Shown: positions 1-58,122 of the stretch, piece by piece
How the letters are laid out: every line of letters begins with the position of its first letter
Position numbering within the stretch: the stretch's first letter is position 1
From: Desulfobulbaceae bacterium
GTDB lineage: Bacteria > Desulfobacterota > Desulfobulbia > Desulfobulbales > Desulfocapsaceae
Assembly: GCA_026988015.1 (NCBI GenBank)
Contig: JALSMA010000028.1
Location: forward strand, 1-58,122
Reading direction: 5' to 3'
Length of the DNA: 58,122 bases
The notes under the pieces: generated by a model
Databases searched by the model: none
What the model saw: only the letters and a program-made list of their open reading frames with translations
Told to the model about the DNA's origin: nothing
Translations under genes and position numbers: made by a program

Positions 1-6
1 TCGTGG

Positions 7-22
7 TTTTTTTTTTTTTTTT
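7..22. repeat. 16-base T homopolymer
   Basis: An uninterrupted run of 16 T lies at the left edge, about 100 bases beyond the stop of the leftmost permease gene. It has no coding context. It could be the U-tract of a terminator for a plus-strand gene that ends outside the window, but the preceding stem is not visible. It is also a site prone to replication slippage and sequencing error. Confidence 0.6.
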
Positions 23-58
23 GTAATATCCATGGGTTCAAAATAGTCAGGCCGCATT

Positions 59-85
59 GCCATCGAACACTCACGGATTCAGGAT
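59..85 (+). repeat. copy of dispersed intergenic repeat (TCACGGATTCAGG)
   Basis: Contains CATCGAACACTCACGGATTC followed by AGGATG. The best relative is 20197-20223 in opposite orientation. It lies in the non-coding stretch 3' of the permease gene. Confidence 0.5.
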
Positions 86-122
86 GAAGATAAGGTGCTT
101 TTGTTGGATGTTCCTGCTTCAG

Positions 123-1106
123 TTATTCTTGTCTGTAACTTTGTCCCAGTCCTTTTGGGGCTCTTGACATAAAGAGTTTTCCCGCTAGTCGCTGTAATCT
201 GCTGCTGGAGTAGCCTTGTTTGCGGCTTCTACTTGTTGAGAAGTGCATAAAAATCAGGGTGAAGATCATGAGTGGGAATGGTGCGGTTTGAAAAACCTGG
301 GAAGGTATTCCCGGAAAAAGATCCTGGAGGCCGATACCGCTCACCTGTAGAAAGGCAAAGAGCGTGGCACCAAGAGCCACTCGTATCGGGTTCCATCCGC
401 CAAAAATTACCAGTGCAAGTCCGATCCAGCCAATTCCCTCAGCTCCTTGCGGGCGTCCCCAGCCAGGTTTCAACGAAAGCGAGTAGGCGGCTCCACCAAT
501 CCCCACTAGAAAGGCTCCCCCCAGAACAGCCAGCATCTGAATTTTTGCAGGGTTCAGACCGCGCGCAAACGATGCCGCTGGATTTTCTCCGACCGAACGC
601 AGGTTGAGCCCGGCTTTGCTGAATGAAAAAAAATAATAAATAATGGCAACAAGCAGCAGGGCAAGCCAGACGGTGAGCGGTTGGGACAGAATAATCTGCA
701 GTGATGACGGGAGAGAATCATAGAAAGGCAGTTTGCTGCTCAGCATTGTCGGCCCCTGGATACGGCTGTACGGGTTGCCAAGGAAATAGGCAAGGTCACG
801 ACAGAGAAGAGACAGAGCAAACCCCACTGCGACCTGGGAGAGATGGAGGTAGATGCTGAAGTATCCCACGATAACTCCGGTGAGCATTCCGGCACAGCCT
901 CCAGCGAGAAACCCAAGGAGCAAAGAGTCAGTTTCCTTGGCAACCACAAAGGCAGCCATGGCGGCAAAGAGCACAACTCCGTCAAGTGAGAGATTGATGA
1001 CGCCGCTCTTTTCAGCAAGTGTTTCACCAAGGGCAATGATGATAAGAGGTGCACTTGCAGCGAGTACAGATGCGATGAGCATTGGCAGGGAGAGTTCACC
1101 TATCAT
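123..1106 (-). CDS. ABC transporter permease, BMP/nucleoside-importer type (second permease)
   Basis: A 327-residue very hydrophobic protein with about eight to ten membrane segments, of the branched-chain-amino-acid-type permease fold (BPD_transp_2). The stretch GLNLRSVGENPAASFARG is the cytoplasmic coupling-helix region typical of this family, and EKSGVINLSLDGVVLFAA near residue 32 matches the family's N-terminal signature. With the other permease (1096-2100) it would form the inner-membrane channel of a nucleoside-type importer. It is the last gene of the minus-strand operon, and its ATG overlaps the upstream permease gene by 11 bases, implying translational coupling. The family is known mostly for nucleosides (YufQ/NupQ, RnsD); the substrate here is inferred from the BMP-type binding protein in the operon, not proven. 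Confidence 0.9.
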   Translation of the reverse strand: MIGELSLPMLIASVLAASAPLIIIALGETLAEKSGVINLSLDGVVLFAAMAAFVVAKETDSLLLGFLAGGCAGMLTGVIVGYFSIYLHLSQVAVGFALSLLCRDLAYFLGNPYSRIQGPTMLSSKLPFYDSLPSSLQIILSQPLTVWLALLLVAIIYYFFSFSKAGLNLRSVGENPAASFARGLNPAKIQMLAVLGGAFLVGIGGAAYSLSLKPGWGRPQGAEGIGWIGLALVIFGGWNPIRVALGATLFAFLQVSGIGLQDLFPGIPSQVFQTAPFPLMIFTLIFMHFSTSRSRKQGYSSSRLQRLAGKLFMSRAPKGLGQSYRQE

Positions 1107-2100
1107 GTCTGATCCCTAAAATAAAGAGGGCACAGAGTACGCAGCAGCCCTGAATAACACCGGCAAGAGCCGAATCGAGCTGCAGAACGATGGGAAGTTG
1201 GATGGCACCCACATTTAAACTTGCAAAGAAAAAGGCTAGAATAGGAATCAGGACAATTTTATATCCCGAAAGCATGACAAGTAACAGAGCAAGATATCCA
1301 TAGCCACTGGAAATAGAGGGAATGAGCCGGTGATAGACTCCTGTTGTCTGGATAAATCCGGCAATTCCAGCACAACTGCCCGCGATGAATATTGACTGGA
1401 GGTAGTACCGTTCCGGAGAGATGGCGTAGAGCAGTGCCGCTTTGGGGTTTTGACCAATGGCCTTTAATTTGAGACCCAGTCGGCTTTTTTGGAGGAAGAG
1501 CCAGGTGAGTATTAATATGGTTATGGTGATGATAATCCCAGCAGTGGCAACTCGCCAGCCTGGCAGGCTTGCCAGCCAGAGTTTTCGGTTTAAAAGTTCT
1601 GTCCCGCTCATGGAAGCGATGCCGGGTCTTTTCCAGGGGCCGAAAATGAGCCAGAGAATAAAGCCCTGTGAAACGAAATTGAGTCCGAGTCCGCCAAATA
1701 TCTCATGGACTCCCCCCCGTGTTTTTAGCAATCCGGCAAAAAGCCCCCAGGCTCCACCACAGAGCATGGATGTCAGGAAGGCAAGGCAGAGAGTAAGAGT
1801 TGGGTCTATCCCGGGGATACGCAGTACAGCCATGGCACCGATGGCGCCCATGGTAACCTGCCCTTCAATACCAATGTTCCAGAGATTGGCTCTGAAGGTG
1901 AAGAGCAGACCACAGGAACAGAGAGTGAGCGGTACCCAGACTGAGAGTACCTGACTGATTTTAATGGAGGATGCAAAGGCACCAAGCCAAATATGTTTGA
2001 ATGCGTCGAGAACCGGGGCTCCGGCAATCAGCAAAACAAGAGAGGTGAAACTGAAAACCAGCAGACTGCCAAGTAATATATCAATGATCAGTTTTTTCAT
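1096..2100 (-). CDS. ABC transporter permease, BMP/nucleoside-importer type (first permease)
   Basis: A 334-residue polytopic membrane protein. It carries the family pattern GLLFTFRANLWNIGIEGQV near residue 65 and the coupling-loop sequence LGLKLKAIGQNPKAALLYA near residue 207, both typical of YufP/RnsC-type permeases. It should pair with the product of 123-1106 as the heteromeric channel. Its ATG overlaps the stop of the ATPase gene in an ATGA arrangement, and its own 3' end overlaps the next permease by 11 bases, so the three genes are tightly coupled. The substrate is inferred to be nucleosides or related compounds because of the BMP-family binding protein upstream. Confidence 0.9.
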   Translation of the reverse strand: MKKLIIDILLGSLLVFSFTSLVLLIAGAPVLDAFKHIWLGAFASSIKISQVLSVWVPLTLCSCGLLFTFRANLWNIGIEGQVTMGAIGAMAVLRIPGIDPTLTLCLAFLTSMLCGGAWGLFAGLLKTRGGVHEIFGGLGLNFVSQGFILWLIFGPWKRPGIASMSGTELLNRKLWLASLPGWRVATAGIIITITILILTWLFLQKSRLGLKLKAIGQNPKAALLYAISPERYYLQSIFIAGSCAGIAGFIQTTGVYHRLIPSISSGYGYLALLLVMLSGYKIVLIPILAFFFASLNVGAIQLPIVLQLDSALAGVIQGCCVLCALFILGIRHDR

Positions 2101-3569
2101 GGGGTACCTTCTCTCATACCGGTCATAGCAGCGGCGATGGCACCATGGCTGGTATCTGCTACTGCGCTGTCCAAGACAATGTTACCATCATGAAAGACTA
2201 TGATTCTGTCGCTGTAATGGAGGATTTCATCGAGCTCCGGTGATGAAAAAATGATGGCAGTGTCCGGGCTCAGTTCATCTCGAAGGTGTTGCCATATCCA
2301 TTGGCCTGATTGGATATCCAGACCACGGGTGGGGTTTTCGAGAAGGATCAGTCGGGAGTTCCGGTTCAGCAGTGACAGGAGAAGACGTTGCTGGTTGCCG
2401 CCGGAGAGGTCTTCTGCGAGATCTTCTGGTGTCCCTTTGATTGAGAATGTGGTGATAGCCTCTTCGGTTCGTTGCCTGGTCCTGGTCCTGGATTGCCAGA
2501 ACATGCCATGCTCTTCTCGTAAACTGAAATGGTCCCGGAGGCTGATTCCTGCAAAGAGTGATTCTTCCAGGCGATCTGCGGGGATAAAAGAAGTGTGAAG
2601 CTCTTGTGCCCTGATGTAGGCTTTAGCGCCATGGGGAAGGGAATTGTTGAAGAGTGTGACTTTTCCTTGATCTGGGCTTATAAGGCCTGCTGCAAGTCGT
2701 AGAAATGTGGACTGTCCGGCACCATCAAGGCCTGCTAGACCAATGATTTCACCTTCAGCAACAGTTATGTCGCACTGGTGCAGTCCCTGGCGTTCTCCTG
2801 AGGCCTCAATGTTTTTGCAGATGAGTATCGGAGATCCTTTGTCGCGGGCACTGCCCTTATCTTTCCGTTTAGGGACAAAGCCAAACATGGCTGTAAGGAG
2901 TTTTGGGAAGTGAAAAGGTGCTGCCGTATGGTGGGTGAGTTTGCCATGGCGCAGTACCGTGACTTCGCTGCACAGGTTTGCGACTTCTTCAAGTTTGTGC
3001 GAGACCAGGAGGATGGTTAAACCGTCTGCTGCGAGCTGTTTCAGCGCTGGAAAAAGGGCTTCTTTCTGGGCAGGTGAAATTCCTGTGGTTGGTTCGTCAA
3101 GAATCAGCACCTTGATGTTGCAGTGGATCAGCCGTAACAGCTCAATCTGTTGTCTTTCCCCCACAGTAAGAAGTTCAACGGGAAGGTCTGGATCAAGATC
3201 AAATCCGAAGCGAATACTGAGAGTCTTGAGAGCAAAATGGAGTTCTTGGCGGCTCTGACGAGGGGTCCCCAGAGAGAAGTTCTCAAGAACCGTGAGGGGG
3301 GGGAAGTCCATCGGTTCCTGATAGAGCATGCCGATCCCAAGATTGGATGCCTGGCTTGGGTTGTTCAGTTGCGCTTCCACGCCATCCAAGAGGATACTGC
3401 CACTGGATTTGGACTGGTATCCGGTGAGAATTTTCATAAGTGTCGACTTGCCGGCACCGTTCTCGCCAATAAGGCCGTGAATTGTACTGGATCTGGCTGT
3501 TAGGCTGACATCCGTTAATGCCTGTACCTGTCCAAAATTTTTGGAGATATGCTGGAATTCGACATCCAT
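2097..3569 (-). CDS. ABC transporter ATP-binding protein with two nucleotide-binding domains
   Basis: A 490-residue tandem ATPase like YufO/RnsB and RbsA. The first domain has Walker A GENGAGKST at residues 35-43, a signature loop LTVGERQQ at about 134, and Walker B VLILDEP at about 154. The second domain has GLDGAGQST at about 280-288, where Gln replaces the catalytic Walker A lysine, a strong signature LSGGNQQR near 390, and LILLENPTRGLD, in which Asn follows the glutamate. The second site is therefore probably degenerate, as is common in this family, while it supplies the signature motif to the composite site. The gene lies between the binding-protein gene (127-base gap containing a hairpin) and two permeases. 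It powers uptake from the cytoplasmic face. Confidence 0.92.
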   Translation of the reverse strand: MDVEFQHISKNFGQVQALTDVSLTARSSTIHGLIGENGAGKSTLMKILTGYQSKSSGSILLDGVEAQLNNPSQASNLGIGMLYQEPMDFPPLTVLENFSLGTPRQSRQELHFALKTLSIRFGFDLDPDLPVELLTVGERQQIELLRLIHCNIKVLILDEPTTGISPAQKEALFPALKQLAADGLTILLVSHKLEEVANLCSEVTVLRHGKLTHHTAAPFHFPKLLTAMFGFVPKRKDKGSARDKGSPILICKNIEASGERQGLHQCDITVAEGEIIGLAGLDGAGQSTFLRLAAGLISPDQGKVTLFNNSLPHGAKAYIRAQELHTSFIPADRLEESLFAGISLRDHFSLREEHGMFWQSRTRTRQRTEEAITTFSIKGTPEDLAEDLSGGNQQRLLLSLLNRNSRLILLENPTRGLDIQSGQWIWQHLRDELSPDTAIIFSSPELDEILHYSDRIIVFHDGNIVLDSAVADTSHGAIAAAMTGMREGTP

Positions 3570-3645
3570 AGAGATGAGGAGTGGAACCTATTAGAAAAAA
3601 GTAGTAAGCAAATAAAGAACAAGAGAACTTGGAATAGAGCTGTGG

Positions 3646-3682
3646 CCGTACCATGCACGATCGTGTTATGTGAATGGTACGG
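3646..3682 (-). other. intercistronic inverted repeat between binding-protein and ATPase genes
   Basis: CCGTACCAT (3646-3654) is repeated exactly inverted as ATGGTACGG (3674-3682). The 19-base loop itself contains the palindrome CACGATCGTG (3656-3665), so a nested stem can form. It sits 14 bases beyond the binding-protein stop, inside an operon. Such hairpins often stabilise the upstream mRNA or partly terminate transcription, so that the periplasmic protein is made in excess over the membrane components. There is no T-run after it on the transcribed strand, so a full intrinsic terminator is unlikely. Confidence 0.6.
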
Positions 3683-3695
3683 TCTGATCAGACTG

Positions 3696-4880
3696 CTATT
3701 TTGAGGAACCGTCCATGCCCTCAAGGAGTTGAGGCAGGTTCCAGATCTGTTTTTCTGTAGCGGTCTCGCCCTCTTTCAGGAAAATTGATTTGTCCTGGAA
3801 GTTGAGGGGACCGGTGAATAGTGATATACTCTCATTACCTAGGCCTTTAGCAAAAACAGCTAGTTTGGTCTGTACATCGCCAGGCAGTGCATTGCCGTTT
3901 TTGAAGCTGATGGACGACTTTTTAGTATTGTTCATGTCTTTCCAGTTAGGTCCAAGCCACAACCACTCTTTTTTCCAGTCATTGTTCTTGATGTTGTTGA
4001 TAAAATAACTGTAGCCGGGATACCAGTTAAAATAGGGTACCCCGAGACAGGCATCGGGGGCAATTTCACAGGCGCCCTCATAATCATAAGGGATCGCGGC
4101 GACATCAGCACCTTCTTTCTTCTTCTGATCTGCCACAATGAGCGCTTCTGTGGTGTCAATTCCAGAAATCACCACGTCATATCCTGAGTCAAAGAAGTTT
4201 TTAGCTACCTGGGTAGGATCGGAAGTGACTCCGGGAATGTTGAACCAGAATCCAATCCAGGAAATTTTAAAGGAAAGATCGGCCGGGTCTTTTTTTAGAA
4301 CTTCTGTCCAAGCATACCGGGCTCCAAGGAAACAGGAAGCTGCAAGACGTTTTGTCTCATCATTGATCAGGGGGCCAAGGTATCCAATCTTTCCGGTTTT
4401 GGTGGTCATGGCTGCAGCAAATCCTGCCATCATTTGACCATACTCCATCTTACCCATAAGGTTGGAAAGGTTTTCGGGGGAGTCAGGGTTGAGGGCATCG
4501 TCTCCTGAAATATGAATAAACTTGATATCCGGGTGAAGTATTGCGGCTTCACGAATACCGTCTGTCATGTCGTCAGAGTTACCGATGATTAATTTCGCAC
4601 CTTTAGAGACAAGATCATCGACAAGAAAAGGAATGGTAACCCCGGGGCGATCAGCAGGGTTGACCTTGTCAATATAAATCATCTTGCTGCCTGGAATGTT
4701 TCTTTCAATCTCTTTTCCTGCTTCAAAGTGAGCCTGGCTCCAGCCGTGGTCATTAGCGGGACCTACCATGAGCAGACCGAAAATGAAGGTGTCGGCTGAT
4801 GCATGGCTCTGAGCGGGACTGAGCAGGAGCGCCACTGCTGCAACGAAGACTGCGAGTATCCCAGTGATTTTTCTGGTCAT
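3696..4880 (-). CDS. BMP-family periplasmic substrate-binding protein
   Basis: A 394-residue protein with a clear Sec signal peptide (MTRKITG, hydrophobic core, likely cleavage after SHASA near residue 29). There is no lipobox cysteine, so it should be a soluble periplasmic protein rather than the lipoprotein seen in Gram-positives and spirochaetes. The mature start with VGPANDHGWSQAHFEAG, IGNSDDMTDGIREAA and IKFIHISGDD matches the BMP/Med family (PF02608), which binds nucleosides and related ligands. It has a good ribosome site (AAGGAG, 7 bases before ATG). It is cotranscribed with the ATPase and permeases downstream and two small genes upstream. It is longer than many family members, with an extended C-terminal third. 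Confidence 0.9.
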   Translation of the reverse strand: MTRKITGILAVFVAAVALLLSPAQSHASADTFIFGLLMVGPANDHGWSQAHFEAGKEIERNIPGSKMIYIDKVNPADRPGVTIPFLVDDLVSKGAKLIIGNSDDMTDGIREAAILHPDIKFIHISGDDALNPDSPENLSNLMGKMEYGQMMAGFAAAMTTKTGKIGYLGPLINDETKRLAASCFLGARYAWTEVLKKDPADLSFKISWIGFWFNIPGVTSDPTQVAKNFFDSGYDVVISGIDTTEALIVADQKKKEGADVAAIPYDYEGACEIAPDACLGVPYFNWYPGYSYFINNIKNNDWKKEWLWLGPNWKDMNNTKKSSISFKNGNALPGDVQTKLAVFAKGLGNESISLFTGPLNFQDKSIFLKEGETATEKQIWNLPQLLEGMDGSSK

Positions 4881-4912
4881 TTGTCTCTCCTTGTGATGGG
4901 TGTTAGATTGTA

Positions 4913-5425
4913 CTACTGCAGTAAATTTTGTTCCTCACAACTGTTAATTTCAACAGGCGGAATAATCAGTTCGTGTTGAGCCCCAAGGCTGCGAACCATT
5001 TCCATAAAGACCGAGGGGAGGGGAAGCTCCTGGTCCAACATGAGCAGACCAAGACTTTCTGCCTGCTTGAGGAGTTGACTGGAATCACTGCCTTCCTGGT
5101 TGTCGCAGAGCACCTGAGTGCGGAGTGCGGCTGTGAGTGGGGTGTTCAGGTGTGGCAGACTGTTTCGCAGGTTGAGCAGTTCCTGTTCAATCAAGCTGCG
5201 GTGACTGTTGTAAAATCCCCGAAATTTTTCATCCGGGTTATGGGATCCGAAAATTTCGTTGGTGATGGCACCGGCGAGCATGGTCGTGGTAGCAGGGTTA
5301 AGATCAGGACGGGTTGTGCCAACCATTTCTCTGCATTCTTTAAAAAAGATCATCTGGATCACAGCTACCCCTTCACGCAGGATAGGGATAAGGCGTGAAT
5401 CTCTATTGTCGGTCTTTTGGGTCAT
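4913..5425 (-). CDS. conserved-looking unknown protein in BMP transporter operon
   Basis: A 170-residue soluble protein without signal peptide or membrane segments; I do not recognise its family. It is predicted to be mostly helical, has Cys at residues 31, 107 and 164, and contains LNPATTTMLAGAITNEIFG near residue 42. It lies 4 bases after the DUF493 gene and 32 bases before the binding-protein gene, so it is probably part of the same transcript. A cytoplasmic accessory role linked to the transporter or to the DUF493 protein is possible but unsupported. An opposite-strand reading frame of similar length covers the same DNA; I prefer the minus frame because of operon spacing and the ATG position. 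Confidence 0.72.
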   Translation of the reverse strand: MTQKTDNRDSRLIPILREGVAVIQMIFFKECREMVGTTRPDLNPATTTMLAGAITNEIFGSHNPDEKFRGFYNSHRSLIEQELLNLRNSLPHLNTPLTAALRTQVLCDNQEGSDSSQLLKQAESLGLLMLDQELPLPSVFMEMVRSLGAQHELIIPPVEINSCEEQNLLQ

Positions 5426-5429
5426 TGCT

Positions 5430-5714
5430 TTACATTACCACCTTAACAGCAGCGTGGTTTTTCAGGTTTTGATAGTATCTCAGCCGGGTTTCGTCATCTT
5501 CAAGTACCACCTCAACATTGACACTGCAGTACTTCCCACCGGAACTGGTATGGGAGAAGCTTACCAGGACTTCTTTTCCTGTTATTACGGTTGCAATGGC
5601 TTTTTTCAAGGCATCTTCACTTGTACCTATAACTTTGTAAGTCCAGGGGCAGGGGTATATTATATCAGGTTTTTCGTTACAGGAAAATGGCCTGGGAAAA
5701 GAGTCTGTAGTCAT
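5430..5714 (-). CDS. DUF493 (YbeD-like) family protein
   Basis: A 94-residue protein of the small DUF493/YbeD family, which adopts an ACT-like fold. The family pattern is seen in IIYPCPWTYKVIGTSEDALK at the start and in the SHTSSGGKYCSVNVEVVLED strand pair. The E. coli relative sits next to lipoate genes, but the function of the family is not settled. It is the first gene of the minus-strand transporter operon, about 50 bases downstream of a good sigma-70-type promoter (5773-5801). Its link to a nucleoside-type importer is unusual. An ATG start without a strong Shine-Dalgarno sequence is used. Confidence 0.82.
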   Translation of the reverse strand: MTTDSFPRPFSCNEKPDIIYPCPWTYKVIGTSEDALKKAIATVITGKEVLVSFSHTSSGGKYCSVNVEVVLEDDETRLRYYQNLKNHAAVKVVM

Positions 5715-5772
5715 TGAATTATAAAATCATTGCGTTGATGATGTTTTTTATCTTCTGTCACAAAGAAAAAGG

Positions 5773-5801
5773 ATTTTACCGATCCCTGTTGGAAGAGTCA
5801 A
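5773..5801 (-). promoter_or_regulatory. sigma-70-type promoter for the BMP transporter operon
   Basis: On the minus strand TTGACT (5801-5796) is followed after 17 bases by TAAAAT (5778-5773). Start of transcription would be near 5766, giving a leader of roughly 50 bases before the DUF493 start codon. It is divergent from the TonB-receptor promoter. Confidence 0.65.
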
Positions 5802-5834
5802 GATAAAGGGGAGATATCTTCTCAAAATATGACC

Positions 5835-5863
5835 TTGTCAGCAAAATTTTCTTTTCACATTAT
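5835..5863 (+). promoter_or_regulatory. possible sigma-70-type promoter for the TonB receptor gene
   Basis: TTGTCA (5835-5840), a 17-base spacer and CATTAT (5858-5863). It would give a leader of about 175 bases before the ATG at 6046. I looked in this leader for a cobalamin box or a Fur-type palindrome and found neither; GC-rich CCCC...GGGG complementarity at 6003-6020 lies just before the ribosome site. The 331-base gap 5715-6045 otherwise holds only the two divergent promoters. Confidence 0.4.
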
Positions 5864-6045
5864 GTGGTAATGAATATCTATCCTGCAAGCATGAGGGTTG
5901 CGATGGTATTAGGTAGGTAGAATCACGTCTGAAAATGAAATTTTAACTTTTCAAAAGATGTGATTGGATGTAGGTTTCTTGCATTGAGATACTAAATTTA
6001 CTTCCCCGCAGATCCCTGGGGAATCAGTTTGTGAGCGGAGGTTTT

Positions 6046-8061
6046 ATGGTTAGGTTGAAGGCTGTTTTTACTTCAAAATGGAGAATGGAAATGGCTGTCG
6101 TGCTTTTTGCCAGTATTTTCTTTTTTGCAGCGCCTTCTTTTGCAGCAGGCCCTGATGATTTTGGTGAAGCTGATGAACTCCTGCTTTTTCAGGATATGAC
6201 GTTGGTTGTTTCCGCGTCCAGGCAAAAGCAGCCCGCTAATCTTCTCTCTGCTCCGGTTACTGTTATTACTGCTGATGATTTGCACTATGGCGGGCACAAT
6301 TCCATTGAAGAAGCACTTCGGTATGCACCAGGTGTGGACGTTGTTCAAATGGACAGGAATCGTTACGGGATCGGCATTCGAGGTCTCGAAGGATCATTCT
6401 CTGATAGAATGATGACGCTGATAGACGGAATGCCCATTGATAGTCCTGCATTTGGTGGTGCGGAATTCAGTTCCCTTCCAATTGTTATGGCAGATATTGA
6501 GAGAATCGAAATTGTACGTGGTTCCGGCGGTGCTGCCTGGGGCGCTAATGCCCTGTCAGGAGTCATCAATATAATTACCAAAGATCCAGACAGTGTGCCC
6601 GGTTTCTTTGTTTCATCGAGTGTGAGTGAATATTACGACAGTACATCCCAGATGCGTTATGCCGGCTCCTCCGATGAATGGGACTGGCTTGTATCTGCTG
6701 CCTATGAGGATATGAAATCCTCTGCAGATGTTCTTGATTTATCTGCTGATGAGGGAGGGGATGATTTTCTACGCCGTACCCTGGCCCGAGGTGAGTTTAT
6801 TTATAAAAAGAGTTCGGAAACAATGATTACTTTTGGTGCCGGAATGACAGGCAGTGAAAGAGGGGCCTTTGAAATAGCAGGTGCAGACAGAGTAGGCGGG
6901 AAAAATGAGCTTAGTACCGCTAACGGTCATGTAAGGATTGATAACGTTTTCAGTGCCGAGACTTCCGGATATCTCCGCTGGGCTGGACGTTACCAGGATA
7001 TGAATCGTCCTTCACATGGTTCTGTGAAATACCGGGTCGAGGAACATGATATTGAAGGCCAGGTGGATATGACAGGTTTTTCCGGGCATTCCCTAGCTTT
7101 TGGCGGCAATGTCAAGAGCACGATTATTAACAGTCGTCCGGTGCAAGCGAATGTCTTGACCCTTGCTGAAGAAAATGTGTATGAAAACTGGTTGGGAATT
7201 TTTGGTTCAGACAGGTATCAGCTTTCCAGCCAGCTCTTTTTTGAGGGGCAGTTGCGTGGGGACTATTATTCAGAGGGAGATTTCGACTGGTCGGGTCGGT
7301 TGTCCTCCATCTATGGGGTTGATTCAGAACTGGATCATGTTGTTCGTCTGAGTGTTGCCAAATCCTATCGGCAGCCTGTTGGATTTGTACGTGATTCAAT
7401 CTTTTACAACGATGTGAACCTAGCTCCATATTCATTTATCTTGTCAGTTGCACCTGACATGGACTCCGAACAGGCCTGGTCCATTGAAGGCAGGTACCAG
7501 TGGAACTTCCTCAAGGGATTCAAGTTCAGAAGTGATCTTTATTACATATGGTACGAAAATTTAATTGGTGTTCAAGATGAATACGGAATCACAGAATCGG
7601 GTGTGCCGTTCTACAGTTATTTGGTCAATAACACTGGTGGTGCCAAAGGCTATGGAGTCGAATTTGAGCTTGATTATGAATCGGGGCCATTGATGTGGCG
7701 TATCTGGTACGCCTATAATAATTTTGAGACTGAGTTTGAAAAACAGTGTATTCGTTCATTTTTGCCAGCACCCAATAAGCTGGGCCTGAGTTTTCGCTGG
7801 GCCATTGATGAAAAATGGATTCTTAATGGACAATATGCCTATTCTGACCTGGTAGACAGAGATAAAAATGATTATTCGATAGATTCTTCCAATCACCTGG
7901 ATATTACCATCTCAAGAAGGTTTTTGGAAAGTGGTGAAATGATGATCGGGGTCAGAGACCTTCTTGTCAAAGAGTATGAATCAGTCACTGGTGAGGAACA
8001 GGCCAGCAGCCATCCCTTTCCCGGGAGAACATTTTTCTGCCGGATTCAGTATACTTTCTGA
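6046..8061 (+). CDS. TonB-dependent outer-membrane receptor
   Basis: A 671-residue outer-membrane beta-barrel receptor for energy-dependent uptake of a scarce ligand. The signal peptide is at residues 1-34 (cleavage after APSFAA). A plug domain covers roughly residues 55-170, with VVSASRQKQPANLLSAPVTV, the GIRG motif and IERIEIVRGSGGAAWGANA, the hallmark of the family. The C-terminus ends in aromatic FFCRIQYTF, the barrel-assembly signal. I chose ATG 6046, with GGAGG 5 bases upstream, over the GTG at 6031. There is no Fur-like box upstream, so the ligand may not be ferric iron. It is followed by a periplasmic binding protein and a kinase rather than by an ABC importer, suggesting a sensing role as well as transport. 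The ligand is unknown. Confidence 0.93.
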   Translation: MVRLKAVFTSKWRMEMAVVLFASIFFFAAPSFAAGPDDFGEADELLLFQDMTLVVSASRQKQPANLLSAPVTVITADDLHYGGHNSIEEALRYAPGVDVVQMDRNRYGIGIRGLEGSFSDRMMTLIDGMPIDSPAFGGAEFSSLPIVMADIERIEIVRGSGGAAWGANALSGVINIITKDPDSVPGFFVSSSVSEYYDSTSQMRYAGSSDEWDWLVSAAYEDMKSSADVLDLSADEGGDDFLRRTLARGEFIYKKSSETMITFGAGMTGSERGAFEIAGADRVGGKNELSTANGHVRIDNVFSAETSGYLRWAGRYQDMNRPSHGSVKYRVEEHDIEGQVDMTGFSGHSLAFGGNVKSTIINSRPVQANVLTLAEENVYENWLGIFGSDRYQLSSQLFFEGQLRGDYYSEGDFDWSGRLSSIYGVDSELDHVVRLSVAKSYRQPVGFVRDSIFYNDVNLAPYSFILSVAPDMDSEQAWSIEGRYQWNFLKGFKFRSDLYYIWYENLIGVQDEYGITESGVPFYSYLVNNTGGAKGYGVEFELDYESGPLMWRIWYAYNNFETEFEKQCIRSFLPAPNKLGLSFRWAIDEKWILNGQYAYSDLVDRDKNDYSIDSSNHLDITISRRFLESGEMMIGVRDLLVKEYESVTGEEQASSHPFPGRTFFCRIQYTF

Positions 8062-8178
8062 GTTGGATATTTGTGTTTTTCTGCAAGAACACATACAACA
8101 TAGTAGGTCAATGTCCGTTCTCGGCAGGGTACGGTGATATATTCAGGATTGTTGGCAGGTACCATGAGGCAGAATAAA

Positions 8179-9126
8179 ATGAAAAAACAGGGTGTTCTGA
8201 GTCGGGTGTTCCGCGTCCTGTTCTGTCTCATAGTTTTGTCCGCTCTGCCAGGAAATGTCCGTGCTGACCAGGATGTTATCCTTGTCCTCAGCTCCGGCGC
8301 CACCCCTTACCAACAGGCTGCTGAAACCCTGAAAAGTATTTTTTCAACGCAGGATCTCAAAGTTCGGGTATTGCTGGCTGAAAGGATTTCCCGTCAGGAC
8401 CCTGCTGAGCTGACCAGGAGGTACCCTGCTGAAATATGGGTCGCCATTGGCAGTCGGGCAGCCGGTTATCTTAACAGGGGTCTCCCTGAGTCAGTCTCTC
8501 TTGTGTATTGTATGGTGGCTGATCCCGACAAAAGTGGCCTGAAAAGTGGTCGGAAGAAGATAACTGGGGTCTCAGTTACCAAAACTGTCAAAGAACAGTT
8601 TGAAATAATCGGGGAAGCATTACCTGAGGTACGCTCGGTTGCAATGCTCTACAGGTCGTCATCAATAAAGAGTTTACAGAGTCTCGTTGATTTAAATACC
8701 CATCTTCCTGAAAACTGGACCCTTGAAAGTGTTGATATCGACACGACTGACTCCATGGCCGCAGCCATAGATGAGCTGTTCAGGAAGAAGGCTGATCTTA
8801 TCTGGACCATGGCTGATTCTGCCATCTATAACAGGGCTACGGTGAACAACCTGCTGCTGTCATCACTCAGGCAGCAAGTTCCTGTCTTCGGATTTTCCGG
8901 ATCTTTTGTGAAGGCCGGTGCTGTGCTGGGTCTTGGGACTAGTCCAGCCTTGCAGGGAGAGTATGCAGCAGCACTGGTGCTTGATCTTCTGGATGGTAAG
9001 CCTGTCGTGTCTGAGCCAGTTTCCAGTGGTGTCAGTCTAGTTATCAACAAAGCAGTGGCAGATAGGCTCGGACTTACATTTTCTGCTGACGTTCTGGCCC
9101 AGGCAACCATCATCGGAGGGGAATAG
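8179..9126 (+). CDS. periplasmic ABC-type substrate-binding protein (PF04392-like)
   Basis: A roughly 315-residue periplasmic protein of the ABC_sub_bind (PF04392) type. ATG 8179 gives a textbook signal peptide (MKKQGVLSRVFRVLF, cleavage near VRA-DQ) and has GAGG 9 bases upstream; ATG 8164 and GTG 8134 are alternatives. Family features are the YCMVADP strand and KKITGVSVT in the N-lobe, and LIWTMADSAIYN in the C-lobe. It lies 117 bases after the TonB receptor and 3 bases before a hybrid kinase, with no permease or ATPase nearby. It is therefore probably a periplasmic sensor component that presents a ligand to the kinase rather than a transporter subunit. The ligand is unknown. Confidence 0.85.
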   Translation: MKKQGVLSRVFRVLFCLIVLSALPGNVRADQDVILVLSSGATPYQQAAETLKSIFSTQDLKVRVLLAERISRQDPAELTRRYPAEIWVAIGSRAAGYLNRGLPESVSLVYCMVADPDKSGLKSGRKKITGVSVTKTVKEQFEIIGEALPEVRSVAMLYRSSSIKSLQSLVDLNTHLPENWTLESVDIDTTDSMAAAIDELFRKKADLIWTMADSAIYNRATVNNLLLSSLRQQVPVFGFSGSFVKAGAVLGLGTSPALQGEYAAALVLDLLDGKPVVSEPVSSGVSLVINKAVADRLGLTFSADVLAQATIIGGE

Positions 9127-9129
9127 CCG

Positions 9130-12100
9130 ATGCTGCCGCTTATGTCTCCTAAGACATATTCTCTTCGTACCAAGGCAACCCTTATTGTGGTAGCAGTGGT
9201 TGTGGTGAGCCTGACTCTTGCCACTGCAATTAACATAAGCCAGACTAATCAGCTTATTGAGTCGGAGCAGAAACGATCCGCCGAAGCCATTGTGCAGGGA
9301 CTGGCTCAGGCGGCTGAACTGCCCATGATCGTCCAAGACAAACAGGAGCTTGACAGGATCATAGGAGGATTCCTCTGGAATGATCAAATCCAGTTTCTCG
9401 TTATTTATGATAACCAAAAAAATATTGTTGCTACGCGAAGCCTTGACGAGGAGGCCTTTGAAGCTTTCGTTAAAACAGGGAGGAAAGAGGGGTCCTTGAT
9501 TGTTTCTCATCCTATTGTTTTTCAGACGGAAATAAACTTCTCCACTTGGTCATCATCGCTTTCCGTTGATAATTCAATGGAGGAAAAGGAGGTTGGTACA
9601 GTACTGGTTGCTCTTTCGCTAGGGGCTGTACGGCGTGATCAGATTCATCAGGCGTTTGTTTCGATGATTGCGGCACTTCTGGCTGCTGCCGTTGGTATTT
9701 TTTTGATTTTCAAAGGAATTGGAGAGTGGACTAAGCGTCTTGATGGCTTGGTCGGTGCTGCAGATGCCATGAAAAGTGGTGATTTTTCCTGTGCAATTCC
9801 CTGTGGTGGAAGAGACGAAGTCGGGAAACTGGCTGCAGCTTTCGAGGCAATGCGAAAGGCGGTCCAGCAACGTGACATAGAGTACCGGGAACTCAATAAT
9901 TCTCTTCACGATCTGGTGTCAGAACGGACAGAAAAACTTGAACGGGCCATGGTCGAAGCCCAGACGGCCAATGAGGCAAAATCCAGTTTCCTCGCCAATA
10001 TGAGCCATGAAATCAGGACTCCCATGAATGCAATTATTGGCATGGTGGGTCTTTCGCTGAACAAAAAACTAAACCCAAAGCTCCGTGAGTACCTGCTTAC
10101 GGTAAGGTCTTCTGCTGAGTCATTGCTGGCAATCATTAATGATATCCTTGACTTCTCAAAGATTGAAGCTGGTAAAATAACCTTTGAGAAGGTTGATTTC
10201 CTACTCCCTCAGCTCTTTGATAAGCTGGTAAACCTTTTCAGTGATCAGGCCACCGCTAAAAATATTGAGTTTGTAGTTGGTATAGAACCGGGAATTCCGG
10301 TGGCTCTGCGTGGTGACCCGCTGCGCATGGAACAGGTTTTTATCAATCTTCTTGGTAATGCGATAAAGTTTACGGATAAGGGGGTTATTTTCGTTCACGC
10401 CACCCTGGATTCGGAGACTGCAAAAGGTGTGAGGATCCTCTTCTCTGTGAGTGATACCGGAGTGGGGATAGGTGAAGAGCAATATGAGTCTCTCTTTGAG
10501 CCTTTTACCCAGGCAGATGGTTCCATGACCCGGGAGTATGGTGGAACAGGGCTGGGTCTGTCCATATGTCGTCGGCTGGTTAATCTTCATGGTGGTGATA
10601 TCTGGGTGCGGAGTAAGCCTGGTTCGGGAACCACAGTGTTTTTTACGGCGGAATTCGAAAGGCAGTCGGTTGAGCATGAAGTTCAGTATGTTGTGCCAGC
10701 AACAATACGTGGCTTACGAGTATTGATTATTGACGATAATGAGATGGTCAGGTGTGTAACATCAAAGATGCTTGAGGCGTTCCATTTTCATGTGGATGTG
10801 GTTCCTTCCTGTGGTGCGGCAAGGGACGTTGTCGGCGGGAGTATCTCACGATATGATATTATCCTGGTTGACTGGCGAATGCCGGAAGTCAACGGGCTTG
10901 AGTGTGTGCAGAGTCTTAGAAGCCTCGATGGTGCTGAAGAAATACCAATTGTCATGATGACAGCTTTCGGTGGTGATCGGGAGATAATGGAGGCCCGGGA
11001 AGCCGGTATAAATTATTTTCTCTCTAAGCCGGTCAGGCAATCACTGCTTTTTGACACCATTATGGATATATTTGACTATCCTGAGGCCATGCATGCATCC
11101 CTTGATGAACGAGAAGATGACAGGGAACTGGTCAGCTATGAACATCTGGTCGGTATGCGTATTCTACTTGCAGAAGATAATCGCATCAACCAGAATGTAG
11201 CAAGAGAGCTTTTAGAAAGTGTGGGGGCAACAGTTGCAATAGCCAATAATGGTCGGGAGGCGGTTGAGGTTCTCAAAGAGCACGGCAGGGATTTTGATGC
11301 TGTGCTTATGGATGTTCAAATGCCTGTGATGGATGGTCTCCAGGCAACTCAGGCAATCCGTGCGATGCCCGATCTTGTTGACCTGCCAGTGGTGGCGGTG
11401 ACAGCGCATGCCATGCAGGGTGACCGTGAAAAGTGCATGAAGGCTGGTATGAATGATTATGTAGCCAAACCAATCACCCCTGAGCTTCTTTTTGGTGTCC
11501 TGTCCCGATTGGTCATGCCGGAGAAAAAAGAATCAGGTTATTCCGGGCAGCTCAAAATGTCCACTGTGCCCGAGGGTGAGAATCACATTCCGGAATCGTT
11601 GCCCGGGCTTCATGTTAAATCGGGCGTTACCAGAATGGCTGGGAATCTACGGGCCTATGTCAGGATGTTGAGTGATCTTGTCCAGTTTGGGGAGGATGTG
11701 GTACTGGGGCTACCTCATACCGTTGAGAATAGTATGGCGGATGCTATAAAAGAGGTACACACCTTGAAGGGCACTGCAGCAAATCTTTCGGCGTTACGAC
11801 TGCAGGAGGTGAGTCTCAAACTTGAGCAGTCACTAAAGGAAGCATGTGGTGGCAATGATCAGAACAGTTGGCGTTCTGAAACGATAGCAACTGCATTTGA
11901 AAAAGATCTTGAACAGATAGGGGATTGCCTTGTTGAGCTGAGTGAAGCAGTTACAGAGTTGAAAACATTTTGCATGGAAACAGCAAGAAAAATATCAATA
12001 AAGCCGCTGTCCCCAGGTGATTGCGAAGAGATGCTTGATATACTGGGACAGCTACGGGTGATGACCCAAGAGTTTGACCCGCTGTCAGAAGAGTTCTGGG

Positions 12101-12249
12101 TGGAAAAGAAAACAAAATTTCAGGGTGTTGGGGTGGATGACGAAATGAACCGTATGCAAAGATATCTCGGAAATTATAATTTCGAGAAGGCAGCGAACTA
12201 TATCAGTCTGCTGGAACAGGCTGTGGCGGAACAAGGGGTGAAGATGTGA
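9130..12249 (+). CDS. hybrid sensor histidine kinase with two receivers and HPt
   Basis: A 1039-residue inner-membrane kinase. Membrane segments at about 15-37 and 175-198 enclose a periplasmic sensor region of about 135 residues. Then come HAMP (200-250), a coiled coil, HisKA with phospho-acceptor His293 in [10 protein letters not shown], HATPase with GGTGLGLSI near 471, receiver 1 (Asp581 in VDWRMP), receiver 2 (Asp728 in MDVQMP) and an HPt domain with His877 in [10 protein letters not shown]. All phosphorelay residues are present, so it can run a full His-Asp-His relay. ATG with GGAGGGG is 3 bases after the binding-protein stop. Its TGA overlaps the GTG of the HD-GYP regulator, the probable output partner. 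Confidence 0.93.
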
Positions 12250-13283
12250 GGACGCGACCCAGTACGGTTCTTCTTGTTGATGATATCCCCACCAATATTA
12301 AAATCCTGGTTGGGGCGCTTTGTGACGACTACCGTCTTGTGGTCGCCACCAGCGGACTTGATGCGATAAAGGCCGCACTGGAAAAAAAACCGGATCTTAT
12401 TCTGCTTGATGTCATGATGCCCGGGATGGATGGTTATGAAGTGTGTAAACGCTTGAAGGCCCGTTCGGAGACAGCGGATATTCCAATCATTTTTGTGACA
12501 GCCATGGATGAGGAGAAAGATGAAACTCGCGGATTTCTTCTTGGGGCTGTGGACTATATCGTAAAGCCGGTAAATCCGGTGATTGTGAAGGCAAGGGTTC
12601 AAACCCATATTGCACTCTGTATGGCCAGTCGTGAACTGCAACGGCATCGGGATGACCTTGAGGAGATAGTACGTGAGCGAACCCGTGCACTTCGGGAAAC
12701 TCAGATCGAAATTACGAATCGGCTGGTTCAGGCCGCCGAATATCATGATCATCAGGCCAGTCGCCATATTACCAGAATGGCACACTATTGTGTTATTTTG
12801 GGACGTGCCCATGGAATGAAAGAAAATGAACTGACACTGCTTTTTCATGCCAGTGCCATGCACGACATTGGAAAACTTGGTATCAGTGATGTTATATTAC
12901 ATAAAAGAGGGACCCTTACTCCCGATGAATTTGAGGAGATGAAACGCCACACCCTGATTGGTGCTGATCTTCTCTATGGCGTCGATAATGAACTTATGAA
13001 TATGGCACACCTCATTGCTCTTACTCACCATGAAAAATGGGATGGAACCGGATTCCCACTGGGCTTGCAGGAAGAGGAAATTCCATTCTCTGGCCGTATC
13101 GCTGCAGTGTGTGATGTTTTTGATGCACTCTCCTCGAAGCGTCCATATAAAGAGGCTTGGCCACTTGAAGAGGCAAAAAAGGTGATTGTGGAGCAGAAAG
13201 GGATACATTTTGATCCCTATGTTGTAGATTTGTTTCTCGACAACTACGTGAGAGTGGAGCAGGTATATAACCAGGTGAAGTAG
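12246..13283 (+). CDS. response regulator with HD-GYP (c-di-GMP phosphodiesterase) output
   Basis: A 345-residue cytoplasmic regulator. The receiver occupies about 1-120, with acidic pair Asp12-Asp13, phospho-Asp55 in LLDVMMPG and Lys107. A coiled linker leads to an HD-GYP domain with His206-Asp207 (HDIGKLG), the His261-His262 pair and DGTGFP at 266-271. Phe replaces Tyr of GYP, but the metal ligands are retained, so hydrolysis of c-di-GMP is likely. Translation starts at GTG 12246 inside the kinase stop (GTGA), indicating coupling. The kinase-HPt protein immediately upstream is the obvious phosphodonor, and the PAS kinase downstream may also feed it. Confidence 0.93.
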   Translation: MRTRPSTVLLVDDIPTNIKILVGALCDDYRLVVATSGLDAIKAALEKKPDLILLDVMMPGMDGYEVCKRLKARSETADIPIIFVTAMDEEKDETRGFLLGAVDYIVKPVNPVIVKARVQTHIALCMASRELQRHRDDLEEIVRERTRALRETQIEITNRLVQAAEYHDHQASRHITRMAHYCVILGRAHGMKENELTLLFHASAMHDIGKLGISDVILHKRGTLTPDEFEEMKRHTLIGADLLYGVDNELMNMAHLIALTHHEKWDGTGFPLGLQEEEIPFSGRIAAVCDVFDALSSKRPYKEAWPLEEAKKVIVEQKGIHFDPYVVDLFLDNYVRVEQVYNQVK

Positions 13284-13287
13284 TCCT

Positions 13288-14820
13288 ATGATGAAACTCG
13301 AGCCTTGCCGCAGTGATATTTTCTGTTTTGATCAGAAGTTTGTTGACGCCATTCCAGCACCTGTTTTTATGCAGGATGCCAAGGGGGAACTCCTTGGGGC
13401 AAACAGTTCCTTTAGGAAGTTTTTTGGGATCAGCGGGGAAGTTTCTGTGGCTATTGACCTGTATGGGATATTTGGCAGGGAGGCTGAAGAGAAAAGTCGT
13501 GAGATGGATGACAGGATTCTTGATCATGGCGGAGAGGAAACCTTTGAGGTCATGGTGCATTCCCCGGGGAATCGTGAGAGTTCCGTCATCTTCCATAAGG
13601 CCGCTGTTACCAGTGAAGGGGGGATTGTTCTTGGAATTGTAACCACACTCCTTGATCGAACAAAACAGAGACAGACAGAGCAGCAACTGCGTCATGCCCA
13701 GAAAATGGAGGCCATTGGTACTCTCGCAGGTGGTATTGCCCACGATTTTAATAATGTGTTAACACCTATCATTGGCTATGCCGAGATTATGCGGCTTATG
13801 GGGGAACGGGATAAGAAAACTGATCCGACATCCATGCAGTTTGTCAGTGAAATTCTTGTGGCTGCCAAGCGTGCTAAAAGTCTGGTTGAGCAGATCCTTA
13901 CCTTTTCAAGGGGGCAGGAACAGAAGGAACAACCTCAGTTTCTGCATCCAATAGTGAAAGAGGTTATGAAACTTCTTCAGGTGACCCTGCCCTCTACCAT
14001 CGACGTTCGTGAGAAAATTGATCCGGGATGCGGTATGGTTTCTGTGGACCCGGTACAACTACATCAAGTCCTGCTCAACCTCTGCACGAATAGTGCTCAG
14101 GCCATAGGGGAGGACAAGGGTATACTGACAGTGACGCTGCAGAGAGGGGAGCCGGACATTACAGGTAAAGAGTGGGTTGAGTTGCGTGTCGCCGATAATG
14201 GTCCAGGGATTCCGATTGATCTTCAGGAACGGGTTTTTGAACCTTATTTTACAACAAAGGAGAAGGGGCAGGGAACAGGAATGGGGTTGGCCATGGTTCA
14301 CGGTATTGTGAGTAAGTGTGGTGGTCGTATTGGCCTGACCAGTGAAGAGGGGGAAGGAACCATTTTTACTCTCTACTTCCCGCTTGTCCCGCCGGAAAAC
14401 AGTGCGGGACAAGTGAGTAACGAACAGAGCGCAGGGCTTGCTGGAAGCGAGCATATCATGGTAGTTGATGACCAGGATGCGGTATTGCGGGTTACCAGGA
14501 AAATTCTGCAGACCCTTGGCTATCAGGTGACCATTTGTGCTTCATCCAGGGAAGCCTTGGAACTTTTCACCTCTAAACCTGATGATTTTGATCTGGTCAT
14601 TACGGACCTTACTATGCCAGGGTTGACGGGACTTGAACTCTGCGTAGCTATACAGAAATGCAGTGATACGATTCCGGTCATACTCTGTTCCGGGTATGGT
14701 GCGAAGTTGTCACAGGAAAAATTGAAATCGACTGGATTTGCAGCCTGGTTTACAAAACCGGTGACACTTCAGAAACTGGCGACTACTATCCGTTCTGTAC
14801 TGGACGATTCAGGGGTATAA
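13288..14820 (+). CDS. PAS-domain histidine kinase with C-terminal receiver
   Basis: A 510-residue soluble kinase without membrane segments. A PAS-like domain (about 12-125) precedes HisKA with His152 in [13 protein letters not shown], HATPase with GTGMGLAM near 329-336, and a receiver with Asp440 in ITDLTMPG. The arrangement is the common 'PAS-HWE-like-receiver' cytoplasmic hybrid. It starts 4 bases after the HD-GYP gene (ATG 13288; a second ATG follows directly) and closes the five-gene plus-strand cluster begun by the TonB receptor. It may tune the phosphorylation of the HD-GYP regulator, acting as a second input or as a phosphatase. Confidence 0.9.
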   Translation: MMKLEPCRSDIFCFDQKFVDAIPAPVFMQDAKGELLGANSSFRKFFGISGEVSVAIDLYGIFGREAEEKSREMDDRILDHGGEETFEVMVHSPGNRESSVIFHKAAVTSEGGIVLGIVTTLLDRTKQRQTEQQLRHAQKMEAIGTLAGGIAHDFNNVLTPIIGYAEIMRLMGERDKKTDPTSMQFVSEILVAAKRAKSLVEQILTFSRGQEQKEQPQFLHPIVKEVMKLLQVTLPSTIDVREKIDPGCGMVSVDPVQLHQVLLNLCTNSAQAIGEDKGILTVTLQRGEPDITGKEWVELRVADNGPGIPIDLQERVFEPYFTTKEKGQGTGMGLAMVHGIVSKCGGRIGLTSEEGEGTIFTLYFPLVPPENSAGQVSNEQSAGLAGSEHIMVVDDQDAVLRVTRKILQTLGYQVTICASSREALELFTSKPDDFDLVITDLTMPGLTGLELCVAIQKCSDTIPVILCSGYGAKLSQEKLKSTGFAAWFTKPVTLQKLATTIRSVLDDSGV

Positions 14821-14840
14821 TATTCCTGAAAATATATATA

Positions 14841-14866
14841 CCACCAGTGGTTATGTTGCCTGGTGG
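14841..14866. terminator. possible terminator hairpin between convergent genes
   Basis: CCACCAG (14841-14847) and CTGGTGG (14860-14866) form a 7-base-pair stem with a 12-base loop, 21 bases after the stop of the PAS-kinase gene. It overlaps the last codons of the convergent TM2 gene. The T-rich tail lies on the minus-strand side (TATATATATTTT), so it may end the TM2 transcript better than the plus-strand one. Confidence 0.4.
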
Positions 14867-15255
14867 TTGATCCGGCTTATCTGGTCATTGAGCGTCCAGA
14901 AATCATAGATAATACCAATCAGCAAGAGACCGCCTGTCAGGAGATAGATAATGCCTGATAACCATTTTCCCTGGTAGAACCGGTGGATACCAAAAAATCC
15001 AAGGAATGTCAGGAGAATCCAGGCAACGTTGTAGTCAACAGGTCCAGGCTGGAAGGCAGCGGATGCATCTTGGCTCATTCCCGGAATGAGGAAAAGATCA
15101 ACTATCCAGCCAACAAAGAAGAGGCCGAAGGTGAAAAAATAAATTGTCCCTGATATCGGGCGGCCATAATAAAAACGGTGAGCGCCAAGGAAGCCGAAAA
15201 TCCACAGGATATAGCCTATGACAGGGGTGTGAGATTCTTCGATGTGGTGTTCCAT
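14851..15255 (-). CDS. TM2-domain membrane protein
   Basis: A 134-residue small membrane protein with two consecutive TM2-type hairpins: GFLGAHRFYYGRPISG followed by a hydrophobic pair, then FFGIHRFYQGKWLSG followed by another. The charged HRFY turn between helices is the TM2 signature (PF05154). The family is widespread, and its bacterial role is not defined. The duplicated TM2 unit in one chain is seen in other proteobacterial members. It is encoded alone between convergent transcripts, with the NagZ gene 39 bases upstream, and is possibly cotranscribed with it. Confidence 0.85.
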   Translation of the reverse strand: MEHHIEESHTPVIGYILWIFGFLGAHRFYYGRPISGTIYFFTFGLFFVGWIVDLFLIPGMSQDASAAFQPGPVDYNVAWILLTFLGFFGIHRFYQGKWLSGIIYLLTGGLLLIGIIYDFWTLNDQISRINHQAT

Positions 15256-15293
15256 CTTTCAGTACTCTATTGAGATTGGCAACTGATAGGAAA

Positions 15294-16334
15294 TCAGTCA
15301 AGAAAATTTTTCATTGCTGTGATGTGCAGCCAGGCCTCCAGAATACGATCCTCGGAGATTTTGTTTTCGGTAACGGCGATGAGGACAGCCGCAATTGCAC
15401 GTTGCAGAAATCCTGGGTCATATTCCAGATTATTGCCTATAATAATCATATCTACACCAGCTGCAAGGGCATGGCATACGGATTCTTCAAGACCGTATTG
15501 GTCCGTTATGGCCTTCATCTGCAGGTCATCGGTGATGGTAACTCCTTTGAAACCGAGTTGATTACGCAGCAGATCACGGCATACGGCACGAGAGAGGCTT
15601 GTTGGGAATTCTTTGTCAAAACTCTGATGGAAGAGATGGCCAAGCATCACACTGTCTACCAGATTACCGTTGTCTCGTTGTATAAGTTCAGCAAAGGGGA
15701 CTAATTCTTCTTTCTGCCAGCTGCTGCTGATATCGGTGAAACCGAGGTGGGAATCATTTCTCGAGCTTCCATGGCCCGGGAAATGTTTGAGGCAGGAGAT
15801 GACTTTCTGTCTTTTATGTTCGGTAATCCAGGTTTCAGCATGGCAGATCACGCAGTTCGGGTCAGCTGAAAAGCTTCGCTCAAGCCTTCCGATTACCGGA
15901 TTTTCCGGGAAAGTGTTGAGGTCAACTACGGGGGCCAGGTTGAAGTTAATACCTAGTCTTGCAAGGGTTTGTGCCGTACAGGATGCATGCAGTGCTGTGA
16001 GCATGGGGTCATTGTTGTGGCCGAGCTGCGCAGCACTTACGGTTGCCGGAAATCCTCTTTCAGGTTTGAGTCTGCGAACCTTTCCTCCTTCCTGATCTAC
16101 TGCAACCAGCAGTGGAGAGCTGCTCTGTTGCTGAAGGGATGAGGTCAGTTGTTTGAGCTGGCCCGGGTTGATAACATTGTTCTGGTTTTCACTTTTGGCC
16201 AGGAGCCGGTCAAAAAGGATCACTCCACCCAGATTTCTCTCTCTGATATCAACTGCTATGGGGTGGTCTGCGTCAATGGATGACCCTCTAAAACCGATGA
16301 TGAAAAGCTGGCCGATAATGTTTTCTAATTTCAT
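15294..16334 (-). CDS. nagZ: beta-N-acetylhexosaminidase, glycoside hydrolase family 3 (NagZ-like)
   Basis: A 346-residue single-domain GH3 enzyme, the usual length for NagZ, which removes N-acetylglucosamine from 1,6-anhydro-muropeptides in peptidoglycan recycling. Diagnostic motifs are AVDQEGGKVRRL near residue 78, LKHFPGHGSSRNDSHLG near 181 (including the mobile His loop of NagZ) and GVTITDDLQMKAI near 263 with the nucleophile Asp. There is no signal peptide, which fits a cytoplasmic enzyme. It lies between the TM2 gene and a sensor-kinase gene. The ATG at 16334 has no strong Shine-Dalgarno sequence. Confidence 0.92.
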   Translation of the reverse strand: MKLENIIGQLFIIGFRGSSIDADHPIAVDIRERNLGGVILFDRLLAKSENQNNVINPGQLKQLTSSLQQQSSSPLLVAVDQEGGKVRRLKPERGFPATVSAAQLGHNNDPMLTALHASCTAQTLARLGINFNLAPVVDLNTFPENPVIGRLERSFSADPNCVICHAETWITEHKRQKVISCLKHFPGHGSSRNDSHLGFTDISSSWQKEELVPFAELIQRDNGNLVDSVMLGHLFHQSFDKEFPTSLSRAVCRDLLRNQLGFKGVTITDDLQMKAITDQYGLEESVCHALAAGVDMIIIGNNLEYDPGFLQRAIAAVLIAVTENKISEDRILEAWLHITAMKNFLD

Positions 16335-16415
16335 AGTTTTTTAATGGCAATGCTGGTAGTGGTTGCTGTTAAGGAAGAGAATACTTTTTTATCGGAACGT
16401 GACATGATGGACTAT

Positions 16416-19061
16416 TCATTGGATATTATAGAGTACTTTTTTAAGGTCACTGAGGAGAAATGGTTTTATCAGCATTGCCGAAAAACCGTAGTTCTGGTAG
16501 CTGGCCATTACCGGATCGTTGGAATAGCCACTGGCAACAATGATCCTGGCTTGGGGGTCAATCTGCAGCAGTCTGGTGCCGGCCTCTTTTCCTCCCATTC
16601 CTCCAGGTATGGTCAGATCCATGATAACAACGTCAAATGGCTTCCCTGCTTCCATGGCTTTTTCGTAAAGAGTAAGTGCATCTGATCCATTTGAAACAGT
16701 TTCGACAGTATGTTCCAGAACAGTCAGCATTTCTCGCGCCAGGTTGAGTAACATTTGTTCGTCATCCATGACAAGAATATGCAGATGGTTTTTTGAGGCA
16801 GGTACAATGTTTCCTGATGCTGTAGGTGGTGGAGCCAGAGTATGAGAAATAGGAAGCCTCATCGAAAAAAAGGTGCCTTTGCCGGGGGGCGATTCAACAA
16901 CGAGTATGCCGTCATGCTTTTGGATGATGGAGTGACAGATGGCCAAGCCCAGACCACTTCCCTGCTGTTTGGTGGAGAAGTATGGATCAAATATTTTTTC
17001 AAGGATGTTCGCCGGGATACCTGGCCCATTATCTTTGATGGTTACATGGACACAACCTGAGGATAAAATTTTGTGGTCGGGGCAGCTGCAGCAGTTTTCT
17101 GCAGTTATCTCAATGTAGCCTCCATCCTTATCCATGGCTTGCCGACTGTTGATAATAATGTTCTGTATAACCTGGCCAATTTGACCGGGGTCAATATCGA
17201 CTTGCCACAGGTCATCTGGTGCCAGGAGTTTGTATTGGATGTTGCTCCCCCTCAGAATGAACTCGGCATTATCGTTGATGATCTCTGTCAGGTTGGCGGA
17301 TTCTCGGAGTGGTTTTCCTCCTTTTGAGAACGTGAGGAGTTGTTGCGTGAGGTGTCTTGCGCGCTGTGAGGCTTTTTCGGCTTCAGCCAGAAGTGTGTTA
17401 AGGCGACTGTCCTTTTCAAGTTCAAGTCGAACAAGATTTATATTGCCAAGGATTGCGGAGAGCAGATTGTTGAAATCATGGGCAATACCTCCTGCGAGGA
17501 CGCCAACTGATTCAAGCTTCTGGATTTTCAGGACCTCTTTTTCAAGGCGCTGTTTTTCGGTGACATCCCTGAATACCAGCACTACCCCGACAATTTTACT
17601 TGATGTGTCAAAAATGGGGGCTGCACTGTCTGCGATCTCCTTTATGCTGCCATCTTTGGCGATTAGTGATGTGTTGCCGGAGAGTTCAACGTGAAGGCCT
17701 GTGGAGAGAACTTCCCAGGCAGGATTCATGATGGGGGTTCCATCTTTTGTGTCGACAAGTTGCAGGACATTGTCCAGGTTCTGGCCGGCAGCCTCCTGTT
17801 GCGACCATCCGGTGAGCGCTTCAGCAATTTTATTCACCAGTATCACTGTTCCCTGATTATCAGTGGTGATAACGCCATCACCAATACTTCTTAAGGTGAT
17901 GGCCAGCTGCTCTTTTTCTGCTGCAAGGCTTTCAGCTGCTCTTTTCTGGTCGTCAATGTCACGAATCACTGAGAGGACACCGGTTTTATTACCGTAGGTA
18001 AAAGGCCTGAGAGACACATCTACCCAGAAGAGATGGCCATTTCTCTTTTTCCCCTGCCATTCAAAGCGAAGATGATCAACATACTCGAGTTGCCTGATTT
18101 TTTCCCCGGCCTCTTCCATGGTGTATGGTGGCACCCCGGAGCTGATATCTCCTATGGTCATGTTAATGAGTTCTTCTGGCGTATATCCATACAGCACTTC
18201 AATGGCCTCGTTCGCCTCAAGAACCTTTCCTGAACCAGCTTCGTGAAGAATGATGGCATCACGTGGGGCATTGTAAATGGCACGATATTTTTCTTCACGG
18301 TTGATAAGGGTGTTTACCATACCGATGATATTCTTTTTTACAGTTGCAAGTTCCAGGATGAAGGTGCCCGAGAGATGGGTCTGGATGTTTCCTTTGCTGA
18401 GCTGTTCGGCATAATCGGCCAGGCGAAGAGTGGGGGCGATGATAAAACGGTGTATGGGCAGGGTGCAGAGGCTGGCAATAAACAACATGAAAAAGAGAAC
18501 AGTCAGGCTGATTATAATAAAGAGATTGCGCGGGGCGAAGAGTTCCTTTTTGTCCATGGCTAGTCCGACATAGGCATTCCAGTAAGAGAAAAACTGAGTA
18601 ACTGCAATTCTCCTAGTGGTCCTATTTCGGTATTCAATCATCTGTTTGGTGTCTTTAAGCTGTGTAAATAGGGAGTTGAGGTTTGAAGTGTCTTGGGCTG
18701 AGAAATCTTTGGAAAGAATGATATCCCCGTCTTTACTGATGACAAATATTGTCCCAGTCTTTTTATACTGGTAGTGACGGAGATTGGTGATTGCATTTTT
18801 CTTGATTTCGTTAAGATGGGTCTGGGAATCTTCAAGACCTATTCTTTCCAGGGTTTTGTAGCGGAACGCAATGGGTTCAATGAGTGAGTTAAGTTCCTTA
18901 TGAAGGATTTCGTTACCAAATTCTGAGGTAATAGTATTGATGATGTAGGTGCCGGTCAGGAGCAGAGGGATGGATGCAATGGTGATGAGCAGAATTATTC
19001 CTGCAACAAAGAGTGATTGGATAGACTTGAAATGGAAGGTGAGAACATTTAAAAAATTCAT
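16416..19061 (-). CDS. membrane hybrid histidine kinase (two PAS domains plus receiver)
   Basis: An 881-residue kinase with membrane segments at about 17-42 and 179-203 and an intervening periplasmic single-Cache-like region (KKTGTIFVISKDGDIILSK). A HAMP-like stretch is followed by PAS1 (about 255-370), PAS2 (about 380-500), HisKA with His528 in GGIAHDFNN, HATPase (GSGLGLAI) and a receiver with Asp815 in [16 protein letters not shown] 19061 directly abuts the TAA of the binding-protein gene with no intervening base. It is a paralogue of the kinase at 28300-31224: the PAS2-to-receiver half is nearly superimposable, including [12 protein letters not shown]. No separate response regulator lies beside it. 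Confidence 0.92.
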   Translation of the reverse strand: MNFLNVLTFHFKSIQSLFVAGIILLITIASIPLLLTGTYIINTITSEFGNEILHKELNSLIEPIAFRYKTLERIGLEDSQTHLNEIKKNAITNLRHYQYKKTGTIFVISKDGDIILSKDFSAQDTSNLNSLFTQLKDTKQMIEYRNRTTRRIAVTQFFSYWNAYVGLAMDKKELFAPRNLFIIISLTVLFFMLFIASLCTLPIHRFIIAPTLRLADYAEQLSKGNIQTHLSGTFILELATVKKNIIGMVNTLINREEKYRAIYNAPRDAIILHEAGSGKVLEANEAIEVLYGYTPEELINMTIGDISSGVPPYTMEEAGEKIRQLEYVDHLRFEWQGKKRNGHLFWVDVSLRPFTYGNKTGVLSVIRDIDDQKRAAESLAAEKEQLAITLRSIGDGVITTDNQGTVILVNKIAEALTGWSQQEAAGQNLDNVLQLVDTKDGTPIMNPAWEVLSTGLHVELSGNTSLIAKDGSIKEIADSAAPIFDTSSKIVGVVLVFRDVTEKQRLEKEVLKIQKLESVGVLAGGIAHDFNNLLSAILGNINLVRLELEKDSRLNTLLAEAEKASQRARHLTQQLLTFSKGGKPLRESANLTEIINDNAEFILRGSNIQYKLLAPDDLWQVDIDPGQIGQVIQNIIINSRQAMDKDGGYIEITAENCCSCPDHKILSSGCVHVTIKDNGPGIPANILEKIFDPYFSTKQQGSGLGLAICHSIIQKHDGILVVESPPGKGTFFSMRLPISHTLAPPPTASGNIVPASKNHLHILVMDDEQMLLNLAREMLTVLEHTVETVSNGSDALTLYEKAMEAGKPFDVVIMDLTIPGGMGGKEAGTRLLQIDPQARIIVASGYSNDPVMASYQNYGFSAMLIKPFLLSDLKKVLYNIQ

Positions 19062-20057
19062 TTATTTAATTACAATATCCACAGATTCCAATGCTGCAAA
19101 AGGAACTTGCATGTTGAGCCTGGCGGCGGCGTTTACATTGATAAAAGCAATCTGCCTCGCTGGTCGAGGCACCGTCTGTTCAATGGATAGCTTATCGTTA
19201 AATATATCGGCTGTCATTTCCGCGGCCTGCTCTCCACAATAACGAAAAGGATTAAAGAGTCCTGCTACTATATTACCCTCCTGGACATATTTTTCGAGGT
19301 CCCCTTTTTCTATGTCTAACGTAAAAGAGGTGATAACTGGAAGATTGCTGGCCGCAAGCTCCTGACGTTTCTGAAAGGAACCGACAATACCGCCAAAGGC
19401 CTGGATGTTTCTTTTCCGGAGTTCTGTTAGAACCTGATCGACTCCCAAGGCAATATCCAGAAAATGAATGGTGATGCCGTGGTGATCTGCGATTGCTAAC
19501 TGCTCGTAAGTAGATTTGAAGATCATGTCGGCAGGAATGTTGGAGTTGTATACATAGGCGTAATGCTTTATTCCGGGAATAAGGAGGCTGGCAAGTCTCA
19601 GGATTTTTTCCGGTGGGTACATGAGATAAATTCCTGAGATGTTGGTGCCCGGTTGTCCATTGGTGGCGGGGAGGATCTTCATTGCCACAGATTTGAGTAC
19701 TGGTACGAAGAGCTGGGGGGTTCTGGTTTCTTTAAGTATTTCTCTGGCTGGCATGGATACCCAGCCACAGGTGATGATCATGTCTGCCTTGTCCTTCCAT
19801 TCGTTGACGGCTTTCAGGACATCGGGTATCGAACTCTTATCTGCGCTTCTGGTGAGAACGTCAATGTATTCAACCTGCTCTCCTTCCTTGTAACCCTGTA
19901 GGGCCATAGTCTTTTTAAAACCATCTATAACGGTAGTGAAATGGGAGATGGGAATCTGGTACCGTATGAAAACAACCCGTTTACCCTCTGCCACCGCGTC
20001 ATGGATGGGAAGTGTCAATGTCAGTAAAAAGAATAGAGTAGATATTATTTTGTTCAT
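19062..20057 (-). CDS. periplasmic ABC-type substrate-binding protein (PF04392-like) coupled to kinase
   Basis: A 331-residue periplasmic protein with a signal peptide (MNKIISTLFFLLTLTLPIHDAVAEG, cleavage after AVA). ABC_sub_bind-type features include KRVVFIRYQIP at the mature N-terminus, GTNISGIYLMYPPEK and the C-lobe IAFINVNAAARLNMQVP. There is no permease or ATPase in the neighbourhood; the next gene, with zero spacing, is a hybrid kinase. It is inferred to act as an extracytoplasmic ligand receptor for that kinase. A sigma-70-type promoter lies about 40-70 bases upstream (20099-20127). Confidence 0.85.
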   Translation of the reverse strand: MNKIISTLFFLLTLTLPIHDAVAEGKRVVFIRYQIPISHFTTVIDGFKKTMALQGYKEGEQVEYIDVLTRSADKSSIPDVLKAVNEWKDKADMIITCGWVSMPAREILKETRTPQLFVPVLKSVAMKILPATNGQPGTNISGIYLMYPPEKILRLASLLIPGIKHYAYVYNSNIPADMIFKSTYEQLAIADHHGITIHFLDIALGVDQVLTELRKRNIQAFGGIVGSFQKRQELAASNLPVITSFTLDIEKGDLEKYVQEGNIVAGLFNPFRYCGEQAAEMTADIFNDKLSIEQTVPRPARQIAFINVNAAARLNMQVPFAALESVDIVIK

Positions 20058-20098
20058 TGGGGCAACCTGGGATCATTGTGGGTTGATCTGTTATTTAT

Positions 20099-20127
20099 AG
20101 CTTATATGCTCCTGAAACGCGGGTCAA
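20099..20127 (-). promoter_or_regulatory. possible promoter of the binding-protein/kinase operon
   Basis: Minus-strand TTGACC (20127-20122), 17 bases, TAAGCT (20104-20099); an overlapping TATAAG gives an alternative -10. It lies in the 488-base gap 20058-20545 between divergent genes. That gap also contains one copy of the dispersed word near 20197-20223 and otherwise nothing I can name. Confidence 0.4.
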
Positions 20128-20196
20128 GAAACTATATAGTTCAGAGGCTGTATCTGGACCACTGAACTTTTTGGTTTTCCGGTCCTTTTCCTGTAT

Positions 20197-20223
20197 CACC
20201 CTGAGTCCGTGAGTGTTTGATGG
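20197..20223 (-). repeat. copy of dispersed intergenic repeat (TCACGGAYTCAGG)
   Basis: Read on the minus strand, this 27-base stretch matches positions 59-85 at all but about three bases (CATCRAACACTCACGGAYTC core). Shorter matches of the TCACGGATTCAGG core occur at 28049-28063, 35699-35711 and 57958-57971. All are intergenic. Confidence 0.5.
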
Positions 20224-20545
20224 AGGTGTATATGGGGAGGAAGGTTTTTTTTGCAAATAGTCAAAAATATGACACAAAGGTGGGCGTGCGGAATTTTCAA
20301 CAGGAAGAGAAATGTGTCATGTCAAAAAAATGAACGCACATGGAGCTCCGGGAGGGGTGTTGTATAATGTCTTATAATTTAAGGACTAATGTAAGACAGG
20401 ATTCCGGTGTTGTAGCCTTTGGAAGGTTTTTGAGCTTTTGGTACAGCAATTGCATAGTTCAAAATTACAGATGTTCCTTAAGGTTTTTTACCTTTGTTCC
20501 GATACAAGTATTAACCGTAAGAATTCATACAGAGGAAAGCATATA

Positions 20546-21559
20546 ATGAGTATTACAACGTCTTCATCGCACATAACTCCAACCGATCAGAAGCATGGTG
20601 GTATGGATCAGGTAATGGTTGAGCTTGACCATTTTCGGCGACAGACAGAACGTCTTGATCTCATGAACAAGCTGCATGGCCGGATGGCGGGTGTACTTGA
20701 TGTTTCTGGAATGATAGAGTCCTACTCTATCTGGCTGATGCCTCAGGTTGAGCATGAGCTTGTGGGTTATAAGAATCAGGTTCGTGCCAAAAAACATCTT
20801 TTCTGTTCCGGACATGGTCCAAAGCGTCGTTCCATCATTGCATTTGCAGAAAAGATCTTGAACAATACCGACAGGGAAGCCAGAGCTTATATGAGTGAGG
20901 ATGGCCATTATGCTCACAAATGGCTTATTGAAACTGCCGAGGATGCGGGTATCCTGATTATTTTAAAAGATGGAAATGCCCTGACGGATAATGAAATAAG
21001 CCTTATTAATGAGTCCCTCCTCATTCTTGCTGAATCACTGCGACGTGGTCTTGAATATGAGGAACTTTTTGAGAGTTCACGAAAAGACACCCTGACAGGC
21101 TTGGCCAACAGAAGGGTATTTGAAGAACGTATTCGTGACATTATGCTTGGCGCCATGCGTTACAACAGACCACTCACCATGGCATCCCTTGACCTCGATC
21201 ATTTTAAGCAGATCAATGACAACCTTGGTCATCAGCAGGGTGACCGGGTACTTAAACAGGTTGCTGAAGTGTTCCGTGATGGTATTCGCTCGACGGATCT
21301 TCTGGTGCGTATTGGTGGTGATGAGTTTCTGCTGGTGATGGACGACACTGATCATAAGCAGGGGAGAATACTCGCGGAACGTCTCTGTAAAGCAGTTGAT
21401 GGATTAGGTATCTGGGCCAATGCCGGGACGAAACTGGGTGTTTCCATAGGGATGACACAGTGGAAAGTAGAAGAGACACTTGATGAATGGATGCAGCGGG
21501 TTGATGACATTCTTTATAATGCCAAATCTGATGGTCGGTCGCGGGTAAATGTCAGTTAG
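20546..21559 (+). CDS. GGDEF diguanylate cyclase
   Basis: A 337-residue cytoplasmic protein that should make c-di-GMP from GTP. The N-terminal half (about 25-165) looks like a divergent GAF-type sensor. The GGDEF domain starts near residue 170 (SRKDTLTGLANRRVFEERI). The active-site motif is RIGGDEFLLV, and an RSTD product-inhibition I-site lies exactly five residues before GGDEF, so allosteric feedback is expected. I start it at ATG 20546, with AGAGGAAAG just upstream; the open frame extends 36 codons further but lacks a ribosome site. It is a single-gene unit closed by a strong terminator. It may oppose the HD-GYP protein at 12246-13283. Confidence 0.92.
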   Translation: MSITTSSSHITPTDQKHGGMDQVMVELDHFRRQTERLDLMNKLHGRMAGVLDVSGMIESYSIWLMPQVEHELVGYKNQVRAKKHLFCSGHGPKRRSIIAFAEKILNNTDREARAYMSEDGHYAHKWLIETAEDAGILIILKDGNALTDNEISLINESLLILAESLRRGLEYEELFESSRKDTLTGLANRRVFEERIRDIMLGAMRYNRPLTMASLDLDHFKQINDNLGHQQGDRVLKQVAEVFRDGIRSTDLLVRIGGDEFLLVMDDTDHKQGRILAERLCKAVDGLGIWANAGTKLGVSIGMTQWKVEETLDEWMQRVDDILYNAKSDGRSRVNVS

Positions 21560-21580
21560 TATCCAGATAATACTTAACAA

Positions 21581-21616
21581 AAAAGGCCGATCCTGTTGAG
21601 GGTCGGCTTTTTTTTT
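21581..21616 (+). terminator. intrinsic terminator of the diguanylate cyclase gene
   Basis: GCCGATCC (21586-21593) pairs with GGGTCGGC (21600-21607) around a 6-base loop, with one G-T pair, flanked by A4 on the left and a run of nine T on the right. It is placed 22 bases after the stop codon. Confidence 0.88.
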
Positions 21617-21647
21617 GTGTTGTTCCTGAATACTGTTACTGGGAATC

Positions 21648-22040
21648 TTATTCGAGGCTGATGTTTATGGGGATGATATGCATCTCTTTCTGACGTTGTT
21701 CGGTGTGGCCCAGGGTCCACTCTTTACAGCTAGCGAGGTCTCCCAGAAGCCTATCCACATCAGCCACAATACCGCTTACATTGATAATGGGATGTCTGCT
21801 GAATACTTGAGGCAGGCCCTGGGTCAGATTACAGGCTAGGCAGCAACCGGGACGTTCGCGCAGTCGCAGTTCCATGGTGAGGTTGTTTCCATTGATCCCG
21901 CCGTAAGCGAGTTCGATATCGTATGCTCCTTCACTGGCATCGCCAAACAGAGCTTCAAAAAAATCATTTGTACGTTCTTTGGGAAAGAGCTGATTCAGGG
22001 TTTCCCGGGTGAAGAGGGCGTCAATTTTACTTGTGTCCAT
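21648..22040 (-). CDS. small conserved unknown protein
   Basis: A 130-residue soluble protein with no signal peptide. Notable parts are the N-terminal MDTSKIDALFTRETLNQLFP, the FFEALFGDASEGAYDIELAY segment and a CCLACNL cysteine cluster (RPGCCLACNLTQGLP). It resembles a small family I remember from Desulfobacterota that carries an inherited and meaningless database name ('pancreas/duodenum homeobox protein 1'); I could not verify this. It is a single gene between the convergent cyclase and the divergent helicase. The cysteines could bind a metal, but no function can be assigned. Confidence 0.75.
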   Translation of the reverse strand: MDTSKIDALFTRETLNQLFPKERTNDFFEALFGDASEGAYDIELAYGGINGNNLTMELRLRERPGCCLACNLTQGLPQVFSRHPIINVSGIVADVDRLLGDLASCKEWTLGHTEQRQKEMHIIPINISLE

Positions 22041-22319
22041 GGTTCTGTTCTCTGTTGAATTTTAGGTCGTTGTCCCAAATCCGTAGCGTTTGCTGGTAAT
22101 GCAGCCTGTTTTCTTGAACACATTGATTCTGCTAGACTCTATCAGGATTCAAAGAGAACAGGATACGCCGGTAGCGAACGCCCCGAAGGGAATCGAGTGA
22201 TTTCTTTAATATGGCCAATCACAAATTCTATGCTTATTTTTCTGCTACTACTATAAACCTCCAGGTACTCCTGTCAACCAACGTTGCAGCACAAAAGTCT
22301 CTGTGGTAATGTAGCGGCC

Positions 22320-24515
22320 ATGGAAAAAATTACTTCTCAAAATGGGACGAATTCTCCGGTTCCCTCTGTTAATCTTGATGAACTCAATCCATCTCAGCGT
22401 GCCGCAGTTACAAGTACTGAAGGGCCGCTGCTTGTTATTGCCGGTGCGGGAAGTGGCAAAACCAGAACCTTGGTGTACAGGGTTGCATACCTACTGGAAC
22501 AGGGTGTGGATCCTGAGAAAATTCTCTTGCTCACTTTCACCAGAAAGGCTTCCCAGGAGATGTTGTGGCGGGCGGGGAAGTTGCTCAATGATACCTGTCG
22601 CCGTGTAGTTGGCGGGACCTTTCACGGTATCGCCAATATGTTGCTTCGCAGGCATGGGCATCATCTCGGTTTTGGTTCCTCTTTTACCATCATTGATCGG
22701 GCCGATGCGGAGGGAACCATTAACCTGTTGAAAGGTTCCCTTGGTCTCACCGGTAAAGATCGGCAGTTTCCTACCAAAAGAGTGCTGGTTAATATCTTGT
22801 CAGGATCTGTTAACAAATCCATTCCCATTGATGATCTGATTTACGAGCATTATTCCCATCTCAGTGAGCATGTTGATGATATTTTTAATCTTAACAAGCA
22901 TTACCGGGAGTTTAAATTTAACAATGGACTTATGGATTATGATGATCTCCTGGTGAACTGGAAACGGCTTCTTGCTGAAGTTCCAGAAGCGCGTGAGGAG
23001 ATAGCTGCAAGGTATACACACATCATGGTGGATGAGTATCAGGACACTAATCTTATCCAGGCGGATATTGTTCGCCTGCTGGCCTATGGTCATAAAAACG
23101 TGATGGTTGTTGGAGATGACTCGCAGTCTATCTACTCCTTTCGGGGAGCTGACTTTTATAACATCATGCGTTTTCCCAAGGTATTCGAAGAGACAAAGAT
23201 TATCAAACTTGAGGAAAATTATCGCTCCAGTCAACCGATTCTATCCCTCACCAATGATATTATCCGCAATGCCACCGAAAAATATGCCAAAACACTATTT
23301 ACACAGATTGAGGGGAACCATAAACCACGTCTTTTTGCTGGCAGTGATGAGCGGGAAGAGGCATTGTTTGTTGCAGGGAAGATTGCAGGCTTACGTGCAA
23401 AAGGCATCGAGCTGAATAACATAGCAGTTCTGTTTCGCTCCGGTTTCCACTCCTATAAGCTTGAGATGGAACTGAATGCCACCGGTGTTGATTTTGAGAA
23501 ACGTGGAGGCCTGAAACTCACAGAGTCTGCGCACATGAAGGATATGATAGCTTTCCTCCGACTTCGGGTGAACTCCCTGGACACCCTTTCCTGGAATCGC
23601 ATCCTGCTGCATCTTAATAAGGTGGGCCCAAAAACTGCCAGAAAAATTGCCGATGCTATTTCTGACAGTGGGAATCCGGGGCAGGCACTGGCGGAATATC
23701 CCTGCGGCAAATCGTGGCAGCATGGTGTGGTAAGACTGGCACAGCTCTTCATGGATATGGAGCAGGAGACTCGCCCGGGTACTCTCTATGAAATGGTATG
23801 GAGCTACTATCAGCCACTGTTTGAGAAAATATACCGCGATGATTTTCCAAAACGTCAAAAGGATCTGGATCAGTTGAAATCCATTGTGGCTGGCTATGAG
23901 GATCTGCAGAGTTTTGTTGATGATACCACGCTTGATCCACCTGAGACGGTAGGAGGGGGGACGGGCGAAGATAAGGAGAAAATGATACTTTCCACTATCC
24001 ACTCCTCAAAAGGCCTGGAATGGGATGCTGTCTTTGTTATGGGGCTGGCAGATGGGCGTTTTCCTCATGCCTCGGCAGAATCTGGAGAACAGTGGGAGGA
24101 GGAGCGAAGGCTCCTTTATGTGGCCGCAACACGGGCCAGGAAATATTTATATCTCTCTTATCCCCGAGTGCTTATGACACCTGATCGGCAGTTCAGGAGG
24201 GTGGGGATGTCTCCTTTTTTGTCTGAGCTGCGCGCTGGTCTTTTTGAGCGGCTTGATATTGATAGAAATAACAGCAGTGGCCCTTCCTGTTTGTCTGCCA
24301 GATCTTCAGTTTCAAGTGCCATGAATTTTCCAAGGAAGGCGAAGAAGACAAAATTGTCAACGAAGGATCTTGAAAAAGGGGTTCGGGTAAAACATCCATT
24401 CTTTGGTGAAGGAGTGGTGTGCGGAGCGCCCAAAGGACGCTCGGTGGATGTGAGTTTCCTGAGGCATGGTCTTAAAACGTTGCACCTTGACTACGCAAAA
24501 CTCTCCATTGTTTGA
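22320..24515 (+). CDS. UvrD/Rep/PcrA-type ATP-dependent DNA helicase
   Basis: A 731-residue superfamily 1A 3'-5' DNA helicase. All motifs are visible: Q motif and motif Ia (LNPSQRAAV), Walker A AGAGSGKT at about 41-48, motif II VDEYQDTN, motif III GDDSQSIYSFRGA, motif IV LEENYRSSQ, STIHSSKGLEWDAVFV (V) and YVAATRARKYLYL (VI). The C-terminus has the short Tudor-like region of PcrA/UvrD (VKHPFFGEGVVCGAPKG). It likely works in repair or replication restart. ATG 22320 is preferred because the family begins just before the Q motif; ATG 22284 is also in frame. The gap 22041-22319 holds no recognisable feature. folC follows 7 bases later. Confidence 0.93.
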   Translation: MEKITSQNGTNSPVPSVNLDELNPSQRAAVTSTEGPLLVIAGAGSGKTRTLVYRVAYLLEQGVDPEKILLLTFTRKASQEMLWRAGKLLNDTCRRVVGGTFHGIANMLLRRHGHHLGFGSSFTIIDRADAEGTINLLKGSLGLTGKDRQFPTKRVLVNILSGSVNKSIPIDDLIYEHYSHLSEHVDDIFNLNKHYREFKFNNGLMDYDDLLVNWKRLLAEVPEAREEIAARYTHIMVDEYQDTNLIQADIVRLLAYGHKNVMVVGDDSQSIYSFRGADFYNIMRFPKVFEETKIIKLEENYRSSQPILSLTNDIIRNATEKYAKTLFTQIEGNHKPRLFAGSDEREEALFVAGKIAGLRAKGIELNNIAVLFRSGFHSYKLEMELNATGVDFEKRGGLKLTESAHMKDMIAFLRLRVNSLDTLSWNRILLHLNKVGPKTARKIADAISDSGNPGQALAEYPCGKSWQHGVVRLAQLFMDMEQETRPGTLYEMVWSYYQPLFEKIYRDDFPKRQKDLDQLKSIVAGYEDLQSFVDDTTLDPPETVGGGTGEDKEKMILSTIHSSKGLEWDAVFVMGLADGRFPHASAESGEQWEEERRLLYVAATRARKYLYLSYPRVLMTPDRQFRRVGMSPFLSELRAGLFERLDIDRNNSSGPSCLSARSSVSSAMNFPRKAKKTKLSTKDLEKGVRVKHPFFGEGVVCGAPKGRSVDVSFLRHGLKTLHLDYAKLSIV

Positions 24516-24522
24516 AAATCAT

Positions 24523-25854
24523 ATGAACTACACACAGGCCTGGGACTATCTCGACAGCCTCCAGTTTCACAAGATAAAGCTTGGTCTTGATGCCATGCAC
24601 TCTTTCATGGCAAGAGTCGGTAATCCGGAAAAATCTCTGAAAACAGTCCATGTGGCGGGGACTAACGGTAAGGGGTCGATGAGTATGACCTTGATGACGA
24701 TTCTCTCCAAGGCTGGGTATCGTGTGGGCTTATACACCTCACCCCATTTGAGTTCAGTTCGGGAACGGTTCAGGATAAATGATACTTTTATAACTGAATC
24801 TAAATTTGCAGAGCTGGCATCCCGGATTCGTGGAGTGCTGGGTGATGACAAAATAACCTATTTTGAATTCACCACGGCACTGGCGTTTCTTTGGTTCAGT
24901 GAGGAGAATCCTGATATGGTGGTGCTGGAAACCGGACTTGGTGGCAGGCTTGATGCCACCAATATTGTCAGTCCTCTGGTTGCGGTTATTACGAATGTGA
25001 GCATGGATCATGAAGCATATCTTGGTGATACCATCTCAGCGGTAGCTTTTGAGAAGGCTGGAATAATAAAACCCGGCGTTCCTGTCGTGTCTGCAGTGAA
25101 GGAAGGTGCCGGTCTTACCGAGATAGTGGCGAGCTGTGAAAAAAACAGGGCGAGGCTGCTCCTGTTTGGTAGGGATTTCGGAGCGGGTCTCACTGCTGAT
25201 GGTCTGTGGCAGTGGCTAGGTAATAAGGATTTCAGTAACAGTTTGTATAAAGGTCTGCGCTGTTCAATGAAGGGTGGTTACCAGGTGGAAAACGCCTCGC
25301 TTGCCCTTGCGGTTCTCGAACTGTTGAAGACGGAGGGGCTGAAAGTCTCAGAGGCTTGTATCCGTCAGGGTTTGGCATCTGTCCATTGGCCTGGACGTCA
25401 GGAGTATTTTTGCCTGGATCGTTCTTCCAGGAAAGTGGTTTCAGAAACCGGGAACACGGGGACAGTGGCCTACTTACTAGATGGCGCACATAATCCAGCG
25501 GGGGTGGAATCCCTAGTTGCAACACTGAAAATAGAGTGCAGCCATAAGCGTTTGATCCTTGTCTGGGGAGCGATGACGGATAAAGATCTACAAAAGACAC
25601 TGGCCCTGATAGCTCCCCTTGCTGATACCATTATCTTTACCAAACCTGTAGGAGAACGCTCAGCAGAACCTGATGAATTACTGGCAAATGTACCAGCTGG
25701 CGCCAAAGAGAGGTGCGTCATCCAGCCTGATGTCAGCATTGCCATCGAAAAGGCTGAGGAGCTGGCAGGGGGGGGGGATCTTATCCTGGTTGCAGGTTCC
25801 CTTTATTTAATCGGGGCAGCGCGTACCTTGCTTCTTGGAGAACTTGTGAAATGA
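24523..25854 (+). CDS. folC: bifunctional folylpolyglutamate synthase / dihydrofolate synthase
   Basis: A 443-residue Mur-ligase-like enzyme adding glutamate to dihydropteroate and folates. The P-loop VAGTNGKGSMSM lies at about 45-56, followed by LYTSPHLSSVRERFRIN, the usual FolC substrate motif. Other support is VLETGLGGRLDATN, TNVSMDHEAYLGDT and the C-terminal DGAHNPAGVESL. Start at ATG 24523, seven bases after the helicase stop; a longer in-frame start would overlap the helicase needlessly. The C-terminus overlaps the HNH gene by 4 bases (ATGA). There is a run of nine G at about 25769-25777, worth noting as a slippage site, but the frame stays open. Confidence 0.94.
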   Translation: MNYTQAWDYLDSLQFHKIKLGLDAMHSFMARVGNPEKSLKTVHVAGTNGKGSMSMTLMTILSKAGYRVGLYTSPHLSSVRERFRINDTFITESKFAELASRIRGVLGDDKITYFEFTTALAFLWFSEENPDMVVLETGLGGRLDATNIVSPLVAVITNVSMDHEAYLGDTISAVAFEKAGIIKPGVPVVSAVKEGAGLTEIVASCEKNRARLLLFGRDFGAGLTADGLWQWLGNKDFSNSLYKGLRCSMKGGYQVENASLALAVLELLKTEGLKVSEACIRQGLASVHWPGRQEYFCLDRSSRKVVSETGNTGTVAYLLDGAHNPAGVESLVATLKIECSHKRLILVWGAMTDKDLQKTLALIAPLADTIIFTKPVGERSAEPDELLANVPAGAKERCVIQPDVSIAIEKAEELAGGGDLILVAGSLYLIGAARTLLLGELVK

Positions 25855-26150
25855 GCAGCAGAGATTTCTTCGATTTTGATGCACCTGATGATGCCCATAT
25901 GCGAACCCAAAGAGCCAAGGCTCGGGATCTCCGTAAGAGCCGTTGGTGGCAGCAGAAAACATCTACTGGGAAATGCCATTACTGCGACAGAAAAACGATC
26001 TATAAAAACATCACCATGGATCATCTGGTTCCCCTCTCTAGGGGTGGGCTCAGTACCAAAGATAATCTTGTTCCCTGTTGTAAGTCCTGCAACAGTAAAA
26101 AGAAAAGTATGCTCCCCCTCGAATGGGAGGAGTACCTTCGTCGTTTGTAG
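25851..26150 (+). CDS. HNH endonuclease-like protein
   Basis: A 99-residue protein with a compact HNH domain. CHYC (about 41-44) and CCKSC (about 76-80) form the zinc pairs. MDHLVPLSRGG holds the first His of the nuclease core, and DNLVPCCKSCNSKK the Asn. The N-terminal third is highly charged. Its start overlaps folC in ATGA fashion, so it is translationally coupled to the folC-helicase operon. Stand-alone HNH proteins of this size occur widely beside housekeeping genes, and their targets are unknown. There is no sign of a restriction system or phage around it. Confidence 0.85.
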   Translation: MSSRDFFDFDAPDDAHMRTQRAKARDLRKSRWWQQKTSTGKCHYCDRKTIYKNITMDHLVPLSRGGLSTKDNLVPCCKSCNSKKKSMLPLEWEEYLRRL

Positions 26151-26280
26151 ATTGTATTCCTGCCTCTCAATCTGTTCATCAATTCCTAAAATTAAGAAGA
26201 ACACCTATTCCTATTTTATTTATTTTTGGTATGATTGCTGACTTTCTTAAGTAAATACAAAAATAAAACAGGAGAATTTG

Positions 26281-27960
26281 ATGAAACTTGGTGACATTTC
26301 GATAAAAATAAAAATAATAGCAGCTTTTTGCTTTATGGCGCTGCTGGCAGGAGTGATTGGGGTTAATGGTTATCTATCAACCAACACACTTAGAGAATCG
26401 GCAACAGTTGTGGATTCTGCCATGGAGATGAAGCTTGCTGTGCGTGGTGACATGCAGATGATCATGGAGCTCCTGGCCTCAGAGGATACAAGGCGGCTTG
26501 AGGCAGTATGGGAGGAGCATCTTCAGTTTGTAAAGGCATTTGACTTTTTTCAAGATGCCATTTTAAATGGTTCGGAAACCGCTGCAGGTACGCTTTATGC
26601 AGCAAAAGATGGAAAAGTTATACGACTCCTGAAAGAGGCTGATAATCTACATAATAGCCAGTTTATAGTTGGAATCAAAAATATATATACACTGAAAAAA
26701 GACATTATTAGTTCTGAAGAAGTAGATGGAAAAAAGATGAATGCTCTTTCGGAGATAGATAGTAGAACCGATGCGGTGGGCGAAAAACTCATGATGATGT
26801 TGGGTGGGGTTGTAGAGCAGGCTGGAAGAGAAATGGAATCTGTGATGCAGAGTATTCTCTATAGGACTATTTCCGTCACTGTGGTGGCGATACTGTTTGC
26901 TGTGATTGGCGGTTTTCTTCTTGCGACTCGGATCACCGGACCACTTAATGAAGCGGTTTCTTTTGCTGAAAGATTGAAAAATGGAGATTTGACTGGAAAG
27001 CTGTCAATTGTTCAGAAAGATGAAGTTGGTGTTTTGGCTGATGCTCTTAATAAGATGAGTGCGGATTTACGGGTGATGTTTCAGGATATAACATCTGGAA
27101 CAAAGACATTATCCACTGCGTCAACAGAGCTTACAGAAATATCGAAAGAGATGTTAGCCAATGCTGAGGAGACAACGGGACGTGCTAATACTGTTGCCAC
27201 AGCTGCAGAGGAGATGAGCGCTAATATGGGATCCGTTGCTGCGGCCACCGAAGAGACCTCTGTGAATGTAAACATGGTTGCGTCAGCTGCAGAAGAGATG
27301 TCAGCTACCATTGCTGAAATTTCTACCAATACTGAGCAGACCCAATCTATTACCAGGACTGCTGTCGCTCAGTCGGTAAACGCATCAACTCAGATAAAGG
27401 AGCTTGGAAATGCCGCTCTTGAAATAGGTAAAGTTACAGAGACCATAACTGAAATTTCAGAACAGACCAACCTGCTTGCACTCAATGCCACAATTGAGGC
27501 AGCACGTGCCGGTGAGGCTGGTAAGGGATTTGCGGTGGTTGCAAACGAAATTAAAGACCTGGCAAAGCAGACATCCGAGGCCACAGGGCAGATTAAGGAG
27601 AAGATTGAAGCTATTCAGAGTGCCAGTAGGGGGTCTGTTACGGAAATTTCGCAGATATCTGAGGTTATCAATGAAATAGACGGCAAAATATCAATGGTTG
27701 TGCAGACCGTGCACGAACAGTCAAGCGCAACTCAGGAAATAGCTGAGAATATCAGCCAGGCTTCTCAGGGAATCCAAGAGGTAAATGAGAATGTTGCACA
27801 GGCGTCATCTGTTACCGGTGAGATTGCTTCTGATATTGCGGGAGTGGGCCAGTCATCAAAAGATATAAGTGGGAATAGTTCTCAGGTAAATATGAAGGCT
27901 GAAGGTCTTGAAGAACTGGCTGGGACTTTAACAGATCTGGTGAAAAGGTTTAAGGTATGA
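26281..27960 (+). CDS. methyl-accepting chemotaxis protein
   Basis: A 559-residue membrane chemoreceptor. TM1 is at about 10-30 and TM2 at about 195-216, around a roughly 165-residue helical periplasmic ligand domain (four-helix-bundle type). HAMP follows ([20 protein letters not shown]). The long signalling coiled coil has its conserved hairpin tip at [31 protein letters not shown]. The C-terminus ends in VKRFKV with no CheR-binding pentapeptide. ATG 26281 follows CAGGAG with good spacing. No che genes lie in the window. It is a single gene, followed by a possible hairpin terminator. Confidence 0.94.
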
Positions 27961-27986
27961 TTTCTGACGGAGCTGTAAAATGGAGA

Positions 27987-28022
27987 GATAAGGTGATTTC
28001 TGGTGAAAGTTGTCGCCTTATC
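27987..28022 (+). terminator. possible hairpin terminator after chemoreceptor gene
   Basis: GATAAGGTGA (27987-27996) pairs with TCGCCTTATC (28013-28022) apart from a G-T, across a 16-base loop, 26 bases after the stop. There is no T-run after the stem, so it may act with Rho or only protect the mRNA 3' end. Confidence 0.4.
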
Positions 28023-28048
28023 ATCCATTATAGATTGTTTCCAGTAAA

Positions 28049-28063
28049 CCAGAATCCGTGAAC
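28049..28063 (-). repeat. short copy of dispersed word (GTTCACGGATTCTGG)
   Basis: Matches the core TCACGGATTCAGG of positions 71-83 with one change. It lies in the non-coding gap between the chemoreceptor and tRNA-Arg. Confidence 0.35.
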
Positions 28064-28185
28064 ATTGTATATACTTTTCCGGTAAAAATTGAGTTGGTAA
28101 TTCAGGGAAGAGTCTGGTAAAAGAAGTGCTTGTCGTTTGTCATCAGGGTTGCAGGAAGAAGTAATAGCAACAGCCTGGTTAACAA

Positions 28186-28209
28186 TGATGGCGTCGTAAA
28201 AAGGATCAA
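28186..28209 (+). repeat. solitary end of the MITE-like element upstream of tRNA-Arg
   Basis: GATGGCGTCGTAAAAAGGATC matches the terminal sequence TTTGATAGCGTCGTAAAAA of the element at 32478-32637, but no partner end or palindromic centre is present. It is therefore a remnant or a half-copy, 10 bases before the tRNA gene. Confidence 0.45.
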
Positions 28210-28219
28210 AACCTGCTAT

Positions 28220-28296
28220 GGGCGGGTAGCTCAGTTGGATAGAGTGTCAGCCTCCGAAGCTGAAAGTCGTGGGTTCGAATCCCACCTCGCCCACCA
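28220..28296 (+). tRNA. tRNA-Arg (anticodon CCG)
   Basis: A 77-base cloverleaf with encoded CCA. Acceptor GGGCGGG (28220-28226) pairs with CTCGCCC (28286-28292), with one G-T. The D arm is GCTC/GAGT, with A20 in the loop as arginine tRNAs require. Anticodon stem TCAGC/GCTGA encloses loop CTCCGAA with anticodon CCG at 28254-28256, reading CGG. The T arm is GTGGG TTCGAAT CCCAC. Discriminator A293 and CCA 28294-28296 follow. The convergent kinase gene ends only 3 bases downstream. Confidence 0.96.
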
Positions 28297-28299
28297 GAC

Positions 28300-31224
28300 T
28301 TAATTGAGAATTGGTGCAATTGTATCGCTTAACTGTCTCAGATCAAATGGTTTGGTAATGGCAGCAATAAAGCCATGCTTATGATAGCTGGCCATTACCG
28401 GATCGTTTGAATAGCCACTCGCTACAATTATTTTAGCGTCAGGATCAATCTTTAAAAGTTTCTCTGCAGCCTCCTGCCCTCCCATCCCTCCCGGAATAGT
28501 TAAGTCCATGATGACGATATCTACCGGGGTTCCACTATCCTGCAGTTCCTGATATTTATTAATTGCATGCAGCCCGTCTTCTACAAGGATTGCCTTGTGG
28601 CCGAGGGTCGAAAGTTGCAGCGCCGCAACATCACGAAGCATTTTCTCGTCATCCATAACCATGATTGTGGCAGACCGTACAGCGGCCCGCACACTTGCCT
28701 CTTCGGTGTTATCCCTGTCTGTTGCTTGAGAACGTATAGCGGGAAGATATATGGTGAAGATCGTACCCTTTCCTATATTGGAAGACACCGTGATATACCC
28801 TTCATGCTTATTGATGATTGAGTGACAGATTGCCAGGCCAAGTCCGCTGCCCTCCTGTTTCGTTGTAAAATACGGGTCGAATATCTTATCTAAAATAGCT
28901 TTGGGTATCCCAACCCCATTGTCCTGTATGGAGATACGGACATAATCGCCGGCATCCACGCTGAGCAGGGTTTCTGCTGCAGTGTCTGTCACATTGGCAC
29001 AGTGGACGACGATAGTCCCTCCTTCCGGCATGGCATGTTTGGCATTAATGGTAATATTTTGGATGACCTGTCCAATCTGCCCACTGTCTACCTCAACCAT
29101 CCACAAGTCCTCCGGGAAGGAATAATTACAAACAATGTTACTGCCATGGAGGACAAAATTAGCAGATTCAGTGACCATTTCAGCAAGGGAAGTCGGTTCT
29201 TTTACAGGTTCCCCACCTTTTGAAAAGGTAAGAAGCTGTCCGGTTAATTTTGTTGCTCTTTTTGTTGCTTTTTCTGCCTCGGCAAGGAGGGATACAGTGC
29301 GGGTATCTTCCTTTGCTATCCGGTAACCGGCCAGTTCTATATTGCCGAGAATGGCTGAGAGAATATTGTTGAAATCATGGGCAATTCCACCAGCAAGCAC
29401 CCCAATTGATTCCAGCTTTTTCGTCTTGAGCAGCTCTTCTTCCAGCATCTGTTCGTGTGTAACGTCTCGAAAAACAAGGACAACACCAATGATGTTGCTC
29501 TCTTTATCTCTGATCGGAGCCCCACTGTCGGCGATGGATCGAATCGTACCATCTTTGGCAATAAGTGCCGTGTGATTGGCAAGCCCGATGATTCTCCCCA
29601 GGTGCATCACCCGTTGTATCGGACTGGCACATTTCAGACCTGTTTTTTCGTTAATAATATTGAAAACGATTGAGGATGGTTTCCCTTGAGCTTCTTCATT
29701 AGTCCAGCCACAGAGGTTTTCTGCCATTTTATTTAAAAATAAAATTTTGCCTTTCACATCTGTGGTGATAACACCATCACCAATGGATTGCAGCGTAACG
29801 TTCAGACGTTCTTTTTCGGTCTGTAGCGCTGTTTCAGTTTCTTTTCTGATGCTGATATCGACGGTGATTCCCAAACGTACCAATCTGCCGTCGGTCCATC
29901 GAATTGCCTGGTCGCGGCATTCAAACCATTGCCTGGTATTCTCATCCTGGTATTCCCGGATATGGACACCAGTTGCCATGCCTGTAGGGTCAACCAGAAT
30001 TTTATTTGTGCAGAAACTGCAGGGTTGTTTTGTTGCCTGCTGTAAAACCGTGTAGCATTTTCTGCCAACAGCATCATTGCCATACTGTTTGAGTCCCTGG
30101 ATATTGATAAAAAGTAGCTCATGAGTTGTCAGATCTGCAACATAAACGACTGCATCCAGACTGTTAAGGACTGCCTGAAATCGTTCTGCGGTGTGGGATA
30201 TTTCCTGGTCCCTGGATTTGATAGCTTTAATAATGGTGTCAAACTCAAGGATGCCATCGGCCATTTCCTGGGAAAATGAGAGCCTAGCTTCCGGGTCAGC
30301 AACTTTCAGAGCGGCAACAATATTGTTAATGGGAGTGGAGAAGTATCTGCTAATGACAAATCTGAAAATGTAAAAGAACAGAGTAAAGAAGAAGAGGAGA
30401 AATAAGAGCTGTCTGAAGAAAATATTCTTAATGGCCAAGGTTATAACTGTGTAAGGGATGCTGTAGTATATGATCCAGCTATTGGGCTCTGTAAAATGTT
30501 CACGGATTGCAATATATTTTTTTCCCTGATAAACAAAGGAAAAAAAACCGAGATTATCAGGTTTGGAGAGCTCTTTCAGGTCAAAGGCAAGATTGTGACG
30601 GGTTTTTATCAGGGTCTGCTCAGGGTGATAGATTGTTCTGCCTTTGTCGGACAATACAAAAAAGAGTTCACCAGGAAACAGCTTTCCTTTTTCAAAACTT
30701 GTCATAAATTGGGTGATGGTGGACAGGCTGCGCTCCACCACCAGTAGGTATCCGTCACTTATCGGATACTGAATAGTTATTACTGAACGGTTGGTTACAA
30801 TCGATTGGTAGTGGTGCAGTACCTGTCTGTCTGAACTTAACGCTGTGGAAACCATACTGCTGAAATCAAGTCCTTTGAAGCTGTTGAATGGCTTTGAAAT
30901 AGAAACGACTTTTCCCAGAGGGTCAAGGACGTAAAAGATATCACCATGGAGTGCAAACAGGTGAGATGTTTCCAGGTGGCTGAGTAAGTCCTGTCTCAGA
31001 GGGTTGTCCTGCAGTGCCGCTTGTACCACAATATCGGTTTGAAACAGGACTTTACCGATAAGTGCTTTGGCGACATTGATCCGAGCCTGGATTGCAGAGG
31101 CATATTCAGTTTTTGTCTCCCGGTATTCACTGATTCCGGTGAGGAGAAAAACGATGGAAAATAGACCAGTGGCGACGAAAAAGAGAATCTGGTTGATTTT
31201 TGTATGTAAAGTCCTGGGGGACAC
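28300..31224 (-). CDS. membrane hybrid histidine kinase (double-Cache-like sensor, two PAS domains, receiver)
   Basis: A 974-residue kinase. Membrane segments at about 10-32 and 268-292 flank a large extracytoplasmic sensor of about 235 residues with double-Cache features ([34 protein letters not shown]). PAS1 (about 345-460) carries a cysteine set, CYTVLQ then PCSFC. PAS2 (470-590) precedes HisKA with His616 (GGIAHDFNN), HATPase (GSGLGLAI) and a receiver with Asp907 ([13 protein letters not shown]). The start is GTG 31224, directly adjoining the TAA of the binding-protein gene. It is a paralogue of the kinase at 16416-19061 in its C-terminal half. The stop lies 3 bases from the 3' end of tRNA-Arg. 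Confidence 0.92.
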
Positions 31225-32343
31225 TTATAGTTCACCGTTGTTGTAAAACTTTTTTTCCTTCACAATAACTTCATATACGGGTCGGACGACATCACCGAAT
31301 TGATCAAATGCAACCTCCCCCATGAGGGTATTGTACTCTCCAGCCAGAAGTGCCGCCTTCAGTTCACTGCCGGAATAGGTGTTACTGCGCTGTAAGGCAT
31401 CGGCCAGGATCATAACTATCTCATATGCCCTTGTGGATCTGGCAGTTGCTTTTTTATGGAAATTCTTTTTAAGCTCTTCTGCAAAAGCAAGATACTCAGG
31501 CCGGGTATTATCCGGAGCTATATAGGTGATGATGCTTAACCCTTCTGCACTCTTACCGGCGAGGCGTATCAGGCCGGGAGTCTGGGTCCAGAGAGTGGCT
31601 ATGCGGTGGCCAGTGTAGCCGGTAGCTGCAAGCTTCTGCAAGGCTACACTGGTCATACTTGCTTCGGTCAGAAAGATTACGGCATCTGGCTCCTGTTGTA
31701 CTATTGCTGCGATTATCTGATCCCAGTCCGAGGTCTTTCTGGAATCAAATTCCACCTCTGTGGCGGGCCCACTGAAATTCTTTCTGACGTAGCTTGTGTA
31801 ATCTTGAACAAATGCGGCGTTAGCCATATCTTTGAGAAAGACCACAGAGTGGATCTTTTTTTGACGAAGGAGGATGTTCATTTTTCTGGCAAACAGCGAA
31901 CAGTCAACTCCAGTCCGGAAAAACAGGTCGTCCTGACTGCTTAATTGGGTTGAAGCTGTATAGGCGGTGATAAGAATTGTGTTGTGGGAAGTGACAAAAG
32001 GATGGGATGTTATGGTGTTGGCGGAAGTACTGTGGCCTATAATAGCAACTACCCCATTATCTATGAGTGATTTGTCAGCCTTTCTGATACCTTCATCTGT
32101 ATTCTGGTCGTCTCGAATGAGCAGTTGAAGCGGGCGGCCATTAATTCCTCCGGAGCTGTTTATATTTTCTACCGCCAGAAGAGCACCGTCACGGATATGT
32201 TCACCCGCTTCCCCACCGCGACCACTGAGGTTAATTGCCAGACCGATTTTAACAGGGCTTTTTTGCTGATCACATGAAGCAGACAGCATGAGGAAAACGA
32301 TGGTGGAAAGCACAACAAACAAAAATTGTAGTTGACGCTTCAT
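31225..32343 (-). CDS. LivJ-type periplasmic ligand-binding lipoprotein coupled to kinase
   Basis: A 372-residue receptor of the branched-chain-amino-acid-binding type (Peripla_BP_6). The signal ends in the lipobox LSASC, so it should be a lipoprotein with lipid on Cys24. Family patterns are KIGLAINLSGRGGEAGEHIRDG at the mature start, GGINGRPLQLLIRDDQ, IGHSTSANT and the C-lobe YEIVMILADALQRS. It belongs to a different fold family from the PF04392-type proteins elsewhere in the window, yet it has the same arrangement: no permease or ATPase, and a hybrid kinase starting on the very next base. It is inferred to be the ligand-input partner of that kinase. A strong promoter lies about 106-133 bases upstream. 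Confidence 0.88.
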   Translation of the reverse strand: MKRQLQFLFVVLSTIVFLMLSASCDQQKSPVKIGLAINLSGRGGEAGEHIRDGALLAVENINSSGGINGRPLQLLIRDDQNTDEGIRKADKSLIDNGVVAIIGHSTSANTITSHPFVTSHNTILITAYTASTQLSSQDDLFFRTGVDCSLFARKMNILLRQKKIHSVVFLKDMANAAFVQDYTSYVRKNFSGPATEVEFDSRKTSDWDQIIAAIVQQEPDAVIFLTEASMTSVALQKLAATGYTGHRIATLWTQTPGLIRLAGKSAEGLSIITYIAPDNTRPEYLAFAEELKKNFHKKATARSTRAYEIVMILADALQRSNTYSGSELKAALLAGEYNTLMGEVAFDQFGDVVRPVYEVIVKEKKFYNNGEL

Positions 32344-32448
32344 ATTTTAGTAACTCCTGCCAGTATGAGCTGGATTAGAGGGGGCTGGTCCTGATGGGAA
32401 TGTCTTTCTACCTGTGTTTCATAGAACTGACGAAATCATCGTACTTTA

Positions 32449-32476
32449 AGTATACTGATTGTTCTTTGTAAGTCAA
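32449..32476 (-). promoter_or_regulatory. sigma-70-type promoter of the binding-lipoprotein/kinase operon
   Basis: Minus-strand TTGACT (32476-32471), 16-base spacer, TATACT (32454-32449). The -35 hexamer abuts the left end of the MITE-like element at 32478, so the element may have shaped or replaced upstream regulatory DNA. Confidence 0.68.
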
Positions 32477-32477
32477 A

Positions 32478-32637
32478 TTTGACAATCTCGTAAAAAGGTC
32501 AATTGATAGATGGCTAAGTAAAAAATTTCAGCTGCGAGGCGCGTATTTTGATTTGATTTCGGCGTACTAGGGTACGTCATAATTGAACGAAAAATGCAGC
32601 AACGAAGCAGGTTAAGAATTTTTACGACGCTATCAAA
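32478..32637. mobile_element. MITE-like palindromic element, copy A (160 bp)
   Basis: The ends are inverted: TTTGACAATCTCGTAAAAA (32478-32496) and, inverted at 32619-32637, TTTGATAGCGTCGTAAAAA, agreeing at 14 of 19 positions. The centre has the near-palindrome GGCGTACTAGGGTACGTC (32561-32578). Internal words recur in copy B (57022-57226) in opposite orientation, including ACCTGCTTCGTTG and the GACGYAYYNNAGTGCGYC-like centre. There is no transposase inside; an 88-codon open frame across it is not convincing as a gene. It is inferred to be a non-autonomous, repetitive intergenic element. The 595-base gap 32344-32938 holds this element and two divergent promoters. Confidence 0.72.
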
Positions 32638-32732
32638 TTCAATTGGGGCTAGACCTCTCAGGAAGGTTCTCTTGATTTGATACGCCTTCGTGGTTGTTTT
32701 CCTGGCAATACATTGATTTCCACTGGTGCCTG

Positions 32733-32761
32733 TTGCCAAAAAGAGTATGGCCTTATATAGT
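32733..32761 (+). promoter_or_regulatory. sigma-70-type promoter of the ABC importer operon
   Basis: TTGCCA (32733-32738), 17-base spacer, TATAGT (32756-32761). Transcription would begin near 32768, leaving a leader of about 170 bases before the ATG at 32939. I could not match the leader to a known riboswitch class. Confidence 0.65.
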
Positions 32762-32938
32762 GTTTTATCTGAAAGCTTGAGCCTAGCAAGTCCAGGGGGC
32801 AGCAGGAGGAACCGTATGTGTTTATCGCTGGCAAAGAAATAAAACAGATCTGTCCATAATGTTGGAAAGTTCAGGAGCAGTGATTGTGTCAGTGACGTCC
32901 ATCAATGAATAGAACCCGCTTTTTTAAAGGAGAAGAAT

Positions 32939-33904
32939 ATGAAGAAGGTGTTGCTGTTGATTCAATTTCTCAGTCTGGTAAGTGTTTCGAGCCTTATGGC
33001 TGCAGACGGGTATACCGTTTCGGTGAATCAGTTTGTTGAGCATCCGGCACTTGATGCTGTTTTTAAAGGAATAGAGGATTACTCAAAGGAAAACAGTGTT
33101 AACGTCATATTTAAGGTACACAATGCTCAGGCCAACATGGGTACGGCAACTCAGATCGCTCAGCAGATGATTGGTGAAGAGGCGGATTTGCTGATAGCCA
33201 TTGCCACTCCTTCTGCACAGGCCTGCGCTCAGGCGCTGAGTAAGGCACCTGACTCCCTGAAACGTCCTCTGCTGTTCACGGCAGTAACGGATCCCGTTGC
33301 CGCAGGACTTGTTAAAGACCTCAATCATCCTGGCGGGATGATCACCGGAGTCTCGGATCTTCTTCCAGTGAAAGAACATCTGGAAATGGTCGCCACCTTT
33401 ATTCCCGGTCTGAAACGTCTTGGTGTGTTGTATAACAGCGGTGAGGCCAACTCCAAGGCAACAGTTGCCAGCATTAAAGAGTTGAGTCGGAAACTCGGTT
33501 TTGATGTGGTTGAGGGCACTGCTTCAAAAACTGCTGAGGTCTACCAGGCGGCTAAGAGTCTTGTCGGTCGTGTAGATGCTATTTTTATTCCCACTGATAA
33601 TACAATAATTTCAGCCCTTGAATCTGTGATCAAAGTGGGTACCCAGAATAAACTGCCGGTTTTTGCCGCAGATGTGGATTCTGTCACAAGGGGAGCTGTT
33701 GCTGCCATGGGGTTTGACTACTATAAACATGGCCTGCAGACAGGCGCTATGGTTGAGAGAATTCTTTCCGGTGCCAGTCCCAAAGATATTCCTGTGGAGT
33801 TTCAGAAGAAACTTGAACTACATATTAATGTAAAATATTCCAAGATGATGGGCGTAACTCCACCCTCGGAACTTCTTGCCATGGCTACTAAAATCATAGA
33901 ATAA
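32939..33904 (+). CDS. ABC transporter substrate-binding protein (PF04392, TrpX-like)
   Basis: A 321-residue periplasmic protein with a signal peptide (MKKVLLLIQFLSLVSVSSLMAADG, cleavage after LMA). Family signatures are ATQIAQQMIGEEADLLIAIATPSAQAC, FTAVTDPVAAGLV, ITGVSDLLPVKEHLEM and the C-lobe IFIPTDNTIISALES. TrpX-like members in Gram-positives bind aromatic amino acids, but the substrate here is not established. The ATG has AAAGGAG upstream. It is followed after 114 bases by its permease and then the ATPase, so this one is a genuine transporter component, unlike the kinase-linked PF04392 proteins in the window. Confidence 0.92.
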   Translation: MKKVLLLIQFLSLVSVSSLMAADGYTVSVNQFVEHPALDAVFKGIEDYSKENSVNVIFKVHNAQANMGTATQIAQQMIGEEADLLIAIATPSAQACAQALSKAPDSLKRPLLFTAVTDPVAAGLVKDLNHPGGMITGVSDLLPVKEHLEMVATFIPGLKRLGVLYNSGEANSKATVASIKELSRKLGFDVVEGTASKTAEVYQAAKSLVGRVDAIFIPTDNTIISALESVIKVGTQNKLPVFAADVDSVTRGAVAAMGFDYYKHGLQTGAMVERILSGASPKDIPVEFQKKLELHINVKYSKMMGVTPPSELLAMATKIIE

Positions 33905-34018
33905 TCGATACGCAACTATAGCTGGAAACAGCCTGTTTTTGCGGCTCTCTCCATGAAGGGGTAGAGCCCACAGAAACATCACAGACTGCAGTAAGCGAAA
34001 GAAGGGGCAGGAAAGAAT

Positions 34019-34906
34019 ATGACATTGTATGCGGCCTTAGGTGCCATTGAGCAGGGGCTGGTTTATGGAATTATGGTGATTGGGGTATACCTCACCTTCC
34101 GTATTCTTGACTTTCCTGATTTAACTGTTGACGGCAGTCTCCCTCTTGGCGCTGCTATTTCGGCAGTGGCCATTACTGCAGGTTATAATCCCTATCTCTC
34201 TCTGGTATTTGCGGCCATGGGAGGATTTCTGGCGGGTGTTGTGACCGCTGTATTAAATACCAAATTTAAGATTCTCCATCTCCTGGCTTCCATCCTGACA
34301 ATGATTGCGCTCTACTCGATCAATATCAGGATTATGTCCGGTCCCAATATTGCCCTGCTTAGTGCGGATACTGTTTTTGATGCTGTGATTGCACTCGGGG
34401 TTCCACCGCATTATTCCGGGGTGCTGGTTTTCGGGATGCTTGCTGCCGCCACGGTTGTTCTCATTGTCTGGTTTCTTGGAACAGAGCTAGGTCAAGCCAT
34501 GCTTGCCACGGGTGATAATCCGCAGATGGTAACCAGCCTTGGAGTAAATACCCATGCAATCATTATTCTCGGTGTCGGGCTTTCCAATGGGCTTGTGGCG
34601 ATAAGCGGAGCACTGGTGGCCCAGAATCAGGGTGCGGCTGACGTCGGCATGGGAATCGGTACCATTGTTGCCGGCCTGGCGTCTGTTATCATTGGTGAAA
34701 CTGTATTTGGCAGCAGCAGTATTGCCAGGGCATTTGTCGCTGCCCTTCTCGGATCCATCCTGTATCGCCTGGCCATTGCCCTGGCGTTGGGACTGGAGAT
34801 TGGTGGTTTTACCTTTAATCCCAGTGATTTGAATCTTGTTACTGCCATTTTGGTTATCAGCGCCCTCATTGCCCCAAATCTCAAAAACAGGTTAATACAG
34901 CGGTGA
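34019..34906 (+). CDS. ABC transporter permease (LivH/TrpY-like)
   Basis: A 295-residue polytopic protein with about eight membrane segments, of the branched-chain-amino-acid-type permease family (BPD_transp_2). EQGLVYGIMVIGVYLTFRIL and DFPDLTVDGSLPLGAAISA at the N-terminus, and the coupling-loop ELGQAMLATGDNPQMVTSLG near residue 160, are typical. As a single permease it should homodimerise, in contrast to the two-permease importer at 123-2100. The ATG has GGAAAGAAT just upstream. Its TGA overlaps the GTG start of the ATPase gene (GTGA). Confidence 0.92.
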   Translation: MTLYAALGAIEQGLVYGIMVIGVYLTFRILDFPDLTVDGSLPLGAAISAVAITAGYNPYLSLVFAAMGGFLAGVVTAVLNTKFKILHLLASILTMIALYSINIRIMSGPNIALLSADTVFDAVIALGVPPHYSGVLVFGMLAAATVVLIVWFLGTELGQAMLATGDNPQMVTSLGVNTHAIIILGVGLSNGLVAISGALVAQNQGAADVGMGIGTIVAGLASVIIGETVFGSSSIARAFVAALLGSILYRLAIALALGLEIGGFTFNPSDLNLVTAILVISALIAPNLKNRLIQR

Positions 34907-35697
34907 TTACACTTGATGCATGTCAGAAATACTTTCATAAGGGAAGTGTCAATGAGGTCTTTGCCCTCAATAATATAAATCTCCAGATTAAAGAGGGGGA
35001 TTTTATCACGGTTATCGGCTCCAACGGTGCCGGCAAGTCTACTCTTCTAAACTGCATTGCCGGCTGTTTTTTTCCGGATACCGGTAAAATCACAGTGAAC
35101 AAAAAGGATGTGACCCGGTGGCCGGAGTATAAGCGGGCCAGATACATTTCCAGGGTTTTTCAGGATCCTCTGCTTGGGACTTGTCCGTCGGCCACCATAG
35201 AGCAGAATCTAGCTCTTGCCAACAGAAGAGGATTGAGGAGGGGGCTTGGTCGTGGGGTTAAGGCAAAGGATGGTGAACTTTTCAGAAGCAGATTGGCCCA
35301 CCTTGGTCTGGGGCTGGAAGAGAGATTGCTTGATAAGGTGGGGCTGTTATCAGGCGGGCAGCGTCAGGCTTTGACCATGCTCATGGCCACCATGATCCGT
35401 CCGGAAGTACTTCTGCTTGATGAACATATTGCAGCCTTGGATCCCAAAACAGCGGGCAAGATTCTTACCTTGACACGGGATATTGTAAAAGAACAGGGTC
35501 TCACCAGTATGATGATCACCCACAACATGAAGCATGCTATCAGCTTTGGCAACCGCCTCATAATGCTTCACCAGGGGCGAATTATTTATGATGTTCGTGG
35601 TGAGGAAAAGAATACCCTCACCGTCGAAGATCTGGTACGTCGTTTCTATGAGTCTCAGGGAGAAGAGCTTGCCATGGATTCCATGTTGCTCTCTTAA
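34903..35697 (+). CDS. ABC transporter ATP-binding protein (TrpZ/LivF-like)
   Basis: A 264-residue single nucleotide-binding domain. Walker A GSNGAGKST is at about 39-47, the signature LLSGGQRQALTM near 148, Walker B VLLLDEHIAALDPKT near 169 (His after the catalytic Glu, where Pro is usual) and the H-loop MITHNMKHAISFG near 205. It powers the importer formed with 32939-34906. GTG 34903 overlaps the permease stop, so translation is coupled. An arginine-rich insert (RRGLRRGLGRGVKAK) before the signature is typical of this subfamily. No terminator is obvious before the convergent gene. Confidence 0.92.
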   Translation: MITLDACQKYFHKGSVNEVFALNNINLQIKEGDFITVIGSNGAGKSTLLNCIAGCFFPDTGKITVNKKDVTRWPEYKRARYISRVFQDPLLGTCPSATIEQNLALANRRGLRRGLGRGVKAKDGELFRSRLAHLGLGLEERLLDKVGLLSGGQRQALTMLMATMIRPEVLLLDEHIAALDPKTAGKILTLTRDIVKEQGLTSMMITHNMKHAISFGNRLIMLHQGRIIYDVRGEEKNTLTVEDLVRRFYESQGEELAMDSMLLS

Positions 35698-35698
35698 G

Positions 35699-35711
35699 CC
35701 TGAATCCGTGA
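35699..35711 (-). repeat. short copy of dispersed word TCACGGATTCAGG
   Basis: An exact 13-base match to positions 71-83, in opposite orientation, directly after the ATPase stop codon. Confidence 0.4.
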
Positions 35712-35785
35712 AACGTAAAATTATCAAGATCGTCAAAAGCTGACATAACCGATGGCCAGGCAGTATGAGTAGACTTGGAAAACCT

Positions 35786-36229
35786 TCAGATGAGCCGTTG
35801 CGGAGTACTCTTCAGGTTGCTGTTCCCCGGATACCATTTAGCGAGAAACAACGTTCCTGTAACTCCCCAGACCATTGCAAAAAAGAGTGTCCAGAGAGGG
35901 GTGGCAACGCCAAACCCCATCCCGAAAAATCCCATTTTCATCTGAACCGGAAAGACAAAGAGTACACTCGACAGCCACGGCAGTACGGAGAGTATTGCGC
36001 CCTTGGTAACAGGTTTTTTCTGGCAGATCGGGATGAGAAAGATGATGCCCCAGAGTGCACTTGCTGCAATGCGTCGCATCCACCATTCGGGACCACCTCC
36101 AGGGATCATTGTAAAACCGAGTGCAGGAGTGATTCCAAGTTTTGCCAGTGACCAGACCACGAGGCTGTTTGTAAAACCGCCAAGTCCACCTGCCAGGAAA
36201 ATGTAAAAGAGTTTTTGTGTAGTTTTCAA
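35786..36229 (-). CDS. unknown integral membrane protein
   Basis: A 147-residue protein if it starts at TTG 36229 (GAAG about 8 bases upstream). The open frame continues upstream into the DUF1566 gene but lacks a reasonable ATG between the genes. There are four to five membrane segments: LFYIFLAGGLGGFTNSLVVW, a Trp-rich turn GGGPEWWMRRIAAS, then three further hydrophobic stretches ending in AMVWGVTGTLFLAKWYPG. I do not recognise a named family. It follows the DUF1566 gene by about 25 bases and may be cotranscribed with it. Confidence in the gene is good, but in the start site low. Confidence 0.65.
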   Translation of the reverse strand: MKTTQKLFYIFLAGGLGGFTNSLVVWSLAKLGITPALGFTMIPGGGPEWWMRRIAASALWGIIFLIPICQKKPVTKGAILSVLPWLSSVLFVFPVQMKMGFFGMGFGVATPLWTLFFAMVWGVTGTLFLAKWYPGNSNLKSTPQRLI

Positions 36230-36254
36230 AATATGCTTCGGTAAGTTGGTGGAA

Positions 36255-37196
36255 TCAGTTGAGGATACTTCTGCACAATCGGCAGAATCCACCGGGAACA
36301 GTTCCCGAGGACCAATAGGATTTTCCCTGTTTATAGTCCACAAACCAGAACCCGGTAGGTTCCCGTTTTGCAGCAACAAAGACAAAAGGCTGCTCTTTTG
36401 AAAAACAGAGGTGCAGGTGGAGACCTTTCAGGCTCAGACTCGGTTCCATGAGCGACATCGCTTCTTCAAGAGTGGGTATACGCCAGTCATTATGTCCGCC
36501 AAACCCCTTCTGATTCAGGTCTTTAATGTCTCTGGTCATCTTCCTGATTGAACAGAGATCGAGTCCTGCTCTCTGCCACATCAGGCCCGTTTTTTCATCA
36601 ATGATAATGCGGGGATCCTCACTTTCTAGCAGAGAATTTTCAAAGTACCCTTTCGGGTTGATTGCTGTGTCAGGGAAGTTCCAGAGTAGGATTGACTCGT
36701 TAAGTTCGGCCTCCTCCAGAGTGCGCTGCTCCGATGGCAGGGTGACCCGTTCTCCTTTGTAAGGAGCCGCCCCGGTACTGGGAAGCGCTTCCCCAAAATC
36801 TTCACTGTCTGATTCCTCAAGGACTGTTGGGATGAGGAAGACACTATTGTTTTTCTCAATCACTTCATGGATAAGCCAGGTTTTTAAGGCGTGGTTAACA
36901 GGGAAATTATCTTTTGAGGAGAGAGTGCTTCCATGGTCGATGATGCATGCTGTCATCATATCAAGTGGTGCCAGGATTTCAGCAAGAATGTTTACAAATC
37001 GGGTGCCTCGCTCCATGAGATAAAGGCGTGGAACCTCTCCGTAGTTGTCGATGAAAAAATAGCAGATCCGTTCTCCCGTGTTGGAGAGATCATCGCGAAG
37101 CCCCTTTGCCGAGAATGTACAAAAAGCAAGATCTGGTGTCATCTCCCAGTCAATGATTGGGGCTGTGGTACTACTCAGTGCGAGTTGAGAAAACAT
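36255..37196 (-). CDS. DUF1566 (Lcl C-terminal) domain protein
   Basis: A 313-residue protein whose C-terminal third (about 200-313) is a DUF1566/Lcl domain: IIIDEKTGLMWQRAGLD, a helix with DLNQKGFGGHNDWRIPTLEE, then FWFVDYKQGKSYWSS and FCRLCRSIL. These domains occur in surface and secreted proteins and in phage-like tropism determinants, and their function is mostly unknown. The N-terminal 190 residues have no recognisable domain and no signal peptide, so a cytoplasmic location is suggested despite the usual association of the domain with the surface. There is an ATG start with only GAGG at moderate distance. Confidence 0.8.
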   Translation of the reverse strand: MFSQLALSSTTAPIIDWEMTPDLAFCTFSAKGLRDDLSNTGERICYFFIDNYGEVPRLYLMERGTRFVNILAEILAPLDMMTACIIDHGSTLSSKDNFPVNHALKTWLIHEVIEKNNSVFLIPTVLEESDSEDFGEALPSTGAAPYKGERVTLPSEQRTLEEAELNESILLWNFPDTAINPKGYFENSLLESEDPRIIIDEKTGLMWQRAGLDLCSIRKMTRDIKDLNQKGFGGHNDWRIPTLEEAMSLMEPSLSLKGLHLHLCFSKEQPFVFVAAKREPTGFWFVDYKQGKSYWSSGTVPGGFCRLCRSILN

Positions 37197-37264
37197 TGAA
37201 ATTGCCTCAGGGCAGTTTTACTGCACAGGCAGCTTGAAAGGGGATTTTCTGTTCTCTTATCGGG

Positions 37265-38671
37265 TCAAACATGCCGTATTTCGGTGTGGCCTGAAATCTC
37301 TGAATTTGTGGTGCAGATATCGCGCAGCGACAGCTTGTTTGTGTGATTGTTTCCGGTGAGGCGGGCAAAGTCCTGCAGTTCACGGGTGCAAACTTCTAGA
37401 AAATTGTGGAGCATGCTTGCGGCTTTGTCAATATCCAGCATCTTGCGTAGTTCCGGATCCTGGGTGGCGATCCCCATGGGACATTTACCGGTATTGCAGA
37501 TACGGTATTGCTGACAGCCGATGGCCATCATTGCACTGGTGCTGATTGCCACGGCATCAGCGCCAAGGGCGAGGGCTTTGGCAAAATCTGAAGAAACCCG
37601 GAGTCCACCGGTACAGATGAGGGAGACATGGAAAGCTTTTTTCTCGTTTAAAAACTTTCTGGCACGATAAATGGCAAATGGCGTGGGGATGCCAACCGAG
37701 TCTTTGACATATTTAGGGGATGCCCCGGTGCCTCCACAACGTCCGTCGAGGGTGATAAAATCGGGATCGGCATAAAGAGCGATTTCAAGATCTGCCTCGA
37801 TATGGCCTGCAGCAAATTTGATTCCAATGGGCCGGCCACAAGAGACCTCACGTAGCCATGTTACCTTCTCCCTGAGCTGCTCACGGGTTAAAATATCCTC
37901 GTAATGGGCGGGGCTGGTGATGTCGTTACCCTCGCTGAAACCACGGATTTCTGCAATTTCGCTTGTTACTTTGTTGCCGGGAAGATGGCCACCCATCCCA
38001 GGTTTTGCGGACTGGCCAAACTTTATCTCAATGGCATCGGCGTTGCGGAGATTTTGTTCGGTGACACTGTAGCGATTGGGGACGTACTCAAATATATATT
38101 TGTGGGCACTGCTCCGCGATTCAGGGAGAATGCCACCTTCTCCGGAGCCGATGGCGGTTTCCATCAGTTTGCTGCCACGCGCTAGGGCAATTTTTGCCTC
38201 CCTTGAAAGGGCTCCAAATGATATGTGGCTGATATATACAGGTGTTGCGATGAGTAATGGCTCTCTGGCATTGCGTCCGATTGTGGTTATGGTTTCCACG
38301 GGTTCATCATGATTCAGAGGGATTTTTGCCAGTTGAGCGCCCTGAATTAGAATGTCATCCCAGGAAATAACCGGTTTTCTGGTCTGCATGGGCTCGATGA
38401 TTGACTTGCCGCTGGTGGCCATGGCGTGGATATTCGCCATATACGACTCGTGGGAATCTTCGGCTTTGTCGGGCTCAAAAAGAATAACCCGTTCTTTGGT
38501 GGATTCCTCTCTATCTGCAGAGATGTCAGGACTGGAATCTGCTCTGCGCCAGAAGGGCTTACCAGCTTCACAGACCGGGCAATGCCAGTCGGGAGGCAGG
38601 TCGTTCCAGCGTACAGTTTGCCTTTCTTCGTCGTATTCGGTGTCACAGACAGAACAGATGTATTTTGACAT
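37265..38671 (-). CDS. rubredoxin fused to FMN-binding glutamate synthase-like domain
   Basis: A 468-residue protein. Residues 1-45 are a rubredoxin (Cys6, Cys9, Cys31, Cys34 in CSVC and CPVC). After a linker comes a GltB-type FMN barrel (about 110-440) with GGTGASPKYVKD, GADAVAISTSAMMAIGC and the 3Fe-4S motif CQQYRICNTGKCPMG. There is no amidotransferase domain, as in archaeal-type GltS. The fused rubredoxin could pass electrons directly to the FMN/Fe-S centre. ATG 38671 with AGGAA upstream is the start; frame-open sequence further upstream is not part of the gene. It lies 61 bases after rubrerythrin, whose natural electron donor is rubredoxin. Confidence 0.9.
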   Translation of the reverse strand: MSKYICSVCDTEYDEERQTVRWNDLPPDWHCPVCEAGKPFWRRADSSPDISADREESTKERVILFEPDKAEDSHESYMANIHAMATSGKSIIEPMQTRKPVISWDDILIQGAQLAKIPLNHDEPVETITTIGRNAREPLLIATPVYISHISFGALSREAKIALARGSKLMETAIGSGEGGILPESRSSAHKYIFEYVPNRYSVTEQNLRNADAIEIKFGQSAKPGMGGHLPGNKVTSEIAEIRGFSEGNDITSPAHYEDILTREQLREKVTWLREVSCGRPIGIKFAAGHIEADLEIALYADPDFITLDGRCGGTGASPKYVKDSVGIPTPFAIYRARKFLNEKKAFHVSLICTGGLRVSSDFAKALALGADAVAISTSAMMAIGCQQYRICNTGKCPMGIATQDPELRKMLDIDKAASMLHNFLEVCTRELQDFARLTGNNHTNKLSLRDICTTNSEISGHTEIRHV

Positions 38672-38732
38672 TGTTGGTTCCTGGTAACAACTGTGGCGGT
38701 GCCGCCAACGAGGTAAACACCGCCAAGGGGGG

Positions 38733-39254
38733 CTAGATATCCATATTGGCCGGTTCGTAATACTCTTTCGGATGCTTGCAGGCGGGGCACTTTGGTGGTG
38801 GCTCGGTTCCCTCATGGGTAAATCCACATATGGAGCATTTCCAGCGAATGGGTTTTTCCCGCTTAAAAACGGTACCATCTTTCAGCATATCCAAGCAGCG
38901 CTGGTAGCGGTCACGATGGTGTGCTTCCACCTTGGCAATCTGCTTAAACAGTATGGCTGCCTCCATGTTGCCCTCTTCTTCTGCATCTTTTGCAAAGGTG
39001 GGGTACATCTCTGTGGTTTCATAGTTTTCGCCATTGATTGCCTCCTGAAGGTTGGCTGCGGTGTCACTAATTCCATTCAGAAGATTAAAATGATCCTTTG
39101 CGTGGCGTTCCTCATTGGCGGCAGACTCTTCAAAAATCTTTGCAATATAGTGATATCCTTCCTTTCTGGCAACTTTTGCGAAAAAGGTATACATATTTCT
39201 GGCCTGTGATTCTCCGGCAAATGCTGCCTTCAGGTTTTCGGTTGTTTTGCTCAT
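38733..39254 (-). CDS. rbr: rubrerythrin
   Basis: A 173-residue non-heme iron protein that reduces hydrogen peroxide in anaerobes. The four-helix ferritin-like domain has the two ExxH-type metal motifs, ESAANEERHAKDHF and KVEAHHRDRYQ, plus FAGESQARNMYTFFA. The C-terminal rubredoxin-like domain has CSICGF and CPACKHP. ATG 39254 is preceded by GGAGGAG. The promoter region contains a Fur/PerR-type box (39339-39353). The next gene carries a rubredoxin domain fused to an FMN glutamate-synthase-like domain, so the pair may form a peroxide-stress unit. Confidence 0.95.
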   Translation of the reverse strand: MSKTTENLKAAFAGESQARNMYTFFAKVARKEGYHYIAKIFEESAANEERHAKDHFNLLNGISDTAANLQEAINGENYETTEMYPTFAKDAEEEGNMEAAILFKQIAKVEAHHRDRYQRCLDMLKDGTVFKREKPIRWKCSICGFTHEGTEPPPKCPACKHPKEYYEPANMDI

Positions 39255-39326
39255 GGCTCCTCCAAGTTCGCCAAAATTTAATAATACAAATACCAAGTGA
39301 AACAGCGTTCTGATTTTCTGTTTATG

Positions 39327-39354
39327 AATGTATCATTTTGATAATTATTTTCAA
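39327..39354 (-). promoter_or_regulatory. promoter of the rubrerythrin gene overlapped by Fur-family box
   Basis: Minus-strand TTGAAA (39354-39349), 16 bases, TACATT (39332-39327). The spacer and -35 are covered by the 15-base box at 39339-39353, so a bound repressor would occlude polymerase. Confidence 0.5.
39339..39353 (-). promoter_or_regulatory. Fur/PerR-type operator
   Basis: TGATAATTATTTTCA matches the 7-1-7 inverted repeat TGATAATNATTATCA at 14 of 15 positions. It is placed 85 bases before the rubrerythrin start and over the predicted promoter. PerR is the likelier member because rubrerythrin genes are known PerR targets in sulfate reducers; this assignment is inferred. Confidence 0.62.
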
Positions 39355-39388
39355 TAAGATTTTCTGTGCATAAGAAGAATGGAATATT

Positions 39389-41671
39389 TCAGCAGGTCAG
39401 TGTTCTGTATATTTCCGGCATCCGCAGGGGAAGCTTTCTGACATCATCGATGAAAATATAGTTCGCCGGCCCATGCATATGCTTCATATATTCTTTTGCA
39501 TGATGATCTATGGTGATACAGAAGGGGTGAATGTCAGCTATCCTGGCTTCAAGGAGAGCGTGCCTGGTGTCTTCAATGGCGTATTCTCCCTTATAGGCAT
39601 CATAATCTTCGGGTTTTCCGTCGCTCAGGGTGATGAGAAGACGAACTTTTGCATCAATATCTTTCAAGATCTCTATGGAATGACGAATGGCGGGTCCCAT
39701 TCTAGTATATTCACCAGGGGCAATGGAACCTATCCTCTGTCTCACTGCTGCACCAAATGGTTCGGTGAGGTGTTTGATATGGAAGAACTCACATCGTGAA
39801 CGGCGCATTCCGGAAAACCCATAGATGCCGTACCTGTCTCCCAGTACCTCCATGGCCTCTGCCATGAGTACCAGGGATTCTTTTAAGGCGTTATTGACCC
39901 AACCGGCAGTGGAGTTTGACATATCCACCAGAAAGAGAACTGCGATATCTCGAGAGTCGCGTTTGAGACGGATAAAAAGCCGATCCGACGGGGGAATTCC
40001 GGCATGGGAGTCTGAGAGGGATTCAACAAGGGAATCAAAATCGATGTCATCACCTTCTCGTTGCCGTCGTACGAAACGCTCTTGGCTGCGCAGCATTTCA
40101 AACTGATGTCGTAACCGGAGACTTAAGCCATGATATTTCTCCAAGGTGTTTTTGATAAATGACGAATGGACAGGAGAGAGTTCTTTACAATGGAGACTGC
40201 ACCAGTTTTTGCGAAAACCCTGTCTTCGATAATCCCACTCATCGTAAACAATGACGTCTCTATTGACAGTAAAAGATTCTTCAGGAGGTTCTGGAGATGC
40301 CGTCTCCAGCATCTTCTGCCCCGCCTTTCCTACTGCTGCTGAAAGAAAACGTGCTGGTGTTTGCCCAAATTCATCAAAAAATTTTTTACTGAAATCTGCA
40401 AGTTCTTGGGGAAGAGTAATCTCTTGATTATTTATGGTGACCAATAGGGGGGCAGCTTTCTCCTGATCTGCGGTGCGCACAAGTTCACTATCCATGATCA
40501 TGGTGACATCGGATTCTGCAGTGCCTTCAGCCATATTTTTTTTCTCATCCTTTTTGTAAATTTCGAGAAGTTTTTCACGCGAAAGTGAGAGTAGGTGGCT
40601 GGTCATCAGGTCGATGAGCTGTTCTCCCAACTTTTGCTTCGCCGCTGTTCTGGCGGCAGCCACAGCGTTCAATCTGAAGTGTCCTTGAAAAGAGAATCGC
40701 TCAAACGGCAGGTAGTTAGTGTGGTGTGGTTCAAGGATTTTGTGGAGCCTGGCAGTGAGAGCTACTGAGTTATTGGCTGTTGCTTTCCCATAAATATAAG
40801 GTTCCGCCTCTTTTTCTGTGAGAAGATGTGAAAGGGTGGTAAGGATATCTTTTTTGTCTGCGATTACAGCATGCTGAATTCCGGCCAGGGGATGGTTGCT
40901 GTTTGCCTGCTTGAGACAGGGGAAAATCTGTTTTGCCGAGGCTCGCAGCAGTCCTGGAAATTCTTGTTCAAGAAAGATCCGTACTCTGAGGGACTCGAGA
41001 ACGTGGTAAATATCCCTAGCGAGGGCGGGATTATCAAAGCCATTGAGATAGTGTCGTAATTGCAGGAATTCGCTTGGCACCTGATTCTCGGAGAGCTGTG
41101 GCTCGACGGTGAAAATCCCGCAGTGTATGAAGCCCCATTGAAAGGTAAGGATAAGTTTATAGTAGAGAAAGTTGTCACTGCTTTCTGAGAAAAAAGAGAG
41201 TTTTTCAGGAAGATAGATACTGGTAGTGTCAGTGTAGATTTGCCTGGAATAACAGATTTGCAGGTCTTTCCGGGCTATGCCACGTATGTAAGGGAGGAGC
41301 TTTTTCTCGATGGAATCAAAACTGAGTCCTCCACTTCCCCCCAGCTGTGCAAGGTAGTTTGGGATGTCATCAGTCATGAAACGCTGGGCCGATCGGAGAC
41401 CATTCGTTTCATAGTGGTCAAGAGTTATGCTTATCCAGCGGGGAATCTGCTCAAGGCTGAGCTGTTTCAAGGTTTCCGGGAGCAGACGGAGAAAGTCAAA
41501 ACAGAGGGAATTAGAAACGGGCCAGATCATCGGGATGTGGCTTAGTGCTGCCTCGCAGATATGATCACTTTCATCGATAAAAGGTTCGAGTACCTCCTCA
41601 ACATCCCACTCATTAGGGATATCCGGGGCAACTAATGCATAAAAACGTTCCGTGAGTTTTGCAAGTTTCAT
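39389..41671 (-). CDS. VWA-domain protein of the NorD/CbbO type
   Basis: A 760-residue soluble protein. The C-terminal von Willebrand A domain (from about 560) has an intact MIDAS: LVDMSNSTAG (DxSxS), the conserved Thr/Gly region MGPAIRHS and TLSDGKPEDY. The long N-terminal region, helical and unlike other domains, is typical of NorD/CbbO proteins. These work with a MoxR-type AAA+ ATPase to insert or remodel metal centres of target enzymes (Rubisco for CbbQO, nitric oxide reductase for NorQD). The AAA+ partner is encoded 20 bases upstream. No Rubisco or NO-reductase gene is in the window, so the client is unknown. It is longer than typical NorD (about 630 residues). Confidence 0.88.
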   Translation of the reverse strand: MKLAKLTERFYALVAPDIPNEWDVEEVLEPFIDESDHICEAALSHIPMIWPVSNSLCFDFLRLLPETLKQLSLEQIPRWISITLDHYETNGLRSAQRFMTDDIPNYLAQLGGSGGLSFDSIEKKLLPYIRGIARKDLQICYSRQIYTDTTSIYLPEKLSFFSESSDNFLYYKLILTFQWGFIHCGIFTVEPQLSENQVPSEFLQLRHYLNGFDNPALARDIYHVLESLRVRIFLEQEFPGLLRASAKQIFPCLKQANSNHPLAGIQHAVIADKKDILTTLSHLLTEKEAEPYIYGKATANNSVALTARLHKILEPHHTNYLPFERFSFQGHFRLNAVAAARTAAKQKLGEQLIDLMTSHLLSLSREKLLEIYKKDEKKNMAEGTAESDVTMIMDSELVRTADQEKAAPLLVTINNQEITLPQELADFSKKFFDEFGQTPARFLSAAVGKAGQKMLETASPEPPEESFTVNRDVIVYDEWDYRRQGFRKNWCSLHCKELSPVHSSFIKNTLEKYHGLSLRLRHQFEMLRSQERFVRRQREGDDIDFDSLVESLSDSHAGIPPSDRLFIRLKRDSRDIAVLFLVDMSNSTAGWVNNALKESLVLMAEAMEVLGDRYGIYGFSGMRRSRCEFFHIKHLTEPFGAAVRQRIGSIAPGEYTRMGPAIRHSIEILKDIDAKVRLLITLSDGKPEDYDAYKGEYAIEDTRHALLEARIADIHPFCITIDHHAKEYMKHMHGPANYIFIDDVRKLPLRMPEIYRTLTC

Positions 41672-41691
41672 ACTGATATCCCATGGGGCTG

Positions 41692-42504
41692 TCAGAATAT
41701 GGAGCTGACCATTTCCTGCAGGGCAGCCAGCATTTCAGGATCGTCACTCAAGGGCTCCAATAGTGCAGCCCGACATGCTGCATGGATATCAATTCCATCC
41801 TGAACCAGTTGGCCTGTCTGAATGAGGAGTCTGGTGGATGCACCTTCTGCAAGCCCTGAATCCTTCAGGCTCCTGGTCATTCCGGCAAGTTTAACCAGTG
41901 AGTACGCAAGTTCCGTGTCAACTCCACCTTCTCGTATTACAATCTCAGTTTCACGTTCAGGTTCTGGATAGTCAAAGGAAATGGCCACAAAACGTTGTCT
42001 GGTTGATGGTTTCAAATCTTTTAAGACACTCTGGTAACCGGGATTGTAGGAGACGCTGATCATAAATTCCTGTGGAGCACTGAGGAGTTCTCCGAGCTTT
42101 TCCACGGGGAGTTCACGGCGATCATCTGCAAGAGGGTGAATAACCACAGTGGTGTCTTTTCTAGCTTCAACGATCTCGTCGAGATAACAGATTGCTCCTG
42201 CCCGAACTGCCAGAGTAAGAGGACCATCAGTCCAGACAGCTTCACCGGAACGAATGAGGTAGCGACCGACCAGGTCGCTGGTAGAAAGATCATCATGGCA
42301 TGAGACGGTGATAAGCGGGCGTTGAAGTTTCCAGGCCAGGTATTGCATAAACCTGGTTTTACCACATCCCGTTGGTCCCTTGAGAAGCAGGGGCAGTTTG
42401 TTTTTATATGCGGAAAGAGCTATTTCCATCTCATTTCCTGAGGCGAGATAGTATGGCTCCTTTGTGATGAGGTGTTCTTCCAGGCGCTGTTTTATGGTTC
42501 CCAT
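41692..42504 (-). CDS. MoxR-type AAA+ ATPase, CbbQ/NorQ-like
   Basis: A 270-residue ATPase with Walker A GPTGCGKT at about 43-50, Walker B AICYLDEIVEARKD near 107, sensor 1 VSYNPGYQ near 150 and the CbbQ/NorQ C-terminal domain. The DLVGRYLI stretch and PLADDRRELPVEK match the family's pore-loop region. It hydrolyses ATP to drive conformational change of a client together with its VWA partner encoded downstream. ATG 42504 is preceded by AAGGAG. These two genes form an isolated pair. The gap to metW (128 bases) has no recognisable feature. Confidence 0.92.
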   Translation of the reverse strand: MGTIKQRLEEHLITKEPYYLASGNEMEIALSAYKNKLPLLLKGPTGCGKTRFMQYLAWKLQRPLITVSCHDDLSTSDLVGRYLIRSGEAVWTDGPLTLAVRAGAICYLDEIVEARKDTTVVIHPLADDRRELPVEKLGELLSAPQEFMISVSYNPGYQSVLKDLKPSTRQRFVAISFDYPEPERETEIVIREGGVDTELAYSLVKLAGMTRSLKDSGLAEGASTRLLIQTGQLVQDGIDIHAACRAALLEPLSDDPEMLAALQEMVSSIF

Positions 42505-42632
42505 GGTACTCCTTATTACTGGTTGTAATTTTGTCGACAGGAAAACTCTTTATAAAATGTTCATAGGTAGTGCAGTAGTCAAGAATTATTATTATAAGGT
42601 GTGGGAATTTAGTGGCGCTGGAGATGGTAGAG

Positions 42633-43265
42633 TCAGGAAGATTTTGTTTTTTCAATGAGAAAAACGCCATAGGTGGCTCGGAGGTTAGAGAAAAAAGTGA
42701 CTATTTTCCCACTTCTATCATGGTCGTGGGTGTTGATGGCACACTCCTTGACAATCTTGTAACCGACATCTTTTGAGAATCTTCTGAAATCTTCCAGGGT
42801 AATGATACGGATGTTTGGGGTGTCGTACCAGGAGTAGGGGAGTTGACGACTCTTTGGTGCCTGCCCTTTGAAGAGCAGTTGCAGTCTGATGGAGAGATGA
42901 CTGAAGTTTGGAAAGCTGACAATCACCTGTTTTCCTATCCGGGCCAGGGATTTCAAGAGCTTGTCTGGCTGATACACCTGTTGCAGGGTCTGGCTGAGGA
43001 TGACCACATCGAAATATTCATTCGGGTAGTCCATAACCTCATCCTTAAGGTCACCCTGCAGGACACTTAATCCACGTTCTATGCAGGATGCAGCCTTTTC
43101 CTTATCCTGCTCGATACCAGTGCCATGAATGTTCTTGTGTTCCTTGAGCCAGGCAAGGAGGTCTCCTTTGCCGCAGCCAAGGTCAAGGATATGGGCACCC
43201 GGTTTGATCCAGGAGGCAATGACAGCGAGATCAAATCGTAGTTGTCTGGGGGGCGTCGATGCCAT
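42633..43265 (-). CDS. metW: methionine biosynthesis protein MetW (methyltransferase-like)
   Basis: A 210-residue SAM-methyltransferase-fold protein with motif [17 protein letters not shown] near residue 20 and [20 protein letters not shown], diagnostic for MetW. In proteobacteria MetW works with MetX in homoserine acylation. The gene overlaps metX by 35 bases, so the two are coupled. It is the last gene of metY-metX-metW. The final residues are FLIEKTKSS. Confidence 0.92.
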
Positions 43266-44376
43266 TTAAAAATCCTCGTATGAGCTTGGTGAGTCTGGCG
43301 TCTGGAATGAGAAATGCATCATGGCCGCAATCAGCCTCTATTTCACAGAAGCTGACATCCTGTCCTGTGCGCTTTAAGGCTTGGACCAGTTCCTTTGCCT
43401 GGTAGGTAGGGTAGAGCCAGTCGCTGGTGTATGAGATAACTAAAAATTTGGAGTGGCTTCCGGTAAGGTCCTGGAGGCTTTCTCGGGTGTTGACTGTGTC
43501 TGCAAGATCAAAGTAGTCAGCGGCTTTAGTTATATAGAGTACGGAGTTTGCGTCAAAGCGTTTTGCAAATTTTGTGCCTTGATAATGAAGATAACTCTCC
43601 ACCTGGAAATCCGCATCAAAGTTAAAGGAAAAATCTTCTTTGTCCTGCAGGTTTCGTCCAAATTTGCGGCGCATGGCGTCGTCTGAAAGATAGGTGATGT
43701 GACCGATCATTCTGGCAACGGCGAGACCCAGGTCAGGATAGGAGCTGTGGTAATAATTGCCCTTGTTCCAGTTCGGATCAGCCATAATTGCCTGTCGTGC
43801 AACTTCGTTAAAGGCGATGGCCAGAGCTGAGTGACGCATGGTGGTTGCGATGGGAACGGCGGAGCGAACCATCTGAGGGTAGCGGACACACCATTCCAGG
43901 ACCTGCATCCCTCCAACCGAACCTCCAATGACTGAATGAAGCTGCTGGATATTCAGGTGTTCCAGCACTTTTTTCTGGGAATTGACCATATCCCCGATGG
44001 TGACCATGGGAAAATCCAGTCCATAGGGTTTTCGGGTTTCGGGATTGATGGATGAAGGACCAGTTGATCCCATGCAGCTGCCAAGAATGTTACAACACAC
44101 AATAAAATAGAGGTTTGTGTCAATTCCTTTACCGGGACCAACCATACAGTCCCACCAACCGGGATGCTGCCTTTCAGACTCACCCTCATATACACCAGCC
44201 ACATGGGAATCCCCGGAGAACGCGTGACAGATAAGAATCACATTGTCCCGGGCCTCATTGAGGGTGCCACTGGTCTCGTAGGCGATGGTCACCGGACTGA
44301 GTGACAGGCCGCTGTCCAGAAGCTGCTCGGTCTCTGGTGAGGTGATGGTAAGATACTCTTTGCGAACTGTTAACAA
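43231..44376 (-). CDS. metX: homoserine O-acetyltransferase (MetX)
   Basis: A 381-residue alpha/beta-hydrolase-fold acyltransferase that activates homoserine for methionine synthesis. The nucleophile elbow is [14 protein letters not shown], with SYTSDWLYP and CGHDAFL giving the Asp and His of the triad. [15 protein letters not shown] and [15 protein letters not shown] are family-typical. There is no ATG near the N-terminus; I use TTG 44376 because GGAGGAG lies 4 bases upstream and the family begins close to it. TTG 44394, overlapping the metY stop, is the alternative. It lies between metY and metW, a common operon. Confidence 0.92.
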
Positions 44377-44390
44377 CTTTCTCCTCCGGG

Positions 44391-45665
44391 TCAACTGGCT
44401 GTAAGGGCCTGATCAAGATCAGCCAGAATATCATCAATATGCTCAATGCCGATTGAAAGTCTGATCATTGAAGGGCTAATCCCTGATTCTTCGAGCTGCT
44501 CCTGTGAAAGTTGGGAATGGGTTGTGGAAGCGGGATGGATAGCAAGTGATTTGGCATCCCCCACATTTGCCAGGTGAGAAAAGAGCTGCAGGGATTCGAT
44601 GAAGTCCTTTCCTGCATTGAGTCCGCCTTTGACACCGAATACAACCATACCACCAAAGCCGTTTTTCAGGTAGCTGCTGGCCGTGGCGTAGTTCTTACTG
44701 TCTTTGCGGCCGGGGTAATTGACCCAATCGACCCTGTTGTGATTGGTGAGAAAATTTGCAACAGCCTGTCCGTTTTGAGAGTGACGCTCCATTCTCAAAC
44801 TCAGGGTTTCCATTCCCTGAAGAATTGACCAGCAGTTGTCTGGTGAGATACAGGCACCAAGGTTTCGGAGTGGAACCAGGCGCATTCGCAGGGCAAAGGC
44901 AACAGGGTTCAGGTCACCCAGGTCATGGGCATAGCGGAGTCCGTGGTAGGATGTGTCAGGCTCGTTATAGAGAGTGAATTTAGGGTCAGTCCAGTCAAAT
45001 TTTCCGGCATCTGTAACGATCCCGCCAATAACAGTGCCATGTCCGCCTATCCATTTTGTGAGAGAATGGATCACAATATCTGCGCCATGATCAATGGGCC
45101 GCATCATGCACGGTGGCGTGAAGGTTGCGTCTACTATAAGTGGCAGCTTGTGTTCCCTTGCAATTTTGGCAACTGCGTTAATGTCAGTCATTGTGAGGCT
45201 GGGATTGCCAATGGTTTCACAGTAGAGCGCCCTGGTGTTCTCATTGATGGCCTTCTTGAAATTCTCCGGGTTCACAGGGTCAACGAGTTTAACATTGATA
45301 CCAAGTTGAGGCAGAATAGAATCAAATTGAGAGTAAGTTCCGCCATAGAGATTGTTGGCGGCCACAATCTCATTCCCAGCTTCACAGATATTAATTATGG
45401 TATAGAATATTGCAGAGGTGCCGGAGGCAAGTGCGAGTGAGGCGGCTCCTCCCTCAAGATGAGCCATACGTTCTTCGAGGACTGCCTGGGTGGGATTCCC
45501 GATCCGTGTGTAGATATTTCCGAGTTCTTTCAGGGCAAAGAGATTGGCCGCGTGTTCTGTACCTTTAAAGAGGTACGAAGCGGTACGATATATGGGAGTT
45601 GCACAGGATAGGGTGTCCGAATCCACTTTTCGGCCGCCATGGAGTGCTGTTGTTTCAAATTTCAT
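44391..45665 (-). CDS. metY: O-acetylhomoserine sulfhydrylase (MetY)
   Basis: A 424-residue PLP enzyme of the Cys/Met metabolism family that makes homocysteine from O-acetylhomoserine and sulfide, a fitting route for a sulfide-rich anaerobe. The PLP lysine lies in [43 protein letters not shown] and the C-terminal [12 protein letters not shown] are typical. ATG 45665 with AGAGGAG is chosen; the frame is open for 14 further codons without a ribosome site. It is the first gene of metY-metX-metW. I looked for a SAM riboswitch in its leader and found none. Confidence 0.94.
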
Positions 45666-45941
45666 ATTTCTCCTCTTGTCAGGAATTAAGCTGGAATGTT
45701 TTGGCATGAGGACCGGAATGGAGCAGGGCCGTCATTTCACAAAAAGAAGTGTATCATCATTGTAAAAAATCACATCCAAATTTTAAGCCTAGAAGTGTAA
45801 TATTCATGGCACTGTACCACCATGTGGTTGCATTTTGCCATTGAAATTTTCTTTTTTTTGTGAGTCCAGAAAAAGCTGTTTTGGGAATTGGTCGATTTTT
45901 CTTTGAGTTAAAGTTTTTTTTGAACTGAGAAATGGTATTTC

Positions 45942-45987
45942 CCACTATATGTTGTAGATAGTTCTTGCAAGGAGCCATATGTGTGGT
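45942..45987 (+). promoter_or_regulatory. NrdR-like box(es) before nrdJ
   Basis: CCACTATATGTTGTAG (45942-45957) agrees with the NrdR-box consensus ACACTATATATTGTGT at 12 of 16 positions. A weak second candidate, GAGCCATATGTGTGGT (45972-45987), sits 30 bases downstream on the same helix face, as paired NrdR boxes usually do. The second box is poor and may be chance. Confidence 0.45.
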
Positions 45988-45994
45988 GTATGTT
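45965..45994 (+). promoter_or_regulatory. possible promoter of nrdJ
   Basis: TTGCAA (45965-45970), 18-base spacer, TATGTT (45989-45994). It would place the second NrdR-like box between -35 and -10 and the first just upstream. The leader would be about 120 bases. The 456-base gap 45666-46121 holds this, the metY leader and AT-rich sequence with no other feature I can name. Confidence 0.35.
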
Positions 45995-46121
45995 CCCTCT
46001 CGCAAGTGGACTGCTAAAATCTTTGAAAAACACTTTTCTTATGGCCAGTTCTGTGAGTGCCTATTAATTATCAGCCTTTCAGCTATTCGTTTTTACTATT
46101 TTCAGCCAAAATGAGGAAACT

Positions 46122-48293
46122 ATGACTCCCGACTTAACCAAACAGGTATTGACCCCGACTGCAGAAACCGTACTGAGCAGGCGCTATTATCTGAAAGATA
46201 GTAACGGTGATGCCGTTGAGACTTGGGAAACGCTCTGCAAGCGGGTGAGCAATGCGGTGGCTGAAGTAGATAAAGACAGTGAAGGTTTTGAGGCTCTTCG
46301 TGAGTCCTATTTCAGAATGATATATCATCTGGATTTCCTGCCTAATTCTCCTTGTTTGATGAATGCAGGAACAGACATTGGCCAGCTTTCAGCATGTTTT
46401 GTCCTTCCAATCGAAGATTCCATGGATGGTATTTTCACCGCCATTCGCAACGGTGCCCTTGTCCATAAAACAGGTGGCGGAACGGGGTATTCTTTTTCCA
46501 GGCTTCGTTCCAGAAATGCCTCTGTCAAATCGACCCAGGGCGTTGCTTCTGGTCCGCTGTCGTTTGCTGCAGTCTTTGATGCAGCGACTGAAACCATTAA
46601 ACAGGGTGGTAAGCGGCGTGGGGCCAACATGGGTGTGCTTCGCATTGATCATCCGGATATCATGGATTTTATCAGCGCTAAGGAAAATCAGGATAAATTT
46701 AATAACTTCAATTTCAGTGTGGCTATAACCGATGCCTTTATGCAGGCAGTGGAAGAGGATGCCGAGTACAGTCTCATCGAGCCTTCGTCGGGACTGGATG
46801 TTGGAAGCCTCAGTGCCCGTGCTGTTTTTGAGAAGATCATTGACCTGGCATGGCATAATGGTGAGCCTGGTGTCCTTTTCATTGATGCTGCTAATAGAGA
46901 TAACATGACTCCCCAGTTTGGTGACTTTGAGGCGACCAATCCCTGTGGGGAGCAATGGCTTCTTCCCTATGAGAGCTGTAATCTCGGGTCGTTGAATCTC
47001 AGTAATTTTGTAAAAGACGGAAAAGTAGATTATCCCCGTATGGAAAATGTTGTCCGTGTCGCAACATCCTTTCTTGATAACGTTATCGACTGTAACCGTT
47101 TTCCTATTCCCGAGATCGAGGAGATGACCCTCAAGACCAGGAAGATAGGTATGGGTATCATGGGACTTCATGACCTGTTGATCCAGCTGGAACTCCCTTA
47201 TGGCAGCGAAGAAGGGCGTTCCCAGGCAGCGGAAATAATGGCATTTATCAGAGAAAAAGCTGAGGAATGTTCCATCGAGATTGCTGAAAAAAAAGGTGCG
47301 TTCCCAGCCTATGACCCCGAAGTAAATGAGTATCCTGCGCGACGCAATGCAGCTCTTACCTCCATTCAGCCCACTGGTACTGTCTCCATGATTGCCGATT
47401 GCGCCTCAGGATGCGAACCTTATTTTTCCATTGTGATGGTCAAGAATGTGATGGATGGAGATCGGTTGATTCTTGTTAATAAACACTTTGAGCAGGTTGC
47501 CAGAAGAGAGAGATTTTACTCTGACGAGCTGATGGCAAAGGTAGCGGATTCCGGAACGGTGATCGGTCATGACGAAATTCCAGTGAAGTGGCAGGAGGTG
47601 TTTCGGACAGCGCAGGATGTCTCCCCGGAAGGCCATATCCAGATGCAGGGAATATTGCAGAATAACGGGGTGGATTCTTCCATTTCCAAGACCATTAATT
47701 TACCTAACAGTGCAAGCCGTGAGGAGGTTGAACTATCCTATATTATGGGATTCAAACTCGGCTGCAAGGGGCTGACTGTTTATCGTGACGGGTCCAGGGA
47801 TTCTCAGGTACTGAACACCACAGATAATACAGGTTCAGATCAGGAGATGGCACTGGTGTCCAGTGCTGGTGTGAAAAAAACCCTGCCAGATACACTCAGT
47901 GCCAAACGGTATCGGGTAAAAGATCAGGATCAGAAGTCGGTGTATATCATTGTCTGTTTTGATGAGAATGAACAACCCATGGAGGTCTTTGCCAAATTCC
48001 CCTTTGATAACAGGGTGGATCTCAAAGACAAGTCAACCATGTGGACCACCACCTGTCGGCTGGTATCCTTGGCCCTCCGCTTTAATATCCCGGCCTCTGA
48101 AATTATTAAGCAGCTTGATCGTTCAAGCGGACATATGCTTGACCTTCCTGCTCAATTGAGTAAATTGTTCAAATCATTCATGGCTGGAACCCAGCATGGT
48201 TTTGCCTCCACCTGTCCCGAATGTGCCGGTGCTCTGGTCTTTGAGGAAGGGTGTGAAACGTGCCATGAATGTGGTTACAGTAAATGCTCGTAA
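46122..48293 (+). CDS. nrdJ: class II adenosylcobalamin-dependent ribonucleotide reductase
   Basis: A 723-residue single-subunit reductase converting ribonucleotides to deoxyribonucleotides with B12 as radical source, independent of oxygen. The radical-site region is NPCGEQWLLPYESCNLGSLN (Asn273, Cys275, Glu277). The partner redox cysteine is Cys92 (QLSACFVLP), and GALVHKTGGGTGYSFSRL is typical. The C-terminus has the NrdJ domain (KRYRVKDQDQKSVYII) and ends in a zinc-ribbon with two CxxC pairs, CPEC and CHEC, that carries the reducing thiols. No ATP-cone is visible at the N-terminus. A short inverted repeat (48284-48300) spans the stop codon. NrdR-like sequence lies upstream. Confidence 0.95.
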   Translation: MTPDLTKQVLTPTAETVLSRRYYLKDSNGDAVETWETLCKRVSNAVAEVDKDSEGFEALRESYFRMIYHLDFLPNSPCLMNAGTDIGQLSACFVLPIEDSMDGIFTAIRNGALVHKTGGGTGYSFSRLRSRNASVKSTQGVASGPLSFAAVFDAATETIKQGGKRRGANMGVLRIDHPDIMDFISAKENQDKFNNFNFSVAITDAFMQAVEEDAEYSLIEPSSGLDVGSLSARAVFEKIIDLAWHNGEPGVLFIDAANRDNMTPQFGDFEATNPCGEQWLLPYESCNLGSLNLSNFVKDGKVDYPRMENVVRVATSFLDNVIDCNRFPIPEIEEMTLKTRKIGMGIMGLHDLLIQLELPYGSEEGRSQAAEIMAFIREKAEECSIEIAEKKGAFPAYDPEVNEYPARRNAALTSIQPTGTVSMIADCASGCEPYFSIVMVKNVMDGDRLILVNKHFEQVARRERFYSDELMAKVADSGTVIGHDEIPVKWQEVFRTAQDVSPEGHIQMQGILQNNGVDSSISKTINLPNSASREEVELSYIMGFKLGCKGLTVYRDGSRDSQVLNTTDNTGSDQEMALVSSAGVKKTLPDTLSAKRYRVKDQDQKSVYIIVCFDENEQPMEVFAKFPFDNRVDLKDKSTMWTTTCRLVSLALRFNIPASEIIKQLDRSSGHMLDLPAQLSKLFKSFMAGTQHGFASTCPECAGALVFEEGCETCHECGYSKCS

Positions 48294-48353
48294 TGAGCAT
48301 GCACTGAACGTATATGCATTTTCGAGAACCGATAAGAAAAGAGAGTATGATAT

Positions 48354-48878
48354 ATGGGAAAGATAGGAAGAAATGAGCAATGTCCTTGCGGTAGTGGAAA
48401 AAAGTTTAAACACTGCTGTCTGCCAAAAAAGCAGGCAGGGATGGTTGCAAACAATCCCGAGGCTGCCTTCAAGGTCTCACTGATTGCTGAGATAGATGCC
48501 ATTGTTCAAGTGGCTCAAGAGAAGAAGCAGAAGATCAGAGAGCTTGGAGTGTTCATCCTCTTGGCGACCGCTGAGGGTGATGCCTGGCTTCTAGAGATAA
48601 CTGACTCTGATGCAGTGCAGCTGGCCAGGGATGGTGAAGCACTGGAGATTCCCATTGATGAAAAATCTGATACCATTGAGATAAACTGGAGTCACACCTT
48701 TGATCTCAGCAACAAGCGATTTGAGTTTACTGCCTACAGCGATAAAGAAAAGAGTGTTAAAGAGAGCTATCCGGCAAAAGAGATCAGCGCATCCATCAAG
48801 CGGATTAAAAAGAGATTTCCCAGTGAAGTTCTTGAACGGGTTCATGTTGACTCCTCGGAACACGAATCGTCTGACTGA
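48354..48878 (+). CDS. SEC-C metal-binding motif protein
   Basis: A 174-residue soluble protein beginning with a SEC-C motif, [18 protein letters not shown], at about 5-22. It is the same zinc module as at the SecA C-terminus. The rest (about 40-174) is an unclassified alpha/beta domain with long charged helices. ATG 48354 lies 60 bases after nrdJ. Its TGA is directly followed by the GTG of the VanZ-like gene. Stand-alone SEC-C proteins are common and mostly uncharacterised, and a chaperone link is only conjecture. Confidence 0.85.
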
Positions 48879-49298
48879 GTGGCGGTGAAATATGTAGTAA
48901 AAACAGTCCCCGTGACCCTGGTCATGGGGACTATTTTTTTTCTTTCACATCAGAGTGGTGACAGCCTGAGCTTGCCGTCTTTTCCGGGTGCCGACAAGCT
49001 CGCCCACATGACAGCCTATGGGGTACTGGCTGCAACCGTTCTCTGGTTCTTTGGTGGCCGGGCACCGGAAAAACCCGGCAGATATACACTCCTGACAGTT
49101 TTCTGTTGTCTACTGTACGGCATGAGTGATGAGTACCATCAGTCGTTCATAGCGCTTCGTTCTGTGAGCGGATACGATCTGCTTGCAGATGTCGCCGGGG
49201 CTTTCTGTTTCGGCTTGGTCTGGTTGAAAAGCCCGGTTCTGCAACAGAGGATGGTCAGTTGTCAGACTAGGGTGCTTCAGTCTTTATCCCTTAACTGA
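48879..49298 (+). CDS. VanZ-like family membrane protein
   Basis: A 139-residue protein with four membrane segments and the VanZ-like pattern: FFLSHQSGDSLSLPSFPGADKLAHMTAYGVLA, then GMSDEYHQSF and a last helix after YDLLADVAGAFCFGL. The H-x5-Y and DEYHQ positions are the conserved ones. VanZ relatives are linked to teicoplanin tolerance in Gram-positives, but the role in Gram-negatives is unknown. The start is GTG 48879 on the base after the SEC-C gene stop. It converges on, and overlaps by 8 bases, the YqeY-like gene. Confidence 0.85.
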   Translation: MAVKYVVKTVPVTLVMGTIFFLSHQSGDSLSLPSFPGADKLAHMTAYGVLAATVLWFFGGRAPEKPGRYTLLTVFCCLLYGMSDEYHQSFIALRSVSGYDLLADVAGAFCFGLVWLKSPVLQQRMVSCQTRVLQSLSLN

Positions 49299-49704
49299 GT
49301 GCTTTTCTTACCATCTGGGAGGCGATACCCATGTCAATCGTTTCGCCATACTCCTTTTTCAGGCGGCCCATGACCTGCCCTATGAGTTTGGGGTTTTTCT
49401 CAGGAAGTTCTGCCACAATTGCGGCGACGATCTCACTGGTCTCTTCAGGGCTTTTGGTTTCCGGAATGAATACTTCGAGTATGGCTACAGTGTTACCAAC
49501 GTCTATTCCGGCTTCAATGGACTGGTGTGCCATCTTTAGCTCCCTTTTGGCTGCGGCCAGAATGTCTTTTTCCTCTGCTTGCCTGTTTCCATCTGCTTTG
49601 GCAATTTTCTGGGCGGCATCAAGAAGCATGGCAAGAACGGTGGATTTCTCCAGATTATCTTTCTTGGCCAGCATCATTTTTTTTCGTAGTTCTTTAATGT
49701 TCAT
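49291..49704 (-). CDS. GatB/YqeY-like protein
   Basis: A 137-residue protein of the YqeY family (PF09424), related to the tRNA-binding tail of the amidotransferase subunit GatB. It shows the typical lysine-rich start (MNIKELRKKMMLAKKDNLEKS) and the C-terminal LIGQVMGRLKKEYGETIDMGIASQMVRK. It may bind RNA, but its role is undefined. It lies 10 bases after hemB in the ntrX-hemB-yqeY transcript and overlaps the convergent VanZ-like gene by 8 bases. Confidence 0.9.
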   Translation of the reverse strand: MNIKELRKKMMLAKKDNLEKSTVLAMLLDAAQKIAKADGNRQAEEKDILAAAKRELKMAHQSIEAGIDVGNTVAILEVFIPETKSPEETSEIVAAIVAELPEKNPKLIGQVMGRLKKEYGETIDMGIASQMVRKALS

Positions 49705-49714
49705 TTTTTTTCTT

Positions 49715-50689
49715 TTATCCCTGTAAGAGCCTTGCCATGTCCTTGGCGAAATAGGTTAAAATAATATCTGCCCCTGCACGTTTAATGGAAAGAAGGGTCT
49801 CTGCCATAACCTTGTCGCCATCTATCCATCCCTTTTCTGCAGCTGCCTTGATCATGGCATACTCTCCACTTACGTGATAAGCGGCAATGGGGAGGTCAAA
49901 TTCATCCTTGAGACGGCTTATGATGTCCAGGTAGGCAAGAGCGGGTTTTACCATGAGGATGTCCGCACCTTCATCAACGTCAAGGGTAGCCTCCCGCAGC
50001 GCTTCCCTGGTATTTGCAGGGTCCATCTGATAACTCCTGCGGTCACCAAACTGTGGTGCACAGTCGGCGGCATCCCGGAAAGGGCCATAAAATGCAGATG
50101 CGTACTTTACGGCATAGGACATGATCGGAATCATGTCAAAATTACTTTCATCCAGAGTTGCCCGTATTTCTGCAACACGACCATCCATCATATCAGAGGG
50201 AGCCACCATGTCAGCTCCAGCCTGGGCATGGGAAAGGGCTGTTTTAGCAAGTATTTCAAGGGTTGCATCGTTGTCAACAGTGTCTCCTATAAGGCACCCG
50301 CAATGACCATGGTCGGTGTACTCACAGAGGCAGACGTCGGTGATAACAGTAAGATTCGGAGCCTTGTTCTTGAGTTCACGGATACCGCGCTGGATAATCC
50401 CATCTTTTGCATGGGCACCACTACCCATGGCATCTTTTTTCTCAGGAAGCCCGAAGAGGATCATTGAATTTACACCAAGTTCCAGACATTCAGCAGCTTC
50501 TCTGGCAAGCTGATCAACGCTGAGTCTGAATACCCCGGGCATGGATGATATCTCCTCTCGTTTGTTTTTGCCTGGTGCGATAAATACCGGATACACAAAC
50601 TGGGCAGGGGAAAGTTGCGTTTCACGGATCAATGCCCGCAGTGATTCATTTTTACGAAGACGACGGGGGCGGTATTCGGGGAAGACCAT
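49715..50689 (-). CDS. hemB: porphobilinogen synthase (delta-aminolevulinate dehydratase)
   Basis: A 324-residue enzyme joining two 5-aminolevulinate molecules in tetrapyrrole synthesis, feeding heme, siroheme and B12. Schiff-base lysines are seen in [17 protein letters not shown] and [14 protein letters not shown]. The metal-site region is [14 protein letters not shown], which is cysteine-rich and suggests a zinc-type enzyme. [21 protein letters not shown] is typical. It lies 4 bases after ntrX and 10 before yqeY. It would supply cobalamin precursor for the B12-dependent reductase in this window, though that link is only metabolic. Confidence 0.95.
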
Positions 50690-50693
50690 TGTG

Positions 50694-52070
50694 TTACTCC
50701 TGATTTGTGATTTCTAGGGATTTCAGTTTTTTGTGGAGATGGCTGCGTTCCATTCCAACCTGCTCGGCGGTCTGGGAGATGTTGCCTTTGTTTTCATTGA
50801 GTTTATGTTGAAGATATTCTTTTTCAAACTCCTTTTTTGCCTGTTTGAAGTTTGGGATGCTATAAGACCTCAGAGCCTGCGGACGACTGGCAGAAGCAGG
50901 TGGCGCCATGGTGGGGGTTAAGAAAAGAGCGATATCTTTATCACTTATAATGTCAGCAGTACACATGATGGCCATTCGCTCTACAAAGTTTCTCAGTTCT
51001 CGTACATTACCGGGCCACGAATGCTGCATCATAACTTCCAGGGCACTTTCTGAAAACGATTTTTTCCCAAGACCCCTGCTGGCCAATCCTTTCATAAGAT
51101 CTTCAACAAGAAGCGGAATGTCAGATAGCCTTTCGTAAAGACTGGGCGTTGTTATGGGGACAACATTGAGTCGCCAGAAAAGATCTGCCCGAAAATTGCC
51201 CTGTTCGATTTCCTCTTCGAGATTCTTATTGGTGGCAGCAAGAACCCGCACATTAACAGAGATCGTTTTGTGACCACCCACTCGTTCAAATTTCTGTTCC
51301 TGCAGAATCCTGAGGATTTTAGCCTGGGTCTTCAAACTCATATCACCTATTTCATCTAGAAAGAGTATGCCGCCGTCGGCCTGATCAAATTTTCCACGTT
51401 TAGAAGTGTGAGCTCCTGTAAAAGAGCCTTTCTCATGGCCAAAAAGCTCAGATTCTATGAGTTCTTCAGGGATTGCTGCACAGTTTAGCTCGATCATGGG
51501 ACGGTCTGCTGTGAGCGAATGACGGTGGATGGATTGTGCTACCAGCTCTTTTCCGGTACCATGGTCACCACGAATAAGAACCCAGGCATCGGTGGGGGCC
51601 ACTCGTTCAATCTGTTCTCGCAGTTGCCTGATAACTTCGGATTCCCCTGTGAGTTGTACGGTTTTATCTGTTTTGTCGCGGAGAATCCTGTTGTCCTGCT
51701 CAAGCTGGGAGAAACGGAGACCATTACTGATTGCCAGGATGATCTTGTCGTAGGAGAGTGGTTTTTCCACAAAATCAAAGGCGCCATTGCGGGTGGCATT
51801 AACCGCAGTTTCTATGGTTCCATGTCCTGAAATCATAATGACAGGAAGGGAATGGATCGCCTTGATTTTTTCAAGAGCGGTGAGACCGTCCATGTTGTCA
51901 CCAAGCCAGATATCAAGAAGAACCAAGTCAATATTGTTTTCCTCCAGGATGGTGATTCCTTCTTCAGCGGACGCAGCACAAACCGGAATAAAACCTTCAT
52001 CCTCGAGAATGCCTGAGAGGCTCTCCCGTATAGAGGATTCATCGTCTATGATAAGGATTTGTTTTGCCAT
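50694..52070 (-). CDS. sigma-54-dependent response regulator (NtrX-type)
   Basis: A 458-residue regulator. The receiver has Asp9-Asp10 and phospho-Asp53 ([12 protein letters not shown]). The AAA+ domain has Walker A GDHGTGKE, the sigma-54 contact loop [14 protein letters not shown] and Walker [14 protein letters not shown]. The Fis-type helix-turn-helix ends the chain ([20 protein letters not shown]). The NtrX length, the receiver insert LGDNMDG, and the NtrY-like kinase upstream support NtrX. A 332-base gap separates it from the kinase gene, unusual for this pair. hemB and yqeY follow closely. The start at ATG 52070 lacks a clear Shine-Dalgarno sequence. Confidence 0.92.
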
Positions 52071-52402
52071 AAAGAGTTTATTTAAACCTGTGCGAATGTC
52101 AATTGTGAGTCTGATCTTGTTGTTTGGTGTTTCCTTCTAACGGTGATGCTACATCCAGTGGGAAAATTTACAAGCAGCTTTTGAGAGTCGCGTTTGATTT
52201 GGAGTACTTTTATGAGAAAAATATACTTTATCCACTCCCTGACAGTCAATACGTTTCCAGGTACTGTTATCACCAAGAGCCGAAATGCTGCTATGAAGAC
52301 TGCTGTTACACGATATCGCGATGTAGAATTAAATTTTTCATTAGTGGACGGACTGTAACTTGCGAAGAATAATGGTATTCCGGTGAACTAATATATCCGT
52401 TC

Positions 52403-54706
52403 CTACGACTCAGGTAGATAGTCAGATTTGTTGAGCAGGGGAAGCTCAATGGAGAATATCGTACCGTGGGGCGGGTTGTCATGGACCCTGATATAGCCGT
52501 TGTGGTCGGAAATGATTGTGGAAACAATGGCGAGTCCCAGCCCGGTACCTGTCTTTTTAGTGGAAAAATAGGGTTCAAAGAGTCGCTGTTTCTCACCTTC
52601 GGTAATTCCGGGGCCCGAGTCACATACCTGAATAAAGATACTTTCTTCTCCATCACTGATGGACAAAATAATATCTATTGTGCCGCCGTCTGGTAAAACT
52701 GCTACAGCATTGTCGAAGAGATTGATGAAACAGCGTTTCATCTGTTCTGCGTCAAAGCTGAAGATGGGGATTTTGCCTTCAGATTTCACTGTAAAACGGA
52801 TATTAGTGTGTGCCTGTTTATATAGGAACAGGGTCTCATCAAGCAGGCCGAGAATATTGGCTGGGGCCTGGTTGATTTTGGGCATCCTGGCAAACTGTGA
52901 AAACTCACTGACCAGAAGTTTGATCTCATCGACCTGTTTGATGATAGTGTTGGTACACTGATCAAAAATCGAATTATCTTTATCAAGAATTTCCGGATAA
53001 CGCCTTCTGAGTCTCTGGGCAGAGAGCTGGATTGGAGTGAGGGGATTTTTTATTTCATGGGCAATGCGGCGTGCCACTTCGCGCCAGGCTGCCATACGCT
53101 GCATTTTTTCAAGTTCGGTCAGGTTTGCAAAGACCAGTACGAATCCAAGTGGCTTTCCTTCCTCATTCTCAAGACGGGTGAACGTGACAAAAAGAGAAAA
53201 GTTCTTTTTTAACACCGAGATTTTGAGATGCTGACGGACTGAAGGCTTACCAGTGATAGCCAGCTCGGTGATGAACTCTTCGATGATGGCAGTGTGTTTG
53301 GATGGGAGTACCTCCGAAAACTTACGACCAAGAAAAAAATCCTTGCCAATGTTCAGTAGTTTCTCGGCAAAGCGGTTAATGGTGGTTATCCGCCCCTCCT
53401 CGTCAAGGGAGATAACACCCGCCTCCACATTCTGGAGGATGATTTCAGTGTAACGCCTTCTGTCGTCGGATTCTCGGGAACTTTCCTGGAGAGCGTTGTG
53501 TGCTTCAGCGAGTTTTGCGTTACTGGCATTGAGGTTGGCGGTCATGGTGTTAAAAGAATCTACCAAGAGCCCCATCTCGTCGTTGGACTCTTTCTCCAGC
53601 ACAAAGTTAAGGTCTCCGTCGGCGACACGTCTTGTGGCCATGGCAACTTTATCCAATGGACCGGTGATACTCCTGGCGATATAGAGGCCAAACCAGATGG
53701 CGGAGAAAATAATAAGCAGAGTAACAATAAGCAGGACAATGAGCAGCCAGAATTTAAACGGTTTTTTGAGGTATTTCAGCTGCCGGTAGTCCTCAATGCC
53801 TTTTGATATGAAGTTAAGCCGTTCCAACTGCTCTTTTTTAATCAAAAGGGTTGTAACCAGAAATATTTCATCCGAGGGATCCTTCTCAAATATAAGCAGA
53901 TTTACTCGACGAACCAGATCTCCTGCCGATGATTCCTGAGTTACTTTTTCCGGTTGCTGATTTTTAACAACATTGTCCAGAACTCTTTGGGGGATCGGTG
54001 GGATCTTTTTACTGCTGAGTAGTGGGGACGACGTGGTGAACACCTTATTGCGCTGGTCGGTAATCAGTGAAAAGCTCAGGGCGTTTCTGGTGTCGTGGGA
54101 TGCAAGAAGTGCAGTAAGCGTATTTTGGAGATCTGCGGATACTCGCGGACTGCGGTGCAGGTAGGTGATTTCTTTTTCAACAGTGCTCCCTAAAGATTCC
54201 ACCTCGTTTTCTGTCTCATTAAAATACGATTTAGCAAGATCAAGGGAGTTTTGGAGAGAGATTTCTATGTTGGAGTTGAACCAGTAATCCATGCTGGTTG
54301 AAACAAACTGCAGGGAGACGAAAAAGAGGAGAATGGTTGGGATGAGTGACAGGGATATGAAAGAGATAACCAGCTTGCTTTTGAGTTTAGATCCTAGAAT
54401 ATTCTGTTTCGATTCAAAGAAGAGTTCAGCGAGGTTCCGAAGAACCAGAAAAAGCATGAGAAGAACGAGGATTACATTGAGGTTGATGATTCCGAAAATG
54501 AGAATGTCACTGGAAACGGGCAGGGTTATATCAGCATTCAAAAGAGAGATTTCCAGCCAGACAAAGAGCGGGATGAGACAGAGACAGATAAGGATGACCT
54601 GTCTGATCAGCCGTTTTTTGTCCTGTCTTTGTTCCTGTGTAAGTCTTGGCTTACTCAGCTCCTGAATAACAGGATGTTCTGTTGGCTCTGGGCTGCTGTT
54701 GTCCAT
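52403..54706 (-). CDS. NtrY-type membrane histidine kinase
   Basis: A 767-residue kinase. Four hydrophobic segments lie in the first 370 residues (three before 155, one near 335-360), with a large extracytoplasmic domain between the third and fourth. HAMP (ARSITGPLDKVAMATRRVADGD), PAS (about 430-530), HisKA (REVARRIAHEIKNPLTPIQLS, with the NtrY-type HEIKNP) and HATPase (KTGTGLGLAIV) follow. This is the NtrY plan, and the cognate regulator is encoded downstream. ATG 54706 is preferred to the TTG 13 codons earlier. It follows the DUF4390 gene by 22 bases. DUF4390-ntrY-ntrX is a recurring order in several proteobacteria. Confidence 0.92.
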   Translation of the reverse strand: MDNSSPEPTEHPVIQELSKPRLTQEQRQDKKRLIRQVILICLCLIPLFVWLEISLLNADITLPVSSDILIFGIINLNVILVLLMLFLVLRNLAELFFESKQNILGSKLKSKLVISFISLSLIPTILLFFVSLQFVSTSMDYWFNSNIEISLQNSLDLAKSYFNETENEVESLGSTVEKEITYLHRSPRVSADLQNTLTALLASHDTRNALSFSLITDQRNKVFTTSSPLLSSKKIPPIPQRVLDNVVKNQQPEKVTQESSAGDLVRRVNLLIFEKDPSDEIFLVTTLLIKKEQLERLNFISKGIEDYRQLKYLKKPFKFWLLIVLLIVTLLIIFSAIWFGLYIARSITGPLDKVAMATRRVADGDLNFVLEKESNDEMGLLVDSFNTMTANLNASNAKLAEAHNALQESSRESDDRRRYTEIILQNVEAGVISLDEEGRITTINRFAEKLLNIGKDFFLGRKFSEVLPSKHTAIIEEFITELAITGKPSVRQHLKISVLKKNFSLFVTFTRLENEEGKPLGFVLVFANLTELEKMQRMAAWREVARRIAHEIKNPLTPIQLSAQRLRRRYPEILDKDNSIFDQCTNTIIKQVDEIKLLVSEFSQFARMPKINQAPANILGLLDETLFLYKQAHTNIRFTVKSEGKIPIFSFDAEQMKRCFINLFDNAVAVLPDGGTIDIILSISDGEESIFIQVCDSGPGITEGEKQRLFEPYFSTKKTGTGLGLAIVSTIISDHNGYIRVHDNPPHGTIFSIELPLLNKSDYLPES

Positions 54707-54728
54707 GAAAAGGCTGTCTTTATACTCG

Positions 54729-55301
54729 TTAGTAGGTGAATTCAATGGTGAACCAGTCCGTTTCCAGATCCCACATGGAGATGAAGGGGATGAGGTAGTG
54801 GAGGTTCATGGGAAGCGTTTTCTTATATAGTTCCGCTTTCATTCGCAGTTCATAAGAAGCATCCGGTTGAAGTCTAATCAACTCTATAACCTTCAACCCA
54901 TTGATGTCATTCATCATCTCCATCGCTTCCTCAAGGCTCTCGAAGGTGAATTTTCTGTTTTTCTGCTCTGTTCTCTCCAACTGATAGTTTTCCTTCAAGG
55001 TGTCATATTTGAGAGTGTGGGTGAACTCCATTGTGATGAGTTCTTCGTCCGGCCAGTTGTCTTTGATACGGTAAAGCTCTATTAAAAATGTGAACTGCAT
55101 GGGGATGCCACTGTGCAGTGCCTGTATCAGATCTCTATTTTCATTATTTTTCAGAACAGCAAAGAGGAGCAGGTGACTGGTGGATGTGGTGATGGTGATA
55201 TCGGTGAATTGAACATCTTGCCTGGTAGCGGCAAGGGCAGTGTTCCCCGTGAAGATAGGCACCATGGAAAAGAGCATTATGTAGAGTATCAAACGACGCA
55301 T
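54729..55301 (-). CDS. DUF4390 periplasmic protein
   Basis: A 190-residue protein with a signal peptide (MRRLILYIMLFSMVPIFTGNTALAA, cleavage after ALA). The rest is mainly beta strand: QFTDITITTSTSHLLLFAVLKN, IPMQFTFLIELYR and SMWDLETDWFTIEFTY. This matches the DUF4390 family, which is repeatedly found before NtrY-type kinases. By position it may act as a periplasmic or outer-membrane accessory of the kinase sensor domain; this is inferred. It is the first gene of its transcript. Confidence 0.85.
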   Translation of the reverse strand: MRRLILYIMLFSMVPIFTGNTALAATRQDVQFTDITITTSTSHLLLFAVLKNNENRDLIQALHSGIPMQFTFLIELYRIKDNWPDEELITMEFTHTLKYDTLKENYQLERTEQKNRKFTFESLEEAMEMMNDINGLKVIELIRLQPDASYELRMKAELYKKTLPMNLHYLIPFISMWDLETDWFTIEFTY

Positions 55302-55462
55302 TTTTTGATCTATTCAATATGTACTGGGTAACTTGAATTAAAAGAGATAACGGAGCATGTTTTACTCTTTGTTCGTTTTATCTGTTCTATCGATATGATT
55401 AGCCCTAGAATACTCCGAATCTGATATTTTTGTAACCTAAATCCTGTTGATGATATTTTCTC

Positions 55463-55491
55463 TTGACAGGACCGTGGAGCAACACTATCGT
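55463..55491 (+). promoter_or_regulatory. sigma-70-type promoter of DUF302-transporter operon
   Basis: TTGACA (55463-55468), 17-base spacer, TATCGT (55486-55491). It leaves a leader of about 85 bases before ATG 55583. The rest of the gap 55302-55582 shows nothing recognisable. Confidence 0.55.
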
Positions 55492-55582
55492 GTGCATATG
55501 CTCGTTTGGCTTGTATCTAAAAGGCCTGTCGTTCATTGAGAATGACGGTAATATATGGATATTGTTGCTCCGGGAGGAAAGT

Positions 55583-55999
55583 ATGAATCGTAATGAGGAT
55601 CTGTACAGTGTGGAGAGTGAGAAGAGTGTTGCGCAGTTTGTGAGTGATTTCGGGGGAATTGTACAAAAGTATGATTTTGTAATAAATAACGTTGATACAA
55701 TGGATATGAAAAAAACCTTTCGCGAACATGGGGGGAAGGTATCGGATGATTTTGATCTTCATATGATCCAGCTGTGTAAGCCCACCAAGGCATCCGAGAG
55801 TCTCAGTATGAACCCTGAACGCTCCATTCTGATGCCCAAATTTGTGATGGTTTTTTCAAGAGAGGGAAAAACTCAGGTGCGTTATCTAAGTTATGGTGCA
55901 ACTGAAATCATGGAACTGGTTCAGGATGATCCTGGATTTCCCGAGTCACTGGCTCAGACATTTGCAAAAATTCGATCAATGATTGATGAGGCACGTTGA
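55583..55999 (+). CDS. DUF302-like protein
   Basis: A 138-residue protein starting at ATG 55583 after GGGAGGAAA; 40 open codons upstream are not part of it. The central FDLHMIQLCKPTKASESLSMNPERSILMP followed by FVMVFSREGKTQVRY is the DUF302 pattern, a small alpha/beta fold in which a cysteine region meets a PERSxLMP-like loop. It has a single Cys in the conserved 'QLCKP' position. Its stop lies 2 bases before the ATG of the BASS transporter, so the pair is an operon. DUF302 proteins accompany metal, sulfur or stress genes, but no biochemical role is settled. Confidence 0.82.
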   Translation: MNRNEDLYSVESEKSVAQFVSDFGGIVQKYDFVINNVDTMDMKKTFREHGGKVSDDFDLHMIQLCKPTKASESLSMNPERSILMPKFVMVFSREGKTQVRYLSYGATEIMELVQDDPGFPESLAQTFAKIRSMIDEAR

Positions 56000-56001
56000 T
56001 C

Positions 56002-56991
56002 ATGTGGGATTTCCTTATTTCAATTAATAAGAGGCTCATTTATGCCATCCCGGTGATGATGGGGCTGGGGTTTGTCTTTGGCAAAGCGGTGGACCCTCAG
56101 ATGGTAAAGCAGTTGAAAAGTTTGATTGTTCCAATGACCTTTCTCATGGTCTATCCCATGATGGTTACTTTGAACATCAAGCACCTCAAGGAAGGTATTA
56201 AAAATGTAAAACTGCAGGTGGTAACTCAGTTGATCAATTTTCTGGTGATACCAGCTCTTGCCTATGCGCTTGGGATCTGGTTCTTCCCGGATAACAGTTA
56301 TATGGCCTTGGGACTGTTACTGGCCTCCCTGCTGCCCACCAGTGGCATGACTATTTCATGGACAGGTTTTGCCAAGGGAAATATGGGAGCAGCAATCAAT
56401 ATGACGGTGATTGGCCTGACTCTGGGCTCACTTGTGACACCAGTATATATTATGGTGCTGTTGGGCGCCAAAGTGGATATGAATGCCATTCTGGTGGTGA
56501 AACAGATTGTGTATATCGTTTTTATTCCAATGGTTCTCGGCTATTTTACCAGATCACTTTTTATCAAGAAGTTTGGTCAGAAGGAATTTAAAAAGACCTG
56601 GGCACCACGTTTCCCATCTCTTTCAACCATCGGAGTTCTGGGTATTGTCTTTGTTGCCATTGCCCTGAAAGCTGAAAAGCTTTCCCAGGATCCCAATGTT
56701 CTACTGTTGATACTGCGGCCGTTGCTCATCATCTATTTTGTTAACTTTCTACTTGGAACCATAGTTGGGAAGCTTTTGTTTGTGCGTGGTGATGCCATTG
56801 CCCTTGTTTATGGGACGGTGATGCGGAACCTCTCCATTGCCCTTGCCATCGCCATAAATGCCTTTGGTGAAAAGGGTGCTGATGCGGCGCTGGTCATAGC
56901 AGTGTCTTATATTATTCAGGTTCAATCAGCTGCCTGGTATGTGAAAATAACTGATAAATTGTTTGGGCCTCCTGAAAAAGAGTTCCACTAA
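56002..56991 (+). CDS. bile acid:sodium symporter (BASS/ACR3-superfamily) transporter
   Basis: A 329-residue membrane protein with about ten segments. The conserved core is LLPTSGMTISWTGFAKGNMGAAINMTVIGL, in which BASS/ACR3 family members have their crossing discontinuous helices. The N-terminal VPMTFLMVYPMMVTLNIKH is also typical. It lacks the conserved Cys of arsenite ACR3 transporters in the LLPTSG stretch, so arsenite export is not supported; an organic anion or sulfur compound is possible. ATG 56002 follows the DUF302 stop by 2 bases. A TTG 6 bases earlier would also work. Confidence 0.88.
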   Translation: MWDFLISINKRLIYAIPVMMGLGFVFGKAVDPQMVKQLKSLIVPMTFLMVYPMMVTLNIKHLKEGIKNVKLQVVTQLINFLVIPALAYALGIWFFPDNSYMALGLLLASLLPTSGMTISWTGFAKGNMGAAINMTVIGLTLGSLVTPVYIMVLLGAKVDMNAILVVKQIVYIVFIPMVLGYFTRSLFIKKFGQKEFKKTWAPRFPSLSTIGVLGIVFVAIALKAEKLSQDPNVLLLILRPLLIIYFVNFLLGTIVGKLLFVRGDAIALVYGTVMRNLSIALAIAINAFGEKGADAALVIAVSYIIQVQSAAWYVKITDKLFGPPEKEFH

Positions 56992-57021
56992 TGAATAAAC
57001 TGAACTAACCATTTTTATCAA

Positions 57022-57226
57022 AATCTGATGGCGCCATAAAACTTTTCACCTGCTTCGTTGTGCCATTTTTTTAAAATTACGACGCATTCCAGTGCGTCTA
57101 AATTAAATGAAAAATTCACACCTCGTTCCCTCAGGAAGTACTCTGGGGGGAAGCTGAAGTTTGTCGGAGTCTACGTTTGCCGACTCAGCCATCGGTTATT
57201 TTAGCTTTTTACAAGCTTATCAATTC
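57022..57226. mobile_element. MITE-like palindromic element, copy B (about 205 bp)
   Basis: The left end AATCTGATGGCGCCATAAAA and the right end CTTTTTACAAGCTTATCAATT are inverted relatives of the ends of copy A (32478-32637). The block TCACCTGCTTCGTTG, the centre GACGCATTCCAGTGCGTC and the segment ATGAAAAATTCACACCTCG also match copy A read in reverse. About 60 extra bases lie in the right half. It ends 18 bases before the NifX-like start codon, just before its ribosome site. It occupies nearly all of the gap 56992-57243. Confidence 0.62.
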
Positions 57227-57243
57227 TAAAAAGGAGACAAAAT

Positions 57244-57633
57244 ATGAGAGTTGCAATACCAACCAATAATCCCGGTGGTATGGAAGCATCAAGATCGGAT
57301 CATTTCGGCCATTGTGATGTGTTTACTCTGGTCGACGTAGACAACGAGAAGAACATCAGTGCAGTCGAAACTTTACCTGTTCCGGATCATGGTGCTGGAG
57401 GATGTATGTTGCCGGTGAAGGTGCTCAGTGATGCCGGTGTCAATGCCATTGTTGTTGGTGGAATAGGTGCCAGGCCGATGCAGGGCTTCTCTGAAGTCGG
57501 AATTGAAGTATACTGGGCTGACAAAAATTCCATACCGGATGCTACCTCTGTTATGGAAAAATTCACCGCCGGTCTACTTCCTAAAATGAATGCAGACCAA
57601 GCCTGCAAGGGTGGAAGTAACTGCCATCATTAA
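57244..57633 (+). CDS. NifX/NifB-C-terminal-like protein (dinitrogenase Fe-Mo cofactor family)
   Basis: A 129-residue protein of the PF02579 family. MRVAIPTN, SDHFGHCDVFTLVDV and GAGGCMLPVKVLSDAGVNAIVVGGIGARPM are characteristic. Members bind Fe-S or Fe-Mo clusters; stand-alone ones also occur in non-fixing anaerobes, and no nif genes are in this window. The C-terminal tail ACKGGSNCHH adds two Cys and two His as a possible extra metal site. ATG with AAAAAGGAG upstream. An intrinsic terminator follows at 57696-57735. The upstream DNA is the MITE-like copy B, which may supply the promoter. Confidence 0.92.
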   Translation: MRVAIPTNNPGGMEASRSDHFGHCDVFTLVDVDNEKNISAVETLPVPDHGAGGCMLPVKVLSDAGVNAIVVGGIGARPMQGFSEVGIEVYWADKNSIPDATSVMEKFTAGLLPKMNADQACKGGSNCHH

Positions 57634-57695
57634 AGCATGCTGAAAGCAGTTGATTTTGGGAGATGATGGGGTATATAGAATATATATTCATTTGG

Positions 57696-57735
57696 AAATG
57701 GCAGGTTTGTTTGAGCATAAGCCTGCCATTTTTCA
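57696..57735 (+). terminator. intrinsic terminator after the NifX-like gene
   Basis: AAATGGCAGG (57696-57705) pairs fully with CCTGCCATTT (57722-57731), extended by T-A and T-G pairs, and is followed by T residues. The symmetry would let it act in both directions. Confidence 0.88.
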
Positions 57736-57829
57736 TCCTGCACCCGTGATCATTTCCAGGTGATACCCTTGGGAAGGAGGAGTGAAATTTCTGCATCAGA
57801 TGTGTTATGTTCTTTTTGTGTCGATAAAT

Positions 57830-57892
57830 CGATGTGCCGAGCCGCCGGACTCATAAGCCATTATCCCGAAGGGGAGGGGAATGAATTTCCCC
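57830..57892 (+). other. GC-rich, hairpin-prone stretch before the right-edge gene
   Basis: In an otherwise AT-rich 346-base gap (57736-58081), GCCGAGCCGCCGG and CCCGAAGGGG are followed by GGGGAA (57876-57881) pairing with TTCCCC (57887-57892). It might be a structured 5' leader for the gene beginning at 58082. I could not match it to a riboswitch class. The rest of the gap has one copy of the dispersed word near 57958-57971 and nothing else I can name. Confidence 0.3.
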
Positions 57893-57957
57893 AATATACC
57901 TGGTTGTGAGTTTTGTATTTACAGTTCAGTCTGTTATAAAAAAACAACTGCGGAATT

Positions 57958-57971
57958 GTTACGGATTCAGG
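57958..57971 (+). repeat. short copy of dispersed word (GTTACGGATTCAGG)
   Basis: Matches TCACGGATTCAGG with a single difference in the first bases. Intergenic, same orientation as the copy at 59-85. Confidence 0.35.
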
Positions 57972-58081
57972 ATTAGGAGATGAGGCTTACATTTATAAGT
58001 TCCTGCATCTAATTAGATTGTCCTCAAAAAGTCACAACCAACTGTTATTGTAGAGTAAAGACTTTAAAAAGGTAGTACACT

Positions 58082-58122
58082 ATGCAAGCATACAGAGCAA
58101 TACTCAACAAAAGGCTTGCACA
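58082..58122 (+). CDS. start of a gene cut by the window edge
   Basis: ATG at 58082 with AAAAAGG 9-15 bases upstream opens a frame MQAYRAILNKRLA that runs off the window. With 13 residues no product can be assigned. The placement after a terminator and a long leader suggests a new transcription unit. Confidence 0.35.
   Translation, partial: MQAYRAILNKRLA

Follow-up and report, generated by a model that had tools for sequence, protein, structure and literature searches.

Which protein hands electrons to rubrerythrin is, to our knowledge, unsettled in many anaerobes, and the locus described here raises the question of whether a rubredoxin joined to a glutamate-synthase-type barrel may do so. 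In Clostridioides difficile the reductase of rubrerythrin is likewise unsettled, according to the available text of a study of a protein of this kind (PMC11980386). The window (the whole stretch of 58,122 nucleotides that was analyzed, from a Desulfobulbaceae bacterium) holds exactly two genes between positions 37265 and 39254, both on the minus strand. A preliminary description had read them as a rubrerythrin next to a fusion of rubredoxin with an FMN/3Fe-4S glutamate synthase-like domain that lacks the glutaminase part, and both points were confirmed. The features of this region are as follows:

38733..39254, minus strand: rubrerythrin, 173 aa, with a C-terminal rubredoxin-like tail (PF02915, PF21349, NF045767)
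38672..38732, minus strand: intergenic gap of 61 nt, rubrerythrin to fusion (sequence and terminator scan)
37265..38671, minus strand: rubredoxin - glutamate-synthase-barrel fusion, CD0828-like, 468 aa (PF00301, PF01645, AlphaFold2 model)
38558..38665, minus strand: N-terminal rubredoxin domain of the fusion, Cys 6, 9, 31 and 34 (PF00301 and alignment)
37349..38341, minus strand: FMN-type glutamate-synthase barrel of the fusion, with C386-x5-C392-x4-C397 for a [3Fe-4S] cluster (PF01645, residue table)

The first gene was assigned to rubrerythrin by its diiron ferritin-like domain (PF02915, 95 bits), its rubredoxin-like tail (PF21349, 50.2 bits) and the NCBIfam equivalog NF045767 (206.1 bits against a cut-off of 200). 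In the second gene, residues 3-38 matched rubredoxin (PF00301, 26.6 bits, cut-off 23) and residues 111-441 matched Glu_synthase (PF01645, 344.6 bits); the only further Pfam matches at E ≤ 0.001 were two weak FMN-barrel families. No glutaminase, GXGXG or NAD(P)H domain was matched by Pfam, nor was the FAD/NAD(P)H-binding pyridine nucleotide-disulfide oxidoreductase domain of NROR-type enzymes, and the fusion was not classed with the latter. Its longest open reading frame begins at 38878, within rubrerythrin; this start was rejected because it would overlap that gene, and the ATG at 38671 was adopted by homology (close relatives begin there) together with a Shine-Dalgarno-like AGGAA. A scan of the coding (minus) strand found no terminator-like site in the 61-nt gap. 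The window encodes the modules as two separate genes and not as a rubredoxin-GltS-rubrerythrin single chain.

An AlphaFold2 model of the fusion (mean pLDDT 82.2, 34 sequences) was compared with solved structures. The best Foldseek match was a glutamate synthase (7mfm, E 1.1e-22). By a second structure comparison, glutamate synthase 1ea0 aligned over 380 residues with Z 37.8 and rmsd 2.6, and FMN 2-hydroxyacid enzymes scored below it (Z 26 and lower). The connection between rubredoxin and barrel, residues 47-64, had pLDDT values under 50, which in this model is in line with a mobile tether; residues 94-98 and 221-224, with K223 inside the latter, were also under 50.

Relatives were collected by a contig scan of genomes, in which the best 80 of 570 confirmed relatives (51-81% identical) were kept; these are the most query-like relatives, and counts on them are no census. 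The best 80 derive from Thermodesulfobacteriota, Bacillota, methanogens and other archaea, Chlorobiota, Planctomycetota, Acidobacteriota, Zixiibacteriota and more, and the closest named relative among the matches listed is from a Desulfocapsa MAG (L035, 81%). Removal of three near-copies left a non-redundant set of 77. The rubredoxin four-cysteine pattern was found to precede the barrel in 75 of the best 80, a count that includes L067, where a stand-alone rubredoxin gene stands directly before a stand-alone barrel gene. L114 retains three of the four cysteines, and L070 and L077 have none. In these two Planctomycetota a membrane-helix-like N-terminus on the barrel takes the place of rubredoxin, and L077 also has a rubredoxin fused to a membrane protein two ORFs upstream of the barrel. 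In the Bathyarchaeota L082 (9416-11314) and L083, two CDGSH stretches and a Fer4_19 domain replace rubredoxin (L082 by Pfam, L083 by eye). Two loci from the family and genus of the window (L009, L010) encode a short rubredoxin-like and barrel protein, with no rubrerythrin found; the neighbors of the barrel are a membrane protein and proteins that contain haem-type CxxCH motifs, and in L010 the barrel gene is split into two frames. In the methanogen L066, a rubredoxin fused to a look-alike of thiamine-diphosphate enzymes (acetolactate synthase-like, by eye) adjoins the rubredoxin-barrel gene.

The preliminary description had asked for a check of residues for the use of 2-oxoglutarate and glutamine-derived ammonia. 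Residues were tabulated for 81 rows (the window and the best 80 of 570) and compared with 16 GltB and 7 archaeal-type synthases. The [3Fe-4S] cysteines C386, C392 and C397 are present in 81/81 rows and invariant in both reference groups; K217, Q220 and R243 are likewise found in 81/81 rows, 16/16 GltB and 7/7 archaeal-type synthases, and K223 in 79/81, 16/16 and 7/7. Counted by hand on the alignment, the Synechocystis equivalents are K966, Q969, K972 and R992 for K217, Q220, K223 and R243, and C1137, C1143 and C1148 for the cysteines. We take these four residues and the cluster cysteines to be positions that touch FMN, 2-oxoglutarate or the cluster. By contrast, E292 and R311, present in 81/81 rows, are absent from GltB and archaeal-type synthases: the E292 position is V in 16/16 GltB and A or S in the archaeal type, and the R311 position is mostly Y in GltB and I or V in the archaeal type. 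D309 (81/81 rows) is S in GltB and common to the archaeal type, M226 occurs in 72/81 rows in place of E or D, and H229 occurs in 73/81 rows, at a position that is Q (12) or H (4) in GltB. The FMN chemistry is thus probably kept, judging from these residues. E292 and R311 are particular to the family, so the substrate may have shifted, perhaps to something other than glutamate.

The genome of the window organism (3.15 Mb, 99.8% complete) was found to hold two glutamate-synthase barrels. One is the fusion; the other belongs to a set of three genes on a different contig. This set includes a ferredoxin-FMN synthase of 546 aa (PF01645 and Fer4) and a 787-aa protein with GXGXG and pyridine-nucleotide oxidoreductase domains. 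In the glutaminase position lies a 380-aa gene (L141:11319-12461, contig C19) for which neither a Pfam match, even at E 10, nor a relative of solved structure was found. The sole support for a glutaminase role of this gene is remote similarity (25% over 67%, E 1e-7) to a protein that is annotated as a glutamine amidotransferase, and the glutamate-synthase-like set is to this extent likely complete. A role of the fusion as the glutamate synthase of the cell was rejected on account of this separate set, and the fusion is probably not the housekeeping enzyme. Four rubrerythrin and three rubredoxin matches, those of the window included, were found in the genome, and the fusion is not its sole rubredoxin. 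Another contig carries an oxidative-stress cluster of a Fur-family regulator, a rubrerythrin, an AhpC-type peroxiredoxin, desulfoferrodoxin, a double rubredoxin and a flavodiiron-type protein.

Linkage of the fusion gene to rubrerythrin, which the preliminary description had proposed to look for, was found in part of the relatives. With seven rubrerythrin queries, rubrerythrin was detected within 1 kb or in the same frame in 34 of the best 80 of 570 loci. It lies within 300 nt or is fused in 33 of these 34, the exception being the C. difficile locus with two genes between; in a 35th linked locus (L103) the contig ends just inside a fused rubrerythrin. In the 77 non-redundant loci of this sample, 33 are linked (17 with rubrerythrin upstream, 11 downstream and 5 fused), and so are 22 of the 58 loci whose flanks exceed 1 kb on each side. 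The rubrerythrin is on the same strand as the fusion gene in 34/35 hits among the best 80, with a second copy in L044 as the exception. Across 1.09 Mb of flanks of these loci, 31/32 unfused rubrerythrin hits fall within 1 kb, a zone that makes up 13.7% of the flanking DNA (binomial 4e-26, a descriptive value because the loci are related). Linked loci of the best 80 span at least 10 phyla by NCBI rank and an Aminicenantes record. On a quick tree of the best 80, built with no bootstrap and no mixture model and flagged for a long branch near L009, linkage changes state 16 times, and the window's own subclade is 11/11 linked (SH-aLRT 93, not starred).

The other 44 of the 77 non-redundant loci have no rubrerythrin within 1 kb, and unlinked rows of the best 80 include 8/8 Methanobacteriota and 23/34 Bacillota. 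Transfer to rubrerythrin had been said to be in doubt if the fusion were common without a rubrerythrin neighbor and a fully competent classical glutamate synthase: the former was observed, and the latter was not. In the organism's own class, 32 of 257 genomes match the fusion at E 1e-60 and 15 carry it at full length (over 760 bits). Rubrerythrin adjoins the full-length gene in 11 of these 15 (the window's own genome, L004, L006, L036, L142-L147 and L150; L036 was counted as the same record as G107 since the coordinates agree) and not in L148, L149, L151 and L152, some of which are on short contigs. The adjacency is thus not due to chance. In the 17 genomes without a full-length copy, rubrerythrin was adjacent in 0 of 5 loci examined (L153-L157, one of them a short contig). 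Whole-genome co-occurrence was uninformative, as rubrerythrin was present in 15/15 genomes tested.

When five ORFs on each side were clustered (greedy ORF calling), only rubrerythrin (26) and Fur/PerR (12) formed neighbor clusters in more than 4 of the best 80 loci. A glutaminase or GltD partner that travels with the fusion was considered and rejected, being absent from these clusters. In 15 of the best 80 loci (13 of the 77 non-redundant), a gene of the Fur/PerR family is located no more than 1 kb upstream. Two features of the window bear on regulation and on the extent of the unit:

39339..39353, minus strand: Fur/PerR-type 7-1-7 palindrome TGAAAATAATTATCA, one mismatch to TGATAATNATTATCA
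36255..37196, minus strand: next gene, 313 aa, DVU0772-family N-terminus and Lcl_C domain (Pfam/NCBIfam), directly downstream of the fusion

The palindrome lies 85-99 nt before the rubrerythrin start and overlaps a promoter-like site (39354-39327, 9/12). It is the sole match in the window at up to two mismatches, where 0.27 are expected; 25/100 shuffles hold at least one, and no such box was found in the 300 nt before rbr of 8 relatives. It is suggestive only, as a candidate Fur/PerR site. Desulfotalea psychrophila is presumably a relative of the window organism. PerR sites proposed for that species are similar in make-up to the palindrome, in the part of the report available (PMC545781). The downstream gene is a possible third gene of the unit; a look-alike, compared by eye, follows the fusion in L004, and the literature search found no paper on DVU0772 together with PerR. 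Elsewhere in the window, a NorQ/CbbQ-type AAA ATPase (41692-42504) stands beside a 760-aa protein for which no Pfam or NCBIfam match was found, and the pair (39389-42504) looks like a MoxR/von Willebrand pair.

Natural fusions that unite rubredoxin, barrel and rubrerythrin were detected in Clostridia. L091, L101, L108 and L111 each carry PF01645, PF02915 and PF21349 in a single open frame of 698-721 aa. When 391 genomes from the class to which the L101 genome belongs were searched and two candidates per genome scored at E 1e-100, six one-chain frames of 699-720 aa were obtained; none contains a stop, and one of them is that of the query. In all, nine distinct single chains of about 700 aa have the order rubredoxin - barrel - rubrerythrin and, in the alignment of nine, the other sequences are 73-80% identical to L101; all have N-terminal CxxC pairs, barrel and rubrerythrin, and a further CxxC pair between the latter two is found in eight and missing in L111. 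The junctions vary in length and sequence, which makes an assembly error common to all of them unlikely. Among the relatives examined, the single chain was found only in Clostridia. The predicted structure of the tri-domain protein (pLDDT 47.2) was of too low quality for contacts among its modules to be assessed. A 750-aa protein of Faecalicatena orotica (L197:1030-3282, genome G267) joins the [FeFe]-hydrogenase domains PF02906 and PF02256 to a rubredoxin-rubrerythrin block at its end (PF21349, PF02915), and this block shares 45.5% identity over 246 columns with that of L101. The same block is therefore carried by two different donor modules.

The C. difficile relative (L072) is 54.3% identical to the fusion over 481 columns and is taken to be CD0828 (CD630_08280), a gene also mentioned in the available parts of PMC8546684 and PMC11481553. 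As described in the accessible text of its study (PMC11980386), CD0828 belongs to a PerR-controlled rbr operon and is required for survival of peroxide, a need published for the CD0828-type fusion in C. difficile only. Mutants of rbr, sor and CD0828 alike lost 3-5 logs on H2O2; those of CD0828 and rbr showed matching behavior under H2O2, in air and at 4% O2, apart from a difference at 4% O2 in one background, and menadione affected the sor mutant only. Purified CD0828 was reduced by NADH fully but slowly, and faster with FMN, and its reduction of rubrerythrin with NADH and FMN was slow (about 200 s). Its authors considered it unlikely to be an efficient rubrerythrin donor in vivo and left its function open. 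The protein had been produced in aerobic culture and contained 1.2 Fe per monomer, and it benefited from addition of FMN (PMC11980386). NADH and NADPH are the only donors named in the donor section of that study, and 'L-glutamate' and 'oxoglutarate' are absent from the main text. Our literature search found no published measurement of glutamate oxidation by the CD0828-type family and, with coverage mostly outside subscription journals, no paper on glutamate as a donor to rubrerythrin.

Taken together, we consider it probable that rubrerythrin and the fusion form a peroxide-reducing pair, in which the barrel loads rubrerythrin through rubredoxin, most likely from glutamate. The barrel, with its FMN and [3Fe-4S] cluster, would take electrons from a small donor and pass them to the fusion's own N-terminal rubredoxin and on to rubrerythrin, which would reduce H2O2 to water. 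The donor would be L-glutamate or a near amino acid, oxidized at FMN to the imino acid and released as 2-oxoglutarate and ammonia, i.e., glutamate synthase in reverse. That electrons are directed to rubrerythrin seems a reasonably good bet, and the preliminary description had already raised such a path: linkage (33/77 non-redundant relatives from the best 80), the nine one-chain proteins and the CD0828 genetics (PMC11980386, available text) speak for it. Against it are the slow transfer by CD0828 in vitro, the 44/77 relatives with no nearby rubrerythrin, the peroxide sensitivity of the sor mutant and the difference between CD0828 and rbr mutants at 4% O2 in one background. Glutamate is put forward tentatively; it or a near amino acid is our first choice because no NAD(P)H domain was matched and the acid-binding pocket is kept. 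The general form of this proposal, a glutamate-driven, NAD(P)H-independent peroxidase of anaerobes encoded by a gene pair in many phyla and forming a single self-contained enzyme of about 700 aa in gut Clostridia, is offered a little more tentatively still.

Rubredoxin usually has a potential near 0 mV and rubrerythrin one well above, and the 2-oxoglutarate/glutamate couple is near -120 mV. In glutamate synthase, FMN is near -240 mV and the [3Fe-4S] cluster near -280 mV, or -190 mV with 2-oxoglutarate, according to the available text of PMC8097209. By these values, flow from glutamate through FMN, cluster, rubredoxin and rubrerythrin to H2O2 would be downhill overall and rubredoxin-driven synthesis of glutamate uphill; the first step taken alone, in which glutamate reduces a flavin at -240 mV, would be uphill if the flavin potential were not raised in this family.

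The main rival to glutamate as donor is ferredoxin or NADH. The barrel would then act as a rubredoxin reductase of a new type that draws on a general carrier, either NADH or reduced ferredoxin, with its amino-acid site a relic and rubrerythrin still the recipient. The complete reduction of CD0828 by NADH, accelerated by FMN (PMC11980386), and the feeding of the related Fd-GltS by ferredoxin (PMC8097209), both from the available texts, argue for this reading, which we nonetheless hold to be rather unlikely: NADH-driven transfer by CD0828 was slow, Pfam matched no NAD(P)H-binding domain in the fusion, and the residues assumed to form the flavin and 2-oxoglutarate site are kept in nearly all of the 81 rows. 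2-Oxoglutarate is a peroxide scavenger, and the fusion might protect from peroxide through 2-oxoglutarate or glutamate pools without contact with rubrerythrin, linkage being co-regulation only. The unlinked 44/77 would suit such a role, which the authors of the CD0828 study kept open (PMC11980386, available text). It appears improbable given that one-chain fusions with rubrerythrin exist and that the rubredoxin pattern before the barrel in 75 of the best 80 implies electron transfer. The opposite direction, also raised in the preliminary description, has rubredoxin feeding the barrel for synthesis of glutamate from 2-oxoglutarate and free ammonia. Retention of the presumed flavin and 2-oxoglutarate residues speaks for this; the separate glutamate-synthase-like set, the fusion's lack of a matched glutaminase domain, the stress-gene neighbors among the best 80 and the high potential of rubredoxin weigh against it, and we regard it as very improbable.

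To return to the peroxide-reducing pair, the one-chain fusions point to the barrel as the donor of rubrerythrin and suggest a donor beyond those reported tried. As the one-chain proteins are self-contained, the whole electron chain can be measured without guessing a partner, and the donor question is testable by a simple assay. Should glutamate be the donor, there would be a direct tie between amino-acid pools and peroxide defence.

Compared with known systems, the fusion has the FMN barrel and three [3Fe-4S] cysteines of a classical glutamate synthase and lacks matches (Pfam) to its glutaminase and GXGXG domains. It shares with GltB (PDB 1ea0, 1ofd) the barrel fold, the cluster cysteines and the K/Q/K/R residues, and differs by the added rubredoxin and by E292 and R311 of its own. 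HydR of C. perfringens, an [FeFe] hydrogenase-rubrerythrin chimera, couples H2 oxidation to H2O2 reduction, as stated in the available text of PMC11926857; the L197 protein resembles it. Like the tri-domain relatives, HydR unites a donor module with rubredoxin centres and rubrerythrin in a single polypeptide; its donor is a hydrogenase, not a glutamate-synthase barrel, and the modules of the window are two genes. The three-module fusion with the barrel was absent from the literature found (coverage mostly outside subscription journals). The closest parallel is CD0828, with which the fusion shares a rubredoxin at the N-terminus and, after it, a GltS barrel that bears C-x5-C-x4-C. At the L072 locus, rbr, a Fur/PerR-family gene and a desulfoferrodoxin-like gene all lie within 1 kb upstream; by contrast, in the window rbr directly precedes the fusion, neither perR nor sor intervening, and the DVU0772/Lcl_C gene is downstream. 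The breadth of linkage and the one-chain fusions do not appear in the papers found, and the window fusion belongs to a kind of protein of which one case, CD0828, has been studied.
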